This document shows, one piece after another, positions 1 to 64,000 of a stretch of DNA of 64,000 bases (within the stretch, counting starts at the first letter, position 1; each line of letters begins with the position of its first letter). The notes under the pieces were generated by a model. It saw nothing but the letters and a program-made list of their open reading frames with translations. It did no database searches and was not told the origin of the DNA. This DNA is from an uncultured Actinomycetes bacterium (GTDB taxonomy: Bacteria; Actinomycetota; Actinomycetes; Actinomycetales; Bifidobacteriaceae), in contig OMWX01000001.1 of NCBI GenBank assembly GCA_900314875.1, positions 1 through 64,000 on the forward strand, read 5' to 3'. The translations under genes and the position numbers were made by a program.

Positions 1-148
1 CAAAAGAAAACTCTACCCCCAAACAAAAACAAACGCAAACCGCAACCCCGCAACCCCTGAAAAACAAGCCCTCCACGGCGTGTCGCGAAAGGCTGTTTTG
101 CACGTTTTTGTGTTTGAATGAAGGTTCAGATAATGGTAAAACAAGATT

Positions 149-907
149 ATGGGTTACAAAATTGCAATATTGACGGGCGCGGGAATATCTACAAGCGCGG
201 GGATTCCTGATTTTCGAGGACCTGACGGCGTATGGACCAAACATCCGGAACAGATGAGCGTATACGACATCGACAAGTTTCTGACTGACCGGGAAGAACG
301 GGAATATTCGTGGCGATGGCAAAAAGAGTCGCCCGTATGGAACGCAAAACCCGGGATTGCGCACAAAGCACTGGCAAAGCTGGAGCAAGCCGGAATGCTG
401 AATCTGCTTGCAACGCAAAATTTCGATGCCTTGCATGAGAAAGCGGGCAACAGCAATGATGTGATCATCAATCTGCACGGAACCATCGGAACATCGCATT
501 GCATGAAATGCCGGCATAAGTACGATACTTCTGAAATTATGGGAAGACTTGACGAACATCCGGATCCGCATTGCGCGCGGAAACTGCCGTACAGAGGAAA
601 CACTGTTTGCGGCGGGATGATTAAAACCGATGTGGTTTATTTTGGGGAAATGCTGCCGGACGGTGCAATCGAGACAAGCATGAAACGCATAAGTGATGCC
701 GACGAGTTTTGGATTATCGGCTCTACGTTGGAAGTGTTTCCGGCGGCTTCGCTGGCACCGTTTGCTGCGCAGTGCGGAAAGCCGATAACGATTATGAACA
801 TGGGTGCGACACAATATGACCGGCTTGCGGAAAATTTGATTCGAGAACCGATACAGAACGCACTGCCCGAACTGGTCGAGCGCACAATTGCGCTGCATTC
901 GGAGTAA
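149..907 (+). CDS. NAD-dependent protein deacylase (sirtuin)
   Basis: Sirtuins remove acyl groups from lysines of cytoplasmic proteins, consuming NAD and giving nicotinamide and O-acyl-ADP-ribose. The 252-residue protein has the NAD-binding GAGIS (10-14) and GIPDFRGP (18-25) motifs, TQNFDALH (89-96), which stands for the usual TQNVDGLH, the catalytic-histidine motif NLHGT with His110, then KTDVVYFGEMLP and GSTLEV. A structural zinc site is visible as Cys118, Cys121, Cys142 and Cys154. The last pair is spaced C-x11-C, wider than the common CxxC. Length is normal for a bacterial single-domain sirtuin. ATG 149 is the first start in frame; no good Shine-Dalgarno precedes it, and a GATAAT-like -10 at 129-134 lies so close that a very short leader is possible. 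No operon partner is seen downstream. Confidence 0.93.
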   Translation: MGYKIAILTGAGISTSAGIPDFRGPDGVWTKHPEQMSVYDIDKFLTDREEREYSWRWQKESPVWNAKPGIAHKALAKLEQAGMLNLLATQNFDALHEKAGNSNDVIINLHGTIGTSHCMKCRHKYDTSEIMGRLDEHPDPHCARKLPYRGNTVCGGMIKTDVVYFGEMLPDGAIETSMKRISDADEFWIIGSTLEVFPAASLAPFAAQCGKPITIMNMGATQYDRLAENLIREPIQNALPELVERTIALHSE

Positions 908-1433
908 AGCAAGGCACGGTGAGCGTGAAAACGATTCTTAAAACAATCGGGGAAGAAGATTCGCGAGACAAAGTTATCCGTTAAAGCCGGGTCCGAAAGT
1001 CGGGAATTTGAGCATGAGCAGACTCGAAAATCAGGACGGGTTCAGAATAACAGACGAGAAACCCGACAGCGAAACAGTCAGACAGAAAAACTCCGGACTG
1101 CGCGAGAAAAACGAGTATTTGCGCTCAAAAACGCGCACATAAAAAGACAGCTTTAAAGCGGGAAAACGAGCCGCGCGGCTCAGAGCGGGAAAACAGGCCT
1201 CGCAACAGTCAGACATGCAAACTGCTGCAATAACACGAAACGACACGGGAAAAACCCGTTCGGATTCCGGCAGACAAACGCGTTTCCCCGATTAATTCGA
1301 AAAACACAAGTCCAATCTTTCCAGAATTCCTCCCGACGCTTCTTTCGGTCTTGATCAGCAAATCAAACATTCGGGAATTTATGTCTGTTCCAATAATCTT
1401 CGAACTTTCGCAGAATGCGAGAAATTAAGCAAG

Positions 1434-1478
1434 AAAAAAAAAAAAAAAACGGGCGGGAATCTTTCAATCTCCGCCCGC
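1434..1478 (-). terminator. Rho-independent terminator with T16 tail
   Basis: On the minus strand a hairpin with GGGCGG / CCGCCC arms is followed immediately by sixteen T residues (1449 down to 1434). It faces transcripts coming from ilvA, whose stop lies about 390 bp upstream, so it is the probable end of that transcript. Confidence 0.7.
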
Positions 1479-1549
1479 TAATTGCACAGAAAGTGAAATT
1501 CATTGCAATTAAAAGGAATAGCAACACAAGAATAGCATAATAAAATCTT

Positions 1550-1712
1550 TTTGTAAAACTCCGACTTCAAATTATTCCGGTTCAACCACAAATTCTGCGA
1601 GATTTCAGAGTTTCTTTCGCATTGTTTGCATTTGTAAAACTCCGACTTCAAATTATTCCGGTTCAACCACAAATTCTGCGAGATTTCAGAGTTTCTTTCG
1701 CATTGTTTGCAT
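1550..1712. repeat. 81-bp perfect tandem duplication
   Basis: The segment beginning TTTGTAAAACTCCGACTTC at 1550 recurs without change at 1631, giving a period of 81 bp and just over two copies ending at 1712. It is directly followed by a shorter repeat of CCGATGCCGAAAA (about 1713-1745, roughly 2.5 copies). Eighty-one is a multiple of three and the minus strand reads through both copies, but nothing else suggests a gene. Confidence 0.9.
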
Positions 1713-1862
1713 CCGATGCCGAAAACCGATGCCGAAAACCGATGCGGGCAAACAAACGCGGATTGCAGTTTTCATCGACTCTGCGAGAATGGCAAATTCG
1801 GCTGCAAATGCAATCGCGCAGACTGCCGCAGAAAAGCAGCATAAAGCGAAAAAGCAGAAAAA

Positions 1863-3128
1863 TCAGTAGGTTTGGATAACGTTAAAACCTTCGCCGCGCA
1901 AAGTGTCAAGCACCTGAGCGATATGATCCGGCCCGTTTGTTTCCACAGTCACTTCAAGAACCACAGCATTCGAATAATGCGCTTGAGCCTTGAACTGATT
2001 ATGATTCAGCTCAATAACATTCGCGCGCAAATCAGCCAGAATCTCAGAAATGCGGGCAAGCTGACCGGGCACATCAGGAAGCTCGACAGAGAACTGCATA
2101 ATGCGGCCGCGAGCAATCATACCTTGTTGAATAACAGCCGAAATGTCAACAGTATCAATGTTTCCGCCGGACATGACGGATACGATTTTGTGCGGTCCGG
2201 TAGAAGAATTGAAAACTTTAGACTGCAGTTCAAGCTGATTAATTGCAGCAACCGCAACAGCGCCGGCAGCTTCTACGACCAGTTTGTGCTTTTCAAGCAT
2301 GAAAAGGATTGTTTCATAAATATCGCGCTCGGAAACCTGAACAAGATCGTCCAGATATTTGTCCAGAAGAGCAAAAGTCAGGTCGCCGGGATGTTTGACG
2401 GCAACGCCTTCAGCCACGGTTTTTACCGAATCGACAGGAACAACATGACCGGCCGCGAACGATTCGCGCCATGCAGGAGAACCGATCGGAGTAACTCCGA
2501 TAATGCGAACTTCCGGACGGAACATCTTAACCGCGAGCGCGATTCCCGCAGCAAGACCGCCGCCGCCCATCGGGACAAGAATGTCAGTAACATCGGGAAC
2601 ATCTTCGAGGATTTCTAAACCGATTGTGCCCTGACCGCATAAAACTTCGTAATCGTCGAAAGGCGGAATGAAAGTCATTCCGCGCTCTTTGGCCAGATTA
2701 ATCGCATATGTGTTGGCCTCATCGAAAACTTCGCCGTGCAGAACAACTTCCGCTCCGTATGCGCGAGTGGCATCGACTTTAAGCGGAGGAGTAATTTGGG
2801 GCATGCAGATAATCGCCTTGGCATTGCGCTCTCGGGCAGCATATGCGACTCCCTGCGCATGGTTTCCTGCCGACGCGGTGACTATTCCGCGAGAAAGAGA
2901 TTCCTCATCCAGAGACGCGATTTTGTTATATGCTCCGCGAATTTTGAAAGAGCCTGTTTTTTGGAGGTTCTCAGGTTTGAGATAAACAGAACAGTCGGGA
3001 AAATCGGCAAGCTGAGGCGAAGAAATAATTTCCGTGCGCGAAACCGTGCCGGCAAGACGCTTCTGAGCATCGAGCAGGTCGGTTTTGTGGTCGCGCTGAA
3101 GATAAGCCTCAACCTTCGACTGTTCCAT
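1863..3128 (-). CDS. ilvA: Threonine ammonia-lyase (threonine dehydratase)
   Basis: Deaminates L-threonine to 2-oxobutanoate and ammonia using pyridoxal phosphate, the entry step to isoleucine. The 421-residue protein has the PLP lysine in GSFKIRGAYNK (Lys62), the serine/asparagine motif SAGNHAQG, the phosphate-binding loop PMGGGGLAAG, and one C-terminal ACT-like domain from about residue 345 (VELPDVPGQLARISEIL). One regulatory domain is the short form; long biosynthetic enzymes such as E. coli IlvA carry two, so allosteric control may be simpler here, and a catabolic role cannot be excluded. The start is fixed by GGAGGG six bases before ATG 3128. It is transcribed alone; the crcB genes upstream on the same strand are 241 bp away. 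Confidence 0.95.
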   Translation of the reverse strand: MEQSKVEAYLQRDHKTDLLDAQKRLAGTVSRTEIISSPQLADFPDCSVYLKPENLQKTGSFKIRGAYNKIASLDEESLSRGIVTASAGNHAQGVAYAARERNAKAIICMPQITPPLKVDATRAYGAEVVLHGEVFDEANTYAINLAKERGMTFIPPFDDYEVLCGQGTIGLEILEDVPDVTDILVPMGGGGLAAGIALAVKMFRPEVRIIGVTPIGSPAWRESFAAGHVVPVDSVKTVAEGVAVKHPGDLTFALLDKYLDDLVQVSERDIYETILFMLEKHKLVVEAAGAVAVAAINQLELQSKVFNSSTGPHKIVSVMSGGNIDTVDISAVIQQGMIARGRIMQFSVELPDVPGQLARISEILADLRANVIELNHNQFKAQAHYSNAVVLEVTVETNGPDHIAQVLDTLRGEGFNVIQTY

Positions 3129-3369
3129 GAAAAATCCCTCCGTTACAGATATTTTCGAATATGTTTCGCGAGCTGCACAAAAAATATCGGACGCGATACA
3201 AAAATACTACATCGGCAACAATACAGACGGCTTAGAACAGGATTTGAGCGAAAGCCTGCCGTTGCATGTCCGTCTCCCCGAAAGCCCTGAAAAGGAGCAC
3301 ACATCAAAATGCGGGCACAGGTTAAAGTTCAAAATACAGAGTCGGAAATACAAAATCAGAAAATAAAAA

Positions 3370-3849
3370 TCAAAACAGCGAAATTAATGAAGAAACAGCC
3401 TGCAAACCCATAAACCCGAACAAAATCGGCAGAATAAGCGCAAGCGCAAGAAAACAGAAAAAACGTTTGAAATATTTTTCGCGGAGCAATTGCGCAAGAT
3501 CTGAAACAGCTGTGGAAAATGTGGAAAAACCGCCGCAAAAGCCTGTCAGGGCAACAGTTTCCAAACCGACAGAGATAATCTGAGCAGAAAACAAAGCGAT
3601 TAAACAGCCGGTAAGGAATCCGGCAGCGCAATTTATAAGCATCGAAGACAGAACAAATAAATCAGACAAATCGCGTTTTGCAAAACTGAATTTTGAAAGA
3701 ATGCGTTTCAGCAGAATGCGTTTTGACGGCGCTGATTCTGATATTGCATACTCAGATAATGCAGATTTGATGCACACATCGGCAACAAAACGGCAGACAG
3801 CACCCGAGCCGCCGCAAAAACTTGCAATCAAAAACAGGACCGATGTCAT
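3370..3849 (-). CDS. crcB: Fluoride exporter subunit CrcB/Fluc (downstream copy)
   Basis: Fluc proteins are small dual-topology fluoride channels in the cytoplasmic membrane. This 159-residue copy has FCGGSGAVCRF near the N terminus, a conserved Asn in the second helix (INCAAGFLTG) and the GFCGGFSTFST signature of the family, with four hydrophobic segments. A charged stretch of about 30 residues between helices 1 and 2 is longer than usual. The chosen ATG 3849 overlaps the stop of the upstream crcB by four bases (ATGA) and has AAAGGA before it; a longer in-frame start at 3954 would lie deep inside the neighbour and is rejected. Two adjacent copies are common in Gram-positive bacteria and may form a heterodimer. 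Confidence 0.88.
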   Translation of the reverse strand: MTSVLFLIASFCGGSGAVCRFVADVCIKSALSEYAISESAPSKRILLKRILSKFSFAKRDLSDLFVLSSMLINCAAGFLTGCLIALFSAQIISVGLETVALTGFCGGFSTFSTAVSDLAQLLREKYFKRFFCFLALALILPILFGFMGLQAVSSLISLF

Positions 3850-4360
3850 CGCAAGTCCTTTTTCAAAGACGAATGTTTCGAGGAAGCATGATGATTCGCA
3901 TGATGATCTGCACTGCGATTCGCCATATGACTGCCCAGAGCCGCAAAAACCCATACAAAAACAAAACTTGCGGCAAATGAGAGCAAATAATATGCGAGAA
4001 AAGAAGAAAACCTTTGCGATTCAAGAGTCAAAGCGTCGGCGACAAGCGAGGATATCGAAGAAAAACCGCCGCAAAAACCCATAGAACAGCCGCGCATTAT
4101 AAGGCAGGCTGCCCGGGGGCGGCGCGAAAAACGTTTGGGAATATAAGCCGAAAGAAACGCAACAAGCGACGAAGCAACAATATTTGCAGCAAAAATCCCG
4201 AGATTAAAAGCATTATCGGCAGAAATCAGATGCGAGCACACAGCAACATCAGAAAAAATCGAATCAGAGAAAATTCGCACGGCAGTGCCGAAAAAACCTC
4301 CCGCAAAAACAACCGCATAAACGGTGAAATCGCGCAAAGGCTCGAGACGTGAAGACTGCA

Positions 4361-4361
<1 letters not shown>
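3846..4361 (-). CDS. crcB: Fluoride exporter subunit CrcB/Fluc (upstream copy)
   Basis: Second Fluc-family protein, 171 residues, partner of the adjacent copy. It carries AGGFFGTAVRI in helix 1, the helix-2 Asn in AANIVASSLV and GFCGGFSSISS in helix 3. The C-terminal tail after helix 4 is rich in histidine (ADHHANHHASSKH), which is unusual for the family; a metal-binding role would be a guess. The ATG overlaps the purA stop as TAATG, and the stop overlaps the start of the next crcB, so purA-crcB-crcB are probably translated from one mRNA. I found no recognisable fluoride riboswitch; transcription would come from the purA promoter. Confidence 0.87.
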
Positions 4362-5698
<1,337 letters not shown>

Positions 5699-5739
5699 CT
5701 ATTCGCCGATTTCAGATTACATGAAGCACTCTACCGAAT

Positions 5740-6474
5740 TTACGAGCGCGTGCCGGAATTGATTTTTCGGCAGCTGTTCGGAATAAGCAGATAAAGAGGA
5801 ATCAGATCTGCAACAAAAGTCAAAGCAAACAGCAAAACATGCTTAACCTCAACCGGACTGCCGGCCGTGAGACTGTCAACAATTCCGCTGTACCAGTAAC
5901 CGGGAAAAATCATCTGAACCTTGTCAGCAACATCGACAAAACCGCCCGTCGCTCCGAACCGGGAAAACGGAAAAATCGTCACAGCGGCAACAACGATAAC
6001 CGGGAAACTTACAGTATCGATAATCTTAGAATCAACGCGAACCCCGAGAACAAAACCGATAAAACTGAACCAGACTCCCATCAGCATAAGAAGAACAAAC
6101 TGCGCAGCAGCGCCGGCCGAAACCGGAAACTTGAAAAACAGAATCGCGCACACAAAAACAACCGCAAAAATAAGCGCATTAAGAACCAGCTGCACGAAAG
6201 ACTGCGCGACAAGCCAGCGGGAAAGACTGTAATGCGTGAAAGACGACTCGAAACGATAAAAATCGATATTCGCCGAAACGCGCTTGGAAAAAGTAGCCAG
6301 ACTGTTGCCGATAATTCCGATAAAAACCGCAATCCCAAGCACGACAGAAGGCACCGCATCCTCTTGAACATTAAAGAAAAACGCATACCAGCACACGGGG
6401 ACAAAAACCGTGAAAAGCAAGAAACGCTTATTCCTCAACACCTGCATAAGCTGAATTTTATTAATCTTCATCAC
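5740..6474 (-). CDS. ABC-2 type transporter permease
   Basis: Integral membrane partner of the ATPase encoded just upstream. The 244-residue protein has about six hydrophobic helices, with first-helix segment FLLFTVFVPVCWYAFFF and a charged N terminus, typical of ABC-2 exporter permeases. Its start codon overlaps the ATPase stop in an ATGA junction, so translation is coupled. Substrate cannot be read from sequence; comparable two-gene systems export lipids, antibiotics or peptides. The gene ends 78 bp before the purA start on the same strand. Confidence 0.85.
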   Translation of the reverse strand: MMKINKIQLMQVLRNKRFLLFTVFVPVCWYAFFFNVQEDAVPSVVLGIAVFIGIIGNSLATFSKRVSANIDFYRFESSFTHYSLSRWLVAQSFVQLVLNALIFAVVFVCAILFFKFPVSAGAAAQFVLLMLMGVWFSFIGFVLGVRVDSKIIDTVSFPVIVVAAVTIFPFSRFGATGGFVDVADKVQMIFPGYWYSGIVDSLTAGSPVEVKHVLLFALTFVADLIPLYLLIPNSCRKINSGTRS

Positions 6475-7142
6475 GCCTTCTTCCCGTTGACCTCTCTGTA
6501 AAACTGCTCAATGCTCAAACCGCGCGCATGAATGCTCTCAACCGGCTCATCCGCCGCGATAACGCCGTTTTTAAGAATCAGAACCCTGGTAAAAAACTTG
6601 TCGATCTGATTGAAATCATGAGTAACCGTAACCGAAGTATAATTCCCGTTCCCGAGCAGCTGCCAGAAATTGTCCACAGACTCCAAATCCATGCCGGTCG
6701 TAGGCTCGTCAAGAAAAACAAGAGACGGATCGTTAACAACAGTCAAAAGAAACGACAGACGCCTTTTCTGACCGCCCGACAGCGCCGACACGAAAACATC
6801 GGCCTGACGGCGCAAATCGACCCTGTCAAGAAAAGAATCGACGTTAAAGCCCTTCATGCCGTTCATAAGACATTTAAGCTCGACTGTTTCCTTAACCTTA
6901 AGGTCGTCGATAAGAATATCGCCCTGAGGCATCATGGAAACCTGCGACTTAAAATCCAGATTCGTCGAAATCTCGCCCTCATCCCGCGCGACACGGCTGG
7001 CAATAATATTCAAAAGAGTCGATTTCCCGGCTCCGTTGCTTCCCAGCAGAGCCGCCCTGTCACCCTCTCGGACAGTAAACGAAACGCCGTTCAGCACGCT
7101 CTTCGCGCCGAAACTGCGCCTGATATTGCTCAAAGAAAGCAC
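6471..7142 (-). CDS. ABC transporter ATP-binding protein
   Basis: Nucleotide-binding subunit powering the permease downstream. Motifs in order: Walker A GSNGAGKSTLLN, Q-loop region around MMPQGD, signature LSGGQKRRLSF, Walker B LVFLDEPTTGMD and the switch histidine in VTVTHD. Length about 223 residues is the minimal ABC domain. Two starts compete: ATG 7148 lies one base after AAAGGAG, too close, while GTG 7142 lies seven bases after it and is preferred. The leader contains eighteen consecutive T residues on the coding strand (7197 down to 7180), a tract prone to slippage that could change expression of the pair. Confidence 0.92.
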   Translation of the reverse strand: MLSLSNIRRSFGAKSVLNGVSFTVREGDRAALLGSNGAGKSTLLNIIASRVARDEGEISTNLDFKSQVSMMPQGDILIDDLKVKETVELKCLMNGMKGFNVDSFLDRVDLRRQADVFVSALSGGQKRRLSFLLTVVNDPSLVFLDEPTTGMDLESVDNFWQLLGNGNYTSVTVTHDFNQIDKFFTRVLILKNGVIAADEPVESIHARGLSIEQFYREVNGKKA

Positions 7143-7179
7143 AATCATTCTCCTTTAACGATCCCTGTGCATATCTCTG

Positions 7180-7197
7180 AAAAAAAAAAAAAAAAAA
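7180..7197. repeat. Homopolymer A18 (T18 on the minus strand)
   Basis: Eighteen A residues in a row lie some 40 bp upstream of the ABC ATPase start. No hairpin precedes it in either direction, so it does not look like a terminator. It sits where the promoter or leader of the minus-strand transporter operon should be. The rest of 7198-7414 shows no gene I can support. Confidence 0.85.
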
Positions 7198-7462
7198 GTT
7201 AGCATAAAACTTGTACAAGCTTTCGGCAAACATGCGGGGCGAGGTCAAGTTTGACAGCGAGAATGCGGAAACGGATTTGCAGCTCGAGACGGAAACAGAT
7301 TGGCAGCGGGGACAAGTTCGGCGGCGAAATAAATTCAGCAGAGGGAGCAAATTCAACAGTGCGGCCAGTTCGGCAATAATATCAGGCTTAACGGCAAAAG
7401 TTCTGCTTTTCCGGTAGAATGTCGTCTGATATCTGCAGAAACTGATATCTGCAAAGACTTCT

Positions 7463-7533
7463 GCGGGCGTAGTTCATCGGTAGAACGGAAGCTTCCCAAG
7501 CTTCAGAGGCGGGTTCGACTCCCGTCGCCCGCT
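7463..7533 (+). tRNA. tRNA-Gly (anticodon CCC)
   Basis: A 71-nt cloverleaf: acceptor GCGGGCG pairs with CGCCCGC, the D arm contains AGTTCATCGGTAGAAC, anticodon stem GAAGC/GCTTC encloses TTCCCAA with CCC at 7495-7497, and the T arm carries GGTTCGACTCC. The discriminator is T and CCA is not encoded. A TAGAAT -10-like box at 7415-7420 upstream is a plausible promoter element. Confidence 0.95.
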
Positions 7534-7574
7534 CCGGATGTGAAATTTATTCTTTGTCTAAAGTTTTATTCTTT

Positions 7575-7608
7575 GTCTAAATCTATGTTTAATTATAGAG
7601 ATTTAGAC
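7575..7608. terminator. Inverted repeat between tRNA-Gly and the M48 protease gene
   Basis: GTCTAAATCT (7575-7584) and AGATTTAGAC (7599-7608) form a perfect 10-bp stem with a 14-base loop. It lies between the tRNA and the 3' end of the convergent protease gene, so a terminator is likely, but neither side has a strong T run. A 16-bp direct repeat of TTATTCTTTGTCTAAA precedes it. Confidence 0.4.
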
Positions 7609-7634
7609 AGAAAATAATTATGTGCAGTCGAAAA

Positions 7635-8603
7635 TTATGCAACCGCATCGCCGACACAACCACCGACATATTCGCCCGAAAAACCTGCCGAATCCGAAGA
7701 AGCAGCATAAAGATCTTTGCCCAGCAGGTAAGCTGTGCGCTCTGAAACCGGCATATGAGCCGAAAGAAGCCTGTCTGCGCCTTCGACAGCAAAAGGCGAA
7801 GCAATCATAAGCATTTGAACAGCGCGAACTCCCGCCGTTTTGTCCATCGGATCGATTCGCGTAACCGATTCAATCTTGTGCAAAGCGGAAGCCAGAGCTT
7901 CAGGATCGGACGTCAGCTCGCAGGATTCCTCGTCGGCAACAAGCTCGCGTTCCTGCGAAGCAACCGTTCGAATAATGCACGCAGCCAAAGGAGCCGTCAG
8001 AATAAAAAGAACTTTGCCCAAATAATAAACCGTAGTTTTTCGAGAGTCAGATTTGCGCTGCCCGAATTTCATGCAGCAACAGGCGGCATCCAAAATAATA
8101 CGGGCGCAAGCGCAGGCAATCGACGCGGGCACGATGTCGCGGTTGGCAACATGACGCAATTCATGTCCGACAACCGCGCGCAATTCGCGATGGTTCATCA
8201 TCATCAAAAGTCCTTCAGTGCAGCAAAGGCACGCATGACTCGGACTGCGGCCGGTCACAAAAATATTGGGAGACAGCGCGGGAACAACATAAACGCGCGG
8301 CATAGACAGGCTTGATTCTGCAGCCAATTCACGCACAATTGCGTACAGCTGCGGTTCTTCCCGCTCGGAAATCCTGCGAGCGCGAACTGAAGAAAGCACG
8401 ATTTTGTGAGAAAAACGATATGCGGCATAACTGGCTGCCGCGCAAACAGCAGCGCAAAAAGGCACAGTCGCCGGGTTTTTGATGATGCTAAACCAGACGA
8501 ATGAAATAGCGAGCCAGATACAAGCGTGAAAAAGCACTGCCGTCAGCTCGTTTCGAAACTTGTGAAGATTCTCCGCCGACATCATGTAAGCAAGTCTCGT
8601 CAA
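7635..8603 (-). CDS. M48-family membrane metallopeptidase (HtpX-like)
   Basis: Zinc-dependent endopeptidase of the cytoplasmic membrane; HtpX relatives degrade misfolded membrane proteins. The 322-residue protein has two N-terminal hydrophobic segments (roughly 22-65), the zinc motif HELRH in VVGHELRHVANRD, a further hydrophobic segment, and the third ligand region ELVADEESCELT. Starts are ambiguous: TTG 8603 has a weak AAGGTTGA before it, and two ATG codons follow six and seven codons later. It is transcribed alone and ends against an inverted repeat. Confidence 0.85.
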   Translation of the reverse strand: MTRLAYMMSAENLHKFRNELTAVLFHACIWLAISFVWFSIIKNPATVPFCAAVCAAASYAAYRFSHKIVLSSVRARRISEREEPQLYAIVRELAAESSLSMPRVYVVPALSPNIFVTGRSPSHACLCCTEGLLMMMNHRELRAVVGHELRHVANRDIVPASIACACARIILDAACCCMKFGQRKSDSRKTTVYYLGKVLFILTAPLAACIIRTVASQERELVADEESCELTSDPEALASALHKIESVTRIDPMDKTAGVRAVQMLMIASPFAVEGADRLLSAHMPVSERTAYLLGKDLYAASSDSAGFSGEYVGGCVGDAVA

Positions 8604-8755
8604 TCAACCTTAAAATTCACTGTAAGAAAACATAAAGTAACCAAGAATTATGGTTGCAGTTTAGTGAAAATGCGATGGAGACCGGGGTTAAAGCCGTATG
8701 AAAACCGGATAAAAGCGGATAAAACCCAGGGGAATACAGAGTGAAAACGCAGAAA

Positions 8756-10201
8756 TCACGCGGTTTCTTCCCCTCTTGCAATACGGCGAATCTGCTCGCT
8801 GTCAGTAACCTTTATATGCTCGCGGCCGGCTTTGGCTCCCTGCGCGCGCTCATAAGCGTCAACTCGCCGCCAGCCCTGATAATCAATAGGAGCAAGACCT
8901 TCAGATTCAAGGAATTTCGCAACTTCCTCATCCGTGCCTTTGGGAGCTGTGCGGCCTTTTTGTTCAGTGCCTGCCCAGTCGGAAAGGATATTGTTTACGG
9001 TTTCCAAAGCATCGGATTTGGTCGAGCCGATCAGACCCACCGGTCCGCGCTTAGCCCATCCTGTCGCATAAACAAAGGGAATCACAGTCTGAGCATCATC
9101 TTCAAGAATGCGTCCCCGTTCATTGAGCAGATGATATTTCTTCTCGTCATATGCAACACCCGAAACGGCAGCCGGACGGTATCCGATCGCATGATACACA
9201 GCCTGAACGGGATAATCCGTAAATTCTCCCGTATTCGACATCTTGCCCTCTGCCGAAGTTTGCGTGCGTTCGACGCGAATCGCGCAGACTTTGCCGTTTT
9301 CGCCCAAAATTTCGGTCGGATTTGAGTTGAAATGCAGATAATAACGCCGATCTGCAGGCTCTCCGCGAAAATCGCAGTCCTCATATTCCATGTCTTCAGC
9401 CAGGTCTCGAATTGCGAAAATTTCTTCGACCATCTGACGGGTCAGTTTGTCTTGTCCCGCAATTTCAATCGTCGCTTCATCGAGTTCGAAGTCATCCTCG
9501 TTAACGATAATGCGCACTCCCGGCAGCTTTTCGAGTTCGCGCAGCTCCTGAACGGAGAATTTCGCCTGAGCAACTCCCCTGCGGACAAAAACATGCATTT
9601 CGCGGCAGGGATTTGCATCAATTCCGTCGTAAACATTCTGCGGAATATCTGTGGGAAGCAGGTCGTCCGCGCGGCGAACAAGCTCTCGAGCCACATCCAT
9701 AGCCACGTTTCCGCCGCCGATAACAGCCACAGACTCGGCATTCAAAGGCCATTCTTTCGGACCGTCAGGATAGCCGTCGTACCATTCAACAAATTTTGCC
9801 GCGCCGTAAACGCCGTCCAAATCTGCGCCGGGAAGACGCAGAGGACGATCGTCGACCGCGCCGGTAGCGAATACTATCGCGTCGTAAAATTCGCGCAGCT
9901 GCTCAACAGTGACGTCCTTGCCGATTTCAATATCGCAAAACAGACGGATATTCGGGTTGTTAAGAGTTTTTTCCAAAGCTCCGGTAATGAATTTCACCGA
10001 AGGATGATCGGGCGCAACGCCGTACCTGACCAGTCCGAACGGCACAGGCAGCTTTTCATACAAATCAATAACGGCCTGATTTCCTATTCCAAGCTCTTCT
10101 CCGCGCTGCGAAATCTGACGCAGAAGAATATCCGAAGTATAAACTCCCGCAGGTCCGGAACCGACAACAGCAATGCGCAAAGGGCGATTGGAATTTTCCA
10201 T
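8756..10201 (-). CDS. Ferredoxin/adrenodoxin-type NADP+ reductase (FprA-like)
   Basis: FAD flavoprotein that moves electrons between NADPH and ferredoxin or flavodoxin. About 481 residues. The FAD-binding motif VGSGPAGVYTSDIL is at the N terminus, the NADP-binding motif VAVIGGGNVAMDVARELVR is central, and the C terminus has the family signature GWAKRGPVGLIGSTKSDA. Mycobacterial FprA has the same layout. ATG 10201 is chosen because the FAD fold starts a few residues later; ATG 10216 is an alternative, and starts further upstream add only basic residues with no ribosome-binding site. It stands 184 bp from the metal ATPase start region and seems to be its own unit. Confidence 0.92.
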   Translation of the reverse strand: MENSNRPLRIAVVGSGPAGVYTSDILLRQISQRGEELGIGNQAVIDLYEKLPVPFGLVRYGVAPDHPSVKFITGALEKTLNNPNIRLFCDIEIGKDVTVEQLREFYDAIVFATGAVDDRPLRLPGADLDGVYGAAKFVEWYDGYPDGPKEWPLNAESVAVIGGGNVAMDVARELVRRADDLLPTDIPQNVYDGIDANPCREMHVFVRRGVAQAKFSVQELRELEKLPGVRIIVNEDDFELDEATIEIAGQDKLTRQMVEEIFAIRDLAEDMEYEDCDFRGEPADRRYYLHFNSNPTEILGENGKVCAIRVERTQTSAEGKMSNTGEFTDYPVQAVYHAIGYRPAAVSGVAYDEKKYHLLNERGRILEDDAQTVIPFVYATGWAKRGPVGLIGSTKSDALETVNNILSDWAGTEQKGRTAPKGTDEEVAKFLESEGLAPIDYQGWRRVDAYERAQGAKAGREHIKVTDSEQIRRIARGEETA

Positions 10202-10385
10202 ATTTCCGACTTTCATATGTTTTCTTGTTTCATTCACGGCGATTCGCATAAACGCGATTCGCATAAAATAATACAACCGGCGGGCAAAGCAAAGCAAGAG
10301 CCGGCAAGAGGAGGTTCATCCGGGGCAAGTTTTTATCAGGTCAATCCCTGCTGATTCAATTCTGACCGGCTCAATCTTTGCCAGC

Positions 10386-12680
10386 TCAATCCTTATCGAT
10401 AAGAGCAGTCAGCGCCCACAAAATCGAAACCACATCAATGCCTTCTTGCAGAAAAGCTCCGATTACGACCGGAATCAGATTGAAAGCAGCGCAGACCATT
10501 CCGACAATCGCGAGAATAATGCCTGCCAAAACCGCTTGAATCATCACCTTTTTTGTCCGTCGGGCAATTGAAACCGCACGCGGAACCGACGAGATGTCAT
10601 CATTCATAATCACCGCAAGAGCCGACTCGGAAGCAGCCGTGGACGAGCCGTCGGTAATGGCCATTCCTATGTCGGAAGCCGCCAAAACCGGAGCATCGTT
10701 TACTCCGTCGCCGACCATCATGGTCACTGCGCGAGTAGGATCCTCGCCGGAAAGTTTTTCAATAACCGAATCAAAACCCGATTTGGCTTTAACGCTCCGC
10801 TTGCCCGCCTGACGGACAATTTTTTCCTTCTGCTCGGGGAAAAGCTCGGAATGCACATCCGTTATGCCGACCTGAGAAGCTACGGACTGCGCGGCCGCAG
10901 ACTTGTCTCCGGTGAGCATTGTCAGCTCTTTCACTCCCAAATCGCGCAAATCCTCGATTGCCTGTTTCGCATTGTCGCGCGGCAAATCCTTCAAAACAAT
11001 GCGGGCGGCGAGTTTTCCGTCAACAGAAACATAAGTGCTCATGCAGTCCGGCGGAAGAGGAGCGAAATAATCTTCGACAGACGCTTTTTCAACAGACGCT
11101 TTTTCAGAAACCGGATTTTCAGCTGACAGTTTCCCCGATGTATCTTTCGATGAAAAATCAAATAATTCCTGATTTCCCCTCAAAACAGCATGTCCGGAAC
11201 GTCTGATTTTTTCGGCACGGACTTTTCTGGGAGCGGAAACATATCCTGCTTTGCGAAAGCCTGCAGAATCGTCATTGATCACAAAATCAAAGCGTCCCAC
11301 GCGAATCGAATGCCCGTCGACCTCTCCTGAAACTCCAGAACCCGATGCTTCGGTCATATCGGAAACAGAGGGATTAATGTCCGGATTTTTTGCAAGTTCG
11401 CGCTCACCCGCCTTCGCAATTCCCTTTGACAGAATATGGATGGAATATGTTTCCACGATTCCCGCGAGCGCCAAAATCTGCGAATCGGTAAATCCGTCGA
11501 CAATTTCGGTATTGTCGGCTTCAAATTTTGCAGAACTGTCATACTTTGCAGAACTGTCATAGCCGGACGGTTTGTTTGCGAGACCGGGACGATCTATGCC
11601 TGTAACCTGCGGCTGCTTAACCGTAAGAGTCCCTGTTTTATCGAAGAAAACATGAGTTACTCTGCCCAAATTTTCCAAAACATCCTGAAGTTTAATCAGG
11701 ATTCCGGCTTTTGCGAGACGTCCCGTGCCGGCCATATAAGCCACCGGCGCAGCAATGAGAAGCGGACACGGAGTGGCAAGAACCAAAACCTGAGCAAAGC
11801 GCATGGGAGTAGCAGACATAAACCAAGCTATACCAGCAATCATAAGGGATATAACGGTAAATGGAACCGCCAGCAGATCAGCAGTCTTAACTACGGCCGG
11901 ACGCGATTCCTGCGCAGATTTAACCAGGTCGAGAATTTTTTGATACTGCGAATCTCGAGCCAGCTCAGTGGAGCGCATTGTGAAAAGCGCGTCGGCATTG
12001 ACAGAGCCGGAAACAACGCGCTGCCCTGTATATACTGTGCGCGGAACAGGTTCTCCGTTGACCATTGACAAGTCCAGCGTCGCCGATTCGCTCAGCAGCG
12101 TGCCGTCGACAGGAACCGTTTCGCCGGGCTTCACGACAAGAATATCCAAACGCTGAACTTCGTCGGCAGCAACATCTTTCCAATCGTTTGCCGATACCGA
12201 ACCGGCAGACCCCGCAGACACGAATCGATCAGACGCGGACTGTTCAGACGCCGGATGTTCGAACGCGGAAGCGAATGAAGAACCAGACGCAGAATCAGGC
12301 GAAGATTTCAGAACATGCGCAATCTGCGGAGCCGCAGACATCAGCGCATTAAGATTGCTTTCCGCCTTGGAATTCGCGTAATTTTCAATCGCCCCCCCGG
12401 AATAAACCATAAGAACCACAGCCCAGGAAGCAAGAAATTCATGCACGCACGCGGTTGAAATAAGCGCCATGACAGCCAAAATATCGACTCCCGCATGACC
12501 GTGCTTAATATCCTCTATCATCGTGCGAATAATGTCGATAACAGTCCAGACAACAAGCGCTGCGATTATCCAATTGCCGGCCGGCTGATTGGTTTTCCAG
12601 AAAAAAACAGCAGGAATCAAAGCGGCCACGACGATCGGCAGCATCGGCTCGCTTTTGACAAAACGCAAGAATTTACTCAT
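10386..12680 (-). CDS. P1B-type heavy-metal translocating ATPase
   Basis: ATP-driven metal efflux or uptake pump, 764 residues. It lacks an N-terminal CxxC metal-binding domain and begins with membrane helices. The actuator domain shows MVNGEPVPRTV, the metal-path helix has TPCPLLIAAP, phosphorylation site DKTGTLT is near residue 345 and the hinge MVGDGVNDAPVLAASDIGM is near the C terminus. The P1B HP dipeptide reads HI (SIHILSKGIAK); a subgroup of bacterial P1B pumps with TPCPL has HV or HI there, from memory of the family. Two long low-complexity insertions occur (about residues 125-170 and in the nucleotide-binding domain), with short tandem repeats YDSSAK and EKASV. Start has GGGCGGAAA before ATG. 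Metal specificity is unknown. Confidence 0.9.
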   Translation of the reverse strand: MSKFLRFVKSEPMLPIVVAALIPAVFFWKTNQPAGNWIIAALVVWTVIDIIRTMIEDIKHGHAGVDILAVMALISTACVHEFLASWAVVLMVYSGGAIENYANSKAESNLNALMSAAPQIAHVLKSSPDSASGSSFASAFEHPASEQSASDRFVSAGSAGSVSANDWKDVAADEVQRLDILVVKPGETVPVDGTLLSESATLDLSMVNGEPVPRTVYTGQRVVSGSVNADALFTMRSTELARDSQYQKILDLVKSAQESRPAVVKTADLLAVPFTVISLMIAGIAWFMSATPMRFAQVLVLATPCPLLIAAPVAYMAGTGRLAKAGILIKLQDVLENLGRVTHVFFDKTGTLTVKQPQVTGIDRPGLANKPSGYDSSAKYDSSAKFEADNTEIVDGFTDSQILALAGIVETYSIHILSKGIAKAGERELAKNPDINPSVSDMTEASGSGVSGEVDGHSIRVGRFDFVINDDSAGFRKAGYVSAPRKVRAEKIRRSGHAVLRGNQELFDFSSKDTSGKLSAENPVSEKASVEKASVEDYFAPLPPDCMSTYVSVDGKLAARIVLKDLPRDNAKQAIEDLRDLGVKELTMLTGDKSAAAQSVASQVGITDVHSELFPEQKEKIVRQAGKRSVKAKSGFDSVIEKLSGEDPTRAVTMMVGDGVNDAPVLAASDIGMAITDGSSTAASESALAVIMNDDISSVPRAVSIARRTKKVMIQAVLAGIILAIVGMVCAAFNLIPVVIGAFLQEGIDVVSILWALTALIDKD

Positions 12681-13007
12681 TTTCCGCCCTTTCGGATTTT
12701 GCTTTCCCGAAAAAAATTCCGCTTTCTTCTCTTCTTTCTCTTCTCTCTTCAGCCGAGATTAAAGATAAGCAATTTTTAATAATTCTAATAGAAAACACGG
12801 CAAACATGCGCGCATTGCAAAACCGAAGAAGCGCGAGGCAAATCCGGAATCATCAGACAAAGCAAATGCGTAAACAAGCAAAAGCAAGCGAAAACCCCGC
12901 GAATTTTCAAACTCGCGAGGTTTTGCATTATTTTAAGAAAATCAGTTGAAATCAGTTTCGCCGATTTGAGCGTTTTCCTTCATTTTCTTAATTTCTGACT
13001 GGTTTTC
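12681..13007. other. Spacer between htrA and the metal ATPase gene
   Basis: About 327 bp without a gene. It holds the ATPase promoter region with a pyrimidine-rich stretch (12721-12750) and the htrA terminator hairpin at 12891-12924. Nothing else is evident. Confidence 0.6.
12891..12924 (-). terminator. Terminator after htrA
   Basis: AAAACC-CGCGA pairs with TCGCG-GGTTTT around a 10-base loop, with one bulge on each side. On the minus strand it is followed by TTTTCGCTTGCTTTT, so it probably ends the htrA transcript. Confidence 0.6.
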
Positions 13008-14849
13008 TTAATTTCCGCCAAACAGCTTATTGTACGGATTTGAGTTGGATTCCGTCTTGCTCTGGTTGCTTGCGGTCTCTTCTTTATCAAGTTTCACATT
13101 CAAATCCAGTGTATTTCCGTCGCGCACAACCGTAATCTTTGCAGTGCTTCCGTATGCGGCAGCGCGGACAAATCCGAGAAGCGAATAATTGGAAGCAACA
13201 GCATGATCGTCATAAGCGACAATCGTGTCGCCCGCCTTGATTCCTGCAGCTTCAGCAGCAGAACCGGAAACGACAGACTTGACATTTGCGCCGATTCGCG
13301 TAACTCCGTCGGCCTCGACCTGAACCGCAGTGACAGTCACGCCGAGAGAAACGTGCTTTACGCTTCCGCTGCTTACGATTTCGTCGGAAACTCTCTTCGC
13401 GAGGTTTGCCGGGATTGCGAATCCGATGCCGATCGAACCGGAGGATGAGCTTGAATCCGTGCTCTGAGAAGCGGTTGCGATAGATGAGTTAATGCCGATG
13501 ATTTCGCCGGCCGCATTGAAAGTCGGACCGCCCGAGTTTCCGGGGTTGATTGCAGCATCAATTTGAACCGCGTTGGTTACAACCGTATTCGAAGAATCAT
13601 CAGTCACGGTTACGGGACGATTCAGGGCAGAAACGATTCCGCTTGTCACAGTATTTGCATATCCGAGCGGATTACCTACTGCCATAACGTTCTCACCGAC
13701 TGCAAGTTTGTCGGAATCTGCAAAAGTTGCGGGAGTCAGATCGGAAGGAGCGTTTTCGAGCTTGATAACAGCCAAATCGGTCGTCGCATCCGTGCCGACA
13801 ATCGAAGCCGAATAGAGACGACCGTCCGCGAGCGCAACAGCAATCTGCTTGCCGCCGGAAACAACGTGATTATTGGTGACAATATTGCCTTTTGCGTCAA
13901 CAATTGCACCCGATCCCTTTGCGCTGCCGGACGAGGTTCCGACAGTAATCGCAACGACGGAATTGGCGACTTTCTTTGCAACCGCAGCCCAGTCAACTGC
14001 CTGTCCCTCGCTTACTGCCGCACTGCCTGCGCCGCCGGTCGAGTCAGACAGCTTTGACATCGAAGATGAAGACGGGACTTTCAGCCAGCCGTTCGAAATT
14101 GAGACATATACGCCTCCGAAACACAAGACTGCAGTCAAAACTGCCGCTATGAAAGCAGAAGAGAACGAATTTGAAGACTGTTTTGCGGCAGGCTGAGCAT
14201 CCTGAGGAAGCTGACCGTTCAGCGGGTTTTGACCGCCCGCAGGATAGCCGTCTGCCGAGTAGCCGCCCGCAGGATAGCCGGGAGGAACAATTCCGGGCTG
14301 AGCACCCTGCGCGTGCTGAGCTGACGGCTGAGATGCGGGCTGAGCCATTCCGGGCTGAATCATTCCCGGTTGAGCGGAATTTACAAACTGAGCCGGATTG
14401 GTCGGCTGAGCTGCCTGATATTGCGATGCTGCCGGATATGTTTGCGTATCCTGATATGACTGTGCTGCCGTACTTTGCTGCGATTCAGACGAAACATCCT
14501 GACGAGAAACATCAGATTGCGGAACAACTGTCACGTCGGCTGCCTGTTCAGCCGAAGGAACAGCAGATGACTGCGCTGACATATTTTGAACTGCCATGCT
14601 CTGCGCTGTCTGATTCAAATCAGCCCGATAAGCAGAATCCGATGAAACAGAATCTGAAGAAGCAGACCCCTGACCGAATACAAGATCGGCAGGCACGGAA
14701 TCAGCCGCATATGCACCGTATTCCGGAGCGGGAACATAGCCGGAAGACTGTCTTTCAGCGGGATTTTCCGTCTCGCCCTGTTGTGCAGAAGTCTGCCCGG
14801 CTTCGCCGTAAATGTTTTCATTATTCTTTTCAATACTGTCTTCAGTCAT
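13008..14849 (-). CDS. HtrA/DegP-type membrane-anchored serine protease
   Basis: Envelope quality-control protease. The 613-residue protein has a cytoplasmic N-terminal 220 residues of Ser/Ala/Gln/Pro-rich sequence, one transmembrane helix near 231-252 (SAFIAAVLTAVLCFGGVYVS), a trypsin-like domain with His in VTNNHVVSGG, Asp in TDLAVIKL and Ser in NPGNSGGP, and one PDZ domain at about 500-585 (AAEAAGIKAGDTIVAYD). This is the DegS/HtrA layout of actinobacteria. The start is clear: GAAGGAGA precedes ATG 14849. A terminator lies downstream. The gene is divergent from tgt, with a 286-bp spacer that should carry both promoters. Confidence 0.94.
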   Translation of the reverse strand: MTEDSIEKNNENIYGEAGQTSAQQGETENPAERQSSGYVPAPEYGAYAADSVPADLVFGQGSASSDSVSSDSAYRADLNQTAQSMAVQNMSAQSSAVPSAEQAADVTVVPQSDVSRQDVSSESQQSTAAQSYQDTQTYPAASQYQAAQPTNPAQFVNSAQPGMIQPGMAQPASQPSAQHAQGAQPGIVPPGYPAGGYSADGYPAGGQNPLNGQLPQDAQPAAKQSSNSFSSAFIAAVLTAVLCFGGVYVSISNGWLKVPSSSSMSKLSDSTGGAGSAAVSEGQAVDWAAVAKKVANSVVAITVGTSSGSAKGSGAIVDAKGNIVTNNHVVSGGKQIAVALADGRLYSASIVGTDATTDLAVIKLENAPSDLTPATFADSDKLAVGENVMAVGNPLGYANTVTSGIVSALNRPVTVTDDSSNTVVTNAVQIDAAINPGNSGGPTFNAAGEIIGINSSIATASQSTDSSSSSGSIGIGFAIPANLAKRVSDEIVSSGSVKHVSLGVTVTAVQVEADGVTRIGANVKSVVSGSAAEAAGIKAGDTIVAYDDHAVASNYSLLGFVRAAAYGSTAKITVVRDGNTLDLNVKLDKEETASNQSKTESNSNPYNKLFGGN

Positions 14850-15135
14850 GCAATCTCCTTCATCGCATCGAAATCAGATACGCCTGTTAAAAGCCGATTT
14901 TACCTGTTGAACACAAGTTTAAACGCAAAGTTCTGAATGTTTTCCGGAGATTTTCATAAAACATAATGCAAATTTTCAAATTAATTCCCGACATAAAACC
15001 GAAAATTTTGCGGATTTAAGCTCAGAAAAGCTGAAAAACCTTAAAAAACCCCCCAAAAAAAACTCAGAAAACCCGGAAAACCGTTCACGCGCAAGGCTTA
15101 AAGCGAATATCCTGCCGGTTTTTTAATGTTGAATC

Positions 15136-16512
15136 ATGTGCGCAGATAATATTGCAGACAATATAAATCACAAGAGTGCAGACAGCCTTGCAGACAGCTT
15201 TAAAACAGACGGCATTACAGGCTGGAAAGAACAGCCGGACGCTTCATGGCCGAAAATTCCGCTCGGCGCAAAAGAAAGAAAGCCGGGAGACAGAAGCGCG
15301 TTCGGATTTGAAATAAATACGCGGCTGGACGACGGCAGACACGGCAGAACCGGCATAATTCACACTCCGCACGGGGACATTCGCACGCCCGCCTTTATTC
15401 CGGTCGGAACGCAGGCTTCGATGAAGGCCGTGCTTCCCGAGCAGATGCTGGGAATCGGGGCTCAGGCTTTGCTGGCAAACGCTTTTCATCTTTTTGAAAG
15501 ACCGGGACAGGATATTTTGGATGCGGCAGGCGGACTGTCAAAGTTTATGAACTGGCAGGGACCCACTTACACCGATTCGGGCGGTTTTCAGGTGCTTTCG
15601 CTGGGTGCCGGATTCAAAAAGACGCTGGCAATGGACACAGAGAACAAAAAATCTGACGATATCATCGCGAAAGGAAAAGAAAGGCTGGCTTTCGTCGACG
15701 AGGACGGCGTGACTTTCAAATCACCGCTGAACGGTGCAAAACACAGGTTTTCCGCAGAAATTTCAATGCAAATTCAGCATAAAATCGGGGCTGACATCAT
15801 GTTTGCTTTCGACGAGCTGACAACTCTGATGAATACGCGCGCATATCAGGAGGAATCAATTGAGAGAACATTCCGATGGGCAAAACGCTGCGTTGCCGAA
15901 CACCTCAGGCTGACCGAGGAGAGGCTCGGCAAACCGTATCAGGCGCTTTTCGGGGTTGTTCAGGGCGCGAATTATGAGGATTTGCGCAGACTTGCAGCAA
16001 GCGAGATCGCTTCGCTCGACTTTGACGGCTTCGGAATCGGAGGCGCAATCGAGAAACGCATTATAGGAGAAATCTGTTCCTGGATATGCGACGAATTGCC
16101 CGAAAACAAACCCCGGCATGTGTTGGGAATCGCAGCAGTCGACGATATTTTCGCGTGCGTGGAAAACGGCGGCGACACGTTCGACTGCGTTGCTCCGGCG
16201 CGCACTGCGCGAAACGGCGCGATTTACACTCGGGACGGCAGACGCAACGTCAAGCGAGCCGCGCTGATCAGCGATTTTCGGCCGATAGAAGAAGACTGCG
16301 ACTGCTATACATGCGCTCATTATTCGCGAGCATACGTGAACCACCTGCTTCGCGCCCGGGAGATGACCGGTTCGACTCTGGCGACAATTCACAACGAAAG
16401 ATTTTTCATCCGGCTGCTGGACGATATCCGCACATCGATTGACGGCGGATATTTTGAGGAATTCCGCGACGAAACTTTGGCAAGATTTTATAAAAACGGT
16501 TCAAAAGGCTGA
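15136..16512 (+). CDS. tgt: Queuine/archaeosine-type tRNA-guanine transglycosylase
   Basis: Replaces guanine at the wobble position of GUN anticodons with a deazaguanine base. The 458-residue protein has about 60 extra N-terminal residues, then GDIRTPAFIPVGTQASMKA, TDSGGFQVLSLG, the Asp nucleophile motif in FAFDELTTL, the base-recognition GVVQGANYEDL (normally QGG) and the zinc site CDCYTCAHYSRAYVNHL starting near residue 391. The canonical NTYHLWLRPG reads NAFHLFERPG. These departures are moderate, and other substrate-binding residues are present, so it is probably active. No queuosine synthesis genes are nearby, which suggests salvage of the base. ATG 15136 has only a weak ribosome-binding site. 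tRNA-Leu follows with its own promoter. Confidence 0.92.
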   Translation: MCADNIADNINHKSADSLADSFKTDGITGWKEQPDASWPKIPLGAKERKPGDRSAFGFEINTRLDDGRHGRTGIIHTPHGDIRTPAFIPVGTQASMKAVLPEQMLGIGAQALLANAFHLFERPGQDILDAAGGLSKFMNWQGPTYTDSGGFQVLSLGAGFKKTLAMDTENKKSDDIIAKGKERLAFVDEDGVTFKSPLNGAKHRFSAEISMQIQHKIGADIMFAFDELTTLMNTRAYQEESIERTFRWAKRCVAEHLRLTEERLGKPYQALFGVVQGANYEDLRRLAASEIASLDFDGFGIGGAIEKRIIGEICSWICDELPENKPRHVLGIAAVDDIFACVENGGDTFDCVAPARTARNGAIYTRDGRRNVKRAALISDFRPIEEDCDCYTCAHYSRAYVNHLLRAREMTGSTLATIHNERFFIRLLDDIRTSIDGGYFEEFRDETLARFYKNGSKG

Positions 16513-16660
16513 GCAGGTAAGTCAAGCAGAACAAAGCAGAACACAAAACAGACAAAGTCCTGAAAGCTTGACATATTGAATATCCGGCAGGTTTGCCGGC
16601 GGTTTCGCGACATGGTTTCAACACAGTTGAAACACAGTCGCAACGCAGTCACGACACGAT

Positions 16661-16689
16661 TTGCATAGAACAGCTGCCGCCGGTATAAT
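16661..16689 (+). promoter_or_regulatory. Promoter of tRNA-Leu
   Basis: TTGCAT (16661-16666) and a perfect TATAAT (16684-16689) are separated by 17 bases. The -10 ends 12 bases before the tRNA, consistent with a short 5' leader. Confidence 0.7.
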
Positions 16690-16701
16690 TTTGTTTCGAT
16701 T

Positions 16702-16785
16702 GCGCACGTGGCGGAATGGTAGACGCGCTGGCTTCAGGTGCCAGTGACCTTTACGGTCGTGGGGGTTCAAGTCCCCCCGTGCGCA
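16702..16785 (+). tRNA. tRNA-Leu (anticodon CAG)
   Basis: Class II tRNA of 84 nt. Acceptor GCGCACG pairs with CGTGCGC, anticodon stem CTGGC/GCCAG holds TTCAGGT with CAG at 16735-16737, a variable arm TGACCTTTACGGTCG follows, and the T loop is GGTTCAAGTCC. Discriminator A; CCA not encoded. T-rich sequence follows directly. Confidence 0.95.
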
Positions 16786-16873
16786 CGGTTTGTTTTTCTT
16801 TTTTTATTCGCTAATGTTCTTCCGTCTGTTTTTCTGTTTGATTTTCTGTTTGATTTTCTCCCGCATTTTCTAA

Positions 16874-18871
16874 TTAATTCTCCGTTGAATCCTTCAAAAA
16901 ATCTTTGTTTTTCGCAAAATTTTTCGCATAGTCTTTCGCAAAACATCCGCCAGCCGATTTTTTTCCGACAGACACAAAGCAAGCCGCAACGCACAGCGGA
17001 GCAGCATACACAACCGGAACCATATATCGCGGCAAAACAATAGGACCTGCAATCAAAGTCGCCAATGTGACAAAAGCCGGAATCAGACAGACAATTCCTC
17101 CCAAATTTCTGCGGCGAATGCAGAAAGCAAGACAGACAGTAGGAAGCCAGGTCGCATAAAAAGCCTTCGAAAACAGCAGCGGAGTTTTTTCGGCAAGAAA
17201 CAGATAAACCGTGTCAAAGCCCTGCGCAATTTTCGCTGCAATCGGCAGCCTGTACGCGCTTTGCGTCATTTTCTGCACATCCTCGCGAGTCGTGCCGCTC
17301 TTGGAAACGCTTACAAGGAAACCTTCGTCGGAAGACTGAGCATTGTCGCGCGACGGAAGATTGTTCCTGTAATAAATCGCCGACTCGTCGCCCTCGGTAT
17401 CCTTGTCCGAATAGTAAAGAGGGAGCGCATTCGCGCTTAAAGCCATGAAAAATGCGTCGGGATGTCCGGTCATTGCAGTCGCATACCATTTGAAAAAAGC
17501 GGATTTTTCCTCTTTTGAAGCGTCGGTGCGCCAGCGGTCTTTTGTACTGTCGGAACGCTGAGGAGCATATACTTCGGCAAGAATGTCGGCTTCCTTGTAA
17601 ACTCCGCGAATAATCTGCCATTCTTCTTCGGTCATTTCGCTGCCGTAACGCGAAATATACAGTGCGGTCGACTGCGATGAAATCGAAAACATGTCCGTTT
17701 CGGTGCCGGGTTCGACATGAACAGCAGGCAAAACCGCATGCTGCCACAGTCCGAAAATCAGGATTGCCGAAGCAAGAAAAATTGCCGCAAATCGGGCGCG
17801 AAAGCATTTGATAAAACAGAAAAGCGCGGCGCACGAAAGCAGAAGAACATAGAATCCGGTGCGTTTCGTAAGCATAACAAAGCACAGAGCAGCGAAAAAT
17901 GCGGCCGCAAATTTTTTGTCTTCAAGCGATTTGCCGTAAGAGCGCACGGTTTCCATGAAGAAAATCAAAGCAAAAACCCACGGAACCGCGAAAATCGAAT
18001 CTTTCGCCATCGTCTGCGCGAAAACGGGAATAACGGGGAATGCGCAGCAGAAAATCCGAGAAATTTTAATAATTTTTGCAGGAGTGCCGATGTAAGACAT
18101 GAAACGCAGGCAAAGCGTGAGAGAAGCCGCCGTAAGCGTCATTTGAAACAGCGAATACAGAAAAAGACTCCATGCGTAAGAACCCAAGATTGCGCCGATT
18201 TTCCAGAATGCGCCGAAAAGAAGCGTATCAAAAAACGGATGATGGTCGCTCAGCTCGGCCAGACCGTGCATTTGCAGCAGCTGCCAGAAAGTGTCCGGGT
18301 CGAGGTTGCCGGGAAAACGAAAAATCATGTAAGGAAGCCAGCAGACGAGCATTATTGCGCAGGGCTTGAAAAATGTGCCTTTCGCAAAAGCATATGCAAG
18401 GAAGGGCTTGGAATCTGAAACAGAATTTGAATTTGAAGCTGCTGCAGAATCAGAAATTAAAGCAGAGCCAGAAGCTGACGTCAAACCGGGAACCGCTGCG
18501 GAATCCAATGCAGAATCTGCTTTGCGAAACAGAAAAGAAAACAAAAAATAAAGAATCGCCGTTGCGGCAGCGCATAAAATACAGGCTCCGACAGCGAAAA
18601 CAGACGAATTTGAAAGATTGTCCTTTATGTTTTGCGAAAACATAACGCGGTGAACATATTCTCCGTACAGACAAAATGCGCAAATGCCGAAAGCCGGAAC
18701 AAATGCCCAAAAATCAAAGCGGTAAGCGCGTTTGGAAGCGCGTTTGGAAGCGCGCGCGGAACGATTCTCGGTTTCTCGCGAAGAAAGGTTCGAGGAAGAA
18801 GTCGGGGAATTGTTCGAGGAACAAGCAGAAGAATGAACCGAAAGATCTTTGTCACCATCGGAAGAATTCAT
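16874..18871 (-). CDS. Large polytopic membrane protein, GT-C-like (DUF6020-like)
   Basis: A 665-residue integral membrane protein with about a dozen hydrophobic segments after a 50-60 residue Ser/Arg-rich cytoplasmic N terminus. The loop after an early helix has NLDPDTFWQLLQMHG and then DHHPFFDT, an acidic/His pattern typical of polyprenyl-sugar-dependent (GT-C) glycosyltransferase-like membrane proteins; I recall this motif from family DUF6020 but could not check. A long extracellular loop near residues 430-570 and a Ser/Ala-rich insertion near residues 130-160 are present. ATG 18871 is taken because the sequence further upstream is basic low-complexity; GAAAGAAG lies before it. It is adjacent to, and co-oriented with, another giant membrane protein, so both may act on the same surface glycan. 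Function unproven. Confidence 0.7.
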   Translation of the reverse strand: MNSSDGDKDLSVHSSACSSNNSPTSSSNLSSRETENRSARASKRASKRAYRFDFWAFVPAFGICAFCLYGEYVHRVMFSQNIKDNLSNSSVFAVGACILCAAATAILYFLFSFLFRKADSALDSAAVPGLTSASGSALISDSAAASNSNSVSDSKPFLAYAFAKGTFFKPCAIMLVCWLPYMIFRFPGNLDPDTFWQLLQMHGLAELSDHHPFFDTLLFGAFWKIGAILGSYAWSLFLYSLFQMTLTAASLTLCLRFMSYIGTPAKIIKISRIFCCAFPVIPVFAQTMAKDSIFAVPWVFALIFFMETVRSYGKSLEDKKFAAAFFAALCFVMLTKRTGFYVLLLSCAALFCFIKCFRARFAAIFLASAILIFGLWQHAVLPAVHVEPGTETDMFSISSQSTALYISRYGSEMTEEEWQIIRGVYKEADILAEVYAPQRSDSTKDRWRTDASKEEKSAFFKWYATAMTGHPDAFFMALSANALPLYYSDKDTEGDESAIYYRNNLPSRDNAQSSDEGFLVSVSKSGTTREDVQKMTQSAYRLPIAAKIAQGFDTVYLFLAEKTPLLFSKAFYATWLPTVCLAFCIRRRNLGGIVCLIPAFVTLATLIAGPIVLPRYMVPVVYAAPLCVAACFVSVGKKSAGGCFAKDYAKNFAKNKDFLKDSTEN

Positions 18872-18900
18872 GTCACTTCTTTCTTTTCGAGCTTTTTCAA

Positions 18901-19120
18901 ACGTTTTCTGACTTTTTGACGTTTTCTGACTTTTTATTCTTTTGTGATTCGCATTCGGCAGCAGACACGGCAACCGCTCATCCGATTCTGCATTCAGCAT
19001 AATGCACTCAGCATAATGCACTCAGTCGCGCGGCTGTTAAGGCTAAGCAGATCATTTGCACAACCGTATGCGCAGCCGATTCAAGCACTGCCAATCATGC
19101 GCAGCCAATCATGCGCATAA
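18901..19120. repeat. Cluster of short tandem duplications between two membrane-protein genes
   Basis: Three separate duplications lie here: ACGTTTTCTGACTTTTT repeated at 18901 and 18919, AGCATAATGCACTC repeated near 18997 and 19011, and CCAATCATGCGCA repeated at 19091 and 19105. No gene is seen in the spacer itself. Confidence 0.65.
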
Positions 19121-21547
19121 TCCCATAAACCAGCTTTTCACATAGTTAAACAGGAAAGGATCGGTTGTTGCCAGAGAATCGTATCTGTTCGGACAAAAGA
19201 ATCCGCAGAATGTGACAGCGACAGAAATAAACACAGCCGCGAAAACCGCGATATTCCACAGTCTTGCGACAGCAGGAATTTCAACGGAAGACACTTTTGC
19301 AGAAAATACTTTTGAAGAAGACAGCTTTGCGTCATTCTTTTTCAAGGCAGCCGCTTTCTTTTTGACTTCTGTTTCGGTATTTTTATCGGCATTAATTTCG
19401 GCCTTTTTATCGGCTTTCCGCCCGATAAATTCGCGCATTTCTTCTTCCATGCACAACGCGGCAAAAATCGCCGCAAACATAAACAGATATCCCGAATCGC
19501 CTATGTATCGATTGTTTACTCCGCATGTTTTCACATCGGCAAAAACAATCGCAAAGCCCAAAACAAGCGACATGACGGTCATAGCGTAAACTCCGCGCTT
19601 CTTGAGCCTTCCTCTGACCGCGTAAAAGAACAGACCGAAAAGGGCGAACGGGGCAAGAGCGAAAAATCCGCCGAAAGACGGCTCGCAGGGAGCAGCAACC
19701 GCATTGTCTGCCGCCTGAACAAAGGGAAAAGCCGCAGTAAGGTTTATCGGCTGGAAAAGCTGCAAAAACAGCATTGCGCCCAGCAGGAACAGCGACGGAC
19801 GGTCGCGAGTCATGTCATATGCCGTCAGATTGTAGTTAGATCCGAAATCAAGGAACGACCCGAAACGCGCATAATTATAAGCCAGAAGAGGAATTATAAC
19901 CGCCGCAAAAGGCAAAATGGCTGCAAGAGTGGTTTTCCATGTTTTCTTTGAAAAAACCAGCCGAGAATGCCTGATTTCATCCCAGAAAATCGGGAAAGCC
20001 AGCAAGGCGGCAGCCGCGAAATGAGGACGGCATCCGACATTCATCGCCATGCAGAACGATCCGAGCGCGACACGCCAATTCGACAGGTATATTTCGCCGG
20101 GTTTGCGCGAGGTTTTATTTTCTTCAGAACCGCTTCTCACCCGCCTTGCGCAAAGCCAAAAATACAGACTGGCGCAGGTAAACATCATCGAAGAAAGAAC
20201 GGGGATTCCGTAGAAAGACGGGCAGAAAACGTAATACCAGAGACTGTTTGCAAACATAAAGGCGATAAGAGAAAGCAGACTCATGCCGAGCGAAGCCTCA
20301 GGGAAATATCGTTTTATCAGCTTTAAAATCAGAAGAACTGCAAAAATCGTGAAACTGATCGCAAAAATAACGCTTGCGACAGAAATCGGCAGCCAGGATC
20401 CCGTCAGAGCCTGATAAGGAGCAAACAGAATCACCGCAGGAATCACGCCGAAATAGCTGTAATAATGCCCTTGAAAATATGCATGATCCCAGAAAAAAAC
20501 AGCGCCGTTTGCCAGATTTAAATCCTGCCGAGCGTTGTAATTGTAGGGATTGTCCATCTGCAAAAGCGCATTATCAACAGGCAAATCAATCCAAGCGCGG
20601 CCGTTGAGAATCGACTCTCCCAGCCGCTGATACTGCGCCGGCTCAAACCAGTGCTGAAATCCGTACCCGAACTCCATATTGTCCGATTTGAAGAAAATTC
20701 CGCCGGTAAGCTGGCTGACAATCAGCAAAATAAGCGATTGCGCAACAATTATTGACGCAAACAGAATTTTTTGCGAGCGCAAAGCAAGGTTCAACTTCAT
20801 GCGATACAGCTTGGATTTCGGGCGGAATGCAATTATAAATGCAGCGGCTGCAGACATTATCAGCAGGCGTTCGGGCGCGATTTTGAACGGCACGGTCGGA
20901 TTGAATTCGACTCGCGAGAGGCTGACGGTTTTGCCTTTGTCTTCTTTCTCGAAGCTTATGCGCAAAGTGTCGGACAGGCGATTGTTGTCGCTTTTCTGCC
21001 CTGCGAGGATATATTGAGTTTCGTTCAAATGCGTATATGTCAGTTCGCGCGTGCGGTCAAACCAGACGCCTTCGCCCAAATCGCGCCATTTTCCGCCGTT
21101 ATTCGATGTGTAAAATTTCGCCGTATTGAATGTGCATTCGCCGTCAGCCGGGACAAGCCGCAGGCTTTCGAGCTGAGCGGGCTGAGAGTCTGCCGGTTGA
21201 GAGTCTGCCGGTTGAGAGCTGTCTGATTGAGAGTCTGCTGAGTCAGATTCGTCCGATTGAGAGTCTGCTGAGTCAGATTTTAAAGCAGAAATATTTGATG
21301 TGAAATTATTTGCAGCGGAAATCGGAATGTCGATCACGGCATTTTCCGGATCTGTTATCAGATAATGCCCGCCGCCTTTATTTTCAAGACCCGAACCGTA
21401 AGAAAAGTCTCCCGCAAAAACGGACTGCGCTGCGCATGTGCGCCAATGACCGAGGTTAAACACGGCAATTTCAGCCGTAAGAATAATGATTATCGCAACG
21501 ATTGCCCTTGTTGAAATTTTGGACAATATCGCTTGCAGGCGGCGCAT
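19109..21547 (-). CDS. Large polytopic membrane protein with N-terminal extracellular domain
   Basis: An 812-residue membrane protein that I do not recognise with certainty. One helix at about 14-34 is followed by an extracellular domain to about residue 225, which contains a Ser/Asp/Gln repeat zone (units of SADSQSDES and QPADS), then roughly ten transmembrane segments. The first membrane block carries FWDHAYFQGHYYSYFGVIP, and YYSYFGV-type motifs occur in actinobacterial integral membrane glycosyltransferase candidates. A Lys/Asp/Ala-rich cytoplasmic stretch precedes the last helix. AAAGGA before ATG 21547 supports the start. It is followed on the same strand by the other large membrane protein, suggesting a pair. 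Function is inferred only. Confidence 0.68.
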   Translation of the reverse strand: MRRLQAILSKISTRAIVAIIIILTAEIAVFNLGHWRTCAAQSVFAGDFSYGSGLENKGGGHYLITDPENAVIDIPISAANNFTSNISALKSDSADSQSDESDSADSQSDSSQPADSQPADSQPAQLESLRLVPADGECTFNTAKFYTSNNGGKWRDLGEGVWFDRTRELTYTHLNETQYILAGQKSDNNRLSDTLRISFEKEDKGKTVSLSRVEFNPTVPFKIAPERLLIMSAAAAFIIAFRPKSKLYRMKLNLALRSQKILFASIIVAQSLILLIVSQLTGGIFFKSDNMEFGYGFQHWFEPAQYQRLGESILNGRAWIDLPVDNALLQMDNPYNYNARQDLNLANGAVFFWDHAYFQGHYYSYFGVIPAVILFAPYQALTGSWLPISVASVIFAISFTIFAVLLILKLIKRYFPEASLGMSLLSLIAFMFANSLWYYVFCPSFYGIPVLSSMMFTCASLYFWLCARRVRSGSEENKTSRKPGEIYLSNWRVALGSFCMAMNVGCRPHFAAAALLAFPIFWDEIRHSRLVFSKKTWKTTLAAILPFAAVIIPLLAYNYARFGSFLDFGSNYNLTAYDMTRDRPSLFLLGAMLFLQLFQPINLTAAFPFVQAADNAVAAPCEPSFGGFFALAPFALFGLFFYAVRGRLKKRGVYAMTVMSLVLGFAIVFADVKTCGVNNRYIGDSGYLFMFAAIFAALCMEEEMREFIGRKADKKAEINADKNTETEVKKKAAALKKNDAKLSSSKVFSAKVSSVEIPAVARLWNIAVFAAVFISVAVTFCGFFCPNRYDSLATTDPFLFNYVKSWFMGLCA

Positions 21548-21784
21548 CGGTTTCCTTTCGCTGTGCTGTTCGGTTTTTGTTCAAACTCATATTATTCTAC
21601 GTTTTGCGCAATACGGACGCAGCATTGCATACCGTCGATGACGGCCGCGAGAATGCATCACGATTTTTTCGGGGGTCTCATTTATGCACATTGTGAAGCT
21701 GCGATTATGCGCAGGCAAAATTATTCGGATAAAATTGACGCAATCGAAAAATGGCAAAAGAATAAACAGACAGAAGGGAACGCT

Positions 21785-23230
21785 ATGTTTAAAAGATGGA
21801 CTCCCCGCCGAGTTGCGATTATGCGCAGAATCAGAGTTGTTTCGGCTGTTCTGCTGACTTTTGTTTTATTTGCAGCGACTTTTTTTATCGGAGTCAGAAA
21901 AACCGTCGCATTGGAAATCAACGGAGAGAAAAGCACGGTAACCACGTTTGCAATGACCGCCGAAGCGCTGCTTGCGGAACGGCATGTTGATGTGAAAACA
22001 CATGATTTTATTGATTCGTCGAGCGGAAGCCGGCTTGAAAATAATGCGGTTGTTATTTTTAAAACCGCATATCAGACCGCGATTTCGATAAACGGAGTCG
22101 AAGTTCCTTTTTGGACTTACGCGACAGACGCGACTCAGATCCTGAATTTCTTCGATTCTGCCAGGGAGAATTCGATTGATGTTTCTCTGAAGGTAAACAA
22201 TATTTACGACAAGCTTTCAGGCAGCTTCGCAATTAACGAAAACGGTCCGGTAACTGTTATCTGCGACGGAAAAATTTCAGAAGCGCCCGACGGCAAGCTT
22301 CCGGCTGCTTCAATTCTGGATCAGCAGGGAATCACATTAGACAAAGAAGATCGCGTGAGCGTGGAGAAAAATTCAGATAAGCCGATTCTGCGCGTTTCAA
22401 GGGTAAAACACGAACAGCAGACGCAAACCGTGCCTATTCCGTATACCACGCAGACAATAATCGATCCGAACCTTGAAGAAGGCAAATCTGAAGTGCGTTT
22501 AAACGGGCGAAACGGGGAGAAAATCCAAATTTTTGACGTTACGCTTGTTGACGGAGTTGAAGAAAGCAGGAAAGTCGTTAACGAAACGATTGCAAAAGAT
22601 CCTGTTGTCGAAATTGTCGCAAAGGGCGGAAAAAAGCCCGATTCGCTGTCAGATTCAGATTCTGACAATTCTTCAAAAAAACAGGATTCGCAAAATCCGC
22701 AGTCAGACAATTCGCAGTCAGACAATAATTCTTCGACGAATCCGGCGCCCTCCGCAGATCCGACCGCAACCCCGACTCCGGAACCGCAGGACGATCCGAC
22801 AGTCGATCCGTCGCCTTCGCCGACCGTAAATCCGCAGCCTGAGCCTTCTCCGGCTCCGACTGTCGACCCGACTCCGGAACCTGAACCGGAACCCGAACCT
22901 TCGCCTGAACCCTCCCAAGATCAGTGGCATGCAACGCCTTTGGAAGCTCAGGTTTATGCACAGGCAGTCGCCGCACAACGAGGATGGACAGGCAGCAACT
23001 GGGAAGCGATTCTGTTTTTGTGGGAACACGAGTCGAACTGGAGATGGAATGCGGAAAATCCGTATTCGGGAGCTTACGGAATTCCGCAAGCTCTGCCCGG
23101 CAATAAAATGGGCGCGGGATGGCATGACAATGCTGCAGTGCAAATCCAGTGGGGAATGAGCTATTTTTCAAGCAGATACGGCACACCGACAGAAGCTCTG
23201 AGACATTGGAAAGAACACAACTGGTACTGA
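21785..23230 (+). CDS. RpfB-like cell-wall lytic transglycosylase with DUF348 and G5 domains
   Basis: Secreted or anchored peptidoglycan hydrolase, 481 residues. A basic N terminus and one helix at about 18-36 (VVSAVLLTFVLFAATFFIGV) are followed by DUF348-type repeats, a G5 domain at about 215-290 (TQTVPIPYTTQTIIDPNL), a Pro/Thr/Glu-rich linker at about 300-378 and a C-terminal lysozyme-like domain whose probable catalytic Glu is in WEHESNW, followed by SGAYGIPQALPG. Mycobacterial RpfB has the same DUF348-G5 layout but an Rpf domain at the end; here an SLT-like domain takes its place. ATG 21785 is set by AGAAGGGAA five bases upstream. It precedes ksgA-ispE, as rpfB does in Mycobacterium. Confidence 0.88.
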   Translation: MFKRWTPRRVAIMRRIRVVSAVLLTFVLFAATFFIGVRKTVALEINGEKSTVTTFAMTAEALLAERHVDVKTHDFIDSSSGSRLENNAVVIFKTAYQTAISINGVEVPFWTYATDATQILNFFDSARENSIDVSLKVNNIYDKLSGSFAINENGPVTVICDGKISEAPDGKLPAASILDQQGITLDKEDRVSVEKNSDKPILRVSRVKHEQQTQTVPIPYTTQTIIDPNLEEGKSEVRLNGRNGEKIQIFDVTLVDGVEESRKVVNETIAKDPVVEIVAKGGKKPDSLSDSDSDNSSKKQDSQNPQSDNSQSDNNSSTNPAPSADPTATPTPEPQDDPTVDPSPSPTVNPQPEPSPAPTVDPTPEPEPEPEPSPEPSQDQWHATPLEAQVYAQAVAAQRGWTGSNWEAILFLWEHESNWRWNAENPYSGAYGIPQALPGNKMGAGWHDNAAVQIQWGMSYFSSRYGTPTEALRHWKEHNWY

Positions 23231-23379
23231 TTTGACGAAAGAGTGCGCGAATCTGCTGTTCATTTGCGCAACGGAAAGTGCAATATTGAAGTGCAATGTC
23301 ATAGAATATGGCATAAAATAGTGTTTTTGCAGACTGCGTCAACACATGATTACGACACTCATTCACAGGGGGAACGCGA

Positions 23380-25455
23380 TTGACTGCTTCGAATGCGATA
23401 AACGATTCGAATTCCAATAAAACGTTCGGCGACCCTGAAAAAGTCGAAAAACAAGAGAAACACAGCCTTTTGGGAGCTGCCGATATCAGACGAATCGCGG
23501 CTGAAGCAGGAATAAAACCGACAAAAAAATACGGACAGAATTTCGTTATCGACCCCGGAACCGTGCGAAAAATTGTGCGTGCGGCAAATATTGAAGAAGG
23601 AAGCGAAGTTTTGGAAGTAGGTCCGGGACTCGGATCTCTTACTTTGGGACTGCTGGAAGCCGGCGCAAACGTCACGGCAATTGAAATTGATACTGCTCCT
23701 GCCGAGCGTCTGCCGAAAACCGTCGAAGAATTTACGCCGCACGCGCTGAAAAGACTTGAAGTTATTAATGCAGATGCTCTTGAATGCAATGCGGAAAATT
23801 TGCCGAAACTTGCGAGCGCACGGGGTTTTGCAATGGTGTCAAACCTTCCTTATAATGTCGCAACGCCGATTATTCTTACGCTTTTGGAGCGTTTTAAGAA
23901 TCTGAAATCCTTTGTCGTAATGGTGCAAAAAGAAGTTGCAGACAGACTCACGGCGAAAGAAGGAAGCAAAATATACGGCGTTCCGTCAGTAAAACTCGGA
24001 TGGTACGGAAAAGCCGAAAAAGCGGGTCTTGTAGGAAGAAATGTTTTTTGGCCGGCTCCTCACGTCGATTCGGCTCTTGTGAAATTTACGCGCGAAAACA
24101 GATTTGACGACAGCTTGCGAGAACTGACTTTTTCGCTTGTCGATACCGCATTCGGACAAAGACGGAAAACTCTTCATGCGATTTTCAAGAAAACGATAAA
24201 CAGCAAAACATTCAGCCGCGCGGGAATTGATTCTTCGCTTCGCGCCGAAACCTTGACAACAGACGATTTTGCGAAGCTTGCCCAAGTTTTGAGAGCGGAA
24301 AACAAACAGGATAACAGTCAGCAAAACGAATCCGAAAGCAAAGAATCTGCTCAAACGCATGAGCAAAAACATAAACAAAAGCAAGAGAGCGATGCAAAAC
24401 ATGCGGCAGCGAAAAATGAGAATATAAAGTATGTCGTCCGGTGTCCGGCAAAAACAAATCTGATTTTGCACGTCGGGGAAACGCGCGCAGAGTGGGGCGG
24501 AAGGCACGAACTGGAAACAGTTTATTGCGCAGTCGGAATAACAGACGAAGTAACCGTGCAAAACGGAAAAAAAGGCAGCGGGATAAAACTTAGCATTTCA
24601 GGGGATCATCTGGGAGATTTGGAAAATTCTACAGAATCCGACAAAAAACGAAATCATGCTTTTAAGGCAGCTTTGGCAATGCATGATGAAGCGCGCAAAT
24701 CGGAAAAAGACGGATTTGATTCAAAGCCTGACACGGAACCTGATTTGGAAATCGCAATTAAAAAACGCATTCCCGTTGCGGCCGGCTTGGGCGGAGGCTC
24801 GGCAGACGCAGCAGGAACAATTCTGGCAATCAACGAATTGTGGAATCTTCATCTGCCGAATAAGCGTTTGCGCGAAATAGCGGCTTCTTTGGGAGCAGAC
24901 GTGCCTTTCTGTTTAGCCGGAGGTCTTGCCAGAGGTTCGGGATACGGCGAAATTATTGCTCCCATAGACGAAGAATCTTTCGAAGGGCGCAAATGGAGTT
25001 CGGCGGTAAAACATATTATTGTCGGCGCATACGATAAGGGATTAAGCACTCCGAAAGTTTATGAGACATGCGACGCTTTGCGAAATGCAAGGAAATACAA
25101 TCATGAAGCGGCTTTGGAATATCACCCCGACGCGAAAGACAGAGAAAAGCCTTTTTCTCTGTTTCGGAAAAACGTGTACGGCACAAAAATGCCGATTTAT
25201 TCTGCAAACGACCTGGAAGAGGCTGCTTGCGTGCTTAATCCGCGTTCGGCTCAGGCAATTCGTCAGGCATACGAAAAAGGCTGCGATTTTTCGTTTGTTT
25301 CAGGATCGGGTCCTACTGTTATTGCTTGCGCTGCTTCTGAGGAAATACTTGAAAATATTTGCAGCATATGGCTGGAATCAGGTTCGGCGGACAGAATCTT
25401 TTTCGCCGAAGCTCCGGTCATGACGCAAATTAAGAAAGTTGCGGACATAAACTAG
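23380..25455 (+). CDS. ksgA-ispE: Fused 16S rRNA dimethyladenosine transferase / CDP-ME kinase (KsgA-IspE)
   Basis: One 691-residue reading frame carries two enzymes. Residues about 28-306 are RsmA/KsgA, which dimethylates two adenines near the 3' end of 16S rRNA: KKYGQNFVID (49-58), SAM motif LEVGPGLGSLT (78-88) and catalytic SNLPYNV (154-160). Residues 308-349 are a charged Lys/Gln/Glu/His linker. Residues about 351-691 are IspE, which phosphorylates 4-diphosphocytidyl-methylerythritol in the MEP isoprenoid pathway: CPAKTNLILHV and the GHMP loop PVAAGLGGGSADAAG (465-479). The genes are normally separate neighbours (rpfB-ksgA-ispE in Mycobacterium). No in-frame Met lies between the KsgA C terminus and residue 434, well inside IspE, so a separate IspE start is unlikely. 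TTG 23380 has GGGGGAA six bases upstream. Confidence 0.9.
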   Translation: MTASNAINDSNSNKTFGDPEKVEKQEKHSLLGAADIRRIAAEAGIKPTKKYGQNFVIDPGTVRKIVRAANIEEGSEVLEVGPGLGSLTLGLLEAGANVTAIEIDTAPAERLPKTVEEFTPHALKRLEVINADALECNAENLPKLASARGFAMVSNLPYNVATPIILTLLERFKNLKSFVVMVQKEVADRLTAKEGSKIYGVPSVKLGWYGKAEKAGLVGRNVFWPAPHVDSALVKFTRENRFDDSLRELTFSLVDTAFGQRRKTLHAIFKKTINSKTFSRAGIDSSLRAETLTTDDFAKLAQVLRAENKQDNSQQNESESKESAQTHEQKHKQKQESDAKHAAAKNENIKYVVRCPAKTNLILHVGETRAEWGGRHELETVYCAVGITDEVTVQNGKKGSGIKLSISGDHLGDLENSTESDKKRNHAFKAALAMHDEARKSEKDGFDSKPDTEPDLEIAIKKRIPVAAGLGGGSADAAGTILAINELWNLHLPNKRLREIAASLGADVPFCLAGGLARGSGYGEIIAPIDEESFEGRKWSSAVKHIIVGAYDKGLSTPKVYETCDALRNARKYNHEAALEYHPDAKDREKPFSLFRKNVYGTKMPIYSANDLEEAACVLNPRSAQAIRQAYEKGCDFSFVSGSGPTVIACAASEEILENICSIWLESGSADRIFFAEAPVMTQIKKVADIN

Positions 25456-25529
25456 TCTGTAAGCGACGGTTAAAATAGGAACAGTCAAAAACGGAAGTAA
25501 AAAACGAAACACGGCAGGCGAGGTGAAAA

Positions 25530-26144
25530 ATGGCGAATCCGCAAACCGCTAAAGAACGTGAAGCGCGCAAGAAGTTCATTCATGCGCGACACCGCGTCGT
25601 TTTTACGGGCGCGTGCGCTTTTATCGCCGCAGCAGTGCTTATCTCTCTGCCGTTTGTCCTAAGTTCTTCGAATTCAAAGGTTACGGATGCGTCTAGTTCG
25701 GATAATTTCGGAGTTACCGCGCCCTGCGCTCCCGAAGACACGGTAGCTGCAGACACCAAAACAATAACCGTGCGCGTTCTTAACGGAACATTAAAAGTAG
25801 GTTTGGGCGGCGCAGTCCAGGAAGCGCTGGACTTGCGCGGCTTCATCACAAAAGATGCTGAAAATTACAGTGATACCGCCGTCTCGAGAACCGAGATTAT
25901 TTTCGGCAAGAATTCGATAGTCGATGCTTACACTCTGCTAGGACACTTCAACGACGCAGCTTTGCACATGGATGACCGCGAAGACAAGCTGGTAGACGTG
26001 GTTATCGGCGATACGTTTGACAATCTGAATCCCGAGAAAGATGTTTTAACATCAGTCGGACAGCCTCTGAAATCTGTCAAAGGCTGCGTCCCCTCAGACT
26101 TGATGACGAATCTGCCTATCGCGCCGCCGCATGAAGCAGTCTGA
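25530..26144 (+). CDS. LytR C-terminal-domain membrane protein
   Basis: A 204-residue protein with a basic N terminus, one transmembrane helix at about 25-46 (VVFTGACAFIAAAVLISLPFVL), and an extracellular domain that begins TITVRVLNGTLKVGLGG, resembling the LytR_C domain found at the end of LytR-CpsA-Psr proteins or alone in actinobacteria. No catalytic LCP domain is present. GCGAGGTGAAAA precedes the ATG. It lies 74 bp after ksgA-ispE and converges on the CCA enzyme with 23 bp between stops. A cell-wall role is likely but unspecified. Confidence 0.8.
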   Translation: MANPQTAKEREARKKFIHARHRVVFTGACAFIAAAVLISLPFVLSSSNSKVTDASSSDNFGVTAPCAPEDTVAADTKTITVRVLNGTLKVGLGGAVQEALDLRGFITKDAENYSDTAVSRTEIIFGKNSIVDAYTLLGHFNDAALHMDDREDKLVDVVIGDTFDNLNPEKDVLTSVGQPLKSVKGCVPSDLMTNLPIAPPHEAV

Positions 26145-26167
26145 TAATCAGGAAATACCTGAAATAA

Positions 26168-27625
26168 TCACAGATTATCCGCTGCCCAGCGTTTTAATTC
26201 TTCAACTGCAAGTTCATGACCGACCGGACCGTTGTCGAGTCTGTATTCGAGCATGTGACCGTAGGCTTTGCCGACTGCCGGACCCGGCGAAATGCCCAGA
26301 ATCGTCATTATTTCGTCGCCGTTCAATTCCGGACGGACAGCTTCAAGATCTTCTTTTTTCTTAAGCTCGATAACCCGTTCTTCCAAATCGTCCATCGCTC
26401 GCGCGAACATTTGAGCTTTCCGCATGTTTTGCGTCGTAGCATCCGCGCGTGTAAGCCTGTTCAGACGTTCGTACAAATCTGCAGCCTCGCGAACATATCT
26501 GCGAACGGCAGAGTCTGTCCACTCCTCATCCGCATATCCGTGAAAACGCAGGTGTTTCGCAACCAGCGTCGATACGTCTTTGACCAGATTATTGTCAAAT
26601 TTTAATGCTCTGAGCCGCTTTTTTGTCATTTTTGCGCCGACCGCATCGTGAAAAGTAAAACTGACCTTTCCGCCCGGCTCGAAACGCCTTGTCGCAGGCT
26701 TGCCCACATCATGCATAATCGCCGCAAGCCGCAAAGTCAAGTCGGGAGCGGGAACCGGTCCGTCTTCGCCGGTTTCCAGCGCAATCGCCCGTTCCAGCAC
26801 GGTTAAAGTATGTTCATAAACATCCTTGTGCCTGCGATGTTCGTCAACCGTTTTGCGCAGATTCGAAAATTCAGGCAAAACATAATCTGCCAGCCCTGAT
26901 TCGACAAACTCTTCCAGACCGCGTCTGGGATAACTTCCGTTAAGCAGCTTGACAAGTTCGTCACGCACTCTCTCTGCAGAAACGATTTCAATGCGGCCGG
27001 TCATGTCAAAAATAGCTTCAGCAGCGTCGGGAGCAATGCGGAATCCCAACTGCGAAACAAATCTGACTGCGCGCATCATTCTTAAAGGATCGTCGTCAAA
27101 CGAGCGGTACGGGTCAATCGGCGTGCGAAGAATGCCTTTTTTCAAATCCGAAAAACCGTCAAACGGGTCGACAAATTCGCATTGCGGAACGCGCAAAGCC
27201 ATTGCGTTCACGGTAAAATCGCGCCGGGACAGGTCGCCTTCCAGACTGCTTCCGAAGCTCACTTCAGGCTTGCGCGAGTCAGGATCGTAAGCATCCGAAC
27301 GATAAGTCGTTATTTCAATCTGCGCCTCGCGGCCGGACGGCAGTTTTTTCACGGTTCCCAAAGTGCCGAATTTGCGTCCCATATCCCAAAACCCGTCGCC
27401 CCAGCTGCGCAGAAGCGGCTCAAATTCTTCCGGGTGCGCATTCGTGCAAAAATCCAAATCATGCGCGGGACGTCTCAAAAGCAAATCGCGCACAGGCCCG
27501 CCAACCAAAGCCAGCTCGAATCCGTGCGAGTCAAAAAGCTCCCCCAGCTCGACGATAACGGGGTCAATGTTCTGTCTGTCAATATTTTCAAGCGAAATTG
27601 ATTCCGCGCAATGTGTGTAATTCAT
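26168..27625 (-). CDS. CCA-adding tRNA nucleotidyltransferase
   Basis: Adds or repairs the 3' CCA end of tRNAs, which is needed because none of the tRNA genes in this window encodes CCA. The 485-residue protein has the class II nucleotidyltransferase motif LVGGPVRDLLLRRPAHDLDF, RRDFTVNAMAL, the RNA-binding head region, and an HD domain motif IMHDVGKPATRR with H-D metal ligands, matching the actinobacterial PcnA/CCA type (Mycobacterium Rv3907c). Start ATG 27625 has a weak GAGACGAAA before it. It is divergent from the Nudix gene, the same arrangement as pcnA-mutT4 in Mycobacterium. Confidence 0.93.
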   Translation of the reverse strand: MNYTHCAESISLENIDRQNIDPVIVELGELFDSHGFELALVGGPVRDLLLRRPAHDLDFCTNAHPEEFEPLLRSWGDGFWDMGRKFGTLGTVKKLPSGREAQIEITTYRSDAYDPDSRKPEVSFGSSLEGDLSRRDFTVNAMALRVPQCEFVDPFDGFSDLKKGILRTPIDPYRSFDDDPLRMMRAVRFVSQLGFRIAPDAAEAIFDMTGRIEIVSAERVRDELVKLLNGSYPRRGLEEFVESGLADYVLPEFSNLRKTVDEHRRHKDVYEHTLTVLERAIALETGEDGPVPAPDLTLRLAAIMHDVGKPATRRFEPGGKVSFTFHDAVGAKMTKKRLRALKFDNNLVKDVSTLVAKHLRFHGYADEEWTDSAVRRYVREAADLYERLNRLTRADATTQNMRKAQMFARAMDDLEERVIELKKKEDLEAVRPELNGDEIMTILGISPGPAVGKAYGHMLEYRLDNGPVGHELAVEELKRWAADNL

Positions 27626-27951
27626 TTTCGTCTCTTTTCGCCGTGTCGCCCGTTGTGCAGCTTTTCTGCCTGTCTGCCGGTTTGTTTTGCCGGTTTCTGA
27701 CGGTTTTCCTGCTTTTTCCGGTTTTTTCCAACCGCTTTCGCTGTTTTGCCGCGCTCAATGTTTTGCATTTTTTGCTTTATTTTTGCATTATTTCGCTTTG
27801 CTGTTCGCAATGCTCGCGCAGGCAGACTTATTCGCGCCGTTCGCCGGACGCAAACCCGTCAACGCCCAATAATATACAAACTTCAGTATTTTTTGCGCAT
27901 TGTGTCCTGTTATTTGCCCGCCTGCACATACCTGTACGTAAAGTAGTATGT
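27626..27951. other. Divergent promoter region between cca and the Nudix gene
   Basis: A 326-bp pyrimidine-rich spacer on the plus strand, with many T runs. It must hold two outward promoters. I see no structured element or gene I can support. Confidence 0.55.
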
Positions 27952-28797
27952 ATGAATATTACTCCGGCTAATGTTGCGCGCATGCTGAAAAATGCCGCAC
28001 AAACACCGAAGTATATCGATAAACAGCCGTTTTACTCTTCATTCTCGGCTTCTCAGCCGCAGTCATCCGCACAACCGAAGCCGTCCGCACAGCAGCAGCC
28101 GTCTGTGCCGCAGCAGCCGTCTGTGCCGCCGTTATCTGAAAATCATTATGAACAGCCTGAAAAACAGGCAGAATCGTCAAATCAAACAGACGCAACATCA
28201 TCGGCAGCCGCGGCCGCAGTCAAACACGCAGCCGCGCCGACAGCTAAGCCGGAACCGACATCCGCGCCCACTCCCGCAATAATGGCGAAAAAACGCGAAG
28301 AAAAACCTGCCGCAACCTTCCCTTCCCTCGATTCCAGAGAATTTCCCATTGTGCGCGAATACTCAGCCGGAGGGCTGATTTTTGACGAAAATGACAGAGT
28401 TGCAATCATCGCCAGATATTCCAGAGCGGGAAACCTGGAATGGTGTCTGCCCAAAGGACACATTGAAAAAGGCGAAACCCCCGAGCAGGCGGCCGTGCGC
28501 GAAATAAGCGAGGAAACGGGGATAGTCGGCGAAATAACCTCCTCAATTGCTACAATCGACTACTGGTTCACGGGAGTCAGCCAGCGCATTCATAAAATGG
28601 TTCATCATTATGCATTGCAAAAAATCGGCGGACGGCTGAGCGTTTTGGGAGATCCGGATGGCGAAGCTGAGGACGCTGCCTGGGTGGCTTTCGATGATTT
28701 GTCGAACATTTTGAGCTATCCCAACGAGCGTCATGCGGTGTGGATTTACACGAAAAAATATCGGAACAGCGGGCAGGAAGGCGGCAATGAGGAATAA
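27952..28797 (+). CDS. Nudix hydrolase (MutT4-like)
   Basis: Hydrolyses nucleoside diphosphate derivatives. The 281-residue protein has a disordered N-terminal 130 residues rich in Gln, Pro and Ala with repeats of PQQPSV, then a Nudix fold with the complete box GHIEKGETPEQAAVREISEE followed by TGI. Mycobacterium MutT4 (Rv3908) lies in the same position between pcnA and a DUF6049-like gene. ATG 27952 begins the protein; its ribosome-binding site is poor, and the frame extends upstream without a better start. The stop overlaps the next gene by 11 bases, so the downstream envelope genes are probably in the same transcript. Confidence 0.88.
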   Translation: MNITPANVARMLKNAAQTPKYIDKQPFYSSFSASQPQSSAQPKPSAQQQPSVPQQPSVPPLSENHYEQPEKQAESSNQTDATSSAAAAAVKHAAAPTAKPEPTSAPTPAIMAKKREEKPAATFPSLDSREFPIVREYSAGGLIFDENDRVAIIARYSRAGNLEWCLPKGHIEKGETPEQAAVREISEETGIVGEITSSIATIDYWFTGVSQRIHKMVHHYALQKIGGRLSVLGDPDGEAEDAAWVAFDDLSNILSYPNERHAVWIYTKKYRNSGQEGGNEE

Positions 28798-31402
28798 AAA
28801 GCGCGAAAGTCAAGATTATTCCCGATTCAGTCTGCGCGACTTGCCGGCATTATGCTCTCTGTTTATGCCGATTTTCACGGTTTTTTCAGTGTTCGCAATG
28901 ATTGCCGGTTTTGCGCTGATCTGTCCTTCGGAAGCTGCAGCTTATCCTTATTATCAAAATAATCAAAATACGCGCGATTCTGACGATGTCGAAGCGGTTA
29001 TCGAATCACAAACCTTGATTTTGCATGAAAATGAGGGCTGGTCGGCAACGATTTCCATTAAAAATACCGGCACAAAAAACTTCAATCCCGGAGTGCTTTC
29101 CGTCTTGTCCGCAGAATATTCATTCAACGGGCGAATTGTGATTCAAAGCTGGGCAGACGGCGAAATTTCACTGCCCGTATCATCAATGAGCGAAATTCAG
29201 ATTCCGACAGTCAAACCCGGCGAAACCGTATCGGCAGCCGCAGAAATCCCGGCAGACAATCCGATTTTGAAATTCATGAAGACAACCGGCCCCAAACCCG
29301 TTGAAATCACTTATGAAACAACAGATTCCGAAGGTTATTCAGTTTCAAAGACGGTTCGGACTTTCGTTACATTTTTGCATGACGATTCGCAGGAAAGCGA
29401 CGAAAAACAGCTGACGATCGTTCCGGCGATAATTTATTCGGCAAAAAATCGCGACGCGGACAAAAGCAAAATTACCGACATAATCCGGAATAATTCAAAT
29501 TTTGACGGACAGATCACTTTTCCGTCGAATTCGGGGAACAGCAGCAGCAGCAGCAATAATTCAGGCAGTTCTGATTCAGCAGGCTCTGATTCTGCAGACG
29601 CCGGCAGTTCAAATAATGCAGATAATGCAAACAGCACAGACAGCACAGACAGCATAAACGGCTCAGACAGCAATTCAAACGAGAGCAGCAACGGCAATAA
29701 AGCGGACGGCGACAGCGAAAACAACGGTTCTCTTACTCTGAAATCGCTTGCGGAAAAATATCCGTCGCTGAATATTTTTGCAGATCCGACCGTTCACGAT
29801 CTGACTGTTTCTAATTCGAGCATACCTTCTGATTCGAGCGAAAAAAGCGAAGAAAAATCTTCAGCCGACAGCTTCTCAATAGCCGAAAATGCAAAAGGAA
29901 TCATACAGCCCGGCGGCGAAGACATAAGCGCTGTTTCACAGCTTAAAACGGGCAAATCAGCACAAAATTCAGATAAAAGTTTGGAACAAAATTCATATTA
30001 TTCCGAAAATTCCGGTCAAAAAGACTATTCAGACAGCTATTCAGACGACTCAGCTGACAGCTCAGCAGACGATTCTGAAGAAAATTCAAGCCGCAGCAGC
30101 GCATATTCAAAACTCTCGCATTTTTTCTCAAATGACGATCTCACGGCAAAAAAAGCCGAAGAATATGCCAAGAAAATGTGGAAAAACAAGTTCCGGGAAG
30201 ACGACAGACCCGTTGCGGCAGCATGGCAGCAGGAAGCTCAATGGACCGCGCAATCCCTGGCAGAAGCCAAAAAACTGGGATATGACACTGTTGTCGCGGA
30301 GTCCGGATTCGAAAATCACGAAACCCCCGTGACACTGACGACAAAACTGACCGTACCTACGGAAGAAGGAGACATCACGGTTCTGCCGGCAAACAAAACG
30401 CTTTCCGACATCGCAAAGGGTAAACCGACCTCCGACCATGCCGCTTCTCAGGCAGAAAACAGCGAATCGGGAAGGCTCGCAAGACTTGTCGCGCAGGCAA
30501 CGTTCACGCAGATGGAATCTCCCTATTCCGAAAGAACAATTCTCATGTCATTCGGCTCGAGCGAAGACTTCAAAGCTGCCGACAAAATATTTTCCGCTTT
30601 GGAAAAACTGAACAAAATCCGCCTGGGTTCATGGGAAGATCTTATGAATTCATCCCCCTCGGCGACCGGCACGAATTCAGCCAGACTGCTTGCGGAAAAT
30701 GAAGAAATAACGGACCAATATTTAGAAAAAATAAACAACACGGCCGAATTTTTCCTCAGTTCCGAGAAACGAATCGAATCATTCGCAGCCGACACTGTTT
30801 TATCTGCGCAAAGAGAAGAATACAAGGAAAACAGATCTTCTCCATCCCAAACCGATTCGGCTTCAGACATCGAAAATTGGAAGCAGAAACTTAAAAACAT
30901 CAATAAAGAGCTGGCTTTCTTTGCCTTCGGAAATTCGATGTCGGGCGCGGATTCAGTAACAGATATTGCGAATTTCTTGTTCGACAAGCTGGAAGATTCG
31001 ATTTCGGTTGAACAGCCGACCGAAATGCATCTTTTAACCACAACGGCCAACCTGCCGGTCACGGTCACGAACCGCCTGCCTTTCCCCGTAACCGCAGGAA
31101 TTTCAGGCTCAGCCGACTTAAATGTTTTTTCAGTCATGGGAGTCAAAGCCGGATATATCGAAGCGCATTCAAGCAAACAGATTCAAGTGCCGGTAATCAG
31201 CAATTCCGCCGGAGCGGGGACAGCTTCGCTTAATCTGACAGATTCAATCGGAAGAAATTTCGGCAAATCCGTAACTGCACGGCTGAACAGCTCGCTTCGC
31301 CTGAGCGACAAAACCGGATATATCATCATCGGACTGGCGATTTTCCTCGGAATTTGGGGATTGTGGAGACAATTTAACAGAGTGAAGGATCCGAACGAAT
31401 GA
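28787..31402 (+). CDS. DUF6049-like envelope protein
   Basis: An 871-residue secreted, membrane-anchored protein of unknown function. A signal sequence or helix lies at about 24-50 (FTVFSVFAMIAGFALIC) and a C-terminal helix at about 838-858 (GYIIIGLAIFLGIWGLW) leaves a short basic cytoplasmic tail. The extracellular part contains a Ser/Asn/Asp-rich zone near 245-320 and another near 360-450. By position it matches Mycobacterium Rv3909, between mutT4 and murJ, where the family is thought to serve the cell envelope. CAGGAAGGCGGCA precedes ATG 28787; the stop overlaps murJ in an ATGA junction. Confidence 0.82.
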   Translation: MRNKKRESQDYSRFSLRDLPALCSLFMPIFTVFSVFAMIAGFALICPSEAAAYPYYQNNQNTRDSDDVEAVIESQTLILHENEGWSATISIKNTGTKNFNPGVLSVLSAEYSFNGRIVIQSWADGEISLPVSSMSEIQIPTVKPGETVSAAAEIPADNPILKFMKTTGPKPVEITYETTDSEGYSVSKTVRTFVTFLHDDSQESDEKQLTIVPAIIYSAKNRDADKSKITDIIRNNSNFDGQITFPSNSGNSSSSSNNSGSSDSAGSDSADAGSSNNADNANSTDSTDSINGSDSNSNESSNGNKADGDSENNGSLTLKSLAEKYPSLNIFADPTVHDLTVSNSSIPSDSSEKSEEKSSADSFSIAENAKGIIQPGGEDISAVSQLKTGKSAQNSDKSLEQNSYYSENSGQKDYSDSYSDDSADSSADDSEENSSRSSAYSKLSHFFSNDDLTAKKAEEYAKKMWKNKFREDDRPVAAAWQQEAQWTAQSLAEAKKLGYDTVVAESGFENHETPVTLTTKLTVPTEEGDITVLPANKTLSDIAKGKPTSDHAASQAENSESGRLARLVAQATFTQMESPYSERTILMSFGSSEDFKAADKIFSALEKLNKIRLGSWEDLMNSSPSATGTNSARLLAENEEITDQYLEKINNTAEFFLSSEKRIESFAADTVLSAQREEYKENRSSPSQTDSASDIENWKQKLKNINKELAFFAFGNSMSGADSVTDIANFLFDKLEDSISVEQPTEMHLLTTTANLPVTVTNRLPFPVTAGISGSADLNVFSVMGVKAGYIEAHSSKQIQVPVISNSAGAGTASLNLTDSIGRNFGKSVTARLNSSLRLSDKTGYIIIGLAIFLGIWGLWRQFNRVKDPNE

Positions 31403-33705
31403 GTTCCTCGGTAAAACGCAATTCAATTATCATGGCCGTCGGCACGGCTGCTTCGAAAGTTACCGGACAGTTGCGCGGAATTCTGTGCGCGCTGGCAATC
31501 GGCACAACGGGAATCGCGGCAAATGCTTATCAGACGGGTTCTGCCATTCCGCAGATTCTTTTTAATGTGCTGGCAGGCGGCGTATTTAATGCGGTTCTGG
31601 TTCCTCAGATTATCAAAGCTTTAAAACGCGAAGATGCGCAGGACAGACTCAACAGGCTTATTACGCTGTCTGTCACGCTGCTTTTGTCCGTCACGCTGAT
31701 TATGACTGCCTGCACTCATCTGCTTACGACGATTTATGTCAACGACAGCTGGACTGACGAGCAAAGAGCTCTGGCCGACGCGTTCACGCTCTGGTGTACT
31801 CCGCAGATTTTCTTTTACGGACTTTACGCGATTTTGGGACAGATTCTGGCCGCAAAAGGTCAGTTCGGCGCGTATGCTTGGAGTTCCGTTGGTGCAAACG
31901 TTATATCTTGTGCGGGATTTTTCATCTTTCTCAAACTTTTCGGCAATGCAAAAACCCAGCCGCTTTCATTCTGGACAGGAGACAAAATCGCTCTTACCGC
32001 CGGAGCCTGGACTCTGGGAGTCGCTTTTCAGGCACTTGTTCTTTTCATCCCGCTTATCCGTTCGGGCTTTAAATTCCGCTTTAATTTCGGTCTGCGCGAC
32101 AGCGGTCTTAAATCCGTCGGCACAGTTGCGGCATGGTCAATCGGAATCGTCATTACGGACAATATAGCTACAATTTTCGTAAACCAGGTCACCACGGGAG
32201 CTCCTCAGCGCGGCGGCGATTTGCTTAATATTGCGGGAAACGGTTCCTTCCAATATGCTCAAACGATTTACATGCTTCCCTACTGCCTTATCGCCGTCTC
32301 CATCACAACCGCCACTTTCCCAAGGCTTTCCCATTTTGTTGCCAATAACGATATATCGGCGGCTCGCGCCCAGCTGAGCGAATCCCTGCGACATACCGGT
32401 CTGATTATGATTTTTTTCGCCGCAATGCTGATTGCTTTGCCGAATGAAATTGCTTCCGTGCTTACGCCAGGCGTATCGCAAAATGAGATTTCTCTTATGG
32501 CAGCGCCTCTTATGACAATGTCACTGGGATTGCCGGCAGCGAGTATCGTTCTGCTTATAAAACGCGCATTCTTCGCATTCGAAGACGGCAAAAGTCCTTT
32601 CATCACAGAAACATTCCAATATATTGTTCAAAGCATTCTGATTTTTATATTCATCAAAATTTTCCCGCCAAAAATTTGGACTTCAATGGTAGGAATGGCT
32701 GTCGCACTGGGATTTTTGCTTTCAATGCCGATGCTGTTTGTCCTTGCTCGCAAGCGTTTCAACGGATTGCTTGACGGGAAGCGAATATGCTTAACCTATA
32801 CAAAAGCAGCTTTGGCAGCGGGAACAGCATTCCTCGCCGGGAAAGCGATTTCATCCCGTATTTTAAAGCCGGGCAGCGGCATGACAATAAATATCGGAAC
32901 AGCAGAACAAACCGCCGGAACGGCAGCCGGAGATGTCAAAGTTTCTTGGATTTCCGCTTTCGTCAGCTGTCTTATTTTATCTCTTGTCATGGGCGCGATT
33001 TATATTGTTTCGCTTCTTGTCATGCGCACGGAGGAGCTTAATTCGATTTTGAATATCGTGCTTGTGCGGCTGGGAAGAAAAACCGTCAGCCAGGAAGATG
33101 CTTCGCAAACCGTTATCGACAGCGAAACAGGCATGAGCAGAGCGCAGACAGAGGGCGAAATATATTCTCGAGCTGTCAGAACGGTTCGAGGAACTGCGAA
33201 AATCAACAATTTTGTGCCGGATATGACTATGGCGCTGCCGCTTGTGGACACGGTTCCTTCAACCGCAAATCCGTACAGTTCGACCGATGTGCCGGCTGCG
33301 GGAATTTATTCTCGCTCATATGACGGCAATTTTGATGTTTTCGGCGGACTTCCGAGCAAATCCGGACTTAGCCGAGGCGACGGCGGACCTAAAATTCCAT
33401 GGGATGAAGCCGTTTCAGGGAAGAAGCATGAAGATGCAAAACCGAGAAACTCCGGATTAAGAAATTCCGGATTAAGAAATTCGAAATCTGCTGCAGCAAA
33501 ATCAGCATTGTCGAATCGGAGAACCGAAATACCTTATTCGGAAAAATCTGAACATCAGCAGCAGCAACACCGGCCGCAGCAGAAAACAAACCGCCGGCAG
33601 TCAAAGCCCAGAACAGTTCGCTCGGTTCGTTCAGGCTCAAAAACATTCGACAAAACATCGGCAAGAACAGCCTCAAACTCGGATCATATAAACAAAGAGC
33701 AATAA
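31399..33705 (+). CDS. murJ: Lipid II flippase MurJ (MviN)
   Basis: Moves lipid II across the membrane for peptidoglycan synthesis. The first 530 residues hold about 14 hydrophobic segments with the MOP-superfamily features of MurJ, including SKVTGQLRGIL in helix 1 (MurJ signature region with the central Arg) and YALPGVFNAVLVP-like NVLAGGVFNAVLVPQ. The last 240 residues are cytoplasmic and low-complexity, ending in Lys/Arg/Ser-rich sequence with a repeat of RNSGL. Mycobacterial MurJ (Rv3910) continues into a pseudokinase and extracellular domain; here that part is a separate downstream gene. The ATG overlaps the previous stop, indicating coupled translation. Confidence 0.93.
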   Translation: MSSSVKRNSIIMAVGTAASKVTGQLRGILCALAIGTTGIAANAYQTGSAIPQILFNVLAGGVFNAVLVPQIIKALKREDAQDRLNRLITLSVTLLLSVTLIMTACTHLLTTIYVNDSWTDEQRALADAFTLWCTPQIFFYGLYAILGQILAAKGQFGAYAWSSVGANVISCAGFFIFLKLFGNAKTQPLSFWTGDKIALTAGAWTLGVAFQALVLFIPLIRSGFKFRFNFGLRDSGLKSVGTVAAWSIGIVITDNIATIFVNQVTTGAPQRGGDLLNIAGNGSFQYAQTIYMLPYCLIAVSITTATFPRLSHFVANNDISAARAQLSESLRHTGLIMIFFAAMLIALPNEIASVLTPGVSQNEISLMAAPLMTMSLGLPAASIVLLIKRAFFAFEDGKSPFITETFQYIVQSILIFIFIKIFPPKIWTSMVGMAVALGFLLSMPMLFVLARKRFNGLLDGKRICLTYTKAALAAGTAFLAGKAISSRILKPGSGMTINIGTAEQTAGTAAGDVKVSWISAFVSCLILSLVMGAIYIVSLLVMRTEELNSILNIVLVRLGRKTVSQEDASQTVIDSETGMSRAQTEGEIYSRAVRTVRGTAKINNFVPDMTMALPLVDTVPSTANPYSSTDVPAAGIYSRSYDGNFDVFGGLPSKSGLSRGDGGPKIPWDEAVSGKKHEDAKPRNSGLRNSGLRNSKSAAAKSALSNRRTEIPYSEKSEHQQQQHRPQQKTNRRQSKPRTVRSVRSGSKTFDKTSARTASNSDHINKEQ

Positions 33706-33779
33706 GCCTTTTGCTCCGGGGCGGGCGGATTATAGAATAGAACAGAAGAAACTACAAGAAAGACGACAAGAGAACTGCT

Positions 33780-36044
<2,265 letters not shown>

Positions 36045-36054
36045 TCTGCTCCAA

Positions 36055-36070
36055 TGTTTCACGTGAAACA
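36055..36070. other. parS site 1
   Basis: Perfect 16-bp palindrome TGTTTCACGTGAAACA, the ParB-binding consensus. It begins 10 bp after the pseudokinase stop and lies in a spacer. Confidence 0.93.
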
Positions 36071-36210
36071 TTTAAATCAAATTCGAGATTTAACACGGAT
36101 TATCGGATAAAAGGTTCAATTATATTCTGCGGAATTTTAGGTGTTTTGTTTCGAGGCGTCTGCTGAGACGGTTGAAATAAAAAAGGATTTTCCTGTTTGA
36201 ATCTGTTTAA

Positions 36211-36262
36211 ACCTCATGAATCGCATGAACCTCATGAATCGCATGAACCTTATGAAATGAGA
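36211..36262. repeat. 18-bp tandem repeat
   Basis: ACCTCATGAATCGCATGA occurs twice in a row (36211 and 36229), followed by a degenerate third copy. It lies in a non-coding spacer. Confidence 0.8.
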
Positions 36263-36321
36263 TTTGTTTTCCCAATCATAAAGAAAATTTTCTGTTTTTT
36301 ATACACAAACCGGAAAGCAGC

Positions 36322-36391
36322 CCGGCTCGTGCGATGCTTTAAACAACGCGCGTTTCTCGTGGTTTTCCAGACTTTTGAAAATTCATTTCAA
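36322..36391 (+). repeat. Dispersed intergenic repeat, copy A
   Basis: Seventy bases that match 41481-41550 at about 59 positions by hand alignment, in the same orientation; nine of eleven changes are transitions. Both copies contain a hairpin CTTTTGAAA-N5-TTTCAAGGG (TTTCAAAGG in copy B) that stays paired through G-U replacement. Weaker similarity continues to about 36455. Confidence 0.75.
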
Positions 36392-36710
36392 GGGGAAGCT
36401 CTTTTCAGAAGAAAAGCCGCCGACACCGACCGCATGCCTCATATCAAACGGCAAAACAGAAGGAATCAGCCGGAAAATCAAAACACTTCGCAGACACGCA
36501 TACGGATATCCCGACAACGAATACTTTTTCTTAAACCGGTCGACATTAGATTTCAACATTGACTTTCGATATTGACCGCAGATAATACGAAAGAAACTTG
36601 GAACCTCGCGGAATTTGTGATTGAACCGCAGAAATCACAGATAAATACATAAGTGCAGAAAATGAATCGATCACATTTTCAGGCTGATTTTTTTGGGCGC
36701 GTTTCATTCC

Positions 36711-36722
36711 TTTACCGGTAAA
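36711..36722. promoter_or_regulatory. Palindrome upstream of trxB
   Basis: TTTACCGGTAAA is a perfect 12-bp palindrome about 90 bp before the trxB start. It may be an operator; nothing identifies the regulator. Confidence 0.35.
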
Positions 36723-36747
36723 ATTAACTGCAGCAGTTCATATTTAA

Positions 36748-36762
36748 AAGTATTAAATACTT
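36748..36762. promoter_or_regulatory. Inverted repeat in the trxB promoter region
   Basis: AAGTAT-TAA-ATACTT is a 6+3+6 inverted repeat in very AT-rich DNA 49 bp before the trxB ATG, followed by further ATACT half-sites. It is a candidate operator, possibly redox-responsive given its gene, but this is inference. Confidence 0.35.
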
Positions 36763-36810
36763 AAATATAGGACAATACTCGGAATAAATACTTTTGGAAG
36801 GCAGGAAATC

Positions 36811-37785
36811 ATGAACAGCGAAGGTTCGGCAACTGTCGGCAAATCAAATAATATATATGACTGCGTTATAGTCGGCTCCGGTCCGGCTGGTTATACTTCA
36901 GCAATTTACTTGGGACGCGCAGGATTGTCTGTACTGATTATCGCAGGTTCTTTTACGGGCGGTCAGCTGGCCAATACGGATATTGTAGAAAATTTTCCTG
37001 GATTTCCTGACGGCATATCAGGTCTTGACTTAACAGATAATATGCGCGAACAAGCTGAAAAATTTGGCGCTCAAATTCTCGAAGACGAAGTTATTCAGGC
37101 TGATTTGTCAGAAAAAATCAAGTCTGTATATGTCGGAAACGGCGATGTTTACAAAGCTCGCACGGTTGTTCTTGCGGTCGGTTCCAGGCATAAAACTTTG
37201 AATGTTAAAGGCGAAAACCAGTATTTGGGACGCGGTGTCTCCTATTGCGCAGTCTGCGACGGTTTCTTCTTCAAAAATAAAATTGCTGCCGTTGTAGGAG
37301 GCGGAGACAGCGCAGTATCGGAAGCTGTTTTCTTGAGCAAATTCTGTTCTGAAGTAATACTTATTCACAGAAGAAAACAGTTCAAAGCCGAGAAAATTTC
37401 TATGGACAAACTTTCAAAAATAAAAAATATTGTTGTAATGACCGACTGTATTGTTCAGGAGATTATCGGCGATGAAAATAAAGTCAAAAGCATTGCCGTG
37501 AAAAATGTTCTTGACAATACTGTGAAGAATATTTCTGCTGACGGTATTTTTATTGCAATCGGTTCTGTTCCCTCAACAGGTTTTCTCGTTAATTCAAATA
37601 TTAAAAATGAAAACGGTTATCTGACTGTTGAAGGCAATTCAACGCGAACTTCTATTGACGGAGTTTTTGCTGCCGGAGATGCTTCAGACTCGGTTTACAA
37701 GCAGGCAGTCGTCGCTGCGAGCATGGGATGCAAAGCTGCAATCGATGTTCAGAGCTATTTGGCAGTTTCCTCAGAGCAATTCTAA
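36811..37785 (+). CDS. trxB: Thioredoxin reductase
   Basis: NADPH-dependent FAD enzyme that reduces thioredoxin. The 324-residue protein has the FAD motif IVGSGPAGYTSAIYLGRAG, the redox-active pair in YCAVCDG (Cys146 and Cys149), the NADP motif VGGGDSAVSEA and C-terminal FAAGDASDSVYKQAV. Length is standard. AGGAAA lies before ATG 36811. In Mycobacterium trxB2 is followed by trxC; here no thioredoxin gene is beside it and it ends against the convergent parB. Its coding is clearly AT-richer than the genes to the left, as is the rest of the parAB block. Confidence 0.95.
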   Translation: MNSEGSATVGKSNNIYDCVIVGSGPAGYTSAIYLGRAGLSVLIIAGSFTGGQLANTDIVENFPGFPDGISGLDLTDNMREQAEKFGAQILEDEVIQADLSEKIKSVYVGNGDVYKARTVVLAVGSRHKTLNVKGENQYLGRGVSYCAVCDGFFFKNKIAAVVGGGDSAVSEAVFLSKFCSEVILIHRRKQFKAEKISMDKLSKIKNIVVMTDCIVQEIIGDENKVKSIAVKNVLDNTVKNISADGIFIAIGSVPSTGFLVNSNIKNENGYLTVEGNSTRTSIDGVFAAGDASDSVYKQAVVAASMGCKAAIDVQSYLAVSSEQF

Positions 37786-37811
37786 GAGATACACAGACGT
37801 TTTATATTTAA

Positions 37812-37855
37812 AAATTTTTCTCGCTCATCTCTTAGGATCGCTCTGAGAAAATTTT
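37812..37855. terminator. Possible bidirectional terminator between trxB and parB
   Basis: AAAATTTTTCTC near 37811-37822 and GAGAAAATTTT near 37845-37855 can pair with one bulged base across a long loop between the two convergent genes. The loop is large, so confidence is low. Confidence 0.35.
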
Positions 37856-37867
37856 ACTATGACAATT

Positions 37868-39259
37868 TCAGACCCATCCGTCACCTGCAGAGTCGTCATT
37901 TTTATCTTCAAGCAATGACAAAATACGATTCAGATCATCTGCAGAAGAAAAAGAAATTTCAATTTTTCCTTTTTTCTTAGTTCCGCGAATATTAACTTTT
38001 GTTTCAAATCTATCTTCAAGATCTTGAATTGTTTTGGAATTAAGCCAGGGATTTTCTTTTTTTGATTCCTTTGCTTTTTTCTTTGACGCATTTCCGTTTT
38101 TCAAAGCGACAATTTCTTCTATGCTTCTTACGGACAATCCTTCGGCAATTATTCTCCGGGAGAGCGGCTCAATCCATTCTTTATCTTTAAGACCGAGAAG
38201 CGCGCGTCCGTGACCTGCCGACAAGACCCCGGCAGCCAGCTTATTTTGAACGGACGAAGGAAGTCTTAAAAGACGCATTGTATTGGTAATATACGGTCTG
38301 GATTTTGAAACCGACTGCGCAATCTGATCCTGCGAAAGCCCGAATTCTTTAATCATCTGATCGTAAGCAGCTGCTTCTTCAATCGGATTCAATGCTACTC
38401 GCTGAAGATTTTCCAGCAAAGCATCGCGGAGCATTTTATCGTCTGTTGTTGTACGCACGATTGCAGGAATTTCTTTCATTCCTGCAAGACGGCTTGCTCG
38501 AAGACGCCTTTCTCCCATAATCAGCTCATAATGCTTATCCGAATTAACGGCTTTTCGCACTACAATCGGCTGAAGAATCCCTACTTCTTTTATCGATTCC
38601 GACAGCTCTTGCAATTCGTCTTCATTGAAAACCGTTCTCGGCTGATGTTTGTTTGCGCATATGTCATCAACGGACACGTTTTCCAAATAAACGCCTTTTA
38701 TCGGAAGCGGTTCAGATAATTTTTCAGCAGAGTTCACTGTTGATTTTTCTGTCAGATGATCTGCTGGTTTCTCGACTTTTCCAGTCGGTTTATCGGTTTT
38801 TAATACCGGTGACATTTCTGACTTATCTGCCGATGTTTCACGTGAAACATTTTGTTTTATGCCATGCTTAATGCCTGTGTTTTCAAGGTTTTCACCGTTA
38901 TTTTTCGATGATTTTTCAGATGTTCTTTCTCCAGTTTTCTCAAAAAAGAAATCTGTTCCGGAAATAGATGATGCAATATCCGGAATACTGGGACGCTTCC
39001 CTGTTTTATCAGATGTTTTTACAGACGTTTTAGCAGTTTTTTTCACATCATTATTCGATGTTTCACGTGAAACATTCAAACTCGACTGTCCGTTTACTGA
39101 ATGACTGTTTATTTTATTCTTTACAGAATTATTTTGATTCTCGCTGCTTTTTATAACAGCATTTTCCGATTCGGATACTTCCTTTTCCTGAGAAGACGAA
39201 GTTCCGATAAGAGCTCCCAGCCCGCGGCCGAGTCCTCCTCTTCTTTTAGATAAAGACAT
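37868..39259 (-). CDS. parB: Chromosome-partitioning protein ParB
   Basis: CTP-dependent DNA clamp that loads at parS and helps segregate the origin. The 463-residue protein has the short N-terminal ParA-activating segment (KRRGGLGRGLGALIG), then an unusual 165-residue Ser/Thr/Lys/Asn-rich insertion, the ParB core from about 195 (NKHQPRTVFNEDEL), the CTP-binding motif GERRLRASR near 248, the helix-turn-helix LSQDQIAQSVSKSRPYI and a C-terminal dimerisation domain. It is well above the usual 300-350 residues because of the insertion. Two parS sites lie inside the gene, both encoding VSRET. GCGAGGTAAAA precedes ATG 39259. ParA lies 21 bp upstream in the same operon. Confidence 0.95.
   Translation of the reverse strand: MSLSKRRGGLGRGLGALIGTSSSQEKEVSESENAVIKSSENQNNSVKNKINSHSVNGQSSLNVSRETSNNDVKKTAKTSVKTSDKTGKRPSIPDIASSISGTDFFFEKTGERTSEKSSKNNGENLENTGIKHGIKQNVSRETSADKSEMSPVLKTDKPTGKVEKPADHLTEKSTVNSAEKLSEPLPIKGVYLENVSVDDICANKHQPRTVFNEDELQELSESIKEVGILQPIVVRKAVNSDKHYELIMGERRLRASRLAGMKEIPAIVRTTTDDKMLRDALLENLQRVALNPIEEAAAYDQMIKEFGLSQDQIAQSVSKSRPYITNTMRLLRLPSSVQNKLAAGVLSAGHGRALLGLKDKEWIEPLSRRIIAEGLSVRSIEEIVALKNGNASKKKAKESKKENPWLNSKTIQDLEDRFETKVNIRGTKKKGKIEISFSSADDLNRILSLLEDKNDDSAGDGWV
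38834..38849. other. parS site 2 (inside parB)
   Basis: Perfect TGTTTCACGTGAAACA. On the parB strand it encodes VSRET at about residues 137-142, in the low-complexity insertion. Confidence 0.93.
39059..39074. other. parS site 3 (inside parB)
   Basis: Perfect TGTTTCACGTGAAACA, again encoding VSRET, at about residues 62-67 of ParB. Confidence 0.93.
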
Positions 39260-39280
39260 TTATTTTACCTCGCTTAATTC

Positions 39281-40267
39281 TCAGGAATTATTCTGTTCGT
39301 ACTTATTTGCTATTTCCAATGCTGCCTGCTTATATGCAAGAGTTCCCGTCCCTTTGGGATCATATGTAATTGCGGTCTGCCCGAAGCTGGGAGCTTCCGA
39401 TATGCGAACAGCTCTGGGAATAGTAGTTTCAAGCAAAACATCCGGATAATATTCTTTCACCTGATCATAAACATCCCGGCTGAGAATTGTTCTCTTGTCA
39501 TACATCGTCACAAGCATAGCCGAAATATGAAGGTCAGGATTAAATTCTTTTTTAACAAGTTCAACACTGTTAAGAAGCAGTCCCAATCCTTCAAGCGCAT
39601 AATACTCGGCTTGCACGGGAATAAGTATCTCTTCAACTGCACACAGAGCATTAAGCACAAGATGCCCTAAACTGGGAGCACAGTCGATAATCACATAGTC
39701 ATAATGTTTTTCGCTGTCAGCAAGGAACGAGTTTAACGCTTTGCGCAAAAGCAAATTCTTGTCTTCAAAATCTGCAATCTCAATTTCAACAGCCGTCAAA
39801 TTAATCGTAGAAGGAACAACATCTAAAGTCGGCAATTCATTGCAAGTCTGAATTACTTCTTCTATGGTTTTTCTGCCTTCGATTACATCATATACTGAAT
39901 CAGTTTCGACAGAATGAGAAATGCCGAATGCAGTCGAAGCATTGCCCTGCGGATCCATGTCTATAAACAATATATTCATTCCTGCATCGGCAAAGGCAGC
40001 AGCGATATTTACGGCAGACGTGGTTTTTCCTACGCCTCCCTTTTGATTTGCAACCGCAAAAAGACGCGTTCTGTCCGGTCGCGGAAAATTCGAATCATTA
40101 ATTACGTCGCTTTTCTTTATATAATCTTCAGCCAGCTGATTTCCCACATCAGACTTGGAATCGTTGAAAATTCTGCTTATAACTTCATTTACCGATTCAA
40201 ATTTCGGCTCTTTTTCGTTCTTTATTTCATTCTTCTGCGAATTTGTTTCACGTGAAACATTTGCCAT
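39281..40267 (-). CDS. parA: Chromosome-partitioning ATPase ParA
   Basis: Deviant-Walker ATPase that drives movement of ParB-parS complexes. The 328-residue protein has Walker A NQKGGVGKTTSAVNIA near residue 73-88, FIDMDPQGNAS, and Walker B YVIIDCAPSLG. The N-terminal 60 residues precede the fold and start with a VSRET segment encoded by a parS site. AAGGAGGAAATA before ATG 40267 is a strong ribosome-binding site. It is followed by parB and preceded by rsmG 84 bp away on the same strand. Confidence 0.96.
   Translation of the reverse strand: MANVSRETNSQKNEIKNEKEPKFESVNEVISRIFNDSKSDVGNQLAEDYIKKSDVINDSNFPRPDRTRLFAVANQKGGVGKTTSAVNIAAAFADAGMNILFIDMDPQGNASTAFGISHSVETDSVYDVIEGRKTIEEVIQTCNELPTLDVVPSTINLTAVEIEIADFEDKNLLLRKALNSFLADSEKHYDYVIIDCAPSLGHLVLNALCAVEEILIPVQAEYYALEGLGLLLNSVELVKKEFNPDLHISAMLVTMYDKRTILSRDVYDQVKEYYPDVLLETTIPRAVRISEAPSFGQTAITYDPKGTGTLAYKQAALEIANKYEQNNS
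40244..40259. other. parS site 4 (inside parA)
   Basis: Perfect TGTTTCACGTGAAACA placed at codons 3-8 of parA, encoding VSRET. Its place beside the ribosome-binding site suggests ParB binding could affect parAB expression. Confidence 0.93.
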
Positions 40268-40351
40268 TATTTCCTCCTTAAGTCTGTAATATTCTTATGA
40301 TTTCGCAGGCTTTTCTGCCGGCTTTTCTGTTTTCAAACCCGCAAAATCAGC

Positions 40352-41194
40352 TTACTTCTTCGTTACTATGACAACGTGAGTGTCTTCTAAATCAGGACCC
40401 GCAGGCGCAATATGCGCTTTAGGATCTGTTCCCCCATACTTTTTAATTTCTTTTTCAGCCTTTGCTATCTCATTTTCAGCCGATTTTCCTTTTAATGCAA
40501 TCAGCTGTCCTCCTTTTTTCAAAAGAGGAAGAGTCCATCCCGATAACTTTGTCATCGGAGCAACGGCTCTGCATGTAACAATATCAAAAGCCGTCGCCGG
40601 ACGAGATTGCGATTTTTTATTTTTTACGTCTTTTGATTTTTTTCTGTTTTTTCCGCTTCTGTTCACATTGTTGCTTATATCAGAATTTGCGGATGAATTT
40701 AAATCATGATTTGCCGAAATATTCTTATCTTCAGGCAAAAAAGAAAGCGCATCTTCTGCTCTGCATCTGCATACTTTCACATTATTTAATCCTAATTTTT
40801 CCGAAACTTCTTTAAGCCATTCGGTGCGCCTTTCCATAGGTTCCACAAGATAAACTTCCGCTTCGGGAATCATTGCTGCAATTATAATTCCCGGAAATCC
40901 GCCGCCCGAACCTATGTCTGCAATTCTTAATTTTTTATTTGATGTTTCACGTGAAACATTTTCATTATTTTGTTCTGTTTCGCTTTTTTTCCGTTCCGCA
41001 GATTTCAAAATAAAAGGAACAACAGCCGCAGAATTTAGAATATGCCTTTCCCAAATAATATCGATGTCGTTGGGACTTATCAGACCGCGAATTTCACCCT
41101 CTTTCTCCAGCATGTCATGAAACATCTGCAATTTTTCCAGAGAACCGCCCAATACTTCTTTCAGCACAGGAGACGAATCCAAGCGATCTGTCAT
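40352..41194 (-). CDS. rsmG: 16S rRNA (guanine-N7) methyltransferase RsmG (GidB)
   Basis: Methylates G527 (E. coli numbering) of 16S rRNA. The 280-residue protein has NDIDIIWERHILNSA, the SAM motif ADIGSGGGFPGIIIA, VEPMERRTEWL and TCRAVAPM. It is longer than the usual 200-240 residues because of a Ser/Asn/Lys-rich insertion at about 155-200 (containing SANSDISNNVNRSGKNRKK) between the SAM-binding core strands, plus a short VSRET-containing one near residue 80 that holds a parS site. AAAGGAATATCAA precedes ATG 41194. Loss of this enzyme gives low-level streptomycin resistance in other bacteria. Confidence 0.94.
   Translation of the reverse strand: MTDRLDSSPVLKEVLGGSLEKLQMFHDMLEKEGEIRGLISPNDIDIIWERHILNSAAVVPFILKSAERKKSETEQNNENVSRETSNKKLRIADIGSGGGFPGIIIAAMIPEAEVYLVEPMERRTEWLKEVSEKLGLNNVKVCRCRAEDALSFLPEDKNISANHDLNSSANSDISNNVNRSGKNRKKSKDVKNKKSQSRPATAFDIVTCRAVAPMTKLSGWTLPLLKKGGQLIALKGKSAENEIAKAEKEIKKYGGTDPKAHIAPAGPDLEDTHVVIVTKK
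40943..40958. other. parS site 5 (inside rsmG)
   Basis: Perfect TGTTTCACGTGAAACA at about codons 79-84 of rsmG, read as VSRET in the same frame as the other intragenic sites. Confidence 0.93.
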
Positions 41195-41288
41195 TTGATA
41201 TTCCTTTTCTTGTTCGGCTTTTCTGTTTTATATATTTCGCTGCGTGAATCGGCTGTTTTATCTGCAACATTCTGACAATATTATTTTA

Positions 41289-41304
41289 TGTTTCACGTGA
41301 AACA
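41289..41304. other. parS site 6
   Basis: Perfect TGTTTCACGTGAAACA in the spacer upstream of rsmG. It is the copy closest to the origin, about 3.6 kb from dnaA. Confidence 0.93.
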
Positions 41305-41480
41305 TTTTTATCCTGAGTTTCTTCTTTCAGCTGTATTTTATGAATAAATTTCACTATTCTTCTTTCAAAAGAAAATTCTTTTCCCAGGATAAAATTTAAT
41401 TCTCCCTAAAGCTTGATTCTGCATACAAATTTGCAGTAAAGCAATATAAATTGAACTATCGGAGAAAATCAGGGATTTTG

Positions 41481-41550
41481 CCGGCTTGTGCGATACTTTG
41501 AACAGCACACGCTTCTCATGGTTTTAAAGACTTTTGAAAACTCATTTCAA
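41481..41550 (+). repeat. Dispersed intergenic repeat, copy B
   Basis: Matches 36322-36391 at about 59 of 70 positions. A further match (ATATCAAACGG-type, TATCAAACGG at 41580-41589 against 36442-36451) continues after a gap, so the element is at least 110 bp. See copy A. Confidence 0.75.
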
Positions 41551-41697
41551 AGGAATAACTGTTCACGAGGCATACCGCTTATCAAACGGAAAAAATCGAA
41601 ACAGGCAAAACCGAGGGTTTTTCACAAAAGGAAAGCGTTCGCAGCATATGCAATTAAGCGGCTGAAATTAAACAAAACACTCATATTATAAAGAAAA

Positions 41698-41724
41698 ATT
41701 GCCGGCACTTTGCATACCGGCAAT
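41698..41724 (-). terminator. Terminator of the rpmH-rnpA-yidD-yidC-jag operon
   Basis: ATTGCCGG and CCGGCAAT form a perfect 8-bp stem with an 11-base loop. On the minus strand it is followed by TTTTTCTTT, placing it 90 bp after the jag stop. Confidence 0.8.
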
Positions 41725-41811
41725 CAACTATTTGCTTAATAACAGACAGCGTTTTCAGAGCAAACTTTTATTAAAAGAATTTTCTGTCAACATCAGTTTT
41801 TGCTGCTGAAT

Positions 41812-42465
41812 TTATTCTTCATCGGAGGGGTCGCTCTTTTCATATTCAGCTTCGGAATCCGGCTGATAATTTTCTCCGGATTCATAATTCTCGCCGGCTT
41901 CATAATTTACGTCAGAATCATAATCCTCGTCAGAAGAATATTCCCCTTCTTCTTTTTCAAGCTCGGCTCTCACAGCGGGAGTCAGATAAATAGTAACGTA
42001 TCTCTTGGGTTCAACTCCGTGAGAACGCGTGCGAAGCCCTTCTTCTCGCACAATATCATGCACGATTTTGCGCTCAAAAGAGTTCATCGGATCAAGCGAA
42101 ATCGGCTCTTTCAGCTCTTTTACTTCTTCAATCGCATCCAAAGTTTCTTCGCGCAAACGCACTCTTCTGCGATTTTGATATCCGTCGACATCGACAATAA
42201 GCATTGTTCTTTCGCCGGTTTTCTGTTGAACGGCCAGACGAGTGAGAATCTGAAGAGCTGTTATCACTTCGCCGTCTTTGCCTACGAGATTTTTAATATC
42301 ATCGCTTTCGTCGGACACTATTTGAATAATGGGACGATCATTTCTTATCCCCAGCTCGATATCGCCTTCATAATCAGCAATATCGAGAAGTCCTTCAAGG
42401 TAATCGGCAGCAATTTCTGCTTCGTCATTCAAACGGTCGATTGACTTGCTGTTTTCATCTGTCAT
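41812..42465 (-). CDS. jag: RNA-binding protein Jag/KhpB (EloR)
   Basis: Cytoplasmic RNA-binding protein encoded with yidC in many bacteria and linked to cell elongation. The 217-residue protein has a KH-II domain with the GKDGEVITALQ loop near residue 58 and an R3H domain ending in LRTRSHGVEPKRYV near 130-145. The N-terminal Jag domain is absent or very short, as in actinobacteria. The last 50 residues are a strongly acidic Glu/Asp/Tyr tail with repeats of the type YESGENY. TTAAGGAGAAATC precedes the ATG. It closes the rpmH operon. Confidence 0.93.
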   Translation of the reverse strand: MTDENSKSIDRLNDEAEIAADYLEGLLDIADYEGDIELGIRNDRPIIQIVSDESDDIKNLVGKDGEVITALQILTRLAVQQKTGERTMLIVDVDGYQNRRRVRLREETLDAIEEVKELKEPISLDPMNSFERKIVHDIVREEGLRTRSHGVEPKRYVTIYLTPAVRAELEKEEGEYSSDEDYDSDVNYEAGENYESGENYQPDSEAEYEKSDPSDEE

Positions 42466-42506
42466 GATTTCTCCTTAATGTAGGAAGTTTTCAGAAAAAG
42501 AGAAAC

Positions 42507-43505
42507 TTATTTTTTGTTTTTCTTCTTCTTTTTCACAGGCTGAACACGCTGATTTTTCTGTGTTTTTTTCAATTCTCGCTGTTGTTTCGCAAGAGCAAGC
42601 TGCTCTTCTTCAATTGTGGGCAAACCTTCTTTTTCGCGACGTTCTCTGTCCTTTTTCAAATCTCGTTTTTCTTTGGCTTTCGCTGCCGGAGAACCGGGAT
42701 TAGGCATAATATGAACCTGAATTATTGTCTGAGCAAGAGTCCAGATGTTGTTGGTCAGCCAGTAAACGCAAACGTCAAGAGGCATATTCAGACCCGAGAA
42801 AATATACATAATCGGGAAAATAAATGCCATTCCCAGCTGCATTTTGTATTGAGATTCGTCCATTCCGTCGCGGTTTATATTGCGTTTCAGCGAATAGAAC
42901 TGCGTCAAAAACATCGAAGCACACATTAAAGCCACAAAAATTCCCATTGTGACTTTTCCGGCAGAATCAGCCTGGCTGAATAATGTGGACAAATGCACAT
43001 TAAATAAAGGAGAATCAACAAAATCTTTTGCAGCATCAGCATCGAATGATCCCAAAGAATCCCGCTGTCCTTCCGCAATTTTATTTATCGATCCGAACAC
43101 ATAAAACATGGACATAAATATCGGACCTTGAAAAAGAAGAGGAAGGCAGGAACCCATAGGATTTATATGCTCTTTGCGGTAAAGCTCCATCATTTCGCGA
43201 CTTTGAGCTTCTTTGCTTGCCTGGTCCGTTTTGCCCTTGTATTTATTCTGAATTTTTTTCATCTCAGGCTGAAAAGCCTGCATCCTGCGCATTGATTTCA
43301 GCTGTTTTAAGAAAAGCGGAAGTATGCACAATCTGACAAGAATTACAAGGAAAACAACCGACAAAACCCAGGCTGCTCCCGGCCCGTCAGGCATTCCCAA
43401 AAATACGAATATTTTATGCCAAAAACTCAAAATATAAGTAATTAACAATTCGACCGGGCGGAATAACTTGTATAATATGCCGATCAAGCCGCTGTCTAAA
43501 TTCAT
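42507..43505 (-). CDS. yidC: Membrane protein insertase YidC
   Basis: Inserts membrane proteins alone or with Sec. The 332-residue protein has five to six helices, with WVLSVVFLVILVRLCILPLF, the cytoplasmic coiled hairpin (MQAFQPEMKKIQNKYKGK), PMGSCLPLLFQGPIFMSMFYV, and the GLNMPLDVCVYWLTNNIWTL region at the end of the core. The C-terminal 60 residues are Lys/Arg/Gln-rich and may bind the ribosome. GGAGGAACCTTTTA lies before ATG 43505. It stands between yidD and jag in the conserved operon. Confidence 0.96.
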   Translation of the reverse strand: MNLDSGLIGILYKLFRPVELLITYILSFWHKIFVFLGMPDGPGAAWVLSVVFLVILVRLCILPLFLKQLKSMRRMQAFQPEMKKIQNKYKGKTDQASKEAQSREMMELYRKEHINPMGSCLPLLFQGPIFMSMFYVFGSINKIAEGQRDSLGSFDADAAKDFVDSPLFNVHLSTLFSQADSAGKVTMGIFVALMCASMFLTQFYSLKRNINRDGMDESQYKMQLGMAFIFPIMYIFSGLNMPLDVCVYWLTNNIWTLAQTIIQVHIMPNPGSPAAKAKEKRDLKKDRERREKEGLPTIEEEQLALAKQQRELKKTQKNQRVQPVKKKKKNKK

Positions 43506-43561
43506 TAAAAGGTTCCTCCGATTTATTTTTTTGAAACCGATCTCAAAAAATCAAAAAGACT

Positions 43562-43930
43562 TCAGTTTTTCGCAATTTCTTCAGGCTTTTTCTTCTCTGG
43601 GTTTTTCTTATGATTCTTATTCAGACGAAAAACTTCAAATTTTTCCGGCACATCATCTGTTCCTCCGTCGGAAAACGGATTGCATCTAAGCAGACGAAAA
43701 ATAGAAAGAATCCCTCCCTTAAATACGCCAAAACGTCTTATTGCTTGAAGACAATAAGACGAGCATGTGGGAAAATATCTGCATCGAGCCGGAAAACAGA
43801 CTGAAATATGCTTTTGATAAAACCGAATTATTTTTACGGCAAAAAATGCGGGCAGGCAGACAAGCGCTTTTACTGTTTTTCCCGCTATTTTTCCCGCTAT
43901 TTTTTCAGCCTGATTTTTTATTCGGCACAT
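43562..43930 (-). CDS. yidD: Membrane protein insertion efficiency factor YidD
   Basis: Small membrane-associated protein thought to assist YidC. The 122-residue product has the family signature CRYFPTCSSYCLQAI, GVFKGGILSIFRLLRCNPFS and GGTDDVPEKF (usually DPVP). It carries about 35 extra C-terminal residues rich in Lys and Glu. The gene starts six bases after the rnpA stop; the ribosome-binding site is weak, so coupling to rnpA is likely. Confidence 0.92.
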   Translation of the reverse strand: MCRIKNQAEKIAGKIAGKTVKALVCLPAFFAVKIIRFYQKHISVCFPARCRYFPTCSSYCLQAIRRFGVFKGGILSIFRLLRCNPFSDGGTDDVPEKFEVFRLNKNHKKNPEKKKPEEIAKN

Positions 43931-43936
43931 TTCGCG

Positions 43937-44341
43937 TCATTTTTTCTCACAAACCGAATTTATGCGCCGAAAAATTTTTTCTGTCTGCTTTTCAAGCGAA
44001 TCGAATCGGGCATAATAAGCCGAAGGTTTCGCTCTTAGAACAATATCGCAATTCAAAGGAAGCAAATCTTCATATTTTTTTGCGATAACGCGAAATCTTC
44101 TCTTTATTTTGTTTCGTTTAACGGCATTCCCTGCCGACTTGGAAACGGCAAGTCCTAAACGCCGATTCGTCCTTTTTGCGCATTCTTCAGAAACAGCGGA
44201 AGCAGAATCGTCTCCGGAGTCGTCCGCTACAAAAAAATCTTCGCTATTTATTTTGTAATGGACGACTATATCTGCGCCGGAAAATTTGTTTCGTTTTTTA
44301 AGTACGGAAACAAATTCCTTATGACTTTTCAGTCTTTCCAC
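43937..44341 (-). CDS. rnpA: Ribonuclease P protein component
   Basis: Protein cofactor of RNase P, which removes 5' leaders from tRNA precursors. The 134-residue basic protein contains the RNR signature [21 protein letters not shown] near residues 62-82. A short acidic insertion ([16 protein letters not shown]) precedes it and makes the protein slightly longer than usual. Start is GTG 44341 with AAGAAGAAACA upstream. It follows rpmH as in nearly all bacteria. Confidence 0.95.
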
Positions 44342-44392
44342 TGTTTCTTCTTATTTCGATCCGATAATTTCGGTTAAGCTGTTCGCAAAAAA

Positions 44393-44527
44393 TCAGGCTG
44401 CGAGTCTCTTGCGGCCCTTTGCGCGGCGACGATTAATCAGAGCGCGACCTTCGCGTGTGCGCATGCGGTGACGGAAGCCGTGCTTCATGTGGCGGCGGCG
44501 ATTATTCGGCTGAAATGTTCTCTTCAT
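44393..44527 (-). CDS. rpmH: 50S ribosomal protein L34
   Basis: Forty-four residues, [18 protein letters not shown] at the start, [20 protein letters not shown] at the end: a complete L34. AGGAGCGTTAAA stands before ATG 44527. First gene of the leftward operon leaving the origin; its promoter lies within the DnaA-box region. Confidence 0.97.
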
Positions 44528-44929
44528 TTTAACGCTCCTGTTTATTAACCGTATTTTTATACAGTTATCCTGTATGTCAAGCCTTTCCAATTTATATGAC
44601 AATAAGGACTAAATCAAAAATTGCAGATTTTTTAGTGTCAAAAATTGTTTTTCCACAAGATATCACCGGAGTTATTAACATTTTTTTGCAGGTTATCAAC
44701 ATCAAAAATGTGGATAAGAGGATAATTACATCAATGTAATTAATACAGCTTTATCTCGCGTGTTCGAATGCTTCCGGAACGCAAGTTATCCACAAATTAC
44801 ACCGGTGTTATTAACATTCGGCTATTTTCAACACGCAAGAGTGTGAATAACTTTTCCACATAAGCGTATACAATTGAATTCGCTTCTTTTTTTCAGACAG
44901 CGCAAAAGACTCTGTTTGAATCAAAAACA
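44528..44929. other. oriC: Replication origin, rpmH-dnaA part
   Basis: Very AT-rich spacer with a cluster of DnaA boxes. Perfect TTATCCACA occurs at 44786-44794 (+) and 44709-44717 (-). Close variants are TTTTCCACA at 44649-44657 and 44852-44860, TTATCAACA at 44693-44701 and TTATTCACA at 44842-44850 (-). AT-rich stretches between 44715 and 44760 could unwind. Promoters of rpmH and dnaA should also lie here, so DnaA probably controls its own expression. Confidence 0.85.
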
Positions 44930-46693
44930 ATGAAGCAAAAGCTGCAATTTAAGAAGGGAATTGCGTTGGAACAGCAACAGTTTTCAAAAACTGACGAAAA
45001 CGAAACTCCTTTGGAGGCCGCAAAAAATCTGTGGTCCTCCGCAATTGAGATACTTCTCGCGGATTCTTCTTTGTCTATGCGCGACAAAAGCTGTTTTTTC
45101 GATCTGCTTCCCCAGGCTTTGTATGATTCGATGATTGTTTTGTCCGCTTCAAATGATTTCACCAGATCGAATGTGGAGAACAATCTTTCGCAGAAGTTAA
45201 GTTCTGCTCTGAACAGCGCAGCAGGTCATCAGATGACTTTTGTTATTAAACTTGATCCTCAAAAGCAGGAAAAATTTTCTGATGATTCAGGCAGGAAAGA
45301 AAAAACAAAATCGCCGAAAAATGAACCCTCAAAAATTGAAAAGTCTCAAAATATTCAAACTCAGGCTGTTCTGACTCAAAACAAAACCGAATCTGTTCTA
45401 AGCGAATCGGCAAAAACCGAACCGGAAAAAACCGAACCCGCAAAAATTGAAAAAATTCAGCCAAGCGCGGATGCGATAGCAATTATTTCGGAAGAAAATT
45501 CTAATATTTCCGCAGAAAACACAGATTTGCCTGTTTTAAACGAAAATAATCTGCCGGACAGCAGCAACTTAAGCGCAGAAAACCCTGAGAATATTCAAAT
45601 CGGAAATACCGATATTTCGGATTTTGCTCATCAGCGGGTTGCCAGAGACAGCGTTACTCACTTGAATTTGAACGCAACTTTCGACACATTCGTCCCCGAG
45701 CAGGGTTCTTTCGCTTATGCGGCGGCTTTGCAGGTGGCCGAACAGCCGGGAACGACAATGAATCCTCTGTGTATTTACGGAGATTCGGGGCTGGGCAAAA
45801 CTCATCTTCTGAATGCGATCGGCAATTATGCACTTCAGCAGGATCCTTCTTTGAAAGTTGTTTATGCGAATGCCGAGGAATTCACAAACGAATTTATCGA
45901 CGCGGTCGGAGCTTCGGCTCAAAACAGGCAGGCTGTGAACAACTTCAACAACAAATACAGGAAGGCTGACATTCTTCTTATCGACGATATTCAGTTCTTG
46001 TCCGGAAAAGAGCAGACTCTCGAGCAGTTTTTCCATACTTTTAATGCTTTGCATGACGCAAACAAGCAGATTGTCATCGCTTCGGATGTGGCTCCCATTA
46101 ATTTGAACGGCTTTGAGCAGCGGCTTATTTCCAGGTTTAACAACGGAGTGGTCGCGGATGTCAAGCCGCCGAATCTTGAGACGCGAACAGCTATTTTGCG
46201 GCAGAAAGCCATTCGCAGCAATATCGATATTTCATCTGAGGTAATCGATTTGATTGCCGAGCAGGTAACGACTAACGTGCGGACTTTGGAGGGCGCTCTT
46301 ACCCGAGTGGCCGCAATGTCTTCGCTTACTCATCAGCCGATTACTCTTTCTTTGGCTCAGCAGATTCTCAAAGATTATTTTTCGGCGGAAGTTGACATTA
46401 CTCCCACGGATATTATTAAGACCACCGCTCAATACTTTCAGATCAGTTTCGATGATATTGTCGGTCCTTCCAGAACGAAGAATGTGGCTCTCGCCCGTCA
46501 GGTTTCGATGTATATTGCGCGCGAAACTACTAATATGCCTTTGAAAAACATAGGAGAAGTTTTCGGAGGCAGGGATCATTCGACCGTTATGCATGCATGC
46601 AAAAAAATTGATTCGGCAATGGCCAAAAAATTGGATGTTTATAATATGGTGACCGCGATTACTGCGAAACTTCATAACGATTCGAATAAGTAA
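44930..46693 (+). CDS. dnaA: Chromosomal replication initiator DnaA
   Basis: Binds DnaA boxes, melts the origin and recruits helicase. The 587-residue protein has domain I at about 28-105 (AAKNLWSSAIEIL), a long acidic, Glu/Lys/Ser-rich linker to about 235, the AAA+ domain with Walker A GDSGLGKTHLLNA near 284-296, Walker B ILLIDDIQFLSG and sensor sequences, and domain IV with GGRDHSTVMHACKKI near 546. The linker is longer than in E. coli, as in many actinobacteria. ATG 44930 has no clear ribosome-binding site; TTG 44966 has GAAGGG before it and is an alternative start. Confidence 0.97.
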   Translation: MKQKLQFKKGIALEQQQFSKTDENETPLEAAKNLWSSAIEILLADSSLSMRDKSCFFDLLPQALYDSMIVLSASNDFTRSNVENNLSQKLSSALNSAAGHQMTFVIKLDPQKQEKFSDDSGRKEKTKSPKNEPSKIEKSQNIQTQAVLTQNKTESVLSESAKTEPEKTEPAKIEKIQPSADAIAIISEENSNISAENTDLPVLNENNLPDSSNLSAENPENIQIGNTDISDFAHQRVARDSVTHLNLNATFDTFVPEQGSFAYAAALQVAEQPGTTMNPLCIYGDSGLGKTHLLNAIGNYALQQDPSLKVVYANAEEFTNEFIDAVGASAQNRQAVNNFNNKYRKADILLIDDIQFLSGKEQTLEQFFHTFNALHDANKQIVIASDVAPINLNGFEQRLISRFNNGVVADVKPPNLETRTAILRQKAIRSNIDISSEVIDLIAEQVTTNVRTLEGALTRVAAMSSLTHQPITLSLAQQILKDYFSAEVDITPTDIIKTTAQYFQISFDDIVGPSRTKNVALARQVSMYIARETTNMPLKNIGEVFGGRDHSTVMHACKKIDSAMAKKLDVYNMVTAITAKLHNDSNK

Positions 46694-47213
46694 ATTTTCC
46701 TGACGCGACACGCCGAGAGAAAAATTATTTTCAAAAAAGTTATCCACATTTTTATCAACACTTAGGGGAAAAGTATGTGGATTATCATGTTTATTTTGTT
46801 AATAACAGGTGAATAAATTGTTTATAAATCAACATTTTTCCGGAACTGAAATGCAAGTGTGGATAACTGGGGTACTTATCCACATTTTTTCTCCGGTTTA
46901 TTCACATTTTCAATTCGCTTTCTTTTGTTGAGAAATAAAGTCCGGCCGCAGTTTTGCACACAATCCACAGCCCTTATTACTGCTAACTTCTTTCTGTTTT
47001 TAAATTTCTTCACAGCAATGATCAAATGTCTCAGATGAGAAAAACAAAAGAAAATTTTATTCGCTAAAATTATTTTTCGGATGAATTTCGTCAGAAAACA
47101 AACAAAGTTTGCAAGCCGAATGCAGTCCGAACAAAAGTTTGCAAAAACTCAAAACATTGTCATACTCAAGTTTTGACTGAAAACATGCTTGAAATCCGAA
47201 AAGAAAGGGAAAA
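46694..47213. other. oriC: Replication origin, dnaA-dnaN part
   Basis: A 520-bp AT-rich spacer with more DnaA boxes: perfect TTATCCACA at 46740-46748 (+), 46858-46866 (-) and 46876-46884 (+); variants TTATCAACA at 46752-46760, TAATCCACA at 46776-46784 (-) and TTATTCACA at 46898-46906. The AT-rich block 46785-46840 between the box pairs is the best candidate for the unwinding element. In many actinobacteria this is the functional origin. The dnaN promoter must also be here. No gene seen. Confidence 0.88.
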
Positions 47214-48341
47214 ATGAAGGTCGAACTGAATTGCTCAGCTTTTGCCGAGGCCGTTTCCTGGGCGGCTCGCATAATACCGACAAAGCCTGCTGTGCCTGTT
47301 CTTTCGGGTATAAAACTTGAAGCTTCCCAAGATTCGCTGCACTTGTCTGTGTTCGATTACGAAAAATCCGCAAGAAACGAAATCGCAGCTCAAACAGAAG
47401 AAACCGGAACTGTTGTAGTTGCCGGAAAACTTCTTGAGTCCATTGCGAAACTTATGCCCGGCGAAACTGTAACTTTAACTTCATCCGGTTCGAATCTGAC
47501 GGTTGAATCGGGCAAATCAAAATTCACTTTGCAGCTGATGCCCGAAAGCGAGTATCCTCAGCTGCCTGAAATTCCGAAAGAAGCCGGTCAGGTTGATGCC
47601 GATACCTTTGCAAATGCCGTAAGTCAGGTTTCCGTTGCGGCTGCAAAAGACGAGACTCGCCCGGTTTTGGCCTCGGTTCGAATGGAATTCAAAAAAGATG
47701 AAATTATTCTTACTTCCACGGATCGTTATCGCCTTGCTCAGGCTCGCTTTAAATGGACGCCGACAGATCCTGATATTGACGCAATGATTCTTATCAGCGG
47801 TTCAACTTTGAAAGATATTTCCCGAACTTTTGATATTCATCAAAATATTTCCTTCGGATTTGATGCGGAAAAACCGAATCTTATCAGTTTTTCGAATGCC
47901 GGAAGAATTTCCACGGTTCAGATTATCGAAGGAGAATTTCCTCAGGTAGAAAAACTTCTTGCTCTGAAGCATCCCATAGAAGCCGTTGTGGAACGCAAAA
48001 CTCTTATCGGAGCTCTTCGCAGAGCTTCAATCGTTGCGGACACCGGAACTCAGACTGCCGTATGGCTTACTTTCAGTTCCGACGAGCTGTCTATAGTTTC
48101 GGGAGAAGCAGGCGATTCGCAGGCAACTGAAGCTATTAAAGCCGATTTGGACGGAGACGGAATCAGAATCGGTTTCAATCCCGCCTTCCTGCTTGAAGGT
48201 CTTAATGCGATAAATGAGCCTTATCTTCGATTCAAAGTAACCGATCCGACAACTCTTGCTCAGATTAACGGACAGCAGGAAGCAGATTCAGACAATTCTG
48301 AAGATTACGCGTACATAATCGTTCCTGTCAGAGAAATGTAA
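47214..48341 (+). CDS. dnaN: DNA polymerase III sliding clamp (beta subunit)
   Basis: Ring-shaped processivity factor for replication. The 375-residue protein has the three repeated clamp domains, with typical segments ATDRYRLA-like LTSTDRYRLAQARF near residue 163-176, the hydrophobic pocket region, and the C-terminal YIIVPVREM in place of the usual YLVMPMRL. Length is standard. AGAAAGGGAAAA precedes ATG 47214. It is followed by recF after 137 bp and is transcribed rightward with it. Confidence 0.97.
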   Translation: MKVELNCSAFAEAVSWAARIIPTKPAVPVLSGIKLEASQDSLHLSVFDYEKSARNEIAAQTEETGTVVVAGKLLESIAKLMPGETVTLTSSGSNLTVESGKSKFTLQLMPESEYPQLPEIPKEAGQVDADTFANAVSQVSVAAAKDETRPVLASVRMEFKKDEIILTSTDRYRLAQARFKWTPTDPDIDAMILISGSTLKDISRTFDIHQNISFGFDAEKPNLISFSNAGRISTVQIIEGEFPQVEKLLALKHPIEAVVERKTLIGALRRASIVADTGTQTAVWLTFSSDELSIVSGEAGDSQATEAIKADLDGDGIRIGFNPAFLLEGLNAINEPYLRFKVTDPTTLAQINGQQEADSDNSEDYAYIIVPVREM

Positions 48342-48478
48342 TCAAAGGAAAACTGTTTAAACTGCAAAAACAGATAATGCGGTCAGGAAAAGAAAACAAC
48401 ACAGAAAAGAAGTTGTCTGAAAAATATAATTTTTCTAAATCCTTTGCAACATATCGGACTTGAGAATAAGGGGAAAAT

Positions 48479-49837
48479 ATGAGAGCGAAAATTGTTCGCC
48501 GTCTTGCTTTGGACGATTTTCGCTCTTGGGAGAACTGCATTGCAGATTTTATTCCCGGGATCAATATTCTCGAAGGAAAAAACGGTCTGGGAAAAACAAA
48601 TATTGTCGAAGCAATAGAGTTTTTGTCAATCGGAACTACTCACAGAGTTTCATCCTCCCTTCCCCTTATCCGGCGCGGGGCATCAAAAGGTTCTGTAAGA
48701 GCTTTAATTCAAACATCTTCTCAATATTCGGAGAAATCTGAATCAGCAAAATCTGAATCGGCAGATTTTTATTCGGCAGAGCTCGAATCAGCAGAATCTG
48801 AAGAGGTGAATCTGCAGGCAACAATTTTTTCTCGCGGAGCAAATCGGGCGCGAATAAACGAAGAACCTTCTGTATATATGAAAAAAATTGCCGGAATTTT
48901 GAAAACCGTTGTTTTTTCTCCCGACGACAAACTTATCGTTTCGGCGGATCCGGCAAAAAGAAGAGATTTTATCGACTCAGTCTGCATTCAGCTGTTCGAC
49001 GGCTATTTTGACTGTTTGCAAAAGTTTTCTTACATAGCAAAACAGAGAGCTGCTCTTCTTAAAAGTATTCAAAAAAATCTTTCTGAAAATCCGAATTCTG
49101 CAAACGACAGACTTAGCGAGCTGGAAGTCTGGACAAGTCATTTCATCGACAGAGGAATTGAACTGACATTTTTCAGAAAAAAAGCCGCAGAACTGATTTC
49201 CCCTGTTTTTTCAAGGGTATATAAAGTTTTTTCGCAAGAAAATTTCGGAAATGAAATTGAAGAAAACACAATTGAAAACGCAAAAGAGCAGAATGCAAAA
49301 ATAGAATATTCTCCTTCTTTTGAGGAAGCCATTATATTTGAAACAGAAGGAAAAAAGCGGATTAAATCTGAAATAAGCAGTCATTTTGCTCGAATTTATG
49401 CCGGAGAAGCGAGCAGAGGCAGAAATCTTATAGGACCTCACCGCGACGATCTCAATATTTTTCTTGACGGAATGACCGCGCGAGAATTTGCGTCGAACGG
49501 AGAAAAGCAGACGCTGGCTCTTGCGCTGAAAATTGCTTTGTTTGAACTGCTTAAATCAAAAGGAGAAGAGCCGGTTCTTATATTTGACGATGTTTTTTCT
49601 CAGCTTGACGATTTGAGAAGACGAAATATAACAGATTATGCGCTCAAATGCGGGCAGGTTTTTATCACGGCTGCTTCGAAAAACGATATTCCCGGCGAAA
49701 TTATCAATCAAAATTCGCAGAAAGTGAATATTATCGAAGTTTCAAGCCTGATTTCCGGCGGAAAGGAAAAGAGCGAAAACGAAAAAACAGAAGAAGAAAG
49801 GCTGGCCGGAATGATAAAAGCGGAGCGAATGCAATGA
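48479..49837 (+). CDS. recF: DNA replication and repair protein RecF
   Basis: SMC-like ATPase that loads RecA on gapped DNA. The 452-residue protein has Walker A EGKNGLGKTNIVEAI near residue 32-46, the signature region FASNGEKQTLALALKIA and Walker B PVLIFDDVFSQLDDLRR. A Ser/Glu/Ala-rich insertion at about 82-110 (units SEKSESAKSESAD) and a second one near 255-275 make it longer than the usual 360-400. GGGGAAAAT lies before ATG 48479. The stop overlaps the next gene in ATGA, so the two are translationally coupled. Confidence 0.95.
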   Translation: MRAKIVRRLALDDFRSWENCIADFIPGINILEGKNGLGKTNIVEAIEFLSIGTTHRVSSSLPLIRRGASKGSVRALIQTSSQYSEKSESAKSESADFYSAELESAESEEVNLQATIFSRGANRARINEEPSVYMKKIAGILKTVVFSPDDKLIVSADPAKRRDFIDSVCIQLFDGYFDCLQKFSYIAKQRAALLKSIQKNLSENPNSANDRLSELEVWTSHFIDRGIELTFFRKKAAELISPVFSRVYKVFSQENFGNEIEENTIENAKEQNAKIEYSPSFEEAIIFETEGKKRIKSEISSHFARIYAGEASRGRNLIGPHRDDLNIFLDGMTAREFASNGEKQTLALALKIALFELLKSKGEEPVLIFDDVFSQLDDLRRRNITDYALKCGQVFITAASKNDIPGEIINQNSQKVNIIEVSSLISGGKEKSENEKTEEERLAGMIKAERMQ

Positions 49838-50370
49838 ACGCCTCCGAAAATGCTGCGAAGAGCAGGATAATCCAAAAACCCGTTTATGCGGCTTTGAAAC
49901 TTGATCCCTCAGTATTGGAAAAACAGATTTTTGAACGGTTCACTCAATATTCCGAGAAACTTTCTCAGAGAAAAAAACGTGCCGAGTCGGCAAGAGAAAA
50001 CTTCGGAAAACCGGGAAGAGAAGTTAAAGTTGCAGTTCCGCTGTTTGAAGCCATAGCCGATGCATACGGGTGGCGTCCCTACTTGGAAGACGCGCGAATT
50101 AAACAAAAATGGAAAGAAATAGCCGGAGAAAATGTTGCTTACAATTGTCAGCCCAAGATTTTTAGAGACGGAGTTCTTGAAATTTGCGCGAGATCAACCA
50201 ATTATTCTGTGCAAATAAAGTATTATGTCCCTCAAATTCAAAAAAATCTAAAGGAGGTCGTCCCTGAAATCAATGTTGAAAGGATAGAAGTGACAGGACC
50301 TCAAAATATTAAGTTTGAAGAAGAAGAAAATAATAATTCGGGTCGCACGGTCAGAAAAATATACAGATAA
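49834..50370 (+). CDS. DUF721 protein, DciA-type helicase loader
   Basis: DciA proteins recruit the replicative helicase DnaB in bacteria that lack DnaC or DnaI. The 178-residue product has about 75 charged N-terminal residues and a C-terminal DUF721 domain (IADAYGWRPYLEDARIKQKW, GENVAYNCQPKIF, VLEICARSTNYSVQIKYY). ATG 49834 overlaps the recF stop by four bases and has CGGAG upstream. Longer frames further left lie within recF and are rejected. Position recF-DUF721-gyrB is conserved in actinobacteria. Confidence 0.9.
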   Translation: MNASENAAKSRIIQKPVYAALKLDPSVLEKQIFERFTQYSEKLSQRKKRAESARENFGKPGREVKVAVPLFEAIADAYGWRPYLEDARIKQKWKEIAGENVAYNCQPKIFRDGVLEICARSTNYSVQIKYYVPQIQKNLKEVVPEINVERIEVTGPQNIKFEEEENNNSGRTVRKIYR

Positions 50371-50484
50371 GAATATATGCGCATAAAAGAACTGTAAGCC
50401 TTTTTAGTCGCCGTCTTGCAGTAGACTATCTGTATATGTGTCAAGTGCTTCAGAAGCATGTTTTTGCAAGTTTTTGGTGCATGA

Positions 50485-50499
50485 CATGTTTAGAACATG
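50485..50499. promoter_or_regulatory. Inverted repeat upstream of gyrB
   Basis: CATGTT-TAG-AACATG is a perfect 6+3+6 inverted repeat in the DUF721-gyrB spacer, 127 bp before the preferred gyrB start. It could be an operator; the binding protein is unknown. Confidence 0.35.
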
Positions 50500-50559
50500 C
50501 CTGTTTGAACGGAAAATGAAACATCAGAGTTTAAACACTGCATATTTTAAACGCTGTAA

Positions 50560-52725
<2,166 letters not shown>

Positions 52726-52778
52726 ATCGATAAGCACTGCAAAACGAAAGATTTAAAAATTCGAAAGCGGAATGAAAT

Positions 52779-55511
52779 ATGGCAGAAGAGAACGACAATA
52801 ACGAATTGAACCCGTCCGATATGACCGCACCGGCCGGCGGCGAACTCGAGCAGACGGATGACTTCGGTCTGATGTCCGGACAGCGCGTCCAGCATATGGA
52901 TTTGCAGCAGGAAATGCGCGAATCTTATCTGGCTTACGCTCTTTCGGTAATCGTGGAAAGGGCTTTGCCGGATGTTCGAGACGGCATGAAACCGGTTCAC
53001 CGCCGCGTGGTTTATGCGATGTATGACGGAGGGTATCGCCCGGATCGCGGATACAACAAGTGTTCGCGCGTTGTCGGAGACGTAATGGGTAAGTATCATC
53101 CGCACGGCGACGCGGCTATTTACGATACTCTGGTTCGAATGGCTCAGTCCTGGTCGATGAGGTATCTGCTTGTCGACGGTCAGGGAAATTTCGGTTCTCC
53201 CGGAAACGATCCCGCTGCGGCCATGCGTTATACCGAGTGTCGCATGGAACAGCTGGCAATGGAAATGGTTCGCGATATCGACAAAGATACAGTTGATTTC
53301 ATTCCCAATTATGACGGCAAAACGCAGGAACCCACTGTGCTTCCCAGCCGATTCCCAAACCTGCTGGTCAACGGATCTGCGGGTATCGCGGTCGGAATGG
53401 CGACCAATATTCCTCCTCATAATCTGCGTGAGGTTGCCGACGGAATTCATTGGGCTTTGGATAATCCGGATGCGAGCAGTGAGGAGCTTCTCGAGGCTCT
53501 TATCGAACGCATTAAAGGACCTGACTTCCCTACCGGAGCCGTAATTCAGGGACGCGCCGGAATTGAGAAAGCATATCGTACCGGGCGCGGTCTTATAACA
53601 ATGCGCGCGGTTATCAATACCGAAGAGATCAACGGACGCATGTGCCTTGTGGTGACCGAACTTCCCTATCAGGTCAATCCTGACAAGCTGGTAGTTTCCA
53701 TTCGCGAATCTGTGCGCGACGGGAAAATTCAGGGAATTGCGGACATGCGCGACGAGACATCCGGCCGTACCGGTCAGAGGCTTGTTCTTGTTCTGAAAAG
53801 AGATGCTGTCCCGAAGGTTGTTCTGAATAATCTTTACAAGCATTCCGCGCTTCAAACCACATTCGGCGCGAACATGCTTGCTCTTGTTGACGGAGTTCCG
53901 CGCACGCTTAGTCTCGACGCGTTTATTCGTCACTGGATTAATCATCAGCTTGAAGTTATCGAGCGAAGAACCGCTTATTTGAAGCGCGAAGCTGAAGAGC
54001 GAGACCATATTTTGCAGGGGTACCTTAAAGCCCTGGATATGATTGACGAGGTAATCGCTTTGATTCGCAGTTCTCGCGATGCGGAAAGCGCGCGCGAAGG
54101 ACTTATCGATCTTCTTAAGGTCGATCAGGTTCAGGCGGATGCGATTCTCGCAATGCAGCTTCGCCGTCTTGCGGCTTTGGAAAGACAGAAGATTCTTGAA
54201 GAACATGAAGAACTTCTGCGCAAAATTGCGGATTATAACGATATTCTTTCCAGTCCTGAGCGTCAGCGCAGCATTGTGGGAAGCGAGTTGACTGAGGTCG
54301 TTGAAAAATACGGCGACGACAGACGCACGGAAATTAAGCCGGATTCGGGCGAAGTTAATTTTGAAGACCTTATTACCGAGAAAAATGTGGTTGTCACCGT
54401 TACTCGCGGAGGATATATCAAATCCACGAAAGTTGAGGAATACAGAGCTCAGCATCGCGGCGGAAAAGGCATTAAAGGAACCAATCTTCGCGAAGACGAT
54501 ATCGTGGAACATTTCTTCCTGACATCCACGCATAACTGGCTGCTCTTCTTTACAAATCAGGGTCGCGTATACCGCATTAAGGCATACGAGATCCCCGAAG
54601 GTTCGCGAGATGCCAAAGGTTCTCATGTTGCAAATCTTTTGCAGCTTAATCCCGACGAAACCATTCAGCAGATTTTGTCGATTAAGAATTATGAGGCTTC
54701 CAAATATCTCGTGCTGGCCACAAGAGAAGGAATTATCAAGAAAACTCCTCTTACCGATTATGATTCCCCGCGTCAGGGAGGTCTTATCGCGATTCGTCTG
54801 GACGGCGTGAACAATGACAGAGCCTGCGGAAAAGAAAACGAAGTCATCGATGAGCTCATCGGAGCCGCGCTTTGCAATCCTGAGGACAATATTATCGTTG
54901 TTTCCAAGAACGGAAAGAGCGTAAGATTCAGCGCGAACGACAAGAGTCTGCGTCCGATGAGACGTCCTACGCGAGGAGTTATCGCCATGAAGTTCGGCGA
55001 AAGCGGAACAGACGGAGAATCGGCAGAGAAAGACGAGCTTTTGAGCATGGATGTCGTTCCCGAAAATTCAAAGAGCGACCTGCTTGTAGTTACTTCCAAG
55101 GGATTTGCGAAGAGAACGGCTTTGAATGAGTATCGCGTTCAGAAGCGCGGCGGATACGGCGTTAAAGTAATGAATGTTACCGAAGGAAAAGGAAATCTTG
55201 TAGGAGCTGTCGTCGTAGAAGAAGACGATCAGATTATGGCAGTAATGAAGTCCGGCAAGGTTATCCGTTCTGACGTCTCGGAGATTAAGCTCACCGGACG
55301 ATATACTCAGGGAGTAACTCTGGTCAAACCCGGAAAGAATGATTCCGTTATATCTATTGCCAGAAATGCGGAAAAAGACAATCTGGAAAATGAGAATGCG
55401 GCTGAGAATTCAGCTGGAAATTCATTGCCGGAATCGGGCGAACAAGTTTCGTCCGAAAATGCTGATAGTGTCACAGATATAAACGGTTCTTCCGGCAACG
55501 GACAAGAATAA
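52779..55511 (+). CDS. gyrA: DNA gyrase subunit A
   Basis: Breakage-reunion subunit of gyrase. The 910-residue protein has about 40 extra N-terminal residues, DNA-gate core with the catalytic tyrosine in AAMRYTE (Tyr151), and a C-terminal beta-pinwheel that includes the GyrA box [10 protein letters not shown]. The quinolone-determining region reads HGDAAIYD, with alanine at residue 112, where E. coli has Ser83; the Asp87 equivalent is kept. A 40-residue acidic Glu/Asn/Ser tail ends the protein. Transcribed with gyrB; DUF3566 follows 48 bp later. Confidence 0.97.
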
Positions 55512-55559
55512 GATCGGCAGGAAAAGCGCGTAAGGTGAAAACCGTACCAAGGAGCACCA

Positions 55560-56399
55560 ATGGAAAATAAGAATCCTCAGACCGGCAAAGGGACGGGCGG
55601 CGATTTCAGCTTTGAAAGCATTGTTGCAAAACCTTTGTCGGCCAAGGCATCTGAAAATGCGCAGCAGACTCAGCATTCGGCAAAAGCATCAAATGCAAAT
55701 GCTGCGTCAAATGCGAGAAAAGAACCTGCGTCGATTTTTCCGGCTGCTCGCGCCGGAGCCGCAAGAAATGTGCAAACAGCGCGTCAGGCGAATAATGCGT
55801 CTGCTGCCCGCGCTCAAGCCGGACGAACCCAGAGCGTAAGAACCCGTCCGTCCGGCGTGCAGGCTGCGAGAACCCAGAGCGTTCGCGCTCAAGGCAATGT
55901 TCAGCGCGCAAGAACGGCAGGTGCCGGAAGAACGCCCGGATCAGCCCGCGTAAACCCTCAGGGAAGCGTTCGCGCTGCTTCTGTTTCAAGAAGCAGTTCA
56001 GGCGAGCCGCCGAGAAGAGGACACAGAAAAAGCATTCCGCGCGCAAGACGCATGAAATTGTCCGTCACGCGCGTCGATCCATGGTCAATCAGTAAAATCA
56101 CGTTTATTCTCGGAATTGCGCTGATTGTTATTCAGGATATTTGCGCAAGCATATTGTGGATTCTGTTTAAGAGCATCGGTCTTTTTAATACTGTCTCCGA
56201 TCTTATGTCTTCTACGGGTCTGGATTCGGACGGCGGCGCGGAAAGTCTCATGTCGTTCGGCAAAGTCATCAGTTTTGTGACGATTTTCTCAGTTTTTGAG
56301 GTAATCGTGTTCGTGCTTCTGGCAACTGTTGCGACATTCCTGTATAACATTTCGGCTTCGCTTATCGGCGGAATCCACGTCACGCTCGGGGATGACTGA
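55560..56399 (+). CDS. DUF3566 membrane protein
   Basis: A 279-residue protein with a 155-residue disordered N terminus rich in Ala, Arg and Gln (many repeats of ARTQSVR type) and a C-terminal DUF3566 domain with two helices (KITFILGIALIVIQDICASI and ISFVTIFSVFEVIVFVLL). The family always follows gyrA in actinobacteria; its function is unknown. CCAAGGAGCACCA precedes the ATG. A UUCG-loop terminator lies 28 bp after the stop, so it closes the gyrase transcript. Confidence 0.9.
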   Translation: MENKNPQTGKGTGGDFSFESIVAKPLSAKASENAQQTQHSAKASNANAASNARKEPASIFPAARAGAARNVQTARQANNASAARAQAGRTQSVRTRPSGVQAARTQSVRAQGNVQRARTAGAGRTPGSARVNPQGSVRAASVSRSSSGEPPRRGHRKSIPRARRMKLSVTRVDPWSISKITFILGIALIVIQDICASILWILFKSIGLFNTVSDLMSSTGLDSDGGAESLMSFGKVISFVTIFSVFEVIVFVLLATVATFLYNISASLIGGIHVTLGDD

Positions 56400-56426
56400 C
56401 AGGATATATGACATAAACTGAAAAAC

Positions 56427-56451
56427 GGCGATTCTTCGGAGTCGCCTTTTT
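56427..56451 (+). terminator. Terminator of gyrB-gyrA-DUF3566
   Basis: GGCGATTC-TTCG-GAGTCGCC is an 8-bp hairpin (one T-G pair) with a stable UUCG tetraloop, followed by TTTTT. Confidence 0.92.
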
Positions 56452-56583
56452 GTTGCTTCGGTTATTTTTATTGTTTCGCCATTTTCGCTGTTTGGGATAT
56501 TGTTGTATCAGATGCTGTTTCCTGTTTCGGCGTTTTTATTATCGTCGGTTTCTTTCATATTTTTGTGAGATAATTTTTACATT

Positions 56584-57921
56584 ATGACACTGTGGATAAA
56601 TATTGCTATTATCGTATTTTTTACGATTCTCGGCGGAGTTTTTTCCTGTTCGGAAATGGCTCTTATATCACTTCGGGAATCGCAGCTTGAGCAAATGGAG
56701 CAAAAAGACGCCCGAGGAGCGCGAGTGGGCAAAATAGCGCGCGATCCGAACAGATTTCTGTCCACAGTGCAGATAGGCGTTACGGTGTCGGGATTTCTTT
56801 CGGCCTCTTTCGGAGCCTCCGCGATAACTCCGTATGTCATTCCCCTGCTTGAAAAAGCCGGAATGTCAGAATCTATGTCTTCGACTCTGAGCATGGTTCT
56901 GCTGACGGTAATCATCTCGTTTTTCTCGATTGTCGTATCCGAGCTGGTTCCCAAGCGAATCGCATTGCAGCGCTCTGAATCGATTGCGCGCTCTGTTGTT
57001 CCCGCAATCGACGTTTTCTCAAAAATCTGCAAGCCGCTTATATGGCTTATCGGAAAAAGCACAAACGGAATCGTGCGCCTTGCCGGACTGGATCCGCACG
57101 GTTCGAAAAGCGAAGTAAGCGACGACGAGCTTCGAATGCTGGTTTCAACCAACAGCAATTTAAGCGCGGATGAAAGAACGATTCTCGACGATGTTTTCGG
57201 AGCTTCTACGACGACTGTGGCTGAAGTTATGCGCCCTCGCGCGGATGTAACGTTTATTGACGGAGATATGCCGCTTGATGAAGCTGCTCAATTTGTTTCG
57301 GACAAGCCTTATTCGCGCTATCCGGTTATCGGAAAAGATTTTGACGAAGTGCTCGGATTTGTGCATGTAAGAGACATTCTCGGCGCGAAAGAAAAGAAAA
57401 AAAATGTCGAAGATGTGACACGCGCGGGCATTTCGCTTCCCGGAACCTCGAAAATTCTGCCGTCCATGAGTCTTTTGCGCGAAAAAGGCATTCATCTTGC
57501 AGTCGTAATCGACGAATACGGCGGAACAGACGGAATTGTGACTCTGGAGGATATGACAGAGCAGCTTGTCGGAGATATTCGCGATGAATATGACATCGGC
57601 GACAGAACGGAACATATCCGACCTGACAAAATTTTTAAAGACGGAGTTGCTGTTATCGACGCCGGAATGACTATCGGGGGTTTTGCGGAGCTTACGGGAA
57701 TCGAACTTCCGGACGGACCTTACGAAACGGTTGCCGGATATGTGATGGCCAAAACCGGAACCATGGGATATGAAGGCGAGATTTTGCACAGTGATGACGG
57801 ATATGACATGGTTGTGACCAAAGTTGACCGACGCAGAATCGAAACGATTGAAGTCAGAAAAACGGAAAACAGCAAAACTGTCAGAGAACAATCCGAAGAA
57901 AAATCCGAAGAAACAGCTTGA
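56584..57921 (+). CDS. CNNM/CorC-type transporter (hemolysin C-like, CBS domains)
   Basis: A 445-residue membrane protein. The N-terminal DUF21 domain has about four helices (LWINIAIIVFFTILGGVFSC, then SGFLSASFGASAITPYVI and SMVLLTVIISFFSIVVSEL), followed by two CBS repeats (about 215-335; MRPRADVTFID, VVIDEYGGTDGIVTLEDM) and a C-terminal CorC_HlyC domain (DGVAVIDAGMTIGGF). Relatives move or sense magnesium and cobalt; the older name hemolysin is not a function. The start has little ribosome-binding signal. It converges with the metallopeptidase gene, two bases between stops. Confidence 0.9.
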   Translation: MTLWINIAIIVFFTILGGVFSCSEMALISLRESQLEQMEQKDARGARVGKIARDPNRFLSTVQIGVTVSGFLSASFGASAITPYVIPLLEKAGMSESMSSTLSMVLLTVIISFFSIVVSELVPKRIALQRSESIARSVVPAIDVFSKICKPLIWLIGKSTNGIVRLAGLDPHGSKSEVSDDELRMLVSTNSNLSADERTILDDVFGASTTTVAEVMRPRADVTFIDGDMPLDEAAQFVSDKPYSRYPVIGKDFDEVLGFVHVRDILGAKEKKKNVEDVTRAGISLPGTSKILPSMSLLREKGIHLAVVIDEYGGTDGIVTLEDMTEQLVGDIRDEYDIGDRTEHIRPDKIFKDGVAVIDAGMTIGGFAELTGIELPDGPYETVAGYVMAKTGTMGYEGEILHSDDGYDMVVTKVDRRRIETIEVRKTENSKTVREQSEEKSEETA

Positions 57922-57923
57922 AA

Positions 57924-58535
57924 TCAGAAGCTGTTCAGCCTTTTTTTGCGTTCTTTCCAGTCGGGAAGATATAAGCTTAATCTGCGTTTGAATCCCTCGC
58001 CGTGATTGCATTCCCATAAATGCGTCATCTCATGCAAAACCACATATTCGATAAGGTCTTCGCTCATATTTGCAAGCTCAAGATTCAGTCTGATTGCTCC
58101 TGTCGAATGCGTGCATGAACCCCATCGGGTCTTCATCAGACGGTATTTGATTGAGGAAGGCTTCTTCCCTACAATCGGCGCATATTTCTCTGCGATAGGT
58201 CCTGCAATTGCTGCAAGTTTAGCTTCCGCCGCCGATTTGCGTTCGTCGCTCCAATATTTTTTATTTCCGAATTTGTCTTCTTTTTTGAATTTTTTCGGGT
58301 CTGCATTAGCGATTTTCTGCTGAGATTTTCTTATCCACTGCTCCCGGCTTGCTGCAAATTCGGCGAGTTTGGTCAGACTGACATGCTGCGGCGCGGTAAT
58401 AACGGCTTCGCCGAAAGGAGGTTTAATCCTAAGATAAATGTTTTTAATGTTTTTTCTTATGATTTTTATTTCGACTCCGCTGATGTTTATTGATTGATGA
58501 TTTTCTGCCGTGTTAATGTCCGCCGAATAAGCCAT
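57924..58535 (-). CDS. YgjP/DUF45-type metal-dependent hydrolase
   Basis: A 203-residue cytoplasmic protein of the YgjP family, related to zincin proteases (M48 or WLM). It has ITAPQHVS, the RWGSCTHSTGAIRLN motif and the zinc site HEMTH in VVLHEMTHLWECNHGEGF. ATG 58535 starts at MAYSADINT; the longer frame upstream reads low-quality sequence next to the tRNA pair. The ribosome-binding site is weak. Biological substrate unknown. Confidence 0.85.
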   Translation of the reverse strand: MAYSADINTAENHQSINISGVEIKIIRKNIKNIYLRIKPPFGEAVITAPQHVSLTKLAEFAASREQWIRKSQQKIANADPKKFKKEDKFGNKKYWSDERKSAAEAKLAAIAGPIAEKYAPIVGKKPSSIKYRLMKTRWGSCTHSTGAIRLNLELANMSEDLIEYVVLHEMTHLWECNHGEGFKRRLSLYLPDWKERKKRLNSF

Positions 58536-58743
58536 GTGACAATAATTGCATATGTGCGGGAAAAGTCGGTTTGAGGACTGGATTGCTGGTGAATTACTCC
58601 TGTTGTTTGCTGTTTTGCGGCTTATTTTCAGGGTTTTTGAAAATCGGCCGGGAAATCGGCCGGGAAACTGCGACACGCCGACAAAGAAAATTTGACGTTT
58701 GAAAAAAAAGTCTGTAATATATTTCCTTGTGCAATGCACAAGC

Positions 58744-58817
58744 GGGCCCGTAGCTCAGCTGGTTAGAGCGCATCCCTGATAAGGATGAGGTCGGAGGTTC
58801 AAGTCCCCCCGGGCCCA
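58744..58817 (+). tRNA. tRNA-Ile (anticodon GAT)
   Basis: Seventy-four nt: acceptor GGGCCCG with CGGGCCC, D arm GCTCAGCTGGTTAGAGC, anticodon stem around CTGATAA with GAT at 58778-58780, T loop GGTTCAAGTCC, discriminator A, no encoded CCA. No rRNA genes are close. Confidence 0.96.
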
Positions 58818-58852
58818 CTTCATACGGCTTCGAAAGAAGACGAATGAAAAAT

Positions 58853-58925
58853 GGGGCTATGGCGCAGCTGGTAGCGCATCTGCTTTGCAAGCAGAGGGTC
58901 GCCGGTTCGAACCCGGCTAGCTCCA
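58853..58925 (+). tRNA. tRNA-Ala (anticodon TGC)
   Basis: Seventy-three nt: acceptor GGGGCTA with TAGCTCC, D arm GCGCAGCTGGTAGCGC, anticodon stem TCTGC/GCAGA with TGC at 58886-58888, T loop GGTTCGAACCC, discriminator A. It follows tRNA-Ile by 35 bp and is ended by a strong terminator. Confidence 0.96.
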
Positions 58926-58960
58926 CTGAGTCATTCATTCTGGACTCGCAACAACAAAAA

Positions 58961-58985
58961 ATCCCGCAGAAATGCGGGATTTTTT
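58961..58985 (+). terminator. Terminator after tRNA-Ile/tRNA-Ala
   Basis: ATCCCGCA-GAAA-TGCGGGAT is a perfect 8-bp hairpin with a GNRA loop, flanked by AAAAA on the left and TTTTT on the right, so it works on both strands. Confidence 0.93.
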
Positions 58986-59040
58986 GCATGTGCGCCTGTT
59001 TTATGCGACGTTGCTCTTGTATTTGAAACAATTTATTCAA

Positions 59041-59106
59041 TTATGAATGTAATCATGAATGCAATTATGAATGCATTTACGGATGTAATCATTGATGCAA
59101 TCATGA
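59041..59106. repeat. Degenerate 11-12 bp direct repeat
   Basis: Five or six variants of ATGAATGYAAT follow each other (for example ATGAATGTAAT, ATGAATGCAAT, ATGAATGCATT). It is non-coding and adjoins the tRNA terminator. Confidence 0.65.
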
Positions 59107-59215
59107 AAAATTGTTTGCGCAAAAAAAGCGAACAAAGAAAAATCTGCCGAACAAAAAAACTGATCGCGTTCGAAAACCGTTCGGATTTTATTTTTGACTG
59201 TATTCTTACCGTATT

Positions 59216-59259
59216 CTGACCTGAAAGTTGTGTCGCAAACGACGCAACCTTACGGTCAG
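59216..59259 (+). promoter_or_regulatory. Nested RNA hairpin in the cassette leader
   Basis: CTGACC pairs with GGTCAG on the outside, and GTTGTGTCG pairs with CGACGCAAC inside around a CAAA loop, with an internal loop TGAAA/CTTAC. No T run follows, so it is not a simple terminator. Function unknown. Confidence 0.45.
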
Positions 59260-59350
59260 GCGGCAATGCGGCATTCGAAAAATCAGCAAAGATTTTGACA
59301 AATTTAACTTTTCGGTGTGTCATATTTTGGATGATGTATATTTATTTTAT

Positions 59351-59390
59351 GTGTCGGCATAACATGTGTCGGCATAACATGTGTCGGCAT
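59351..59390. repeat. 15-bp tandem repeat before the small ORF
   Basis: GTGTCGGCATAACAT twice in full and once in part (59351, 59366, 59381), ending 15 bp before the ribosome-binding site of the small gene. It could be a protein-binding array or simple slippage product. Confidence 0.85.
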
Positions 59391-59414
59391 GTATGCACTT
59401 TAAACAAGGAGGAT

Positions 59415-59627
59415 ATGCATACAATGTTGGATTCGATACAGACGTATTTGATGTGTAAATATGGAGATAAAATCGAAAATCGTTGGTTTTGGATGTTTGT
59501 CGCAGTGGTAATACTTGCTTGGATAATAGCTTATTCGTTTTATTGCACATCGCAGGGTCATAAATTTGGCTGGGAGGTGCATTTATTCTGGACAGATATT
59601 AGATCTATGGGTATCAAATGTGAATGA
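59415..59627 (+). CDS. Small single-pass membrane peptide, unknown family
   Basis: A 70-residue product: about 25 polar residues, one strong helix at about 27-46 (WFWMFVAVVILAWIIAYSFY), then a 24-residue tail with two cysteines. A full AAGGAGG (59406-59412) precedes two candidate starts: ATG 59415, very close, and ATG 59424, 11 bases away; both are in frame. I do not recognise the family. It lies 111 bp before an ABC ATPase-permease-M50 protease operon, so it may be the peptide substrate, an immunity protein or a regulator of that system. The strong ribosome-binding site argues that it is truly translated. Confidence 0.6.
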   Translation: MHTMLDSIQTYLMCKYGDKIENRWFWMFVAVVILAWIIAYSFYCTSQGHKFGWEVHLFWTDIRSMGIKCE

Positions 59628-59738
59628 TTTCATTAGATTGTAACTGTATTTTGATTTAAAAGTCAGCTTAATGCCGGACGCTGTTTGAAAAAATGTGTCC
59701 GGCATCGGCTGAATCTCTTTCCGATTTGGAGGTTTTTG

Positions 59739-60503
59739 TTGAGGCTTGTTGTTGATTCGCTGTGCGTGTCGTATGGGGATAAGCGGGTTTTGAAGGGCGT
59801 CTGTGCCGGTTTTGATACTGATAACGTGTATCTGGTAGTGGGTATGAACGGTTCGGGCAAGACTACTTTGTTTAATGCGGTTAATGAGCTTATTTCTGCG
59901 GATTCGGGCAGGGTTTTCATAGAGAATTCGGACGGTTCTGCCGATGCCGGTTCTGCTGATGCTTCTGTTTTGTGTTCTTTGGGGGATGCCGGTTTTAAGA
60001 AGCGGCTGTTTTATGTTCCGTCTGATTTTTATCTTCCCGAATACATGTCGGGGGTGGAATATTTAAGGTTTGTTCTTAAGTGGTATCCTTCTGCTTCTTT
60101 TGAGCTGGCTTCTGTTCTTTGCCGGGTTTTGGATATGAATGCTGCGGCGAGGAAGCGTATCGAGTCTTATTCTTTCGGTATGAAGAAGAAGATTCAAATT
60201 ATTGCCGCGATTGCTTCGAATGCGGATTTTGTTTTGGCTGACGAGCTTTTTTCCGGTCTTGATTTTGAGACTGTTCTTTTGCTTCAGGAGATTATTGAGA
60301 CTGTTCGCAAGGGCAGGTGTTTTGTGCTTGTTACTCATGATGCGGGCACGGTTCAAAAGTATCCGGGTTTTGTGTCTGTTATGAGGGATGGGTGTCTTGA
60401 AAGGTTTGACGGCGGTCCGGGGCAGCTTCTTGATTATATGAGGAGGGCCGGGGATATTGACGGGAAGGTGAGGCAGGTTGAACGATACGCTGTTTCTTTA
60501 TAG
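59739..60503 (+). CDS. ABC transporter ATP-binding protein (peptide cassette)
   Basis: About 254 residues. Walker A VGMNGSGKTTLFN, a degenerate signature SYSFGMKKKIQ in place of LSGGQ, Walker B FVLADELFSGLDFE and the switch histidine in VLVTHDA. The weak signature is typical of ABC-2 exporters that move peptides or provide immunity. TTG 59739 is chosen because GGAGG (59728-59732) stands six bases before it and the ABC fold begins at once; an ATG at 59685 would add 18 basic residues. Codons end in T or G far more often than in neighbouring genes, suggesting foreign origin. It overlaps the permease by 26 bases. Confidence 0.88.
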   Translation: MRLVVDSLCVSYGDKRVLKGVCAGFDTDNVYLVVGMNGSGKTTLFNAVNELISADSGRVFIENSDGSADAGSADASVLCSLGDAGFKKRLFYVPSDFYLPEYMSGVEYLRFVLKWYPSASFELASVLCRVLDMNAAARKRIESYSFGMKKKIQIIAAIASNADFVLADELFSGLDFETVLLLQEIIETVRKGRCFVLVTHDAGTVQKYPGFVSVMRDGCLERFDGGPGQLLDYMRRAGDIDGKVRQVERYAVSL

Positions 60504-61821
60504 GTTTTTTATAAAGGATGCTTTGCGCGGGATTGCTGACAAGCCTTTCTTGCGGAAGAAATCCGGCAGGGTAATGCTGGGGACGGTTATAGTCGGCGCG
60601 TATGCTGCGTATATTTTCTTTAATGTTAAGTCTGTTGCGGATATGGGCATTAAAGCGGGGGATGTGAATGATTCGCTTTTAAACCTCACGCTCAGCAGCT
60701 TTGTCAATGTAATGACAATAGCCGCTTCTTTGATGTTTGTTTTCTCGCAAGCAAGTATGGTTATTACAAATCGCGCTTTGTTTTTTGCGAAAAAACTGCC
60801 TTTTAAAAACAAGGAAGTCTCAAGAGCGCAGGCATTGTTTAAAATCACGCTTGCGGCGGTCGGATATGAACTGTTTTTATTGTGTGCATTTTACGGAATA
60901 AAGCTGATTGCAAAAAATGCATGGCAATGGATTGCGGTTTTTCTGCTTTTGCATATGGTTTTTATCGTCACATATGGAATTTTGAATATTCTTCTTCAGC
61001 TGACTGTAAGAATTTTTAAACACAGAAAAGCTTCGACAGTTTATTTTATTGTCGTGTCTTTTTTGACGATGATGCATTTTGAAGAGACTCGTTTCACGGT
61101 CGATTATTTTTTTGGAAGATCGGGTTTTCAATATAATAATCTTCTTATAATATTTTTCGTTGCCGCATTTGTTTTATCTTCGATTGTAATTGCATTTCAT
61201 CTGCTGGCCGATTTGCGAGAGATTATTGTTTTTAAGCCGAAATTTATCTCGGTTCCCTGTCTGCCGATGCCGATTCGCGTTTCATGGCATTTGAAGGCGG
61301 TTTTAAGAACTCCTCACGCGTGCATAACCCTTCTTCTGTTTATTTTTCTGGTAATAGCCAGAGTGCAGTGGGGAACATATAAAGAATGCATGTATTCTTT
61401 TGTTGATTCCTGGCCTTTGACAGGAGTGATGTTTTTGCCTTACTGCGATTCGACGTTTGACATGCGGGTCATGAATCTGCATTACGGGATCAAACCTGTA
61501 AAAGAATGGTTTATGCTGATATCGACATTCGCGATTATCATGCTTCCCACTCTTGCTGTCGGACTGTTTTACGGAAGCAATGAAACAGTTTTATATTATT
61601 TTATGGGAATTTCTCTTTGCGCGGTCAGCACACTGATCGGGTTTATTTTCCCGCGTTCCAAAGGCGGCATGAACGAGTTTTTCTCCGCTCTTATTTTCAT
61701 GCTTGTAATAGTCATGTTAATCATTCTTATGAAAACCAGCTGGGGAATGTATTTATCCGCAGCTGTTTTCAGCGTTCTTATATATGTTTTCCTTAATGCC
61801 GACAGGAGACTTTCAAAATGA
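60478..61821 (+). CDS. ABC-type permease of the peptide cassette
   Basis: A 447-residue membrane protein with about ten to twelve hydrophobic segments, for example VMLGTVIVGAYAAYIFF, WIAVFLLLHMVFIVTYGIL and STFAIIMLPTLAVGLFYG. No soluble domain. Probable TTG start at 60478, inside the ATPase gene, with GGAAGGTGAGGCAGG before it. The stop overlaps the M50 gene in ATGA. Pairing with a small ABC ATPase indicates an exporter; the size exceeds the minimal six-helix ABC-2 permease. Confidence 0.85.
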   Translation: MNDTLFLYRFFIKDALRGIADKPFLRKKSGRVMLGTVIVGAYAAYIFFNVKSVADMGIKAGDVNDSLLNLTLSSFVNVMTIAASLMFVFSQASMVITNRALFFAKKLPFKNKEVSRAQALFKITLAAVGYELFLLCAFYGIKLIAKNAWQWIAVFLLLHMVFIVTYGILNILLQLTVRIFKHRKASTVYFIVVSFLTMMHFEETRFTVDYFFGRSGFQYNNLLIIFFVAAFVLSSIVIAFHLLADLREIIVFKPKFISVPCLPMPIRVSWHLKAVLRTPHACITLLLFIFLVIARVQWGTYKECMYSFVDSWPLTGVMFLPYCDSTFDMRVMNLHYGIKPVKEWFMLISTFAIIMLPTLAVGLFYGSNETVLYYFMGISLCAVSTLIGFIFPRSKGGMNEFFSALIFMLVIVMLIILMKTSWGMYLSAAVFSVLIYVFLNADRRLSK

Positions 61822-62228
61822 AGAAATCTGGGAAACAGAATATTGTCTCTGCAATGTGCAGACAGGCAGGTTATGCGGTCTGCGCTGCTGTGACGATTCA
61901 TGAATGCTTTCATTATGCGGTGGCTAAAATCTGCGGGGCAGATCCGCGTTTTAGCATTCAAAAACTGACTCCGTCGGTCTCATTTAAAAATCGGCACAAC
62001 GACCTGCATAACCTGCTTGTCGCTCTTGCGGGTCCTCTGCCGCTTGTCATAATCGGATTTTGCCTGATAAACCGCACTAATGCGCATACGACCATTTTTA
62101 TGCTCATGTGTCTGACCAACGTTTTTAATCTGATTCCTGTAACTGCCGACGGGCAGGTTATCCTGCTGTCGATAATCAACATGATAAAAAGCCGCAGTAA
62201 AAGTCGGAAAATAAGATTCGGTTCCTGA
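61818..62228 (+). CDS. Minimal M50 (site-2-protease-like) membrane protein
   Basis: A 136-residue membrane protein with the zinc-protease motif HECFH (His28, Glu29, His32) inside a hydrophobic helix, as in S2P proteases, and a later NLIPVTADGQ near 107-116 that matches the conserved NxxPxxxxDG motif carrying the third metal ligand. It is smaller than most M50 proteins, with about three or four helices. It is translationally coupled to the permease. In Bacillus the yyd peptide operon joins an M50 protein with an ABC ATPase and permease, so this may process or destroy the exported peptide. No RadSAM gene is present here. Confidence 0.82.
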   Translation: MKKSGKQNIVSAMCRQAGYAVCAAVTIHECFHYAVAKICGADPRFSIQKLTPSVSFKNRHNDLHNLLVALAGPLPLVIIGFCLINRTNAHTTIFMLMCLTNVFNLIPVTADGQVILLSIINMIKSRSKSRKIRFGS

Positions 62229-62304
62229 CAAAAAGCAGTATTAAGACAGCGCAATTATACGCAGCATCGGCTGTTCAATCATTTCTCTTGCGGAAATATC
62301 AGAA

Positions 62305-62346
62305 AAGCGTCTTTGCGCTTCCGAGCAAGAAAACGCAAAGACGCTT
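62305..62346 (-). terminator. Terminator of ppc
   Basis: AAGCGTCTTTGCG pairs perfectly with CGCAAAGACGCTT over 13 bp with a 16-base loop. On the minus strand it is followed by TTTTCTGATATTT, 18 bp after the ppc stop. Confidence 0.85.
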
Positions 62347-62363
62347 AAATCATTAAACTGACA

Positions 62364-64000
62364 TCAGCCCGTGTTCTGCAGACCTGCGGCGACTCCCGAC
62401 ACGGTGCACAGAATAAGGAATATGAAGTCCGCCTGGCGGCTTTCGCTCAGCTCTTCCTTGTCAGACAAGCGGCGCAGAGACTTCAGCGCATTAACCTGCA
62501 GAAGAGACAGCGCATCGACAAACGGAGAACGCAGACGCACAGCGCGGCCGAGAATATGACGATGCTGCAGCGGCCAGTCGTCTCCGACGATTTGAAGAAC
62601 CCACTTGCGCGTAAGCTTCATTTCTTTGAGAACCTTCGAAGAAAGATCCTCGCGGTCTCCCAAATCAAGATAAAGTCTGGCGATACGCTCGTCAGTTTTA
62701 GCCACAGACATTTCGATATTGTCGATAAATGTCGAGAAAAGCGGCCATTCGCTGTAAGCCTTGCGCAAAGTCTCCAAATCTCCGAAACTCTCGCAGGCAG
62801 AGCCGAAACCGTACCATGCTGCAAGATTGATTCGAGCCTGAGCCCAAGCGAAAACCCACGGAATCGTGCGCAAATCGTCAAGAGACTTCGCTCCCAGACC
62901 GCGCTTTGCCGGACGCGAACCGATAGGAAGCAAGCCGACCTCGGTAAGCGGCGTGACAGTCGAGAACCAGGGCGCGAAATTATCCGAATTAAGCAGATCC
63001 AGGAACTTTTCGTGCGACTTGTTGTTCAGACTCGCGGACATTTGAGAATACTTTTCTGTCATATCCGTGTTGAGCTTCTCAATGCTGGGAGCGGACTGAA
63101 GCAGAGTTGCCGCAGCAACTGACTCGATATGGCGAGAAGCGAGAATATTGTTGCCGTAACGCGCGAAAATAACTTCGCCCTGCTCTGTGAGCTTAAAACG
63201 ACAATTTACGGAACCTGCGGGCTGCGCGAGAACCGCGCGGTTTGCAGGACCGCCTCCGCGTCCTACCGCGCCTCCCCTGCCGTGGAACAGCGTCAGATCG
63301 ATGTCATTATCCTGCGCCCACTTGGCAATCTTCTCCTGAGCCCTGTGCAGAGCGAAAGTAGCTGTCGTCGGACCCGCATCCTTAGAAGAATCAGAATATC
63401 CGAGCATGACTTCCATATGACGGTTGGTCTGGTTAAGACGCGTCTGCACCTCGGGAATTTTGATTATCTCGTTAAGAACGTCAACAGAACCCTCAAGATC
63501 CTCAAGCTGCTCGAACAGCGGAATAACATCCAAAGCCGGCACATCCTCAGGATGAGCGAACGCGAGACGGTTCAGTTCGAACACATCGCGCACATTCTGA
63601 GCAGACTTTGTAAACGAAATAATGTAACGGCTGGCGGACTTCTTTCCGTTGCGCTTCTGAATAGAGCCCAAAGCGCGGAAAGTGTCCAAAACTTCGACGG
63701 TCATCGGCTGCAAATCGCCGCGTTCTCCGTTCAAACCGTGTTCGCGAATGTCGGTTATCGCATTCGAATGAACGATTGAATGCTGACGGAACTCCATTTC
63801 GACAAGATGGAATCCGAAAGTTTCAACCTGCCAGATAAGACGCTGCAAATCGCCGTAAGCCGCGCGAAGAGCGCCTGCATCGACAAGAGACTGCTGGACA
63901 ATGCGCAAATCATGCAAGAAATCTTCCGCGCTGTTGTACATCAGGTCCGCATCGCGGTCGCAAGTTGCCGCCAGACGATCTGCCATAACGATAAGCGCCG
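62364..64000 (-). CDS. ppc: Phosphoenolpyruvate carboxylase (3' part, truncated by window)
   Basis: Carboxylates phosphoenolpyruvate to oxaloacetate, refilling the C4 pool. About 545 C-terminal residues are visible; the full enzyme is about 900. Present are the substrate-binding VMLGYSDSSKDAGPTTA, the glycine-rich active-site loop FHGRGGAVGRGGG, QPAGSVNCRFKLTEQGEVI and the conserved C terminus AAGLQNTG. The reading frame stays open to the window edge, so the gene starts beyond position 64000. A strong terminator follows it. Confidence 0.97.
   Translation of the reverse strand, partial: ALIVMADRLAATCDRDADLMYNSAEDFLHDLRIVQQSLVDAGALRAAYGDLQRLIWQVETFGFHLVEMEFRQHSIVHSNAITDIREHGLNGERGDLQPMTVEVLDTFRALGSIQKRNGKKSASRYIISFTKSAQNVRDVFELNRLAFAHPEDVPALDVIPLFEQLEDLEGSVDVLNEIIKIPEVQTRLNQTNRHMEVMLGYSDSSKDAGPTTATFALHRAQEKIAKWAQDNDIDLTLFHGRGGAVGRGGGPANRAVLAQPAGSVNCRFKLTEQGEVIFARYGNNILASRHIESVAAATLLQSAPSIEKLNTDMTEKYSQMSASLNNKSHEKFLDLLNSDNFAPWFSTVTPLTEVGLLPIGSRPAKRGLGAKSLDDLRTIPWVFAWAQARINLAAWYGFGSACESFGDLETLRKAYSEWPLFSTFIDNIEMSVAKTDERIARLYLDLGDREDLSSKVLKEMKLTRKWVLQIVGDDWPLQHRHILGRAVRLRSPFVDALSLLQVNALKSLRRLSDKEELSESRQADFIFLILCTVSGVAAGLQNTG

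Follow-up and report, generated by a model that had tools for sequence, protein, structure and literature searches.

The window analysed here, a 64,000-nucleotide stretch of DNA, carries ksgA and ispE in a single reading frame, which raises the question of whether this frame encodes a genuine bifunctional polypeptide and, if so, whether the union reflects functional coupling of the two enzymes or drift. As summarized in Table 1, the frame crossed both the KsgA and the IspE domains with no internal stop codon, and the 691-residue product proposed in the preliminary description was borne out by this frame together with the profile matches. The KsgA half scored 244.6 bits against TIGR00755 over residues 46-303, above the equivalog cut-off of 171, retained the GQNF, EVGPGLGS (SAM-binding) and NLPY/NLPYN (catalytic) motifs intact, and had B. 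subtilis KsgA as its nearest solved structure (E = 2e-38, PDB search). The IspE half scored 208 bits against PRK03188 over residues 347-681, under the cut-off of 286, and against TIGR00154 (cut-off 138.7) it gave 139.6 bits when the C-terminal half was searched alone and 137.3 bits with the whole protein. Its motifs PAK(358)TN, GLGGGSADAAG, LGAD(507)VPF and SGSGPT were intact, K358 and D507 being the catalytic Lys and Asp (K10/D141 in the E. coli numbering), and its nearest solved structures were the IspE proteins of M. tuberculosis (E = 2e-35, PDB search) and M. abscessus. Neither match is a matter of chance, and the earlier statement that the key motifs are preserved on both sides agreed with the motif table and the PDB matches. 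These observations confirmed the fusion, with KsgA and IspE both complete in one frame.

Table 1. Position and basis of the features of the fused gene and its neighbors in the window.
Feature	Position	Strand	Basis and remarks
rpfB-like gene, upstream	21533..23230	+	DUF348 and G5 domains
Shine-Dalgarno-like AGGGGGAA, 5' of the TTG start	23367..23374	+	sequence; G-rich, AGGAGG match imperfect
fused ksgA-ispE gene	23380..25455	+	691 aa, TTG start; single open frame and Pfam/NCBIfam matches
KsgA/RsmA domain, residues 46-304	23515..24291	+	TIGR00755, PDB 6ifs, motif table, model
in-frame TTG, residue 292, KsgA C-terminus	24253	+	poor Shine-Dalgarno
in-frame TTG, residue 304, closest candidate for internal initiation of a separate IspE	24289..24291	+	poor Shine-Dalgarno
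charged Q/N/K/E-rich linker, residues 308-349	24301..24426	+	coding-like codon score in frame; pLDDT <50 in part
IspE (CDP-ME kinase) domain, residues 350-684	24427..25431	+	PRK03188/TIGR00154, PDB 3pyd, motif table, model
LytR_C domain protein gene, downstream	25530..26144	+	domain match

The assembly to which the window belongs, a draft in 12 contigs with a completeness of about 90%, yielded a single IspE match and a single full KsgA match, both of them in the fused gene. Since this was the sole IspE found, IspG and IspH were present, and HMG-CoA synthase gave no match in the same incomplete assembly, the IspE half is probably needed by the organism, whose isoprenoid route appears to be the MEP pathway. 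With their motifs intact and as the only copies found, both halves are likely active; the N-terminal half would dimethylate A1518/A1519 of 16S rRNA, and the C-terminal half would phosphorylate CDP-ME in the MEP pathway. An AF2 model built from a 33-row alignment, whose rows were read through the natural stop, gave pLDDT values mostly above 90 for both domains and below 50 for residues 317-343, which are thus predicted to be disordered. Because of this low-confidence segment and a pTM of 0.53, no fixed arrangement of the halves is predicted, and the model depicts two independently folding enzymes on a flexible tether. Foldseek comparison of the model matched IspE 4emd with a TM-score of 0.87 (by target) and KsgA 6ift with 0.86.

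The gene order rpfB-ksgA-ispE, which in M. tuberculosis constitutes a co-transcribed operon with proposed co-regulation (PMC6009663), was conserved, in that an rpfB-like gene lies 5' of the fused gene, and the neighborhood claimed in the preliminary description was thereby corroborated. The rpfB-like product gave no match to the Pfam Rpf catalytic domain, and its C-terminus looked lysozyme-like by eye. Elsewhere in the window, two large ORFs at 19109-21547 (812 aa) and 33780-36044 (754 aa) had no Pfam match at 0.001. Since dnaA, dnaN, a RecF/SMC-like gene, gyrB and gyrA stand in a row at 44930-55511, the region of the replication origin probably lies within the window.

The occurrence of the fusion was surveyed in 189 Bifidobacteriaceae, in 396 genomes of the order and across the class. 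Because short-linker fusions can drop below the survey thresholds (Nanchangia, G905, was missed at 1e-108), the order was searched with a broader profile, and all the fusion frequencies are lower bounds. In most of the 189 and 396 genomes, the two genes were separate neighbors or no IspE was found there. A continuous frame was present in 3 of the 396 order genomes, namely the window, G270 and G483 (broader profile, among the rows listed), and in 45 further genomes the two domains shared a frame that was interrupted by at least one stop. A wide distribution of the fusion in the order, which equal open-frame lengths had seemed to indicate, was rejected because direct ORF checks revealed one stop between the genes in those cases. 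No other fused row was found among those listed in the class survey, whose thresholds short-linker fusions may escape. Direct ORF checks added G027 (L033) and G008 (L042) from Bifidobacteriaceae, and Nanchangia anserum C64 (L122, a complete genome) and G995 (L223) from Actinomycetaceae. At least seven fused genomes in three families were thus found, including the single-contig genomes of Nanchangia anserum C64 and G483, so that the fusion is rare and not unique to the window. Literature searches found no published KsgA-IspE fusion in the library covered; UniProt may label KsgA-IspE entries as a multifunctional fusion.

G270 and G483 (L171 and L217) are two species of one genus, both fused, whose KsgA and IspE parts are 79% and 74% identical, respectively, and whose linkers are 50% identical over the aligned residues and differ in length by 24 nt, in frame. 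Across lineages, the linkers were unrelated, with lengths of about 6 to 50 aa, and two fusions had hardly any linker; G008, which has almost no linker, also has a long KsgA branch. In the G008 family, several low-completeness relatives carry ksgA and ispE on different contigs. The window's genus is represented by this one draft genome, and no IspE match was available for comparison in genus g2, which contains the nearest KsgA relatives of the window. In a KsgA tree of 49 rows, from which G008 was omitted for its long branch, the six fused rows needed five changes, all forced by supported branches. A single clade of all the fused rows was rejected (p-AU 2e-4), as was a clade of the window and G027 (p-AU 1e-4), and a clade of Nanchangia and G995 was not rejected (0.26). 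Because the tree rejects one clade of fused rows, the fusion arose several separate times.

The IspE part of one fused protein, that of G027, has a broken Asp motif (LRPEVAF) and a degenerate active site. The Asp motif is also broken (LGHGIPF) in G015 (L034) of the same Bifidobacteriaceae genus, g16, where ispE is separate. IspG, IspH and HMG-CoA synthase were not found in the three g16 drafts G027, G015 and G204 (76-95% complete), and we offer the reading that the g16 IspE homologue, fused to or beside KsgA, may be a relic or a repurposed kinase; should IspG and IspH be truly absent, the fusion in this genus cannot serve the MEP pathway. In the bifidobacterial genera g2, g3, g6, g11 and g12 and in parts of g13 and g15, the tested members had neither an IspE match nor IspG, and IspH was absent too in the members of these genera where it was searched. 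Several of these members without IspE, a group that takes in the window's nearest KsgA relatives (g2), carry HMG-CoA synthase, which suggests MEP-to-mevalonate switches within the family.

Two rival explanations concern the frame and its product. An assembly artefact, in which two close or slightly overlapping genes were joined by the omission or insertion of a single base in the linker, is conceivable as far as the sequence goes because 20 kinds of change, in a simulation of all single-base changes in the window linker, yielded two tidy adjacent genes; moreover, the window comes from a draft, and in most bifidobacterial relatives examined the genes occupy different frames, a short gap or overlap marking their junction. 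However, the linker frame scored as coding along its whole length, and the same fusion occurs in the complete genome of Nanchangia, where the identical simulation produced no change giving two tidy genes. An assembly slip is likewise not expected for G270 and G483, since the fusion they have in common persists over real divergence, and we regard an artefact in the window as unlikely. The other explanation, that the fused frame is real and a large part of the IspE is produced on its own, by internal initiation or by cutting of the linker, bears on the earlier claim that no credible alternative start precedes the IspE domain. The charged linker was found as described and contains no in-frame ATG, GTG, TTG or stop codon, and the stretch from the end of KsgA to the IspE lysine has no ATG or GTG in frame; the claim stood for these codons and has to be amended for the two in-frame TTG codons in Table 1. 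These TTG codons, the protease accessibility expected of a linker predicted to be disordered, and the weak transcription start that M. tuberculosis ispE has of its own, immediately 5' of the gene (PMC6009663), would all favor a separate IspE. Against it, both TTG codons lack a good Shine-Dalgarno sequence, the only promoter-like matches on the + strand of the gene (23827-23856, consensus matches only) lie far 5' of the linker, and the roughly 38 codons nearest the IspE lysine of Nanchangia include no start codon, so that substantial separate synthesis also seems improbable.

The reading that we consider probable is a real bifunctional polypeptide, the outcome of a near-neutral fusion between neighboring genes of an operon. 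The step that joined ksgA to ispE would have been either a small indel or a mutation that removed the stop codon of ksgA, and the pair may often be one mutation away from fusion because these conserved neighbors often share a frame. The fusion would hold the two activities at a 1:1 ratio, with no new function apparent; the equal synthesis anticipated in the preliminary description would accordingly hold, provided that the protein is neither cut nor internally initiated. Near-neutrality is favored because the fusions are rare and scattered, their linkers are unrelated and unconserved, and the fused G027 has a broken IspE. An adaptive fusion would instead couple ribosome maturation to isoprenoid or cell-wall precursor supply, either through stoichiometry or because IspE is kept at pre-30S particles. 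It could draw on the repeated fusion of this pair in independent events, on its long persistence in one genus (G270/G483), and on the M. tuberculosis operon rpfB-ksgA-ispE, which is co-transcribed and for which co-regulation has been proposed (PMC6009663). Such an adaptive origin is nonetheless very improbable in our estimation, given the rarity and scatter (3 genomes of the 396 sampled in the order, among the rows listed), the unconserved linkers, the domain arrangement left unfixed in the model, the fused G027 with its broken IspE site and with IspG and IspH not found, and the expectation that a neighboring pair will fuse by chance now and then. The proposed localization of a MEP enzyme to the site of ribosome assembly found no support, for similar reasons: the linkers differ entirely, the tether is predicted to be flexible, most in-frame relatives keep the stop, and the G027 IspE is broken. 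It would be equally surprising if the repeated fusion in Actinomycetales had been selected for tying the amount or place of isoprenoid precursors (for the cell-wall carrier lipid) to small-subunit maturation; if true, the fused KsgA-IspE would be a growth-rate coupling device.

The understood roles of KsgA and IspE are unchanged by the fusion, and the fused gene suggests that linkage in a single polypeptide is tolerated by a ribosome-maturation enzyme and by an essential isoprenoid kinase. Its recurrence provides a clean natural experiment on drift versus selection as the cause of fusion between operon neighbors, and caution is called for in IspE drug-target work in fused species. The fusions of Nanchangia anserum C64, G270/G483, G995, G027 and G008 have the same domain order in one frame as the window, with motifs mostly intact, whereas their linkers are unrelated to that of the window and the KsgA tree sets them apart from it. 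Compared with the actinobacterial operon represented by M. tuberculosis rpfB-ksgA-ispE (PMC6009663), the enzymes, their order and the upstream rpfB-like gene are alike, but that operon encodes three separate proteins, while ksgA and ispE form one reading frame in the window. Among known fusions of MEP enzymes, IspDF (PMC13001223, PMC10663253) likewise combines an enzyme of the MEP pathway with a second enzyme in a single chain; the two parts of IspDF both act in that pathway, whereas the partner of IspE in the window is a 16S rRNA methyltransferase.
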